Shown here: in pieces, positions 1 to 28,744 of the stretch
How the letters are laid out: every line of letters starts with the position of its first letter
How positions within the stretch are numbered: the stretch's first letter is position 1
IMG/VR virus record: IMGVR_UViG_3300027963_000255
Coordinates: 1-28,744 of that record
Source of the DNA: a virus
DNA length: 28,744 nt
Reading direction: 5' to 3' (one strand)
Program-made: the position numbers and the translations under genes
Notes under the pieces: model-generated
Databases searched by the model: none
The model's input: only the letters and a program-made list of their open reading frames with translations
What the model was told of the DNA's origin: nothing

Positions 1-1
1 A

Positions 2-433
2 AAAAAAACCCGTCGGGTAACCTGTCCTTATGGAACAACTGGGAGTCAGTGGACTTCAGGTTGGCATCAGGGTGTGGACATTGGTGCACCTGTTGGCGAT
101 CCGGTCTTTGCCGCCGCCAATGGAGTAGTTGTCGGTGTCGGTATTTGGGGTTCTAGCTTTGGCAAGTTCTCGCCAGTCATCAAGCATGGCAAGTGGTACA
201 CAATTTATGCACATGTGGAAAAGTCTTATGTGCGTAAGGGTGACAAAGTGAAGCTTGGCCAGCACATTGCTGATGTTGGTGTTGAAGGTAACAGTGGCGG
301 TCCACATCTGCACTTTGAAATTCAAGACAAGGGTTATTGGACTCCTGGTGGTTCGAAGAACCCCAAATTCTTGTTGGCTTACACTGGCAAGAATCCGTTG
401 CGTAAGATCTTTCACAAGTTAGGAAATAAGTAA
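2..433 (+). CDS. M23 (LytM-type) peptidase, phage endolysin, 5' truncated by the window
   Basis: The frame is open from the first bases of the window, so the true start lies upstream. The translation carries both zinc-binding signatures of M23 metallopeptidases: the HxxxD motif (HQGVDIGAP, nt 65-91) and the HxH motif (PHLHFEI, nt 302-322). A GTG at 74 would exclude the first metal-binding His, so it is not the start. M23 enzymes cut peptide cross-links of peptidoglycan; next to a holin-like gene this one most likely acts as the endolysin, though a tail-associated lysin is possible. The stop overlaps the next start (TAATG at 431-435), so the two genes are probably co-translated. Residues before the window cannot be judged. 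Confidence 0.9.
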   Translation, partial: KKTRRVTCPYGTTGSQWTSGWHQGVDIGAPVGDPVFAAANGVVVGVGIWGSSFGKFSPVIKHGKWYTIYAHVEKSYVRKGDKVKLGQHIADVGVEGNSGGPHLHFEIQDKGYWTPGGSKNPKFLLAYTGKNPLRKIFHKLGNK

Positions 434-633
434 TGAACCCTAAAATTGTTGCTGCTTTGGGCACGTATGGTCGTGCCTTGTTGGCTTGTTTGATTGCCGA
501 GATTGCTATCTCTGGTGTTCCTGTAACTAATGCTGATGTTTCCCGTCTGGGTCATGCCGTGTGGGTGGCTTTTGTGCCAGTTATTATTCGTGCATTAAAC
601 CCTAATGATTCTGCTTACGGTGTCAGTGAGTAG
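433..633 (+). CDS. Small holin-like membrane protein
   Basis: A 66-aa protein starting at an ATG that overlaps the endolysin stop by one base. Residues about 8-28 form a hydrophobic Ala/Leu/Ile-rich segment and residues 43-54 (HAVWVAFVPVII) form a second one, followed by ALNPNDSAYG. From memory, that ending is frequent in small actinophage proteins annotated as holins. Holins form membrane lesions that release the endolysin. Size, hydrophobicity and position all fit, but the family call rests on context. The gene is followed directly by a strong terminator, so it is the last gene of its transcript. Confidence 0.65.
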   Translation: MNPKIVAALGTYGRALLACLIAEIAISGVPVTNADVSRLGHAVWVAFVPVIIRALNPNDSAYGVSE

Positions 634-669
634 CCTTTAGAAGCCCACACAGCCCCTCTGGGACGTTTT

Positions 670-706
670 GACCCTGCTCTGGTACTTGTACTAGGGTGGG
701 GTCTTT
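670..706 (+). terminator. Rho-independent terminator after the lysis genes
   Basis: A 16-bp stem (670-685 with 688-703) encloses a 2-nt apex. All 16 positions pair on the plus-strand RNA, four of them as G-U wobbles, and a short T-run (TCTTTT) follows. It lies 36 bp after the holin-like stop. The wobbles would be A-C mismatches on the other strand, so it is built for the rightward transcript. Confidence 0.75.
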
Positions 707-755
707 TCGTCGTTCCTAGGGGCTTACAGCGCGTTTTACGGGGGTACAAAAAAGA

Positions 756-795
756 ACTCACACATGAATACCCATAGGGCAACAGAGGTGTGAGT
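756..795 (+). other. Conserved-looking stem-loop between two terminators
   Basis: ACTCACAC (756-763) pairs perfectly with GTGTGAGT (788-795). The 24-nt loop contains a short CCC-ATA-GGG hairpin (771-779). There is no T-run after it and no open frame through it. It could be part of a small untranslated RNA or an mRNA 3'-end element. It sits in the gene-free stretch 634-1049, which otherwise holds two terminators, a second hairpin, a triple repeat and a promoter. Confidence 0.4.
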
Positions 796-853
796 CCGGG
801 CAGAGAAAGCTATTCCTAGGAAACTCACTCTAAATCAACAGTACCATATACTA

Positions 854-878
854 GCCACCTTCGGGTGGCCTGTTTTTT
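854..878 (+). terminator. Rho-independent terminator with UUCG loop
   Basis: GCCACC (854-859), loop TTCG, GGTGGC (864-869), then CTGTTTTTTG. A perfect 6-bp GC-rich stem with a stable UUCG tetraloop and a T-tract is a textbook intrinsic terminator. It would stop any read-through from the lysis module before the early promoter. Confidence 0.85.
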
Positions 879-887
879 GTTATACAG

Positions 888-932
888 GCACATCTCCGAT
901 GTGCTAGTACTAACTGTTACTGTTTTACTGTT
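888..932 (+). promoter_or_regulatory. Inverted repeat plus three ACTGTT direct repeats
   Basis: GCACAT-ctccg-ATGTGC (888-904) is a perfect inverted repeat, followed by three copies of ACTGTT (913-918, 919-924, 927-932). They lie about 80-125 bp upstream of the early promoter at 1014-1042 and could be operator sites. No known regulator motif was recognised. Confidence 0.35.
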
Positions 933-1013
933 TCGCTCACTATGTTCGCATTGTAATTTCAGCTTTCAAGGCTTGTCAAATTGAGATCCGACACGCCAAG
1001 GAAACCATTCAAC

Positions 1014-1042
1014 TTGCACTGTGTGCTCACTGTGTGTACATT
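1014..1042 (+). promoter_or_regulatory. Sigma70-type early promoter, possibly leaderless
   Basis: TTGCAC (1014-1019) and TACATT (1037-1042) are separated by exactly 17 bp; TACATT fits the TANNNT minus-10 pattern of actinobacterial promoters. The expected start, about 7-8 nt later, falls at 1049-1050, on the first base of the ATG proposed for the nuclease gene. No ribosome binding site precedes that ATG, which fits a leaderless transcript. Confidence 0.5.
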
Positions 1043-1049
1043 CACTCCT

Positions 1050-1256
1050 ATGGGATTACTTACAACACCAACAACAGGACACAGGTCCTTTTCATCATTC
1101 ACCTCCTGGGTCAAGTGCGGTAAAGCATGGCAGCTTGAACGGGAACTACGAGTACCGAGCGAAGGTGCATGGTACTTTGTCGGAGGGTCAGCCTTTCACC
1201 TTGCAGTAGAAAAAATTCTAAAAGGGGAAGTGGAACTAAATGTCAACAACGATTGA
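1050..1256 (+). CDS. RecB/Cas4-family PD-(D/E)XK nuclease, N-terminal piece
   Basis: A 68-aa protein carrying the N-terminal signature of phage RecB/Cas4-like exonucleases: SFSSFTSWVKCGKAWQLE (residues 13-30), then GGSAFH with the conserved His at residue 50. The catalytic Asp and Lys are absent here and are found in the next gene, in the +1 frame, overlapping by 17 bp. The two pieces together make one normal-looking nuclease, so this is either a naturally split enzyme, a programmed frameshift, or a frameshift mutation. ATG 1050 was preferred because it sits at the predicted transcription start; in-frame TTG 981 and GTG 1023/1032 are alternatives. Likely role: DNA end processing in replication or recombination. 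Confidence 0.7.
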   Translation: MGLLTTPTTGHRSFSSFTSWVKCGKAWQLERELRVPSEGAWYFVGGSAFHLAVEKILKGEVELNVNND

Positions 1257-1932
1257 ACAACTATGGCTTGAATGTTTCAACGAGTGCATCGGGTCCGAAG
1301 AGACACGACATGGCACTAACGCTATCGACTGGAAAGCCGGTGGACGCAAGTCTAAAGAATGGCCAGACAAAGAGAACGGTGACTGGTGGGCTAAGAAAGG
1401 TCCAGAGATGCTCGCCAAGTTTGTTGAACTGTGGAAGCAGTCAGGCTGGCAGCCTTGGATAACACCCGAAGGAATACCAGCCATCGAACTGGAACTAAAC
1501 ATTCCCTACGGTGAAGTCCTCATCAAGGCTTATGTTGATCTGATTGCTGTCACTCCTGATGGCGAACTGGTCATTGTGGACTGGAAGACCGGGGCCAACA
1601 TGCCAAGCAATGCTATGCAGCTAGGTTTGTATGCTTCTAGTTTTGAACAACAGTTTGGTATCAAGCCAGCCGCAGGGTTTTATTACAATGCTCGTGCCGC
1701 AGAGTTTCAGCCTGCTGAAGGGTTTGACCTGTGGACACCAGCATTGTTTACGGAACTGTTTCGCCAGTTTGAGTTCTCTGTACAGAACAAAATTTTTCTA
1801 CCCAACCTTGGCATGATGTGTAAGTCATGCTCGGTGTCAGACTATTGTCATGCTAACAATGGCGAGTTTGCACCAATGGTTGATCCGCTTTACGCAATAG
1901 CACAACAAACAACAACAGAAGAAGGAAAGTAA
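1240..1932 (+). CDS. RecB/Cas4-family PD-(D/E)XK nuclease, catalytic piece
   Basis: A 230-aa protein with the catalytic core of the family: Asp100 in IKAYVDLIAV, then VIVDWKTG (Asp114 and Lys116), then a QLGLY element at 127-131 typical of RecB motif QxxxY. Near the C-terminus three cysteines (C194, C197, C203) resemble the cluster that binds iron-sulfur in Cas4 and AddB nucleases; the fourth, N-terminal Cys could be C23 of the preceding piece. A stop codon (1237-1239) lies just before its ATG in the same frame, and AAGGGG at 1222-1227 offers a ribosome site, so it can be translated on its own. The enzyme is expected to degrade or resect DNA, in partnership with the upstream piece. Confidence 0.8.
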   Translation: MSTTIEQLWLECFNECIGSEETRHGTNAIDWKAGGRKSKEWPDKENGDWWAKKGPEMLAKFVELWKQSGWQPWITPEGIPAIELELNIPYGEVLIKAYVDLIAVTPDGELVIVDWKTGANMPSNAMQLGLYASSFEQQFGIKPAAGFYYNARAAEFQPAEGFDLWTPALFTELFRQFEFSVQNKIFLPNLGMMCKSCSVSDYCHANNGEFAPMVDPLYAIAQQTTTEEGK

Positions 1933-1933
1933 C

Positions 1934-2386
1934 ATGTCAGAGAAGAACTATGTCGTTAATGTGAAGACAAAGCTTGGAACAATTTTCACAGTTCGTGGCG
2001 ATACTGCTGCCGAATTGAACAGCAACATCAAGGATGTTGTAGAGAATAGCTCTAACGAATTTGTGTCTGCACTAGAAGAACTACTCCTCGGTACTACCAT
2101 CGGTACTGCCGTTACTGTGCAGACTGCCCCACCTGCAACCAGCAATCCGGTAGATGTAGTAGTTGCCGCTGTTGGCGGTACAGTCATCAGTGCACCAGCA
2201 CCAACGTATGCACCTGCACCAGTAGCAGTGCCAGAGCAAGGTAACCACAGTGTTGCACCACCATGTGCACACGGTACACGTACCTTTGTTCAGGCTGCAC
2301 CGGGTTCGGGTAAGACTTGGAAGGCTTGGATGTGTCCACAGCCTAAGGGTGCTACTGACAAGTGCGACCCGCAGTGGATTAAGTAG
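1934..2386 (+). CDS. Conserved phage protein with C-terminal zinc-ribbon-like motif
   Basis: A 150-aa protein with an AGGAAAG ribosome site just upstream of its ATG. The N-terminal 60 residues look folded, a central Ala/Pro/Val-rich linker spans about residues 64-105, and the C-terminal part carries CAHGTR, WMCPQPK and KCDPQW. From memory, this Cys/His arrangement recurs in actinophage proteins encoded next to the RecB-type nuclease, some thought to bind single-stranded DNA. A metal-binding tail on a flexible linker would suit nucleic-acid binding, but no function is established. It lies two bases after the nuclease gene, so the two are probably co-expressed. Confidence 0.7.
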   Translation: MSEKNYVVNVKTKLGTIFTVRGDTAAELNSNIKDVVENSSNEFVSALEELLLGTTIGTAVTVQTAPPATSNPVDVVVAAVGGTVISAPAPTYAPAPVAVPEQGNHSVAPPCAHGTRTFVQAAPGSGKTWKAWMCPQPKGATDKCDPQWIK

Positions 2387-2392
2387 GTCGTT

Positions 2393-2617
2393 GTGACTGT
2401 ACGCAAAGGGACGATTGTTCATCCTGCTGCGTTCGACATTGTTCTCAAGTTGAAAGATGGCTGGGGTTTTACGTATGAGGATCTCAGCCATCTTCTTGGG
2501 GTGACACCTAGTCGGGTGCAACAGATTGTTTTACATCAACGCCGGAAAGGACAAACGGATGCTAACTATCGCACAAGCGGCGAACAAACAAAAGAGTGGG
2601 GCAGCGTTACTTCCTGA
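2393..2617 (+). CDS. Small helix-turn-helix DNA-binding protein
   Basis: A 74-aa protein from GTG 2393. Residues about 28-46 (YEDLSHLLGVTPSRVQQIV) form a clear helix-turn-helix resembling sigma region 4. The last 20 residues overlap the start of the following ATPase gene in another frame and are less convincing as folded protein. It probably binds DNA or regulates the replication operon. The start is uncertain because no strong ribosome site is visible, but it follows the previous stop by 6 bp. Confidence 0.6.
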   Translation: MTVRKGTIVHPAAFDIVLKLKDGWGFTYEDLSHLLGVTPSRVQQIVLHQRRKGQTDANYRTSGEQTKEWGSVTS

Positions 2618-3386
2618 CCTTTTCCCTAACCTTGCCAACAATGGTGTGAGGTTTCGTAGAGGTCAAGTAACAATGATTGCTGGTCAACCAAACTCAGGTA
2701 AGTCTTTGCTGGCTTTGTATTATGCGGTTCGTGCAGGAGTACCCACCTTGTACATTAGTGCAGATACGGACGCTTACACTACTGCTATTCGTGCTGCTGC
2801 TGTAGTGACTGGTTCTACCGTGAATACGGTTGAGGAAGCTTTCACGTCAGGTAACGGCTACGACTTTTACCAGGATGAACTGGCAACATTGAAACATTTA
2901 CAGTTCAGCTTCGACCCATCACCCACTTTGGATGACATTCAGTTGTCGGTGCAGGCGTATGGTGAAGCGTTCGGTGAATACCCACACCTACTCATTATCG
3001 ACAACTTGCTAAACATTGCTGCGTTACACGACAACGAGTGGACGGGTATGCGTGACATTGCCAAGGCCATGCACCATGTTGCCCGTGAGACAGAAGCAGC
3101 AGTGTTCCTGTTGCACCACACTTCTGAGGGTGAAGGTAGACCGGAACTACCACCAAGTCGTAAGAGTATTCAGGGCAAGATTAGTCAGTTGCCTGAAATG
3201 ATTCTGACGGTAGCTTTGGATCATGAAACGTCCGAGTATCGGGTTGCTTGTGTAAAGAACAGGTTTGCTAAGAACTCGGCGAGTGGTGCAGATTACACAA
3301 CGTTGCATGCTGATGCTTCTCGTATGACTTTGTACAACGATAGGCAGTCTGTTCGGGTTGCAGAATTTTGGAGAAACATAACATGA
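2559..3386 (+). CDS. RecA/DnaB-like P-loop ATPase, putative replicative helicase
   Basis: A 275-aa protein with Walker A (AGQPNSGKS, residues 41-49), Walker B (HLLIIDN, 143-149) and an LLHHTSEGEG element (184-193) like the post-Walker-B motif of DnaB helicases. There is no DnaB N-terminal domain, so it is the single ATPase core seen in many actinophage helicases annotated as DnaB-like or RecA-like. ATG 2559 was chosen because GGAAAGGA (2543-2550) lies 8 bp upstream; an in-frame TTG at 2526 is less likely. It probably unwinds DNA at the phage fork together with the split primase downstream. Its stop overlaps the resolvase start (ATGA). Confidence 0.8.
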   Translation: MLTIAQAANKQKSGAALLPDLFPNLANNGVRFRRGQVTMIAGQPNSGKSLLALYYAVRAGVPTLYISADTDAYTTAIRAAAVVTGSTVNTVEEAFTSGNGYDFYQDELATLKHLQFSFDPSPTLDDIQLSVQAYGEAFGEYPHLLIIDNLLNIAALHDNEWTGMRDIAKAMHHVARETEAAVFLLHHTSEGEGRPELPPSRKSIQGKISQLPEMILTVALDHETSEYRVACVKNRFAKNSASGADYTTLHADASRMTLYNDRQSVRVAEFWRNIT

Positions 3387-3748
3387 CCAGTCCACAGAAA
3401 AGAGCTAGACAGCGCGGCTCACTTTTTGAGACTTCAGTCCTGAAGTGGATTCGTGACCAAGGATTCCTATCAGAACGTCTAGCCAAAGCAGGCAAAGATG
3501 ATGAAGGTGACATAGTGATGTTTGTTGCCGGACAGCCCTACGTACTAGAACTTAAAGCAACAGCAAAGCTAGACCTGCCACAGTATTGGCGTGAAGCCAC
3601 TACCGAAGCAGCCAACTATCAGAAGGCACGTGGCCTGAAAGACACACCGCCAGCGTATGTGATTGTGAAGCGTAGGCAGGCAAGTATTGACCAGGCATGG
3701 GTGGTACAAACCCTAGAGCAGTGGATTGGACAAGAAAAAGATGGCTAG
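3383..3748 (+). CDS. Holliday-junction-resolvase-like (Hjc-type) nuclease
   Basis: A 121-aa protein. The order RGSLFETSVLKWI (Glu16), AGKDDEGDI (Asp43) and VLELKAT (Glu56, Lys58) is the E...D...ExK signature of Hjc-type resolvases in the PD-(D/E)XK superfamily. It would cut branched recombination or replication intermediates before packaging. The ATG overlaps the previous stop by 4 bp and follows a GGAGAA ribosome site. The 3' end overlaps the methyltransferase start by 8 bp. A general VRR-type nuclease is an alternative. Confidence 0.75.
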   Translation: MTSPQKRARQRGSLFETSVLKWIRDQGFLSERLAKAGKDDEGDIVMFVAGQPYVLELKATAKLDLPQYWREATTEAANYQKARGLKDTPPAYVIVKRRQASIDQAWVVQTLEQWIGQEKDG

Positions 3749-4364
3749 ATTTGTTTCCCTATTCGCCGGTGTTGGCGGATTTGATTTAGGTTTAGAAAAA
3801 GCAGGACACACCTGTGTCGGACAAGTTGAGATTGACAAGAACGCTCGGGCAATCCTTGAGCGACACTGGCCGAATGTGCCAAAGCATGATGACGTACAAA
3901 CAGCAATAGATTGGGCAAACGAAAATGAACTCACAGGAACAGTTGACCTTGTTGTCGGAGGATTCCCCTGCCAAGACCTTAGTGTTGCAGGAAAAAGAGC
4001 TGGCTTGGCTGGCAAACGATCTGGACTATTCTTTGACGCACTTGCTTTCGCGCAAAGTGTCAAAGCAAAAACTATCCTCTTGGAAAATGTGCCAGGACTT
4101 CTATCAAGCAACCAAGGACGCGATTTCGGACAACTCCTCACTGAACTGGCCGACGCAGGGTATAGCAACATCGAATGGCGTGTTCTTAATTCGCAGTTCT
4201 TCGGAGTCGCGCAGCGACGCAGACGAGTGTTCATTGTCGCAAGTGTTGGAACAGAACCCTTCCGTCAAATACTCTCTGAGTGCGAAGGCAGTGCAAGGGA
4301 TTATTCGCAGAGCCGAGAGGCGTGGCAAGACACTTCCGTCTCAGTTGGATCAGGCGTTGCGTAA
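3741..4364 (+). CDS. DNA cytosine-C5 methyltransferase, N-terminal piece (motifs I-VIII)
   Basis: A 207-aa protein with the ordered motifs of C5-cytosine methyltransferases: SAM-binding FAGVGGFDLGLE (residues 8-19), catalytic GGFPCQDLS with Cys77, ENV at 115-117 and QRRRR at 158-162. It stops after motif VIII; motifs IX and X follow in another frame in the gene at 4364-4930, whose ATG overlaps this stop (TAATG). The product alone should bind SAM but lack the target-recognition part, so the two polypeptides probably assemble, as in the known two-subunit enzyme M.AquI. Phage methyltransferases usually protect DNA against host restriction. From base 3925 onward the same DNA also encodes another protein in the +1 frame. 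Confidence 0.85.
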   Translation: MARFVSLFAGVGGFDLGLEKAGHTCVGQVEIDKNARAILERHWPNVPKHDDVQTAIDWANENELTGTVDLVVGGFPCQDLSVAGKRAGLAGKRSGLFFDALAFAQSVKAKTILLENVPGLLSSNQGRDFGQLLTELADAGYSNIEWRVLNSQFFGVAQRRRRVFIVASVGTEPFRQILSECEGSARDYSQSREAWQDTSVSVGSGVA

Positions 4365-4398
4365 TGTGGTTTATCAAAACAGTAAGGTCGGGGGCTAG
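3925..4398 (+). CDS. Overprinted ORF inside the methyltransferase gene, conserved phage family
   Basis: A 157-aa frame shifted +1 relative to the methyltransferase and lying almost wholly inside it. It does not look like random shadow sequence: from memory, its SEDSPAKT start (residues 11-18), the SSWKMCQ...WPTQG middle (51-79) and especially SLSAKAVQGIIRRAERRG (117-134) match a family of phage proteins containing LSxRAxxGILRRAxxRGxxLP, encoded with or fused to cytosine methyltransferases. In other phages, as I recall, that segment runs on in one frame into FVK...PTLN...LQGFPD, which here is the next gene, a further +1 away. Whether it is translated is unproven: no clear ribosome site precedes ATG 3925. 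Function unknown. Confidence 0.5.
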   Translation: MNSQEQLTLLSEDSPAKTLVLQEKELAWLANDLDYSLTHLLSRKVSKQKLSSWKMCQDFYQATKDAISDNSSLNWPTQGIATSNGVFLIRSSSESRSDADECSLSQVLEQNPSVKYSLSAKAVQGIIRRAERRGKTLPSQLDQALRNVVYQNSKVGG

Positions 4399-4930
4399 GG
4401 ATGCTGAAGGCAATCTTCCACCAGAAGTTTGGGCGCACCAGCCAGTGAGTCCTACATTAAACATTTTTGACAACACTGGTGAATCACGTGCCACAGTGTT
4501 AATTATTGAAACACCTGTCCTCATGCGAGGTCGCGAAGGTAAAGACGGTGGCGGTAAGGGTCCTCTGCTTAGTGAGGACATTAGCTTAACTATCGCTACA
4601 GCAAATGATCAGGTTTTGTTTACAGCAGGAGAGGTAACAGAAGTGCCAGTATTTCCAATACAGTCCACTGTGATTGGTAGGCAAGACCACAACGGCCCAC
4701 AAGGAAAAGGATACGGAATGGAAACAGACCCAATGTTTACATTAGACAGGGCTGGTGCACACGGTGTTGCTACTGAAGCAGTCGTGCGCCGGTTGACACC
4801 GACAGAGTGTGAACGGTTGCAAGGTTTCCCTGACGGCTGGACTGAAGACCAAGCTGACAGTCACCGCTACAAGCAGATGGGTAACGCTGTGACTGTCAAT
4901 GTGATTGAGTGGATTGGGGCGAGGTTATGA
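4364..4930 (+). CDS. DNA cytosine-C5 methyltransferase, C-terminal piece (target recognition, motifs IX-X)
   Basis: A 188-aa protein starting MWFIKTVRS at an ATG that shares its A with the TAA of the N-terminal piece. It contains the variable region (SPTLNIFDNT, nt about 4447-4476), then motif IX (RRLTPTECERLQGFPDGW) and motif X (YKQMGNAVTVNVIEWIG). These complete the enzyme begun at 3741. The frame is also open upstream to 4280, but the region before 4364 looks like shadow. From memory, in related phages this part is continuous with the ORF overprinted at 3925-4398, so a single-base indel between about 4345 and 4372 may have changed the arrangement. Its 3' end overlaps the primase start. Confidence 0.8.
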   Translation: MWFIKTVRSGARDAEGNLPPEVWAHQPVSPTLNIFDNTGESRATVLIIETPVLMRGREGKDGGGKGPLLSEDISLTIATANDQVLFTAGEVTEVPVFPIQSTVIGRQDHNGPQGKGYGMETDPMFTLDRAGAHGVATEAVVRRLTPTECERLQGFPDGWTEDQADSHRYKQMGNAVTVNVIEWIGARL

Positions 4931-5295
4931 TGACTACCGAAGACAAACCCGACCTGACACTTGTACTTGAAGAGTACGGTGCACAAATACCCAACAAGCA
5001 CGGCTACATTTCAATACGGTGCATTTTGCACGACGATACGCAAGCCAGTGCAACAGTGAACGTAGATAAGCAACGCTACCATTGTTTCGTATGCCAGTTC
5101 GATGGTGATGTTTATGCAGTGGTACAACATAAAGAAGGATTAGGATTTAGGGATGCTGTCGCAAGAGCAGAGATTATTACTAACGGAAACCGCAAACAAG
5201 TATCATCAGGGGGTGGATCATCAAACGGCCTCTTACCTGCAAGGGCGAGGAATAACAAAGGAGGCCGCCGCTACGTTCCTCCTCGGTACAGTTAG
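4927..5295 (+). CDS. DNA primase, CHC2 zinc-finger piece
   Basis: A 122-aa protein with C32-x2-H35-x17-C53-x2-C56, the zinc ribbon of bacterial-type primases, followed by GDVYAVV and the usual helix (LGFRDAVARAE). The zinc domain recognises template DNA. The C-terminal 40 residues are Gly/Arg-rich and end GGRRYVPPRYS; from memory, this ending is common to actinophage primase N-terminal proteins, so the frame seems real to its stop. It overlaps the Toprim gene by 143 bp in the +1 frame. ATG 4927 and ATG 4930 are both possible starts; the first overlaps the previous stop (ATGA). Confidence 0.85.
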   Translation: MMTTEDKPDLTLVLEEYGAQIPNKHGYISIRCILHDDTQASATVNVDKQRYHCFVCQFDGDVYAVVQHKEGLGFRDAVARAEIITNGNRKQVSSGGGSSNGLLPARARNNKGGRRYVPPRYS

Positions 5296-5788
5296 TGACC
5301 CTGCGCCGGGACATGAACACGCTGTTGGCTGTTTGTCTATTCCTTACCGCACTCCCGCTGGTGTTGTTGGTATTAAGTTTAGGAAGGTTGACGGTGGTAG
5401 CCCTAAGTATTTGTGGCCGACTGGGCAGAAGGTTGGCATGTTTAATGTGGTCGATTTGCATGTGGCTTCACCTGTGATTGCTATTTGTGAGGGCGAACTG
5501 GATACGTTGGTCATGTCTGAACTGGTGGGTGTTCCTGCTGTCGGTATTGCTGGCGTTAGCCAGTGGAAGCAGCATTTTCCTAAAATGTTTGAGGGCTTTG
5601 ATCGGATAGTAATTTTTGCCGATAACGATTTGAAAGAGAATGGTAGTAATCCGGGTATGGAGTTGGCGAAGCGTATCAAGGAAGATCTTGATAAAGCTGT
5701 GGTGATTTCGTTGCCCGGCAATAAGGATGTGAATCAAGTGTTTTTTGAGGATGGTCCTGACTGGTTGAAGGAAAGGGCAATGGGATGA
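5153..5788 (+). CDS. DNA primase, Toprim catalytic piece
   Basis: A 211-aa protein starting inside the zinc-finger gene in the +1 frame. It begins with a DnaG-like helical region (ASYLQGRGITKEAAATFLLG, residues 26-45), followed by the Toprim motifs: ICEGELDTL with Glu113, and IFADNDLKENGSNPG with the D157-x-D159 pair that binds magnesium. It should make RNA primers together with the upstream zinc piece and the ATPase at 2559. The DnaB-binding C-terminal domain of bacterial DnaG is absent. Its end overlaps the following mini-gene by 4 bp. Confidence 0.85.
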   Translation: MLSQEQRLLLTETANKYHQGVDHQTASYLQGRGITKEAAATFLLGTVSDPAPGHEHAVGCLSIPYRTPAGVVGIKFRKVDGGSPKYLWPTGQKVGMFNVVDLHVASPVIAICEGELDTLVMSELVGVPAVGIAGVSQWKQHFPKMFEGFDRIVIFADNDLKENGSNPGMELAKRIKEDLDKAVVISLPGNKDVNQVFFEDGPDWLKERAMG

Positions 5789-5907
5789 GCGACTGTGAAA
5801 GTTTGCATGATTGGGTTCTAGAGTCTGACGATGAAAACGAATGGACCATTTGTTGCATGTGCGGAACAAAGTCCTATTTTGTAGTAAAGCCAGGGGAGTT
5901 ACAGTGA
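5785..5907 (+). CDS. 40-aa zinc-ribbon-like mini-protein
   Basis: ATG 5785 overlaps the primase stop (ATGA), and the stop overlaps the next start (GTGA), so the frame is locked between two genes with no spare base. The product is acidic in its first half and has a CCMCG cluster near residue 23, with one further Cys at residue 4. It is likely to bind metal. Function unknown. The tight overlaps on both sides argue that it is a real gene. Confidence 0.65.
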   Translation: MSDCESLHDWVLESDDENEWTICCMCGTKSYFVVKPGELQ

Positions 5908-6710
5908 AGCATGTAGTTATGTTTAGCGGCGGTATTGGTTCATGGGCTGCCGCAAAGCGGGTAGCTGAACAGCACGGTACAGATGACTTGTATCTGGTGT
6001 TTACTGACGTGAAAGGAAACAATCCGTCACCTCATGTTGGTGAAGATCCAGACACGTACAGGTTCATAGACGATGCTGTAGCCAATGTTGGCGGGCAGTA
6101 TGTTTACATCAATACTGGTAAAGACATCTGGGAAGTGTTTCGGGACAAGCGATTCTTGGGCAATAGCCGTTTGGCTAACTGTTCTCACGAATTGAAGCAG
6201 AAGCCAGCAAGGAAATGGTTGGAAGAAAACTGTGACCCTGAAGACACCATTGTTTATGTTGGCATTGACTGGATGGAAACGCACCGCATCCCCAGCATTG
6301 TACGAAACTATCTGCCATACAAAGCTGAAGCACCACTGACCGAGCCGCCTTATCTTGACAAGAAGGACATGATTGCTTGGGCAGAGTCTGAAGGATTGAA
6401 GCCGCCACGTTTGTATGAGCTTGGTTTTCCACACAATAACTGTGGTGGTGGGTGTGTCCGTGCCGGTCAAGGCCAGTTCAAAAAACTGTTGGAACTTATG
6501 CCTGAACGGTATGCCGAATGGGAACGTCAAGAACAAAAGATGCGTGATTTTCTTGATCGTGACGTGTCTATTTTGCGTAAGCAAACTAATGGCCAGCAGG
6601 CTTTTATTAGCTTGAAGACGTTCCGGGAAAGCACTGCTATCCAAGGTGACTTGTTTGACGAGTTTGACATTGGTGGTTGTGGATGTTTTGTGGAGTTTGA
6701 AGATGAATAA
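5904..6710 (+). CDS. PAPS-reductase-like PP-loop protein
   Basis: A 268-aa protein starting at GTG 5904, 5 bp after the ribosome site GGGGAG (5893-5898) and overlapping the previous stop. MKHVVMFSGGIGSWAAAKR carries the PP-loop SGGxGS that binds ATP pyrophosphate; LVFTDVKG and the Asn/Cys-rich segment NNCGGGCVRAG near residue 200 fit the phosphoadenosine phosphosulfate reductase family common in actinophages, where the cysteines may hold an Fe-S cluster. Related enzymes activate sulfate or insert sulfur in nucleotides and DNA (DndC). Whether it acts on metabolites or phage DNA is unknown. Neighbours include a methyltransferase and an Nmad1 protein. Confidence 0.8.
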   Translation: MKHVVMFSGGIGSWAAAKRVAEQHGTDDLYLVFTDVKGNNPSPHVGEDPDTYRFIDDAVANVGGQYVYINTGKDIWEVFRDKRFLGNSRLANCSHELKQKPARKWLEENCDPEDTIVYVGIDWMETHRIPSIVRNYLPYKAEAPLTEPPYLDKKDMIAWAESEGLKPPRLYELGFPHNNCGGGCVRAGQGQFKKLLELMPERYAEWERQEQKMRDFLDRDVSILRKQTNGQQAFISLKTFRESTAIQGDLFDEFDIGGCGCFVEFEDE

Positions 6711-6966
6711 CAAAGAGGAACTTGTTGACAATGCTCGTGCTACACACCTACGCATGGTGATGGATGAGAACAAGAAGTTTAGGTTGCAACTTCAAGCTGT
6801 GCGTGAGTTACATAACGTCGACGAATATGGATGTTGCGCTCACTGTTCAGAGGATATGTGCTGGGGTTGTCAAGAGTGGATGAATTGTGTCGAATGTGAC
6901 TGTCCGTGTCATGGCAAATATCCATGCCCAACAATCAAAGCGTTAGACGGTGAGCAAAATGGTTAA
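6703..6966 (+). CDS. Cys-rich zinc-binding protein, PCxTIxxL family
   Basis: An 87-aa protein whose C-terminal half is rich in cysteines (YGCCAHCSEDMCWGCQEW, then CVECDCPCH) and ends PCPTIKALDG. The same ending, PCDTI followed by a short hydrophobic stretch, occurs in two genes on the opposite strand (10408-10584 and 10581-10853), which makes the three a small paralogous family. At least two metal sites are plausible. ATG 6703 overlaps the preceding stop. Function unknown. Confidence 0.7.
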   Translation: MNNKEELVDNARATHLRMVMDENKKFRLQLQAVRELHNVDEYGCCAHCSEDMCWGCQEWMNCVECDCPCHGKYPCPTIKALDGEQNG

Positions 6967-7153
6967 GCCAATCACCTTTTATGGCGGTCCGATGGACGGC
7001 AGGGATGTACCAAAAGCAATGACAGTGATCGACTGGATAGCTTTTACGATTGCACACAGCAACACAAACAAGGTAACATACAATTACATGTACGAAGCAG
7101 ACACCGACAGATTTGAATTTGTTGGAGAAGATAGCGAGGAAGACAGTGAGTGA
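6959..7153 (+). CDS. Small hypothetical protein (YGGPMDG family look)
   Basis: A 64-aa protein starting MVKPITFYGGPMDGRDVP; from memory, the GGPxDG opening is recurrent in small actinophage proteins. The C-terminus is acidic (GEDSEEDSE). ATG 6959 was chosen over GTG 6950 because GGTGAG lies just upstream of it. It overlaps both neighbours by 8 bp. No catalytic motif is visible. Confidence 0.65.
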   Translation: MVKPITFYGGPMDGRDVPKAMTVIDWIAFTIAHSNTNKVTYNYMYEADTDRFEFVGEDSEEDSE

Positions 7154-7613
7154 CGAACGAGGATTGGAAGAACTTAATAGCCACCCTAGAAAACCTTGGT
7201 TTGAAGGTGGAGTCGATAAGTCGCGAGAGCCTGACTGTGGTGGTCCGTATCCCGAGCATCGACCAGTAAAAAAAGCTGTGCCGATGAAGAAGGCTGCCGT
7301 TTCGCCAGATCATGACTTGATTATGTTTGCAAGGATGCTGGACAGGTATGTGGAAGAATCACGTAGCCTACTGTTCCGTAAGCAGAAGGATTACGGTCCA
7401 CTCAACATTGCTAATGCTCCCGGTGGGGCATTGAACGGTTTGCGTGTACGTATCTTTGATAAGGTTTCCCGTATCAATAATTTGATTGATACTGGTGCAA
7501 CACCTGAACATGAATCTCTGCGTGATTCGTTTATTGACTTGGCTAATTATGGCTTGATTGCACTGATGGTGCTTGATGGTGTTTGGCCTGAACTTCCGAA
7601 GGAGAAGAAGTGA
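7146..7613 (+). CDS. Nmad1 (DUF1599-like) nucleotide-modification-associated protein
   Basis: A 155-aa protein. After a charged N-terminal extension, residues about 55-150 match the pattern remembered for nucleotide modification associated domain 1: FRKQKDYGPLNIAN, GLRVRIFDKVSRINNL, ESLRDSFIDLANYGLIALM. The domain has been linked by comparative genomics to phage nucleotide and DNA modification, without a settled reaction. GTG 7146 follows GAGGAAG and overlaps the preceding stop. A methyltransferase and a PP-loop enzyme in the same operon make a DNA-modification role plausible. Confidence 0.75.
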   Translation: MSDERGLEELNSHPRKPWFEGGVDKSREPDCGGPYPEHRPVKKAVPMKKAAVSPDHDLIMFARMLDRYVEESRSLLFRKQKDYGPLNIANAPGGALNGLRVRIFDKVSRINNLIDTGATPEHESLRDSFIDLANYGLIALMVLDGVWPELPKEKK

Positions 7614-7759
7614 ATACATTTTTGTTAGCAATTATTGCTTTTGGCAGTCTTTATTCCATTATTGATAATATTCATGGCGAAGTGCAACACTATCGGTGGA
7701 GCAAGAAGATGAAAGCTTTGCAGGAAAAAGAACAGCAAGAGTGGGAAGACCGGCTATGA
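7610..7759 (+). CDS. 49-aa membrane-anchored mini-protein
   Basis: GTG 7610 overlaps the previous stop and follows GGAGAAGAAG; the stop overlaps the next ATG (ATGA at 7756-7759). Residues 3-18 are hydrophobic (TFLLAIIAFGSLYSII), one membrane span, followed by a charged helix rich in Lys, Glu and Gln (about residues 30-47). It is probably a small inner-membrane protein with a cytoplasmic helix. Function unknown. Confidence 0.65.
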   Translation: MNTFLLAIIAFGSLYSIIDNIHGEVQHYRWSKKMKALQEKEQQEWEDRL

Positions 7760-8499
7760 AACTAACCGTCTGCATCTCAGACCTGCAAGCACCATTTCAC
7801 GACCAGCGGGCAGTAGATAACGTAGCCGCCTTCATCAAGGCAGTAAAGCCAGACAATGTGGTATCTGTCGGTGACGAAATGGACATGCAAACCATCTCAC
7901 GCTGGGCACAAGGCACACCACTAGAATACGAACGCAGTATCAGTCGTGACCGAGACACCACTGTAGCAGTGCTCCAGCAGCTCCAAATCAAGCACGTTAT
8001 CCGATCCAACCACACTGATCGACTGTTCAACACCGTTATGATGCGAGCACCAGGCTTGTTAGGGCTTCCAGAACTTGATCTGGAGGCCTTTCTGCGTTTT
8101 GACCAGTTAGGTATCACCTACCACCGTAAACCGTACGAGCTTGCCCCTGGATGGCTCCTAATGCACGGTGACGAGGGCAACATTAGCCAAAATGGTGGCA
8201 CTACTGCCCTGAACCTTGCCAAGAAGACCGGTAAGAGCATTGTGTGTGGTCATACGCACCGTATGGGGCTAGTGCATCACAGTGAAGGTGTATCTGGCAT
8301 GAATACACGGACCTTGTGGGGTATGGAAGTGGGCAACTTGATGGATGCACGTAAAGCACACTACCTGAAAGCTGGCATTTCTAACTGGCAGCAAGGGTTT
8401 GGTTTGTTGTGGACTGACGGTAAGCAGACACGTCCCGAAATTATTCCTATCCAAAAAGATGGCACATTTATGGCTGTCGGAAAACTGTGGGGCAAGTAA
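7756..8499 (+). CDS. Calcineurin-like metallophosphoesterase
   Basis: A 247-aa protein with the metal-binding motifs of the family in order: SDLQAPFHD (Asp9), GDEMD (residues 39-43), NH in SNHTDR (85-86; Asn in the usual GNH/E position), MHGDE (His137) and GHTHRMG (166 and 168). Such enzymes hydrolyse phosphomonoesters or diesters with two metal ions. In phages they may remove phosphates from nucleotides or DNA ends; the substrate is not apparent. The start overlaps the mini-membrane-protein stop. Length is normal for single-domain members. Confidence 0.85.
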   Translation: MKLTVCISDLQAPFHDQRAVDNVAAFIKAVKPDNVVSVGDEMDMQTISRWAQGTPLEYERSISRDRDTTVAVLQQLQIKHVIRSNHTDRLFNTVMMRAPGLLGLPELDLEAFLRFDQLGITYHRKPYELAPGWLLMHGDEGNISQNGGTTALNLAKKTGKSIVCGHTHRMGLVHHSEGVSGMNTRTLWGMEVGNLMDARKAHYLKAGISNWQQGFGLLWTDGKQTRPEIIPIQKDGTFMAVGKLWGK

Positions 8500-8708
8500 T
8501 GTTGAAGTATGGTTTTTGGCGCAATGCGCTCAACCTTGTGTATTGGATTGAATGGTGGGCGGGACGCTCAGTAGTCAACGTAGAATCCAAATTTTTCAAA
8601 GCACAAATTGACTATCATGCCCAACATGATGACTGGAGTGACGTTTTTTCGTACATAACTGATGATGATGAAGATGACGAAGACCTTGAGGACGATGACG
8701 AAGAGTGA
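8499..8708 (+). CDS. Small protein with strongly acidic C-terminal tail
   Basis: A 69-aa protein starting at an ATG that overlaps the previous stop (TAATG). The N-terminal half is aromatic-rich (WRNALNLVYWIEWW) and may associate with a membrane or form a hydrophobic core. The last 15 residues are almost all Asp and Glu. Acidic tails can mimic DNA or block DNA-binding proteins, but there is no direct evidence for that here. It overlaps the next GTG start by 4 bp. Confidence 0.6.
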   Translation: MLKYGFWRNALNLVYWIEWWAGRSVVNVESKFFKAQIDYHAQHDDWSDVFSYITDDDEDDEDLEDDDEE

Positions 8709-9379
8709 ACGATGACACACTACAAGAAGTAACAGAGATTGCTGCGACAGTGGCAAAGCAGATTCATCCACGATACGCAGTGTATTTTGAACCGCAAGAT
8801 TTACGTCAAGAACTATTGTTGTGGGCTTTGAAGCGTCCAAACAAGATTGAAGAATGGCTAGGCCCGGACGTTGAAGCGAAGGATCGTAAAGCTGGTATCC
8901 GCCAGTTGGCCAAGTCGATGCAGCGTGAAGCAGACAAGTATTGCCGTCACGCTAAAGCGAAAGCGTCAGGCTATGAGACCCGTGATGAATACTTTTACAA
9001 TCAGGGCATCCTGGAAGAGCTGATTGCCAACCTTGATGAGGTCAACAATCAGACCGGTGGCATGCAGGCACGTGTGTCTGGTGGTGGTGGTGATCCTGCT
9101 ACCGGTAACAATTTTGCTGCCAGCATTGTTGATGTGCGCCGGGCTATGGAACAGCTAGAACCACAGGATCAACTAATGCTTGAAATGCGCTATGCGCAGG
9201 ATTACACGTTTAGCCAAATGGCCACCATTTTGGGTTTGTCTGACACTACCGTGCACCGCAGGGTAACGGCAGCAATGAAGCGTATGGTTCGGTTTTTAGG
9301 TGGCGAAAATCCTTGGATTGGTACTCGGCGTGTCGTAAGCAATTCACAGGCACGTGCGATAACATCAGAACATAACTAA
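8705..9379 (+). CDS. Sigma-70-like DNA-binding regulator
   Basis: A 224-aa protein from GTG 8705. Residues about 140-200 (AMEQLEPQDQLMLEMRYAQD, FSQMATILGLSDTTVHRRV) form a sigma region 4 helix-turn-helix. The N-terminal half is helical and basic (QREADKYCRHAKAKASG) but lacks a recognisable region 2, so it may be a sigma-like transcription activator rather than a full sigma factor. As the last gene of the rightward early operon, just before a strong terminator, it could switch on later genes. The start has no strong ribosome site and relies on coupling to the preceding gene. Confidence 0.7.
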   Translation: MNDDTLQEVTEIAATVAKQIHPRYAVYFEPQDLRQELLLWALKRPNKIEEWLGPDVEAKDRKAGIRQLAKSMQREADKYCRHAKAKASGYETRDEYFYNQGILEELIANLDEVNNQTGGMQARVSGGGGDPATGNNFAASIVDVRRAMEQLEPQDQLMLEMRYAQDYTFSQMATILGLSDTTVHRRVTAAMKRMVRFLGGENPWIGTRRVVSNSQARAITSEHN

Positions 9380-9423
9380 ATAGTTTTCTGTATCCAGAGG
9401 GGAAGCTGGTACAGTCAAAAAGC

Positions 9424-9464
9424 AAAACCCTGCCAGTGTTTGTCCTACTGGTGGGGTTTTGTTA
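9424..9464 (+). terminator. Rho-independent terminator of the rightward early operon
   Basis: AAAACCCTGCCAGT (9424-9437) pairs with ACTGGTGGGGTTTT (9447-9460) across a 9-nt loop. The 14-bp stem has two G-U wobbles on the plus-strand RNA and ends in a T-rich tail. It lies 45 bp after the sigma-like gene stop. Confidence 0.85.
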
Positions 9465-9479
9465 TATTGTTTGCATTAA

Positions 9480-9555
9480 AATGTAACAAAACCGCGCTAA
9501 ATGTTACATTGTTGCATCTCAGTGCTACATTCTGCTTGGTTATGTTGCATTGTAA
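9480..9555. repeat. Cluster of TGTTRCATT-like repeats
   Basis: AATGTAAC (9480-9487) and GTTACATT (9503-9510) form an 8-bp inverted repeat. Related words follow: GTTGCAT (9511-9517), GCTACATT (9524-9531) and GTTGCATTGTAA (9544-9555). The cluster sits between two terminators in the convergent spacer, where no promoter is needed. It may be an operator, a structural element or a degenerate repeat. Confidence 0.4.
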
Positions 9556-9562
9556 GACAACA

Positions 9563-9599
9563 AAAGACCCCCGCCGGATAGGAGTCAGCAGGGGTCTTT
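9563..9599. terminator. Bidirectional terminator between convergent operons
   Basis: AAAGACCCCCGC (9563-9574) pairs with GCAGGGGTCTTT (9588-9599) with one mismatch. The A-run on the left and T-run on the right give a T-tract in both directions. It separates the rightward early operon from the leftward operon ending at 9628. The spacer 9380-9627 holds no gene I can support. Confidence 0.75.
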
Positions 9600-9627
9600 C
9601 GTGTTGCAGGATAGCGGATAGGAGACG

Positions 9628-9927
9628 CTAATCCAACAGTACCACAGAAGGATCGTGAAGGTTTGCCAGGTAGGCTCTGCTCTTTGAATCGTACTGTGAA
9701 ATTCTTTTTGGATGGTCTTTCAAAGCTTGCGCTTTAGTGGCATAAGGGCCAATAGCTTTGACTACTTGAAGGGTTGGATGCACTGCCACCAGTACGTACG
9801 TTTCACGCTTAGCACGGATACCGTCAATGGTTTCGATCACTAGGCGGGCTAACGCATCAACGTCATCGTGTTCCTGCATGAGCAGGTCTGCAATAGCTTT
9901 GATTTCAGTCGGACGTATTTGCAGCAT
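9628..9927 (-). CDS. Conserved hypothetical protein, last gene of the leftward operon
   Basis: A 99-aa protein with AAGGA 10 bp upstream of its ATG. The segment YVLVAVHPTLQVVKAIGPYATKAQALKDHPKR looks like a small beta-rich domain; from memory, GPYATKAQALK recurs in actinophage proteins. No catalytic motif is visible. It overlaps the preceding gene by 23 bp and ends about 30 bp before the bidirectional terminator. Confidence 0.7.
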   Translation of the reverse strand: MLQIRPTEIKAIADLLMQEHDDVDALARLVIETIDGIRAKRETYVLVAVHPTLQVVKAIGPYATKAQALKDHPKRISQYDSKSRAYLANLHDPSVVLLD

Positions 9928-10078
9928 ACTTTTCGCATCCTTGAATAGCAGTGTGGTATTGCAGTTTCAGGTTGAGCACGTCCATTGTTGCTCCATGTAT
10001 CGTCTTTAGGCAACTACCGCAGTATGTTACCCATTCGTCCCAGATTGGATCGTACCGGGCACTACTCATCGGACTCAT
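9905..10078 (-). CDS. 57-aa CxxC protein
   Basis: The product contains YCGSCLKTIHG, a half zinc-ribbon, and one further Cys near the C-terminus (QGCEKY). ATG 10078 was chosen because TAGGTG lies about 8 bp before it; ATGs at 10087 and 10069 are also in frame. It overlaps both neighbours, as is usual in this operon. Function unknown. Confidence 0.55.
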   Translation of the reverse strand: MSPMSSARYDPIWDEWVTYCGSCLKTIHGATMDVLNLKLQYHTAIQGCEKYAANTSD

Positions 10079-10244
10079 GCTTTGCACCTAACGCTATGTT
10101 TGCGCACTGCTGGAACGTTGCACGGGTTGCTGGCAGGTCTGATTCTGCCGGTGCTTGCGCCATGATCTGTGCCGCTATCTGTGTACGCCAAAATGTTTCA
10201 ATCTCTAATAGTGCTTCTGTCTGCTCTTCGGTTAGCTTGGTCAT
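10062..10244 (-). CDS. Small helical hypothetical protein
   Basis: A 60-aa protein rich in Glu, Ala and Gln (TEEQTEALLEIETFWRTQIA), predicted from composition to be helical, with a single Cys. It has a GAGGA site upstream and overlaps the preceding stop by 4 bp (ATGA at 10241-10244). No family was recognised. Confidence 0.6.
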   Translation of the reverse strand: MTKLTEEQTEALLEIETFWRTQIAAQIMAQAPAESDLPATRATFQQCANIALGAKHESDE

Positions 10245-10411
10245 CCTAAATCCTCTTCTAAGTAATCGTCACGACGGCTATCGTGGTCATCGTCACGTTC
10301 TAGTGTAGCAGTGTTTTCCCACCATTCGGCCACTAAATCGTTACTGGCAACGTCATAGAATCCGTTAGCTGCTGCTTCGGCAACCATCTTCTCTAATTCC
10401 GGGTTACTCAT
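10241..10411 (-). CDS. 56-aa acidic hypothetical protein
   Basis: ATG 10411 overlaps the preceding stop by 4 bp and the TGA overlaps the next ATG by 4 bp, filling the interval exactly. The product (MSNPELEKMVAEAAANGFYD...) ends in a run of charged residues (RDDDHDSRRDDYLEEDLG). Function unknown; the overlaps at both ends and the lack of any competing frame support it. Confidence 0.6.
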   Translation of the reverse strand: MSNPELEKMVAEAAANGFYDVASNDLVAEWWENTATLERDDDHDSRRDDYLEEDLG

Positions 10412-10584
10412 GGCATCCTGCCATTCAGCACTTCAATAGTGTCACACGGGTACGAATCATTACATTCGCCACACGTAGGCGTACAGTCACGGCAGTTACA
10501 ATCAGCAGACATGTCATAGTGCAGCTTGCGCACATTGTCGATGATCTCCTGTAATTCGCCGGCTACGGCTTGAAAGTACGTCAT
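10408..10584 (-). CDS. Cys-rich zinc-binding protein, PCxTIxxL family
   Basis: A 58-aa protein with a helical N-terminus and CNCRDCTPTCGECNDSYPCDTIEVLNG at the C-terminus (six cysteines in about 21 residues). The ending parallels those of its upstream neighbour 10581-10853 and of the plus-strand gene 6703-6966. ATG 10584 overlaps the upstream stop (ATGA); an in-frame TTG at 10596 is less likely. It probably binds one or two metals. Function unknown. Confidence 0.65.
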   Translation of the reverse strand: MTYFQAVAGELQEIIDNVRKLHYDMSADCNCRDCTPTCGECNDSYPCDTIEVLNGRMP

Positions 10585-10853
10585 TCTGACTCCCAACCTA
10601 ACGCCACAATCGTGTCACACGGCCACGATACTAGGTTGCCACCCAAGTCCCGACATTCACTGCAACACACACCAAGTGACGTTTTCCACCTACGGTGAAC
10701 GCCACGCACGGCAAGCTCACGCAGCTTTGCATCATCCAGCAGTGTCCTCATGGCACGTGCCTGGTCAGCGATCTCACGCACGGCAGCAGTAACCTCGGAC
10801 ACATTCACAGTAACCTGCTCTAGCCATTCGGCATCGACTTGCATCTTATTCAT
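10581..10853 (-). CDS. Zinc-binding protein, PCxTIxxL family
   Basis: A helical N-terminal region (about 50 residues, VNVSEVTAAVREIADQARAM) precedes GVCCSECRDLGGNLVSWPCDTIVALGWE. From memory, this helix-plus-ribbon plan is widespread among actinophage hypothetical proteins. Three consecutive ATGs (10859, 10856, 10853) are possible starts. The third is best spaced (6 bp) from the AGGG ribosome site and overlaps the stop of the upstream mini-gene, so it was preferred. Function unknown. Confidence 0.65.
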   Translation of the reverse strand: MNKMQVDAEWLEQVTVNVSEVTAAVREIADQARAMRTLLDDAKLRELAVRGVHRRWKTSLGVCCSECRDLGGNLVSWPCDTIVALGWESE

Positions 10854-10959
10854 CATCATCCCTATTCTCTACTAGACATTCATAACAATTTATGGAAGCG
10901 GCCCTGCCGCCAGTAATGTGCCTACGGCACGTAGCGTTCAAATCATCGTCAGTAATCAT
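10846..10959 (-). CDS. 37-aa mini-protein with a C-H-C-C set
   Basis: ATG 10959 overlaps the upstream stop (ATGA) and TAA 10848-10846 overlaps the next start, so the frame fills the gap precisely. The product MITDDDLNATCRRHITGG... continues to NCYECLVENRDDDE, giving Cys11, His14, Cys25 and Cys28, a possible zinc site. Probably real because of the exact tiling; function unknown. Confidence 0.5.
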   Translation of the reverse strand: MITDDDLNATCRRHITGGRAASINCYECLVENRDDDE

Positions 10960-11057
10960 CGCCCACACCCACACATCCACTGGTGTAGCCGTTCAGACCA
11001 CCGTAAATCACGTAAACAATCGCCACACAGCGGCGGATCAGGATGCTGGAAACTCAT
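10956..11057 (-). CDS. 33-aa CxxC...CxC mini zinc-ribbon protein
   Basis: The product MSFQHPDPPLCGDCLRDLRW... ends HQWMCGCGR, giving a CxxC and a CxC pair about 15 residues apart, which is a minimal zinc ribbon. ATG 11057 overlaps the upstream stop and its TGA overlaps the next ATG. The tiling on both sides and the paired cysteines are the evidence. No function is known. Confidence 0.5.
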   Translation of the reverse strand: MSFQHPDPPLCGDCLRDLRWSERLHQWMCGCGR

Positions 11058-11257
11058 AGCACACCACGATCCTTTTCATCTAGCCACGAAATGCCGTCTA
11101 GGATGTAGTCACGCATGAGCGCATCAGATTCCGGTGTTGCACCATCAACCTGGGCAATAGCACCCAAATGTAGGCGGTTATTCCAATCACGGATAGCGGC
11201 AGCTTTGCCACGTTTACGTGCCTGCCATAGCTGATACTTATTCCACAATGTTTTCAT
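11054..11257 (-). CDS. Small hypothetical protein
   Basis: A 67-aa protein starting MKTLWNKYQLWQARKRGKAA, basic and aromatic at the N-terminus and acidic later. AAGGA lies 8 bp upstream of the ATG, which overlaps the whiB stop by 4 bp. No family was recognised. The basic first third could contact nucleic acid or membrane. Confidence 0.6.
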   Translation of the reverse strand: MKTLWNKYQLWQARKRGKAAAIRDWNNRLHLGAIAQVDGATPESDALMRDYILDGISWLDEKDRGVL

Positions 11258-11676
11258 TTCCTTGATCCTTTACCCTTGTTGGCTTTATCTTTCAGTATTT
11301 CTATCTTGTCACGCAGACTCATAGCGTTTTTTACTGCCTGCCGGCCAAACGGACCTAGCCGGTTCATTGGCGTTTTCATCAACATGCGCTCACCAGGTAG
11401 CAGGCCACCCCACACGCCCCATTTGATTTCAGTATCGGTCAAACCTACTTCTAGGCATTTGTCTTTGATAGGGCAATCGTCACAGATACGTAGCGCATTG
11501 TTTAGCCGCCATAGTTCATCCTCTTCACCTGTCGTGTAGTCAATAAACCATGCGTCAGGATCGCCTACGGTACGGCACGATGCGTTTTCCCAAAATGATC
11601 CACCGAATTTGTCAAGCTGTCCCAATAGTGGCGATACTTCTTCACCGGCTTTTAGGCGGGGTTCATGCGCAACCAT
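11254..11676 (-). CDS. whiB: WhiB-family transcription factor (Fe-S cluster protein)
   Basis: A 140-aa protein with the family hallmark: four cysteines C34, C65, C68 and C74 (CDDC, then KC) followed by the GVWGG turn at 87-91 and a basic C-terminal region that would bind DNA. WhiB-like proteins hold a 4Fe-4S cluster and bind the primary sigma factor; they are restricted to actinobacteria and their phages, and the copy in mycobacteriophage TM4 affects septation and superinfection. The start at 11676 was preferred because GGAAG lies 7 bp upstream; an in-frame ATG at 11730 would deepen the overlap with the preceding gene. Confidence 0.9.
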   Translation of the reverse strand: MVAHEPRLKAGEEVSPLLGQLDKFGGSFWENASCRTVGDPDAWFIDYTTGEEDELWRLNNALRICDDCPIKDKCLEVGLTDTEIKWGVWGGLLPGERMLMKTPMNRLGPFGRQAVKNAMSLRDKIEILKDKANKGKGSRK

Positions 11677-11852
11677 TGTGCTACTTCCATTTCCTGCTCG
11701 CCGAAACATAGTGGGCAAAATGGTGTGCAATCGTATGCACCTTCATGCTTAGGGCACAAAATTGTGTCTGGCATAACCATGCCTAGCGACACCATTACTA
11801 TGTCTAGCATTTTATCTAGCGATAAAGCTTCTTCTACTTCTTCACCGGTCAT
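11652..11852 (-). CDS. Small Cys-rich hypothetical protein
   Basis: A 66-aa protein (MTGEEVEEALSLDKML...) with a helical N-terminus and CPKHEG, CTPFCPLCFG in the C-terminal half, a plausible zinc site. ATG 11852 overlaps the preceding stop (TGATG) and follows a GAGGA site 9 bp upstream; the frame is open further upstream but without a better start. It overlaps whiB by 25 bp, so the two are likely co-translated. Confidence 0.65.
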   Translation of the reverse strand: MTGEEVEEALSLDKMLDIVMVSLGMVMPDTILCPKHEGAYDCTPFCPLCFGEQEMEVAQWLRMNPA

Positions 11853-12040
11853 CAGATGTTGTCCTCTTCTGTAATTGGTTCCACAATGCTGCAATCGTAT
11901 TCTTTGACTACCTGAGTGGCCATGTCGTAGTCATCTACCTTAGTGTGTGTGCCAATCTTTACGGCACTATTGAAATCTTCAGCTTCAACATACAATTCGT
12001 AAGTCTGTTTATGCGTAAATGTAACTTTGTATTTAGCCAT
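11852..12040 (-). CDS. Small beta-rich hypothetical protein, first gene of its transcript
   Basis: A 62-aa protein starting MAKYKVTFTHKQTYELYVEA; the alternating hydrophobic pattern and the segment EDFNSAVKIGTH suggest a small alpha/beta fold that recurs in phage hypothetical proteins. ATG 12040 lies 9 bp after AGGA in the leader motif AGATAGG; ATGs at 12049 and 12046 are too close to it. The promoter/operator at 12074-12126 lies upstream, so this gene probably opens the operon running left to 9628. Confidence 0.65.
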   Translation of the reverse strand: MAKYKVTFTHKQTYELYVEAEDFNSAVKIGTHTKVDDYDMATQVVKEYDCSIVEPITEEDNI

Positions 12041-12073
12041 TGTCATCATTCCTATCTTTCATTGTGTGTTCAT

Positions 12074-12126
12074 TGTGCCAATCTGGCACATCATTTAACC
12101 TAGCACCACACACTGACATTCTGCAA
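12074..12126 (-). promoter_or_regulatory. Leftward promoter with a palindromic operator at the start site
   Basis: On the minus strand TTGCAG (12126-12121) and TAGGTT (12102-12097) are 18 bp apart and fit a sigma70-type promoter with a TANNNT minus-10. The predicted start is near 12090. Exactly there lies a perfect inverted repeat, TGTGCCA-atc-TGGCACA (12074-12090), the usual position for a repressor operator. The stretch 12041-12281 holds no gene I can support. Confidence 0.5.
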
Positions 12127-12228
12127 CACGTTAGCGAAACTAGCAGCACTGGCGTGTCGTGACCTGCCACACGTATTGCCACACGGCAGCGTGAGCTGTG
12201 CGATGTTTAGTTATTCCGTCACCCGTTA

Positions 12229-12282
12229 GGATCAGGTAGCCACACACCGGCAAGCTGTCACCGATGCATGACTATCCGACAC
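12229..12282 (-). repeat. Long stem-loop repeat A, copy 1
   Basis: On the minus strand the hairpin begins at the stop of the 38-aa gene 12282-12398. About 20 of 22 stem positions pair, several as G-U, across a 10-nt loop. It shares TAGTCATGCA in the left arm and TGTGGCTA in the right arm with the other three copies (12446-12501, 13141-13196, 13622-13673). No T-run follows it. Confidence 0.65.
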
Positions 12283-12398
12283 TAGGCCGATAGATTTTGT
12301 TGTCTGACCTGGCTACACCTGACGCATAATGACACGGTAGTGTCTAATGCTTTAACCCAATTCATCAAGTCGCATTTGCTACAAATGCCAATGTTCAT
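12282..12398 (-). CDS. 38-aa double-CxxC zinc-ribbon mini-protein
   Basis: The product MNIGICSKCDLMNWVKALDT... ends with a second pair, CVRCSQVRQQNLSA, giving CxxC-x15-CxxC, a complete minimal zinc ribbon. AGGA lies about 11 bp upstream of ATG 12398, the palindrome GCACGGC-gta-GCCGTGC lies 23 bp upstream, and stem-loop A begins directly after the TAG. The same gene-plus-hairpin layout repeats along this block, which supports it as a real gene. Confidence 0.6.
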   Translation of the reverse strand: MNIGICSKCDLMNWVKALDTTVSLCVRCSQVRQQNLSA

Positions 12399-12420
12399 TA
12401 TTTGTTTGTCCTATCGTGCT

Positions 12421-12437
12421 GCACGGCGTAGCCGTGC
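12421..12437. repeat. Palindrome B, copy 1
   Basis: GCACGGC-gta-GCCGTGC is a perfect 7-bp inverted repeat. Versions of the same core (ACGGCGTAGCCGT) occur at 13590-13604 and 14769-14783, always in the leader upstream of a minus-strand gene. Confidence 0.65.
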
Positions 12438-12445
12438 CCTAATAA

Positions 12446-12501
12446 CTATTACTAGGTAGCCACACACTAGCGTGGGCTAGTGCATGACTATCTGGCAATA
12501 G
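12446..12501 (-). repeat. Long stem-loop repeat A, copy 2
   Basis: A 56-nt hairpin with 25-nt arms and the loop CCCACG on the minus strand. It has four G-U pairs and two mismatches, and begins 5 nt after the stop of the sliding-clamp-like gene. Confidence 0.75.
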
Positions 12502-12505
12502 GGGG

Positions 12506-13108
12506 CTATTTGTCGATGCGTACCGGCATGGCGATAACCTGCCAGGCAATAGTGTCATGATCCACGTGCACCTTGATGGCCCTATTCTCGCCCACAAATT
12601 GCAGCTTTACGGGCGTATCTTTAACACGTGGGATCTTGTCCAATTTGGCGAATAGTGCAGGGTTAATGCCGATGTTCTCGACATAACCAAACGTGTCAGG
12701 CCATAGTCTTTCATATCGTGGGAAATCATATTGCCCGTTAAGGTTACGGGCGGTAAGGGTCACGTCAGGGATGCCGTGTAGGGCTATCTCGTAGCCGTTA
12801 CCGGTCAATTTCACGCCCAAATTCTTATTTAGTTTTAGCGCATCTTTAAGCGCAGTAATGAAAGCTTTCACGTCATCCATGTCGATTAGTGCATCAAAAC
12901 TATGCCACGCATTAACGTCATTAGTGGGCCTGACAGTGCCCGCCACTAGCAGATAGCGATTCGTGCCCACTATGTCAATGCCTGACCCTTGCATGGCCGT
13001 AATTTTGACACAATTAAACGCCGGCAAATTCTTATCGGCAGCAACAGCAACTAACGCCCCCGCTAGGGCATCCCGCAACACGTGAGCGGGCAATATGATC
13101 TCATTCAT
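12506..13108 (-). CDS. Short DnaN-like sliding clamp
   Basis: A 200-aa protein. LRDALAGALVAVAADKNLPA, then VKITAMQGSGIDIVGTNRYL, resembles a domain of the bacterial beta clamp (residues about 11-58), and the end PVKLQFVG...WQVIAMPVRI resembles the C-terminal strand with the MPxR motif. Bacterial DnaN has three domains in about 370 aa; this length fits only two, as in PCNA-type subunits that form trimers. It would tether a polymerase to DNA, though the phage polymerase is not in this window. AGGA lies 10 bp before the ATG. A related clamp-domain protein with another role cannot be excluded. Confidence 0.6.
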   Translation of the reverse strand: MNEIILPAHVLRDALAGALVAVAADKNLPAFNCVKITAMQGSGIDIVGTNRYLLVAGTVRPTNDVNAWHSFDALIDMDDVKAFITALKDALKLNKNLGVKLTGNGYEIALHGIPDVTLTARNLNGQYDFPRYERLWPDTFGYVENIGINPALFAKLDKIPRVKDTPVKLQFVGENRAIKVHVDHDTIAWQVIAMPVRIDK

Positions 13109-13140
13109 TTTCGATTATTCCTATCTAATCAACCTGACAA

Positions 13141-13196
13141 CTATTGCCAGATAGCCACGCATTAGCGTCAACTAATGCATGACTACCCGACAATAG
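13141..13196 (-). repeat. Long stem-loop repeat A, copy 3 (perfect)
   Basis: A 56-nt hairpin: on minus-strand RNA all 25 positions of the two arms pair (five as G-U) around the loop TTGACG. On plus-strand RNA those five would be A-C mismatches. It begins 2 nt after the stop of the gene 13199-13429. Confidence 0.8.
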
Positions 13197-13198
13197 GG

Positions 13199-13429
13199 CT
13201 AGGCCGATATAGTGGCGAGATTGGCGCAAGCTTTGCGGTGCTTGATGTAGCCGTGTTCGCTATCGTCACGCCCGCACGTGTCGCACGTGTCATAGAATTC
13301 TGCACGGAATAGGCGCAGCGCATCCCGCTTAGTGTGACCGTAATAAGTACGGGTGACCAGGTAACCGCTTATCATGTCGCTAATGATCCATGCGCCACTA
13401 GGTACGGCACGGGTAATTGTTGCAGACAT
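13199..13429 (-). CDS. Conserved small protein with TRTYYGHTKRDALRLFR motif
   Basis: A 76-aa protein. SGYLVTRTYYGHTKRDALRL resembles a short beta-hairpin plus helix that I recall from many actinophage proteins. The C-terminal half has CDTCGRDDSEH and a later KACANL, a likely C-C-H-C metal site. The ATG follows TAGGTG by 8 bp and lies 2 bp after the upstream stop. Function unknown. Confidence 0.7.
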   Translation of the reverse strand: MSATITRAVPSGAWIISDMISGYLVTRTYYGHTKRDALRLFRAEFYDTCDTCGRDDSEHGYIKHRKACANLATISA

Positions 13430-13431
13430 GA

Positions 13432-13563
13432 CTAAGCACCTACCTTTACTGCGTGACCGTCACAAACATAGACATAATTCGATTCTGGCAATTTCCAATT
13501 ACCGGCACGGCATCCCGCCGTCACACATTCATAGCGGGTCAATAGTGCTAGGTAGCTTTCCAT
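13432..13563 (-). CDS. 43-aa Cys/His mini-protein
   Basis: The product MESYLALLTRYECVTAGCRA... continues to YVYVCDGHAVKVGA. Cys13, Cys18, Cys34 and His37 could form a zinc site. ATG 13563 lies 13 bp after the AGGA of the shared AGATAGG leader, and the stop is 2 bp before the next ATG. The palindrome B copy at 13590-13604 lies just upstream. Confidence 0.55.
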   Translation of the reverse strand: MESYLALLTRYECVTAGCRAGNWKLPESNYVYVCDGHAVKVGA

Positions 13564-13589
13564 ATTCACAATAGTTTCCTATCTATCTG

Positions 13590-13604
13590 CACGGCGTAGC
13601 CGTG
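13590..13604. repeat. Palindrome B, copy 2
   Basis: CACGGC-gta-GCCGTG, a perfect 6-bp inverted repeat with the same centre as the copies at 12421-12437 and 14769-14783. Confidence 0.6.
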
Positions 13605-13621
13605 ACGTGTCCTAACGCTTA

Positions 13622-13673
13622 GGGCACGATAGCCACACACCCACACGGGGCGGGTGCATGACTAACGCACACT
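13622..13673 (-). repeat. Long stem-loop repeat A, copy 4
   Basis: The most diverged copy. TAGTCATGCACCC pairs with GGGTGTGTGGCTA on minus-strand RNA with G-U wobbles; the lower stem is weaker. It begins about 6 nt after the stop of gene 13680-14153. Confidence 0.65.
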
Positions 13674-13679
13674 AGCGGG

Positions 13680-14153
13680 CTAGTAGTCGGTTAGTGCCTG
13701 CAAGTAGTGCACAATACCGGGGCACGTTGCCCACATTTCGGCGCTATCCGTACCCCATGCAGCATGCACCTTAACATCATCGCCAGACAGGTCAGACACT
13801 AGCCACACGTTAGGGCCGCCTAACGTTAACCATACTTTTACGCTAGTAACGTCCCAATCTTCGCCGCTGCGCTTGCCGTGCGTTTCGATGTCTAAAACAT
13901 CTTCCAAATACATCTCGAAAACGTCGCGCCCGTCATCGGCTAAAAGCTCAGGGGAATCCTGCATAAGACAGACAGCGCGGTCATATTCTGACTTGTCAAT
14001 GCGCCCCTCGTCTAGGTGTTCGGTCAATCCTTCCGTGACCTCATCAACGGTTACGGGGTAAGAATTACCGTAAACGATTACAGCATCGTTAATAATTTCC
14101 AACGTTTCGATATCTTCCATGTTTTCGGTCACAATTTCGCGGCATGTTCTCAT
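13680..14153 (-). CDS. Hypothetical acidic protein
   Basis: A 157-aa acidic protein. The first half has Glu/Asp-rich helices (residues about 35-75). The second half (SVKVWLTLGGPNVWLVSDLS, then VKVHAAWGTDSAEMW) alternates in a way that suggests a small beta domain; from memory, a GGPxVWL pattern recurs in phage and prophage hypothetical proteins. The strong acidity could suit a DNA mimic or anti-host factor, which is speculation. The ATG follows AGGA by 11 bp and the leader motif AGATAGG. Confidence 0.65.
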   Translation of the reverse strand: MRTCREIVTENMEDIETLEIINDAVIVYGNSYPVTVDEVTEGLTEHLDEGRIDKSEYDRAVCLMQDSPELLADDGRDVFEMYLEDVLDIETHGKRSGEDWDVTSVKVWLTLGGPNVWLVSDLSGDDVKVHAAWGTDSAEMWATCPGIVHYLQALTDY

Positions 14154-14263
14154 ATTGATTAGTTTCCTATCTAGTCAAGTGCCTACCGGTGCAGGCATAG
14201 GGTAATAGTAACCCTGCGCCGCCTGCCGTGTCAACAATCAACACGACAAGCGACACGGGGACA

Positions 14264-14458
14264 CTATGGGGTGATAAGTAGCAACACGCCACACGTAAGT
14301 GTAAGTAGCGACAGCACTAACGGCAGCATCCACAACCCCCGCAAAATCGCCAGGCGTAAAGCTTTACACATGCCCAATTTGTCTGACACGACAGCGAACA
14401 CGACAGGCACGGCACACGCCCACAAAATAGCGACAGCATAGGTTGGAAAACTAACCAT
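14264..14458 (-). CDS. Small two-span membrane protein
   Basis: A 64-aa protein with two hydrophobic segments (about residues 6-26 and 42-62) separated by a basic loop containing DKLGMCKALRL. The ATG overlaps the upstream stop (TAATG). It could be a membrane-active early protein, for example one affecting host transport or superinfection; a holin role is less likely because it lies in the early block. No family was recognised. Confidence 0.6.
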   Translation of the reverse strand: MVSFPTYAVAILWACAVPVVFAVVSDKLGMCKALRLAILRGLWMLPLVLSLLTLTCGVLLLITP

Positions 14459-14727
14459 TATGCGGTCACCTGCGCCCGATACGCGCCACACGCCAAACAT
14501 GCGCCAGGGGTGCAGAATTCGTGATTGTTTTCCATTTCCCAATTTGCCCGCTGCGTTAGCGTGCCATATTGGTCATCGCGCAAGAATTCATCCACACTGT
14601 AATTTTCCACGCCTACACGGTGAACCCATTCCACATAGACACTTGCAAGCGCTAGGCGCTGCCATATCTTTAAAGCGGGGTCAAAATTCTTTATTACCCT
14701 GTCTAATTCTGTCGCTTTCACAATCAT
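14458..14727 (-). CDS. Small hypothetical protein with C-terminal Cys cluster
   Basis: An 89-aa protein: a mostly helical N-terminus (KIWQRLALASVYVEWVHRVG), the segment SVDEFLRDDQYGTLTQRA, then CTPGACLACGAY, three cysteines that could bind metal with a preceding His (NNHEFC). ATG 14727 is only 2 bp from AGGG; an in-frame GTG at 14721 is better spaced and may be the true start. It ends in a TAATG overlap with the membrane-protein gene. Confidence 0.6.
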   Translation of the reverse strand: MIVKATELDRVIKNFDPALKIWQRLALASVYVEWVHRVGVENYSVDEFLRDDQYGTLTQRANWEMENNHEFCTPGACLACGAYRAQVTA

Positions 14728-14768
14728 TTCCCTATCTGTAATCCTGTCCTAGCGGTCAGGTGAACCCC

Positions 14769-14783
14769 TACGGCGTAGCCGTA
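14769..14783. repeat. Palindrome B, copy 3
   Basis: TACGGC-gta-GCCGTA, a perfect 6-bp inverted repeat in the spacer 14728-14799, with the same core as copies 1 and 2. Confidence 0.6.
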
Positions 14784-14799
14784 AAGGAACATCCAATAA

Positions 14800-15084
14800 C
14801 TAAGCGCAGCGCTGCGTTTCCACAAATAGCGACAAATTGCCGCCGTATTGGTTCCGTGTCACCGTCAACCATTCACCGGCGCTAACGCCGCCCGGACATT
14901 CATCGCTATCTTGCAAGAATTCGATATACGCATCGGCAAGCATGCCCCGCCCCGCAGCGTCCAAATTTTCGCCCCAATTCTGCACCCGCAACACGGCAGC
15001 AACATCTTGCCGTGCCTGCACAAAATCACCGGCAGACATGTCTGAAAACCTGCCCGGAATATCTGCCTCGCATCGCTTACACAT
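14800..15084 (-). CDS. Small hypothetical protein with N-terminal CxxC
   Basis: A 94-aa protein starting MCKRCEADIPGRFSDMSAGD; the rest is helical and acidic (FVQARQDVAAVLRVQNWG, ADAYIEFLQDSDE). AGGGG lies 6 bp before the ATG. The N-terminal CKRC with a late Cys pair member (ETQRCA) may bind metal. From memory, similar helical proteins with DFVQARxDVA are seen in phages; no function is known. Confidence 0.6.
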   Translation of the reverse strand: MCKRCEADIPGRFSDMSAGDFVQARQDVAAVLRVQNWGENLDAAGRGMLADAYIEFLQDSDECPGGVSAGEWLTVTRNQYGGNLSLFVETQRCA

Positions 15085-15119
15085 AACTAACCCCTATCTT
15101 TATTGCCAGTACCGGCACA

Positions 15120-15165
15120 CTGTCCCCTAGTGGACAGATAAACGGGCACGGCGTGAACCGTACCC
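15120..15165 (-). other. Two spacer hairpins
   Basis: CTGTCC-cctagt-GGACAG (15120-15137) is a perfect 6-bp stem. GGGCACGG (15144-15151) pairs over 8 bp with CCGTACCC (15158-15165), where one position is G-U on minus-strand RNA but A-C on plus-strand RNA. They fill the spacer between the genes at 14800-15084 and 15179-15520. Confidence 0.5.
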
Positions 15166-15178
15166 GAATACCCGACAA

Positions 15179-15520
15179 CTAAGCAGACTCTGCCTCGCGG
15201 ATAAACATCCAAAATGCGCCGACCTGCGCCGCCGCCTCTTCGATGCTAGGGATGCCCCATGCATCATTGCCGTGCGTTTCGATGAACCTATCGAACATCG
15301 CCTGCACGTCATCGCCCCAATAATCAGACAAGGTGTTAAGCGTCCAAAATAGGGCATCAAGTACGCCCGTCACCTTGTCAAAATTGCCCTTACCTAGCGC
15401 CGCATTAATTGCTGCCTGCTTGGCGTTGGATGCATCAATCGCATCCTGACGTGCCTGCACCTTGCGCAAGATCTTAAGCTCCGCAACGCTTAAACCGCTT
15501 ACGAATTCTTCGTTATCCAT
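15179..15520 (-). CDS. Hypothetical protein, first gene of the leftward block
   Basis: A 113-aa protein starting MDNEEFVSGLSVAELKIL; the N-terminal half is helical with RKVQARQDAIDASNAKQAAI, likely a coiled coil or linker helix, and the C-terminal half is aromatic. ATG 15520 is 9 bp from the AGGG of the leader; ATG 15529 abuts it and is unlikely. The leader also has a hairpin (CGGGC-ggtgtt-GCCCG, 15544-15559) and a TTGACA minus-35 (15596-15591) without a well-spaced minus-10. Function unknown. Confidence 0.65.
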   Translation of the reverse strand: MDNEEFVSGLSVAELKILRKVQARQDAIDASNAKQAAINAALGKGNFDKVTGVLDALFWTLNTLSDYWGDDVQAMFDRFIETHGNDAWGIPSIEEAAAQVGAFWMFIREAESA

Positions 15521-15643
15521 CTTCGTCATCCCTATCTATTTGGCGGGCGGTGTTGCCCGATAACTAAGTAGAACATATACCTTTAGCCCCTGTCAAGCAT
15601 TTCCGGAAAATAATTTTCACCCCCCAAAATGGCACCTTCCAAT

Positions 15644-15749
15644 TGCACCCCGCCGGTAGCCGGTAGCACTGCCCCCCCCCGTCCCCTAACCTGCCCCCTA
15701 CCCCCTGCCTGATTGTCAGGCGGTGATTGTCTGCCCACTGTCTGATTGT
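15644..15749. repeat. Palindrome, TGATTGT iterons and C-tracts
   Basis: The stretch holds a tandem CCGGTAG repeat (about 15653-15666), a run of nine C (15672-15680), further C-runs, a perfect inverted repeat GCCTGA-ttg-TCAGGC (15707-15721), and three TGATTGT copies (15710-15716, 15724-15730, 15743-15749). It adjoins the DnaA-box array and may belong to the same replication control region. Confidence 0.5.
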
Positions 15750-15828
15750 TTGCCGGTAGTTGCACGGTGTGCCTGCCCGATAGTGGCATGCCTTGCCTTG
15801 CCGGGTCGTGTTTGGGGGGTGCTGGAGA

Positions 15829-15892
15829 TGTGGATAACGTGTGGAAATGTTGTGGATAACTTATGCACAGGCTGTGGAAAAGCTGTGGACAG
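15829..15892. promoter_or_regulatory. Phased DnaA-box array, putative replication origin
   Basis: Two perfect DnaA boxes, TGTGGATAA (15829-15837 and 15851-15859), one opposite-strand TTATGCACA (15861-15869), one TGTGGAAAA (15873-15881) and two near matches (15840-15848, 15884-15892) lie in 64 bp. Starts fall at 15829, 15840, 15851, 15861, 15873 and 15884, about one helical turn apart. AT-richer DNA follows to about 16040, as expected for an unwinding element. It may be a host-DnaA-dependent origin or a DnaA-controlled promoter region. Confidence 0.65.
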
Positions 15893-16006
15893 AACGAACG
15901 ACCCGGGGGTTTTAAGTGGCAGCTGTATAGTGTATTTACTATCTGCTGTAGTATTTTTTCTAAAGTAGCTGGGGCATAACTGTTGTATTTAAAGGGTTTT
16001 TGGTAA

Positions 16007-16022
16007 TGTGACGTAGATCACA
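16007..16022. promoter_or_regulatory. Crp/GlxR (cAMP receptor protein) box
   Basis: TGTGACGTAGATCACA is a perfect match to TGTGA-N6-TCACA and to the form TGTGANNTANNTCACA described for actinobacterial Crp and GlxR. It lies in the divergent control region, with TGGTAA words on both sides (16001, 16023, 16034). No well-placed minus-10 was found for either direction, so the regulated promoter is not assigned. Confidence 0.6.
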
Positions 16023-16082
16023 TGGTAAATTTTTGGTAAAGTGCGGGATGAACTACCCAATATCCCCCCTTAATAGTAGTGA

Positions 16083-16274
16083 GGGTACTTCGTACTACAG
16101 AAGTGCCCGAACCTGCGTTTGCACTGCGGTTCGTGGAGCCTTCGGCGGAACGAACTGGTTGGTTTACTGGTGGGGACAGTTAGGTTTTTTGGGGCTGTTT
16201 TTGTGCCTAGGGCACTACTAAGGTTTCTTCCCAAGGCTACTACTAATGTCGGCTTCTCCTTGGGGTCGAGCCGA
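16083..16274 (+). other. Structured 5' leader of the late operon
   Basis: Four hairpins occur in 190 nt: GGGTACTTC with GAAGTGCCC (16083-16108), GTTCGT with ACGAAC and an inner GCC-ttc-GGC (16129-16155), GTGCC-tag-GGCAC (16203-16215), and TCGGCT with AGCCGA (16249-16274), the last ending at the ribosome site of the terminase gene. There is no gene here; short frames lack ribosome sites. The leader may stabilise the late mRNA or control its translation. Confidence 0.5.
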
Positions 16275-16285
16275 AGGGATTTATG

Positions 16286-18178
16286 ATGGCTGCACCGAAG
16301 AGGAATTCTCAGCACCGTACTGTGGGTACGATGTCGGCTGATGATGCGAAGGTTCGTCTCCTGGAGCTTCTTCAGGACGGGTTTTCGGTGGCGGATGCTT
16401 GTGCTGGTGTGAATAAGTCTGAGAAGACGTATTATTATTATTTGAAGTCTGATCCTGATTTTGACCGTAAGGTCAAGTTGCTTCGTGCTGTGCAGGCCCG
16501 TAAGGGGCACATTGCTGATGAGGATAAGGGTATCGGGTTTGCGGATTTTCGCCGCGAGTTTCTGAACTCGGAAACGTTCGATCATCAGTTGAATGTTATT
16601 GATTTGATTGAGAACCGTACGCCGAGCTGGGTACATCCGTCTATGACGTATGAGGCCGGTATTCCCCAGTATGTGTTGGTTAACATGCCGCCAGAGCATG
16701 CTAAAAGCATGACGGTCAGTATTGACTACATTACGTACCGCATTTGTACCGATCCAAACATTCGTATCAAGGTTGTGTCCAAAACGCGCGAAATGGCCAA
16801 AGAGTTCCTTTATGCCGTCAAGCAACGATTAACGTCACCAAGCTACATGGAACTTCAGCGTCGCTACGCTCCCGCTGACGGATTCAAGGCCACCGCCGAC
16901 AAATGGACCTCCGACTCCATTTATCTGGAACGCGACTCTGGTGAAAAAGACCCAACCCTGCAAGCTTTGGGTATCGGTGGCCAAATCTACGGTGCACGTG
17001 CAGACCTTATTATTCTTGACGATACAATCACCCTATCCAACGCTGGCGAATACGAAAAGCAAATACGCTGGATCCAACAGGAAGTCCTGACACGTGTCGG
17101 ACCGACGGGTAAAATTCTTATCGTGGGGACGCGCGTGGACCCCGTTGACTTGTATCGTGAGATTCGTAACCCTGACAGGTATCCTGATGGTGGGTCTCCT
17201 TGGACTTATCTGGCTATGCCTGCTGTTTTAGATTTTGATGATGACCCTAAGAAGTGGGTTACGTTGTGGCCTAGGTCAGACCGCCCTTGGGCGAATGATC
17301 CTATTGAGCCTGACAAGGATGGTTTGTTCCCGCGTTGGGATGGCACTAATCTACGTAAGCGTCGTGGAGTGCTTGACCCTAAAACGTGGGCTATGGTTTA
17401 TCAGCAGCAAGATGTTGAGTCTGAAGCTGTGTTTTCACCTGAAGCCGTGAGGGGTTCGGTGAATGGCATGAGGGCCTGTGGTCCTCTTCTTCCTGGTGCT
17501 GCCGGTCATCCCGACAACATTGATGGGTTCTACACCGTTTGCGGTTTGGACCCTGCTATGTCGGGTGACACGTTTGGTGTTGTGGTGTCGGCTGATCGCG
17601 CGACGAAAAAACGTTACATGCTGGATGCGTCCCGTATGCCGGCCCCAACACCTGCACGTATTCGTGAACTGATTAAGACGTGGACTGATAAGTACAAGCC
17701 TCAGGCTTGGGTTATTGAAAAGAACGCCTTTCAGTTGTTCCTAACGCAGGATGAAGAGATTAACTCTTTTCTTGCTTCGCGTGGTGTGAGGCTGATTAGC
17801 CATTACACGGGTTCTAACAAGATGGACCTTGAGTATGGTGTGGCTTCTATGGGTCCTTTGTTTGGGCAGACTGACCAGCACGGTAAGCACATTAAGGGCA
17901 CTAGCTTGCTGGAGTTGCCCCGTACTGACAATGAGGGCGTTAAGGCTCTAATTGAGCAGTTGGTTACGTGGTCTCCTGGTACGAAGAATAAGCAGGATGG
18001 CCCTATGGCTTTGTGGTTTGTGGAAACACAGATCAGGGATTATGTAAATACGACTGGGCGTTTTGGTGAAACGTGGGTTAAGAATCCGTTTGCTACACCG
18101 CACGATTTGGCTAAGCGTCAAGTTGTTGATTTGGAAGAGTTTGCTAGAAGGCAAAGAATGGTCGCAGGAGGCTACTAA
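16286..18178 (+). CDS. Terminase large subunit with N-terminal helix-turn-helix region
   Basis: A 630-aa protein, the phage packaging motor. The ATPase has a Walker A-like VNMPPEHAKS (residues about 132-141) and Walker B DLIILDD (240-246); the nuclease domain opens with VCGLDPAMSGDTFGVVV. Before the ATPase, residues about 18-60 (VADACAGVNKSEKTYYYYLK) look like a helix-turn-helix, which could recognise packaging DNA as a small terminase does. No separate small terminase was seen nearby. ATG 16286 is 6 bp from AAGGGA; ATG 16283 is only 3 bp from it. The stop overlaps the portal start. Confidence 0.9.
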   Translation: MAAPKRNSQHRTVGTMSADDAKVRLLELLQDGFSVADACAGVNKSEKTYYYYLKSDPDFDRKVKLLRAVQARKGHIADEDKGIGFADFRREFLNSETFDHQLNVIDLIENRTPSWVHPSMTYEAGIPQYVLVNMPPEHAKSMTVSIDYITYRICTDPNIRIKVVSKTREMAKEFLYAVKQRLTSPSYMELQRRYAPADGFKATADKWTSDSIYLERDSGEKDPTLQALGIGGQIYGARADLIILDDTITLSNAGEYEKQIRWIQQEVLTRVGPTGKILIVGTRVDPVDLYREIRNPDRYPDGGSPWTYLAMPAVLDFDDDPKKWVTLWPRSDRPWANDPIEPDKDGLFPRWDGTNLRKRRGVLDPKTWAMVYQQQDVESEAVFSPEAVRGSVNGMRACGPLLPGAAGHPDNIDGFYTVCGLDPAMSGDTFGVVVSADRATKKRYMLDASRMPAPTPARIRELIKTWTDKYKPQAWVIEKNAFQLFLTQDEEINSFLASRGVRLISHYTGSNKMDLEYGVASMGPLFGQTDQHGKHIKGTSLLELPRTDNEGVKALIEQLVTWSPGTKNKQDGPMALWFVETQIRDYVNTTGRFGETWVKNPFATPHDLAKRQVVDLEEFARRQRMVAGGY

Positions 18179-19977
18179 TGGCAAGAACAGTTGAGGAAAT
18201 CTCGACTCGTGTACGCTATTTGCGACGCGATTCTACGGAACGTGACCAGCGTTGGACTGATGTGCGCGAGGTTCGTCGCGGTAACATTAACAAGGTTTTT
18301 CCTGGCTTGTTCCCTGAAGATTATCCTAAGCCTATGGTTGCTAACTTTATTGACATTGCTGCTCGCGATGTTGCTGAAGTTATTGCACCGCTTCCGGCGT
18401 TCAACTGTAATGCCACTAATGCTGTTTCTGATCGTGCACGTCAACGTGCCGATAAACGCACGATGATTGTTGCTGGTTATCGTGACCAGTCTCGTTTGCA
18501 AACTAACATGTTTACTGGTGCTGACCGTTACATCACGTACGGTATGGTTCCGTTTGTTGTTGAGATTGACTACGAAAAGAAAACACCGATTATTCGTGTT
18601 GATGATCCTTTCAGTTCGTATCCTGAGTTTGACCGTTTTGGTCGTTTGCAGTCTTACACTAAGCGTTATTTGAAGACTATTGAAGATTTGTGCATGGAGT
18701 TCCCTGAGCATGAGTCTGTCATTCGTGGTAAGTATCGTCAGGGTGGGCAAAACGCACAGCTTGATTTGATTCGCTACCACGACAAAGACCAAACGGTACT
18801 GTTTCTGCCTGAGCGTAAAGACTTTGTTTTAGCACATTCTAAGAACCCTATCGGTAAAATTATGGTTGTTTGTGCTGTCCGTCCTGGTATTGATTCGCAT
18901 GAAACTATGCGTGGCCAGTTTGATGATGTTTTGTGGGTTCAGGTTGCACGTAGTCGTTTTGCCACGTTGAGCCTTGAGGCTGCACAAAAGTCTGTACAGG
19001 CTCCGTTTGCCCTACCGGCTGACGTGAATGTACTGGAGATTGGTCCCGATTCTACGATCCGTTCAGCACAGCCTGAAAAGATTCGTCGTGTAAATCTTGA
19101 TGTTCCACCGGGCTTGTTCCAAGAGTCTGCTGCGCTTGATCAGGAACTTCGTGTGGGTGCACGTTACCCTGAAGGTCGTTTGGGTCAGCAGTCTGGTTCG
19201 ATTGTTACTGGTCGTGGTGTTGAAGCCCTTATGGGTGGCTTTGATACACAAGTTAAGACGGCACAGAATGTGTTGGCTGGTGCTTTCCGTGACGTTATGG
19301 AACTGTGCTTCTTAGTTGATGAAGCCATGTTTGGCAATGTTGAGAAGACTGTTCGTGGTGTGGATGCTGGTTCACCTTACGAAATTACGTACACGCCTAA
19401 GAAAGACATTGATGGCGAACACATTGTTGACGTAACTTATGGTCTGATGGCTGGTCTAAACCCTAATCAGGCTCTTGTGTTTGGTTTGCAGGCACGTGGT
19501 GACCAGTTGATTAGCCGTGACTTCCTACGTAGGCAGATGCCTTGGGAAGTTAATGTGACGCTTGAAGAGCAAAAGATTGAAATTGAGAAGATGCGCGATG
19601 CGCTAATCTCGGCAGTTGCAGGTTACGCACAGGCTATTCCTACATTGGCACAGCAGGGTGGGGATCCTGGTGAGGTTCTTACGAAGCTTGCTGCCATTAT
19701 TGAGGGTCGTGCTAAGGGCCGTACTCTTGAAGACATTGTTACTGAAGCGTTTGCTCCACCTGAACCTGTTGCTCCTGCACCGGGTAGTCCTGAAGAGGCC
19801 ATGATGGCTGCTCAGGGTGGCGGTATGCCGGGTGAACCTTCTATGCCTATGGGTGCTGGACCAGCTCCTATGGCTCCTGGTGCTAAGCCAGATGTTCAAA
19901 TGCTTCTCGCGGGGTTAAACTCACGAGGAAATCCAACTCTCGCAGCGTCCGTTGCAAGAACAAGTCCAGCAGGATAA
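18178..19977 (+). CDS. Portal protein
   Basis: A 599-aa protein directly after the terminase, with TAATG overlap and an AGGAGG ribosome site. The N-terminal region (NINKVFPGLFPED, PMVANFIDIAARDVAE) and the middle (GMVPFVVEIDYEKKTPIIRV, then a conserved-looking IVTGRGVEALMGGFDTQV) are of the kind found in actinophage portals. The last 90 residues are rich in Pro, Gly, Met and Ala (PPEPVAPAPGSPEEA) and probably disordered. Portals form the dodecameric ring through which DNA enters and leaves. Assignment rests on size, position and remembered family features. Confidence 0.8.
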   Translation: MARTVEEISTRVRYLRRDSTERDQRWTDVREVRRGNINKVFPGLFPEDYPKPMVANFIDIAARDVAEVIAPLPAFNCNATNAVSDRARQRADKRTMIVAGYRDQSRLQTNMFTGADRYITYGMVPFVVEIDYEKKTPIIRVDDPFSSYPEFDRFGRLQSYTKRYLKTIEDLCMEFPEHESVIRGKYRQGGQNAQLDLIRYHDKDQTVLFLPERKDFVLAHSKNPIGKIMVVCAVRPGIDSHETMRGQFDDVLWVQVARSRFATLSLEAAQKSVQAPFALPADVNVLEIGPDSTIRSAQPEKIRRVNLDVPPGLFQESAALDQELRVGARYPEGRLGQQSGSIVTGRGVEALMGGFDTQVKTAQNVLAGAFRDVMELCFLVDEAMFGNVEKTVRGVDAGSPYEITYTPKKDIDGEHIVDVTYGLMAGLNPNQALVFGLQARGDQLISRDFLRRQMPWEVNVTLEEQKIEIEKMRDALISAVAGYAQAIPTLAQQGGDPGEVLTKLAAIIEGRAKGRTLEDIVTEAFAPPEPVAPAPGSPEEAMMAAQGGGMPGEPSMPMGAGPAPMAPGAKPDVQMLLAGLNSRGNPTLAASVARTSPAG

Positions 19978-19988
19978 AGGAGAAAGTT

Positions 19989-20174
19989 ATGGCTTTCGGA
20001 TCAAAGAATAAGCCAGCCACGCAGGGTTCTGCTGGCAAGGCTTACATGCAACCAACTAAGAAGTCAGGTACACCTTCTGGTGTTCGTAAGCCTGGCAAGT
20101 CAGAGATTCAGTTCGGCTATGCACCTGGTGGTGTTGGCGGTTCTGGCACTGTCGGCAAGTCACAAAAGTTCTAA
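19989..20174 (+). CDS. Small basic Gly-rich protein
   Basis: A 61-aa protein, very rich in Gly, Lys, Ser and Pro (KPATQGSAGKAYMQPTKKSG), with an AAAGGAGAAAG ribosome site just upstream. It is probably disordered and may bind DNA or other virion parts. It is followed by a 79-bp spacer, unusually long for this operon. Confidence 0.65.
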   Translation: MAFGSKNKPATQGSAGKAYMQPTKKSGTPSGVRKPGKSEIQFGYAPGGVGGSGTVGKSQKF

Positions 20175-20184
20175 TTAAATAAAA

Positions 20185-20207
20185 TCGTCCAGACCTAGCG
20201 TCTGCGA
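20185..20207 (+). other. Short hairpin in the 79-bp spacer
   Basis: CAGAC-ctagc-GTCTG (20190-20204), with an outer TCG...CGA pair (20185-20207). The spacer 20175-20253 interrupts an otherwise tightly packed operon. There is no T-run, so it may be a processing site rather than a terminator. Confidence 0.35.
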
Positions 20208-20253
20208 CTGCAAAGATTACCATTCGGATTATTAAATACAGGCAGGTGAAAAC

Positions 20254-20739
20254 ATGGCAGGAAAAGGTGGATACCAACGTCCCACTAACCCCGCACCAGT
20301 TTCAGGCCCAGGGTCTTTAGCCCAACGTACCGATGGTGGTCCAGCAGATAAGCAGCCAGCTAGATACATTTCTGGTTTACCGTACGGGCAGGGGAATGAG
20401 ATGATGGCTACACAAATGGCTGCGCCTATGGCGGCATCTTCTTCTCCTGCTCCTGCGCCTCAGGTTGCTGGCGGTAACATGACTGCTGCTGCACCTATGC
20501 CTATTGTGCCACTTGGTGCGCCTACAACTAACCCTAACGAACCTGTCACTTCTGGTGTTGATGCAGGTATGGGTCCCGGTATGGCTAGTCTTGGTTTGGG
20601 TGCACAGGATGTTACTGCCGATAACAATTTCAAAACTTCACTTGCAGCCTACATGCCTGTACTAATGCAGGTTGCTGCACGTCCTAACACGTCTCCTGAA
20701 ACTCGTAATGTTATTCGACAGTTGCGAGACATGCTGTGA
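20254..20739 (+). CDS. Virion-region protein with GGYQRP start
   Basis: A 161-aa protein starting MAGKGGYQRPTNPAPVSGPG, with a Met/Ala/Pro-rich, probably disordered middle, and a helical end (FKTSLAAYMPVLMQVAARPN, VIRQLRDML). From memory, the GGYQRPxNPAPVSGPG opening recurs just after the portal gene in actinophages. Its role is unknown; it may be a virion or assembly protein. It overlaps the next gene by 4 bp (GTGA). Confidence 0.7.
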   Translation: MAGKGGYQRPTNPAPVSGPGSLAQRTDGGPADKQPARYISGLPYGQGNEMMATQMAAPMAASSSPAPAPQVAGGNMTAAAPMPIVPLGAPTTNPNEPVTSGVDAGMGPGMASLGLGAQDVTADNNFKTSLAAYMPVLMQVAARPNTSPETRNVIRQLRDML

Positions 20740-23700
20740 TTGATCGTAACGCTAGTGGAATTGACGAAACAGATGTTCCACCAGAGCCTAGTATTTGGGG
20801 TCGTTTAGGTCAGCTTGCCAAGGATACTGGTTGGGCTGTTGCTGCCGGTCCACGTTTTGCGTGGGATTTAATGCAATCTTTTGGCAATGATGACGAAGCA
20901 TACAATGGTGTACGTAACACGTTCACTACTGCTGGTGCAGATTTTCTTGGCCGTGTAGTTAAGCCTCTTGGCGATGTTGCGGAACTTCCTGTTGTTAAGC
21001 CTGCGCTTGAGAAGCTAGACATGGTTAATCGTGAATACATTCGCGAACCTTTGACTACTAACGCTTTAATGATTGCTCAGCGCAAAAACTATTTTGATGG
21101 TTCTGCTTGGGCTGAATCCTACAAGCAGGCACAAACTACTTCTTTTGGTCAAGCCTATGTTGGTGGTTTGGCCAGTTTACTGCCAGGTCAGCAAGCTGTT
21201 GAAAAAGAAGTTGACTGGAATGATCCAAAGTCTGTTGAAAACTATTTTAATCATGGTTCTCAAAAGTTTTGGTCTGGCTTTGCCGATGCCGCTATTCAAA
21301 TTGGCGGCGATGTTTCCATTGCTGGCGGAAAACTAGCCAAAGCTGCACGTGGTTCCGAAATGGTTACAGGTGGCTTGTCTGGCGTTAAACGTGCCGAAAA
21401 AATTGCTACCGCCATTCAGGATGTTTCCGTTGCTGAAGATGGTTTGCAAGTAAACAGGTTCAGTAAAGCCATTGAAGATTTTAAAAACAATGACTGGCTG
21501 TACGCCTACAACCATCCAATGTTGAAGAACTCTCCTGCACGTGCAACTCTTGCCCATGCTCTTGGTGATGCCACTACCGATAAAGATGTCGGCATGGTTA
21601 TTCGTGCAGGTCTTGGTGATCCTAACGCTCTTGCCGAGATTCGTGCTGTTGGTCGTGCAGATTTAGCAAACCCTATTGGCAAGTCACTTGGCGAAGTTGA
21701 TGCTGCTGGTGAGTGGGCTTTAAAAGGTGAAGTTCTTCCTGACGGTACACCAAAGTTTGTGTGGGAAGATGACGCTATTCATGCAGAGATTGGTTCAGAG
21801 AAAGCTGCTCTTGAAGCCAACAATGAAGTCTTTAACAAGCTTTGGGCTTTAGAAGAAGTTGCTGCTACTCCTGGTGGTATGTTAACTCGTACTGTTGGCT
21901 CTAGTCCTTTTCAGTCTGTTGAGAAGTTTGTTGCTGAAGGCCGTAGCGCAAAATACTATGATTTAAAATCTACATCGTTGAGCCGTACCGCCATTTTCCA
22001 GCCTACTCCGTTTCACCGCATGTATCAAGTTGTGTCATGGCCTGCTGGTGAACGTCCTGCCGGTATTGTTGACTTGAATGATGCTGAGTCTTCACGTGAA
22101 ATTTCTGCCATTGTGCAACGTGGCATGAAAATTGCTGGTTCAGTTTCAGATATTAAAACTGGTCGCAAGGGTGAATTGTTTGATCAGTCACGCGAACTTA
22201 TGGATTCGTATCTTGGTGCTTCTACTCCCGAATTACGCGCTAAAGCTGTGTACAAAATTGAACGTCAAATTCTTCAACAACTTGCGCTGAAGCATGGTTT
22301 AAGTGTTGAAGAAGCCGATGAAATTTACAAAGTTTACACACGTGGTCGCGCTACGGCTTTGACCACCATGAAGGAACGCGGATATACTGTTGACCTTGAT
22401 GGAACCGTCACCAAAGTACCATTTTATGAATCACAGACCGCCAACTCGCTTCCTGTTATGGACTTTGATTTAGTAAATTCTGTACTGCGCCGTCACAACT
22501 TGTTAAAGTCTGACGATGTAACTAAGCGCGTTATGGGTCGTGTCCTTGACGGCAGTATTAAAACTGTCACTGTTCTAGACGCTATGCAGTCCATGTTTAA
22601 AGTTGGTGCACTTCTTCGACTAGGCTACACAACCCGTAACAGCCTTGAGGCACAGTTGCGTATTGCTGCTGATCTTGGTTCCTTGACTTCTATGCGCCAC
22701 ATACCTGCCGGTCTGGCACATCTTGTGTACAACACTGGTACTGCCGCACGTCGTACTGTTGATAAGTTGAATCCGTTGAGCAAAACTATGTCTTACGGTG
22801 GCTACAAAACACAACTTGACACTATCGGTCAACAAATTGCAATTACTGAAAAACGTATTGTTGACATTGACCGCCAGATTGCTATGGATCGTACAACATA
22901 CAAAAACACTCCTGGCGTTGATGAAGGTCAATACGATGACCCTAGCCGTCTTGCTGACCGTGATTTGTTTGAGCAACTCCTTGCCGAAAAGCAGGCAATG
23001 TATGATAAGACTAGCGAAGCTATGGCTCGCCTTGAACAAGGTAAGCGTCGCATGTCTTCAGGCACATACGAGTTTACTGGCCTTGATGGAACTAAGTACA
23101 CGCTTGATGAAGCTTACGGTGGCCCGCTAGGTGACATGCACTGGAACAATGCTAGTTCCGAAAATTCGTACTTGTCGTTTGTTGACACGCAGGGCAAGTT
23201 CCTTTCAGGCAAAATGGTCAATACTGGATTTGGTGCTATTGAACCTTCTGCTCCACATTATTGGACTGAATGGTCTGCGACTCTTAATCGTCATTTTGGT
23301 AACTCTTTAGTTTCACGCAAACTTGCTAATGGTGAGAATCCTTACGAAGTTATTGTGTGGCTTCGCAACACTGCCGAGGGTCGTGCTTTGCGTAGCCGTC
23401 TAGATCTTGATGTTGAAGATTCTAAAGAATACGTATTGACCGCCAAGAACATGTTGGATAATTATTTACCAGATGCTGGCTTGCAAGCAAAGCTTGCTGC
23501 CCGTGAAGAGATTACTCCTCAAATGCTGCGTGATAACTTTACCGATCCTTCAACTTTGCCCACTATTCACGGTCACATTATTGAAGAAAACTTGGACCTT
23601 CTTGGTGTCAAGACTGGTAAGAATTTTGTTCGTAACGCTTTTAAGCTTTTGGGTTCTATGCCTGAAGATGCGTGGGCACGTCACCCTGTCTATGACAAAC

Positions 23701-25415
23701 TGTACCGTCAGTCTTTAGAACAGCGCATTAATGACTTTACTGCCTTAAATGGCCGTCCTGTTTCAACACTTGCCGATGACATGGTTTCTACCTCGGAAAT
23801 GCAGTTGGCCATGAAGGCTGCACATCAGGACGCTATGCGTGGAACTAAGCAGTTGTTGTTCACTATTGATCGTAAAACTAATCTTGCGTCATACATGAAA
23901 CTTCTTTCACCGTTCTTTTCGGCGTTTGAGAATTCGGTTAAAACTTGGGCTAGATTGGCTTACGAAAATCCAGAACTGGTTAACCGTGCCAATCTGGTGT
24001 TTACTGCACCTAACCGTGCTGGTAACGCTTACGATGCAGAGGGTAATCCTGTTGCTCCAGAAGATGCAACTATGGATGACTACATTCGTATTGAGATTCC
24101 TGAAGCGTTGAAGCGTCTGCCGATTATTGGTAAGGGTTTGTCTTCGCTTGACCAGATGAGTGTGCAGAAGCGTTCGCTGGATGTTATTTTCCAGGGCAGT
24201 ACGGAACTTCCTGTTGGTCCGTATGTGACTATTCCCGTTTCGGAAATTGTGAAGAATCAGCCTTCTTATGAAGAGTCTTTGCGTTGGGCCATTCCTTTTG
24301 GTCCTAGTCGTAGTGCCCTTGATGCCATGTTGCCGTCTTGGGTTAAGCGTTTGAAGACTCGCAAGGGTGGTCAGAATGATCCTCAGTATGCTAATACGTT
24401 TGCGTTGATTTGGCAGACTGAACAACACAAGCGTCGGGAACAGGGCTTGAAGCCACTTTCAGATAAGGAAGTGAAGAGCCTTACTGATGCCTATTACAGC
24501 ATGCGTACTGTGGCTAACCTTGTGTTGCCGTTTGCTCCAACGTTCAATTCGCCTTACAAGTATTACATTGATCAGTATCGCCAGTTCCAAGAGAAGTACC
24601 AGCAGGAAGCTCCAACAAAGTTTTGGGAAGCTTATGGCGATGACTTTTTTGATTTCACTATGTCTTTGTCTAAGAACAATACTGGCATTGGTGCTTCTAT
24701 CGATGATGTTACCAACGCTAAAAAGTACAGTGACCTTGTTGCTGAAGTGAGCGCAGTTAACCCTAAGTTGATTGGTTTGATTACTTCTACTGGCAGGGGT
24801 TCATACGAGTTTTCACAGGCAGCCTACATGTGGCAGCAGGAGAATACTGTTTCACCTGGTAGTGACTTAACTTTTCGTGGCCGTCAAAGTCCACAAGAGT
24901 CTGTCAAGGACACTAAAATTAATCTTGGTTGGATTAAGTATCGCAGTGCTATTTCTAAACTTGACACCATGCTTTCAGATGCAGGGTTTACTTCTTACCA
25001 GCAGTCTGGTGCTGAAGCATACAAAATGGTTAAAAATAATTACATTGCGCAGCTTGGTCAAGAAAACAATGACTGGTATGACGATTACAACAGCACTGAT
25101 AGAAACAAATACCAAAATGTTGTCAAAACTTTTGATCTTGCTTTAAACAATAAAAAATTTATGGCCGATCATGGCAATGATCCAACTTGGAAATCTATCA
25201 AATTGTTTCTTGACGGACGTGACCAGATTGCACAACTTTTGTCCAAGCAAGAAGTTAAAAACATTGACAGTCCAAGTAATCTTGCTATTCGTTTAGTTTA
25301 CGACAATTACATTGCTGGTTTGAAAAAAGACGATATTGGTTTTGCTGACATTTATGATCGTTATTTTGTCAATGATCCTGTCTATGACAAGGTTTACACG
25401 AAAGTAGGTAAGTAA
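20736..25415 (+). CDS. Very large virion protein (1559 aa), possible internal/ejection protein
   Basis: It starts at GTG 20736, overlapping the previous stop. No enzyme signature was recognised. The sequence is mostly helical, with a long charged helix (residues about 690-780, IAITEKRIVDIDRQIAMDRT) likely to be a coiled coil, and a C-terminal part rich in Tyr, Asn and Lys. The N-terminal region (VENYFNHGSQKFWSGFADAA) may contact membrane or capsid. It is flanked by the portal upstream and by virion-type genes, scaffold and capsid downstream, not by tail genes. That position suits an internal, minor capsid or DNA-ejection protein rather than a tape measure, though the latter cannot be excluded. 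Confidence 0.65.
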   Translation: MIDRNASGIDETDVPPEPSIWGRLGQLAKDTGWAVAAGPRFAWDLMQSFGNDDEAYNGVRNTFTTAGADFLGRVVKPLGDVAELPVVKPALEKLDMVNREYIREPLTTNALMIAQRKNYFDGSAWAESYKQAQTTSFGQAYVGGLASLLPGQQAVEKEVDWNDPKSVENYFNHGSQKFWSGFADAAIQIGGDVSIAGGKLAKAARGSEMVTGGLSGVKRAEKIATAIQDVSVAEDGLQVNRFSKAIEDFKNNDWLYAYNHPMLKNSPARATLAHALGDATTDKDVGMVIRAGLGDPNALAEIRAVGRADLANPIGKSLGEVDAAGEWALKGEVLPDGTPKFVWEDDAIHAEIGSEKAALEANNEVFNKLWALEEVAATPGGMLTRTVGSSPFQSVEKFVAEGRSAKYYDLKSTSLSRTAIFQPTPFHRMYQVVSWPAGERPAGIVDLNDAESSREISAIVQRGMKIAGSVSDIKTGRKGELFDQSRELMDSYLGASTPELRAKAVYKIERQILQQLALKHGLSVEEADEIYKVYTRGRATALTTMKERGYTVDLDGTVTKVPFYESQTANSLPVMDFDLVNSVLRRHNLLKSDDVTKRVMGRVLDGSIKTVTVLDAMQSMFKVGALLRLGYTTRNSLEAQLRIAADLGSLTSMRHIPAGLAHLVYNTGTAARRTVDKLNPLSKTMSYGGYKTQLDTIGQQIAITEKRIVDIDRQIAMDRTTYKNTPGVDEGQYDDPSRLADRDLFEQLLAEKQAMYDKTSEAMARLEQGKRRMSSGTYEFTGLDGTKYTLDEAYGGPLGDMHWNNASSENSYLSFVDTQGKFLSGKMVNTGFGAIEPSAPHYWTEWSATLNRHFGNSLVSRKLANGENPYEVIVWLRNTAEGRALRSRLDLDVEDSKEYVLTAKNMLDNYLPDAGLQAKLAAREEITPQMLRDNFTDPSTLPTIHGHIIEENLDLLGVKTGKNFVRNAFKLLGSMPEDAWARHPVYDKLYRQSLEQRINDFTALNGRPVSTLADDMVSTSEMQLAMKAAHQDAMRGTKQLLFTIDRKTNLASYMKLLSPFFSAFENSVKTWARLAYENPELVNRANLVFTAPNRAGNAYDAEGNPVAPEDATMDDYIRIEIPEALKRLPIIGKGLSSLDQMSVQKRSLDVIFQGSTELPVGPYVTIPVSEIVKNQPSYEESLRWAIPFGPSRSALDAMLPSWVKRLKTRKGGQNDPQYANTFALIWQTEQHKRREQGLKPLSDKEVKSLTDAYYSMRTVANLVLPFAPTFNSPYKYYIDQYRQFQEKYQQEAPTKFWEAYGDDFFDFTMSLSKNNTGIGASIDDVTNAKKYSDLVAEVSAVNPKLIGLITSTGRGSYEFSQAAYMWQQENTVSPGSDLTFRGRQSPQESVKDTKINLGWIKYRSAISKLDTMLSDAGFTSYQQSGAEAYKMVKNNYIAQLGQENNDWYDDYNSTDRNKYQNVVKTFDLALNNKKFMADHGNDPTWKSIKLFLDGRDQIAQLLSKQEVKNIDSPSNLAIRLVYDNYIAGLKKDDIGFADIYDRYFVNDPVYDKVYTKVGK

Positions 25416-25960
25416 TGCCTTTTGGTAGCATTGGTGGTAGCGACACTGCTCCTACGCCTGAGGATTTAGCGGCACAGATTGCTTTAATTCAGGCACAACT
25501 TGCCGGCAATGGTGGTAACGGCAGGGTTGGTTCTACAACTAACGAGCGTTCTAGCTCTACTTCTTCAAACGTAAATGTCTATTCATTGAACCAAGTGCGT
25601 AATGTTGCTACTTCTGCGTTTGAATCTGCTTTAGGTCGTGCACCGTCACAGCAAGAGTTGAACACGTTCCTTACCTCGCTCAACGCGTTTTCTAAAGCTA
25701 ATCCTGAAAAGAATACTCGTACCGCTTCTGGCACTACAACAAGTACGGATACTTCCGAAAGCAATAAGGCTGGCACTAGAACAACTAAGACCAGTTCACC
25801 TGTCAGTACATCCACATCTTCCACTACTACTTCTGGTGGTGTTGATGTGGCAGGGTTTGCTGCTCAACAGTTGGAAAACACTACTGAGGCCCGTGCGGTT
25901 AAGGTTGATGACATTTTTCGTGGTGCTATGGGTTTCCTTGCAAATCAGATTGGTGGATAG
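25415..25960 (+). CDS. Ser/Thr-rich virion protein
   Basis: A 181-aa protein overlapping the previous stop (TAATG). A short folded region (VRNVATSAFESALGRAPSQQ, residues about 62-81) is flanked by low-complexity Ser/Thr/Gly stretches, and the C-terminus is helical. The LGRAPSxxEL motif recurs in phage structural proteins. It may be a flexible connector within the virion. Confidence 0.65.
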   Translation: MPFGSIGGSDTAPTPEDLAAQIALIQAQLAGNGGNGRVGSTTNERSSSTSSNVNVYSLNQVRNVATSAFESALGRAPSQQELNTFLTSLNAFSKANPEKNTRTASGTTTSTDTSESNKAGTRTTKTSSPVSTSTSSTTTSGGVDVAGFAAQQLENTTEARAVKVDDIFRGAMGFLANQIGG

Positions 25961-25964
25961 TTAA

Positions 25965-26873
25965 ATGGCTAAACGTCAAGGCTACACAGCCGTAGAAAAT
26001 TACTTGCAAAAAAACTATGGTTTGACTGAATCCATTCTGTCACTTGACACGACAGATCCTAAAGAAGGTTTCACGCTTGCGGAAGCCATTGCAGAGATTG
26101 ATCGACTAAAGCTTGCATCTAATGAGGCTGGTTACGCCAAGGCTGCCAACATTCTTGCCAAGACTACTTGGTACAGGAATAATGGTGTTGCTGTTACTCA
26201 GCGCATGGCGCAGGCAAAAACTGCTCCTGGTGTGTTTAGCAAAAAAATTGCTGATACTGCCGATGAAATTCAGACTCAGGCTAACACTCTTGGTTTTGAA
26301 CTTAGTGACGAGCAGGCTAAGGCTATTGCTAGGGATGCCTACATTTATGGCAATGCCTTCAATTCCAACAAGGTCATTGAACGTATCGCTGGTGCTGGTG
26401 AACTTACCGGTGGTCAGGCTATGGACACTGTTGATGTTTTGAAAGCCCATAGTGCCAACATGGGCGTTTCGTATGATGACGGCTGGTACACGGAAGCTGC
26501 CCGTAACATTGCCCAAAACGAGAGCACTGCGGATGATTGGAAGCGTCAAATTAACGATGTGGCCAAGTCTAAGTATGCTGCGTTTGCTGACCAGATTGAT
26601 AAAGGTATGACGGTTGCACAGGTCGCTTCACCATACATCAACAGCATGTCACAGATTTTGGAAGTGCCACCGGCAACTATTAGTTTGACTGATCCTACTA
26701 TCAACAAGGCGTTAACTAATTTGGATGCTGACAGTAAGCCTGCGTTGCAGCCTATCTGGCAGTTTGAGACTGGTTTGCGTAAGGATCCTCGTTGGGCTTC
26801 CACTAAGAACGCACGCGATGCTTTAGATTCTGGCGCACGTGAAATTCTTTCTAGCTTTGGATTGGTGAGCTAA
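25965..26873 (+). CDS. Conserved virion protein with MTVAQVASPYINSMSQ motif
   Basis: A 302-aa protein with a GGTGGA site upstream. It is helical throughout; the segment MTVAQVASPYINSMSQILEV (residues about 218-237), followed by TDPTINKALTN, is conserved in my memory among phage structural proteins encoded near the capsid genes. It ends in a TAATG overlap with the next gene. Possibly a minor capsid or internal protein expressed with the giant protein. Confidence 0.7.
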   Translation: MAKRQGYTAVENYLQKNYGLTESILSLDTTDPKEGFTLAEAIAEIDRLKLASNEAGYAKAANILAKTTWYRNNGVAVTQRMAQAKTAPGVFSKKIADTADEIQTQANTLGFELSDEQAKAIARDAYIYGNAFNSNKVIERIAGAGELTGGQAMDTVDVLKAHSANMGVSYDDGWYTEAARNIAQNESTADDWKRQINDVAKSKYAAFADQIDKGMTVAQVASPYINSMSQILEVPPATISLTDPTINKALTNLDADSKPALQPIWQFETGLRKDPRWASTKNARDALDSGAREILSSFGLVS

Positions 26874-27703
26874 TGGCTGTTGATGCTTCGCAAGATGCTA
26901 TTGCTAATTTGACTAAAACGTTTGAAAACTTTGGTCTTGGTTCACTGGCCCCACGTATTGTGGAATTTTACACACAGGGCTACAAGTCTGACACAATCAT
27001 GTTGTTGTTGCAGGATACTCCAGAGTTTAAGCAACGCTTTGCTGCTAACGATGCCCGTGTTAAGGCTGGTATGCCCGTACTGTCTCCTAAAGAATACTTG
27101 GCTACCGAATCTACTTATCGTGCTATTTTGCGTGATGCAGGTTTGCCTAAAGGTTTTTACGATGACCAGTCTGATTTTGAGCGTCTAATTTCTGGCGATG
27201 TTTCAGCAACCGAACTGAAGCAACGTGTAGATGCTGCCGCTAAAGCTGTAGATAACACTGATCCGTACTACCGTGATGCACTCCAGAACATGTATGGTTT
27301 GGATGCTGGCATGATGATTGCCCACATTCTTGACCCTGAGAAGGCTGCACCTTTGGTACAGAAGCAGGCTAAGGCTGTGGAGTATGGTGCTGCTGCTGCC
27401 CGTCAAGGCCTCACTCAAAGCCCTGTAAGCCAGTATGAGGCGTATGCAGGTGGTTTAGGTACTGGAGTAGGTGCAGAGCAGGGAATGGCTCAGATTGCCT
27501 CTATGACCCCAGGATTGACTGCTCTAGCGCAAATCTCTGGCGATCAGTACAGTCAGGCTACGGCTGAAGAAGAAGTGTTTGGCGGTTTGGCTTCGGCACA
27601 ACGCAAACGTCAAAAGTTAGTGGCAGAGGAAGAGGCTCGTTTTACGGGTCGTTCCAATGTTGAATCTAAGTCACTGAAAGGTGACACAGCAGGATTGTTC
27701 TAG
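26873..27703 (+). CDS. Conserved virion protein
   Basis: A 276-aa protein. The N-terminal part (LLLQDTPEFKQRFAANDARV, PVLSPKEYLATESTYRAILR) resembles a family often encoded with the preceding gene in actinophages. The C-terminal part is Gly/Ala-rich and ends in a basic helix (GGLASAQRKRQKLVAEEEAR). It probably contributes to the virion interior or the head-tail region. It is followed by the tRNA-like element, 7 bp after its stop. Confidence 0.7.
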   Translation: MAVDASQDAIANLTKTFENFGLGSLAPRIVEFYTQGYKSDTIMLLLQDTPEFKQRFAANDARVKAGMPVLSPKEYLATESTYRAILRDAGLPKGFYDDQSDFERLISGDVSATELKQRVDAAAKAVDNTDPYYRDALQNMYGLDAGMMIAHILDPEKAAPLVQKQAKAVEYGAAAARQGLTQSPVSQYEAYAGGLGTGVGAEQGMAQIASMTPGLTALAQISGDQYSQATAEEEVFGGLASAQRKRQKLVAEEEARFTGRSNVESKSLKGDTAGLF

Positions 27704-27710
27704 CCTGCTA

Positions 27711-27788
27711 GGGCGGTAATTGGTAAGCCTGAACTGAAAGCCACATGTGGACCAGTTCAGTACGTGGGTTCGACTCCCACACCGTCCA
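27711..27788 (+). ncRNA. tRNA-like element without an anticodon loop
   Basis: The acceptor-like stem GGGCGGT (27711-27717) pairs with ACCGTCC (27781-27787), with one G-U, followed by a discriminator A. The T-arm is perfect: GTGGG, loop TTCGACT, CCCAC (27764-27780). A D-loop-like TTGGTAAG is present with almost no stem. In place of the anticodon arm there is an 8-bp stem, CTGAACTG with CAGTTCAG (27729-27736 and 27753-27760), enclosing a 16-nt loop with the palindrome CCACATGTGG. The overall plan recalls the tRNA-like domain of tmRNA. No CCA is encoded. It lies between virion genes. Confidence 0.6.
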
Positions 27789-27835
27789 CTCCAAACAGAC
27801 CCACCGGCCCGTGTTTGTGTATTAGAAGCCCGGTA

Positions 27836-27879
27836 GTGAAAGCGGATAACAAGCTCCCCTTCTTGTCATCTTGGTTCAC
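27836..27879 (+). other. Nested hairpin in the scaffold-gene leader
   Basis: GTGAA (27836-27840) pairs with TTCAC (27875-27879), and inside it GATAACAAG (27845-27853) pairs with CTTGTCATC (27862-27870) with one mismatch. It lies between the tRNA-like element and the scaffold ribosome site, and may tune scaffold and capsid expression. Confidence 0.4.
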
Positions 27880-27910
27880 GCTCAAACAATAAAGGAAAGG
27901 GAGTGGCGTA

Positions 27911-28372
27911 ATGGCCAACCAATACGACGATGATGACTTCGATGACGAGGTTGTTGATAACGGTCCAGCAAACCTTCGTAGGGCTTTGAAAAAGGCTGAG
28001 AAGGAACGAAATGCTCTACAGGAGCAGTTGGATTCTGTTAAGTCAAACCTCCGCCAGCGTTCTGTCAAAGACGTTTTGGAGACTAAGGGTGTGAACCCTA
28101 AGATTGCTGCGTTTATTCCTAGCGATCTTGATGCACCCGAACAGATTGCCGCTTGGCTTGACGAATACTCTGATGTGTTCGGTTTTGCTCAGGCACAGTC
28201 TGAAGTAGCGGAAACTACTGAGAACGATGCGGCTATTCAGCGTATCGAATCGGCCACTAATAGTGCTTCGACTCCGGGTCGTGATGCAGATTTGTTTAAC
28301 AAGATTGCGTCAGCTGCGACTAAGGAAGAATTGGCACAAATTATGGGTCATTCAACCAATCGTTTCCGCTAG
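27911..28372 (+). CDS. Capsid scaffolding protein
   Basis: A 153-aa protein with a very acidic start (YDDDDFDDEVVD), a coiled-coil helix (LRRALKKAEKERNALQEQLD, residues about 22-41) and a conserved block VKDVLETKGVNPKIAAFIPS (52-71), which I recall from actinophage scaffolds. Scaffolds direct capsid assembly and leave before or during packaging. The ATG follows AAAGGAAAGGGAG, and the major capsid gene comes next, as usual. Confidence 0.85.
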   Translation: MANQYDDDDFDDEVVDNGPANLRRALKKAEKERNALQEQLDSVKSNLRQRSVKDVLETKGVNPKIAAFIPSDLDAPEQIAAWLDEYSDVFGFAQAQSEVAETTENDAAIQRIESATNSASTPGRDADLFNKIASAATKEELAQIMGHSTNRFR

Positions 28373-28409
28373 CCACATTCATCCACCTTATTGAAAAGGA
28401 GTAACTTAG

Positions 28410-28744
28410 ATGGCAAACACACCTTACGGTTCATCTAATACTTACACCGACACTTCGGGCAGCTCGCTTGGTACATCACTTGTACAGGCCGCGTATGACC
28501 GTTATGTCGAATTTGCACTTCGTGCTGTCCCATTGATCCGCGACGTTGCTGACAAGCGTCCAGTACAGCAGGCTATGCCAGGTTCATCTGTCGTATTCCA
28601 GTTGTACAGTGACCTTAGCAAGGCAACCGCTACACTGTCTGAGACTGTTGATCCTGATGCTATCGGTTTCGGTAACACCACTTCAGTTCCAGTTACTCTA
28701 AACGAGTACGGTAACGCTGCTCTTGCTACACGCAAGCTTGAACT
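28410..28744 (+). CDS. Major capsid protein, 3' end outside the window
   Basis: ATG 28410 follows AAAAGGAGTAACTTAG. The 111 visible residues (MANTPYGSSNTYTDTSGSSL..., then AYDRYVEFALRAVPLIRDVA, KRPVQQAMPGSSVVFQLYSD and TVDPDAIGFGNTTSVPVTLN) look like an actinophage major capsid protein. Position after the scaffold supports this. The N-terminal residues of such proteins often interact with scaffold. The frame runs off the window's right edge. Confidence 0.85.
   Translation, partial: MANTPYGSSNTYTDTSGSSLGTSLVQAAYDRYVEFALRAVPLIRDVADKRPVQQAMPGSSVVFQLYSDLSKATATLSETVDPDAIGFGNTTSVPVTLNEYGNAALATRKLE

Follow-up and report, generated by a model that had tools for sequence, protein, structure and literature searches.

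The early region of phage T7 carries a series of RNase III sites (R0.3-R1.3) that come close to the elements described here. They are irregular hairpins between the cistrons of a multi-gene phage transcript, each placed between the stop codon of the upstream gene and the next ribosome-binding site. Their irregularity lies near the middle of the helix, a U-G wobble occurs in a GUC/GGC context, and the copies vary in sequence; the hairpins of the present locus share these properties, as parts of what is probably one multi-gene transcript. Repeated stem-loops also stand at several positions between early genes in T4-like phages, in the PeSL cassettes that were reportedly described by Arbiol in 2010 and by Comeau in 2014. 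A paper citing that work gives them as promoter-stem-loop cassettes (PMC4503421).

Another comparison comes from the Cluster K mycobacteriophages, whose non-structural region contains a 13-bp start-associated sequence (SAS), GGGATAGGAGCCC, in which a conserved GATAGGA-type motif stands 3-7 bp before the start codon (PMC3203893). Upstream of half of the SAS, in gaps of more than 50 bp, there are 17-bp inverted repeats called ESAS; their function is unknown, and their discoverers argued against a hairpin in the mRNA (PMC3203893). The present locus has a comparable setting: a phage that is probably actinobacterial, a non-structural region, a motif near starts (AGATAGGRA in this case), and inverted repeats in the gaps between genes.

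The hairpin family in the leftward gene block

The DNA analysed here, which we call the window, is the whole stretch of 28,744 nt of a 28.7-kb virus record (IMGVR_UViG_3300027963_000255). Its terminase shares about 45% identity with terminases of Streptomyces phages, and the window also has a WhiB-like gene (11254-11730), from which we infer that the host is probably an actinobacterium. IMG/VR holds numerous related contigs with terminases 70-97% identical to that of the window, which we take, from the metagenome series, to be freshwater phages. Among phage isolates there was no close DNA match to the window. A terminase search of genome contigs returned one short contig, whose MAG carries the label of a betaproteobacterium; this is not enough to settle the host.

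A block of leftward genes (about 9628-15529, minus strand) is probably expressed early, to judge from its content and orientation. The hairpins are confined to its first part (12.2-15.2 kb), where they lie between genes; the tightly overlapping later genes are without them. One gene of the block encodes a DNA sliding-clamp-like protein of 200 aa (12506-13108, minus strand; PHROG 947, 2e-6; PHROG 12598, 1e-10), which has homologues in the related contigs L002, L005 and L021. Searches of viral contigs with the clamp protein gave no further relatives, and the aligned clamp sequences had drifted too far apart for use as a query.

Several features around the head of the block may be recorded on their own account. 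Four DnaA-box-like sites fall within 53 bp at 15829-15881 (TTATCCACA twice, TTATGCACA and TTTTCCACA), a cluster also seen in L002 near 4130-4180 and possibly a replication origin. Upstream of the first leftward gene, at 15560-15600 on the minus strand, the arrangement TTGACAGG-N4-AAAGGTATATGTT is conserved in L002; it is without the standard -35/-10 spacing and could be the promoter at the head of the operon. The leader upstream of the terminase (16060-16280, ATCCCCCCTTAATAGTAGTGAGGGTACTTCG) is largely identical in L002, L003 and L004.

The original prediction was of a family of four stem-loops at 12229-13673, acting as RNA of the minus strand. All four are present on that strand, with exact helices at 12227-12284 (fold -30.7 kcal/mol, z -5.4), at 12446-12501 after the sliding-clamp-like gene (-31.4 kcal/mol, z -6.8), at 13141-13196 after the gene 13199-13429 (-39.1 kcal/mol, z -9.7) and at 13620-13674 after a 157-aa gene, 13680-14153 (-33.8 kcal/mol, z -6.4). 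The family is larger than had been thought, since the block contains seven members. The additional minus-strand hairpins are at 14205-14267 (-40.2 kcal/mol, z -7.5), at 14748-14804 after a 94-aa gene, 14800-15084 (-25.6 kcal/mol, z -3.3), and at 15126-15183 after a 116-aa gene, 15179-15529 (-34.2 kcal/mol, z -6.1). The hairpin at 14748-14804, with central mismatches, is the weakest of the seven; that at 15126-15183 has central U-U,U-U mismatches, and its orthologue is L002 3411-3466. The real hairpins had helix scores of 34-46; when the 6-kb gene block was shuffled with its dinucleotides preserved, the best helix scored 18-26. An Rfam search of the window found no match above the gathering score.

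The best copy, 13141-13196, is indeed paired throughout, over 26 of 26 pairs and not the 25 first counted. The helices had been placed 0-7 nt past the stop codon of the gene before. Three of them (12446-12501, 13141-13196 and 13620-13674) begin 2-5 nt past the stop, in keeping with that spacing, whereas the stop codon lies within the helix at 12227-12284, and likewise at 14205-14267, 14748-14804 and 15126-15183.

Two further observations belong to the neighbourhood of the hairpin at 12227-12284. A 38-codon ORF with a CxxC...CxxC pattern (12282-12398, minus strand) may encode a tiny zinc-binding protein, and its TAG stop lies within the hairpin foot. The 177 nt at 12050-12226 have no obvious gene and contain another inverted repeat, with a counterpart at L002 564-601.

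Covariation and strand

Gene order in the sister contig L002 matches that of the window, and hairpins stand there at the corresponding sites, with the stems exchanged; in the orthologue of 13141-13196 (L002 1623-1674) the upper stem is almost wholly replaced. An alignment of 14 hairpin copies from five related contigs (A2) gave the covariation analysis that had been put forward as a check. In it 91% of the cells pair and two-sided compensatory changes occur at 21 of the 26 pairs, and none of 500 shuffles reached any of the five measures used. The covariation score of 0.575 fell to 0.132 or less once the partners were slid by 1-3 columns.

A further alignment (A4) combined eight copies outside the model building with one reference row from the window; two-sided change was seen at 18 of 26 pairs (0 of 500 shuffles), with the qualification that the eight copies were found by the model and that such a search favours copies that fit it. 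In a second, sequence-divergent subfamily (A5), 7 of 27 pairs showed two-sided change, each measure being reached by 0-2 of 500 shuffles. The rows of these alignments mix paralogues and orthologues, a relatedness that the shuffles do not remove; a better guide is therefore given by the slid controls and by the second subfamily. A hairpin that is kept in relatives while its letters change is, on such comparative grounds, a real RNA element.

The strand is indicated by several measures. Variant positions had been described as G-U on the minus-strand RNA and A-C on the opposite strand, and the bias is borne out by the non-Watson-Crick pairs of A2, with 70 G-U against 11 A-C; the description has to be amended in that some helix positions are conserved mismatches (A-C, U-U, U-C). 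The plus-strand folds of three of the first four hairpins reach -13.8, -17.3 and -15.4 kcal/mol. At the same places, the covariance model scored the minus strand far higher than the plus strand, for example at 68 bits against 38 and at 64 against 19. The hairpins thus almost certainly function as RNA of the minus strand, and the selection on the leftward transcript that was originally proposed is upheld by the copies and their relatives, by the copies held out of the model and by the second subfamily.

A hairpin of single-stranded minus-strand DNA would give a like strand bias, since it would show the same contrast of G-T against A-C between the two strands, and an array of small genes with a hairpin at each gene end resembles gene cassettes. 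Such attC- or REP-like hairpins might have a part in replication, in recombination or in the exchange of cassettes. The exactness with which the hairpins are tied to stop and start codons, with a tight stop-codon registration and a placement just before the ribosome-binding site, argues instead for mRNA; there is no core sequence conserved across the subfamilies, and the tested proteins of the window showed no integrase. We regard a role as DNA hairpins as very improbable.

Length and irregularities in related phages

The original prediction also called for a search in other phages. The fetched loci were scanned mechanically for hairpins beginning between -10 and +6 nt from a same-strand ORF stop, stems of at least 14 pairs being accepted. 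The scan gave 63 non-redundant stop-anchored hairpins, a few of which are opposite-strand readings or weak chance stems, so that related phages contribute about 60 distinct ones at most. The stop codons at the 63 hairpins are UAG in 45 cases, UAA in 15 and UGA in three, while the background of ORFs of at least 120 aa has UAG, UAA and UGA at 27, 47 and 28. Over 24 sampled loci, the share of hairpins anchored at a stop rose with the helix score, from 20 of 289 at scores of 20-23 to 14 of 15 at 36-39 and 8 of 9 at 40-43, and none scoring at least 32 was found inside a long ORF.

The span of the helix peaks sharply at 26-28 pairs, with few at 15-23 pairs though the scan accepted 14. From the foot of the hairpin to the next start codon there are usually 10-55 nt. 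Pattern scans of all viral contigs returned 7 and 1 stretches for two versions of the first subfamily and 10 for a version of the second, counts that include several contigs already in the set. One like-shaped hairpin follows a 1200-nt ORF in ct2KA10, where the next ATG is 10 nt past the foot; the Streptomyces phage WRightOn has no hairpin over the threshold.

What the subfamilies have in common is the position of their irregularities. A mismatch at pair 11 from the foot is present in 9 of 14 copies in A2, 5 of 9 in A4 and 6 of 7 in A5, and a U-G wobble at pair 15 in 13 of 14, 8 of 9 and 7 of 7, respectively. A2 and A4 have a second mismatch at pair 5, and A5 has one at pair 8. Around these fixed positions the subfamilies have different paired letters, and thus selection keeps a measured irregular helix and not a sequence. 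A group of environmental phages, probably of freshwater actinobacteria, would in this way organise a multi-gene message by a repeated and precisely measured RNA element, in hosts where phage RNA biology is almost unknown. The open-access literature yielded no description of these hairpins, an absence that is not proof of novelty.

Another subclass of hairpins that start at the stop has a tandem mismatch at about pairs 15-17, which replaces the single mismatch; it was seen in L031, L050, L061, L047, L040, L043, L039, L042 and L035.

Proposed roles: processing, protection or termination

The most likely role of the hairpins is that of places where a long mRNA is cut or where its ends are protected. 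Of the functions first suggested, processing or protection of mRNA 3' ends fits, and termination without a U-tract fits poorly.

The hairpins may be cutting sites for a double-strand-specific RNase, the host RNase III, a reading to which we give about an even chance. They would be cis-acting RNA elements of the leftward multi-gene (probably early) mRNA, each spanning from the stop of one gene to shortly before the next ribosome-binding site. RNase III of the host would recognise the irregular helix of about 26 bp and cut it, which would split the transcript into mRNAs of one and two genes; their 3' ends would be capped by a stem and their 5' ends would fall a short way before the next ribosome-binding site, like those made at the T7 R sites. 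The early timing, the cutting itself, the identity of the enzyme and an effect on stability or translation are all what we infer from the arrangement of the locus.

RNase III is usually present in bacterial hosts. A search of 12 of these phage records gave no gene for it, and the host enzyme must therefore be assumed. One set of RNase III contact boxes, according to a review, requires a stem of 12 bp (PMC8708148); by our own arithmetic, two sets around staggered cuts come to about 24-26 bp, near the observed length. The hairpins, with 26-28 pairs and mismatches at about pairs 5 and 11, have the 12 bp per box set and the internal irregularity of such substrates, a geometric match that is permissive since RNase III sites are without a strong consensus. 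U-G is enriched in the distal box in both E. coli and B. subtilis (PMC11780869). If the fixed wobble occupied the distal box, the cut would fall in the lower stem; with a symmetric complex it would fall near the conserved centre.

There are clear differences from the T7 sites. The T7 stems are shorter (an upper stem of about 10 bp, a larger internal loop and a lower stem) and not exactly registered to the stop, whereas the hairpins here have 26-28 nearly continuous pairs with UAG in the foot and a cut that is presumed. The covariance model of the hairpins had no match in T7, which gives no sign of homology in sequence and structure to the R sites; a paired GUCAU/GUGGC motif common to T7 R1, R1.1 and several window copies is a weak likeness. 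The resemblance is at most a convergence. Should processing by RNase III prove true, a T7-type strategy would have evolved anew in a lineage unrelated to T7, and to a different design, in which the stop codon is in the helix and the length is fixed.

The same stems might serve, uncut by RNase III, as protective 3' stem-loops that block 3'-to-5' exonucleases after another nuclease has cleaved downstream, so that the stability of each gene's message is tuned within the operon. Position at the stop codon, high stability, strand bias and covariation would all follow, and a single stable stem would be enough for this purpose; neither the sharp length of 26-28 bp nor the mismatch and wobble positions common to subfamilies of different sequence would be explained. 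We think it rather unlikely that protection is the whole of their role.

A helix-binding protein that does not cut would leave the same traces as RNase III. The hairpins could bind a phage or host RNA-binding protein and so bring the operon's translation or expression under its control, for example by bridging from stop to start. The U-G wobble, which almost never becomes Watson-Crick in any of the three alignments (13 of 14, 8 of 9 and 7 of 7), speaks in favour of such binding, as does the layout, in which the foot carries a stop codon and is directly followed by the ribosome-binding site of the next gene; in ct2KA10, for instance, the ATG is 10 nt from the foot. Among the window genes tested, though, no candidate protein was found, and RNase III accounts for the same features; we consider control by a bound protein improbable. 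It is equally doubtful, taking the two proposals jointly, that the stop-anchored helix, of a fixed 26-28 bp with its set mismatch and wobble, is a widespread and not yet described class of phage RNA element forming a modular 3'-end unit for each gene, and that a dedicated factor coupled to translation termination, and not ordinary RNase III, reads these helices.

The stop-codon position would also suit intrinsic terminators that lack a U-tract, each with a promoter of its own behind it in the manner of PeSL. The reported absence of T-runs is confirmed, with a mean of 1.4 T in the 8 nt after the hairpin foot across the 63 hairpins. Intrinsic terminators have a U-rich tract after the stem and a G-C-rich stem base; here there is no U-tract, and G-C pairs number 5-9 of 32 at the first three pairs, which makes the foot A/U-rich, and 16-21 of 32 at the more apical pairs 20-23. 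In the gaps of 10-55 nt that most copies have before the next ATG, a separate promoter would hardly fit, if at all, and a scan for sigma-70-type promoters, 14205 set aside, gave 6 matches against 10 in shuffles. Hairpins of the U-tailed, terminator-like kind do occur at the end of the gene block, one at 9566-9586 on the minus strand, within a larger imperfect helix (9560-9602), and one at 9421-9463 on the plus strand, at the end of the opposing block. On the tail, the composition of the foot, the distance downstream and these U-tailed hairpins, we rejected U-less termination as the role of the family; the hairpins are unlikely to be U-less terminators.

One member stands apart. The loop and 3' arm of 14205-14267 carry a promoter-like TTGACA-N18-TACTAT (match 14234-14205), conserved in L002, L003, L004 and G001 (alignment A3), and this is a feature in favour of a terminator-and-promoter arrangement. 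It joins a stem-loop to a promoter as in PeSL, from which most hairpins here differ in their long stems and in having neither promoter nor terminator features. Members of the family may therefore not all share one job.

The same hairpin, with TTGACA in its repeat, is the only ESAS-like one in the window. A scan of TM4, Pixie and Anaya showed that the ESAS repeats keep their sequence (TGTTGACA-type), form folds of about equal quality on the two strands and in many cases have a fixed A-C rather than G-U; the window hairpins, in contrast, covary, are strand-specific and begin at a stop codon. Membership in ESAS was rejected for most of them, as their stems are exchanged between orthologous sites and no TGTTGACA repeat is shared. 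The window hairpins can be set beside the SAS/ESAS repeats of Cluster K, which are unexplained and fail the RNA test.

The motif AGATAGGRA, found at six starts of the gene block, resembles the core of the SAS and differs from the full 13-bp sequence. Its six matches in the window are all on the minus strand, against 0.13 expected, and lie in ribosome-binding position just upstream of starts, at 12049-12057, 13118-13126, 13576-13584, 14164-14172, 14729-14737 and 15529-15537; the gene behind the match at 13118-13126 is one set off by a hairpin. A short palindrome, GCACGGCTACGCCGTGC, is placed between hairpin and next start at 12421-12437 on the minus strand; a second copy, with one mismatch, is at 13589-13605 on the same strand (0.03 expected), and similar ones occur in L002 and G001.
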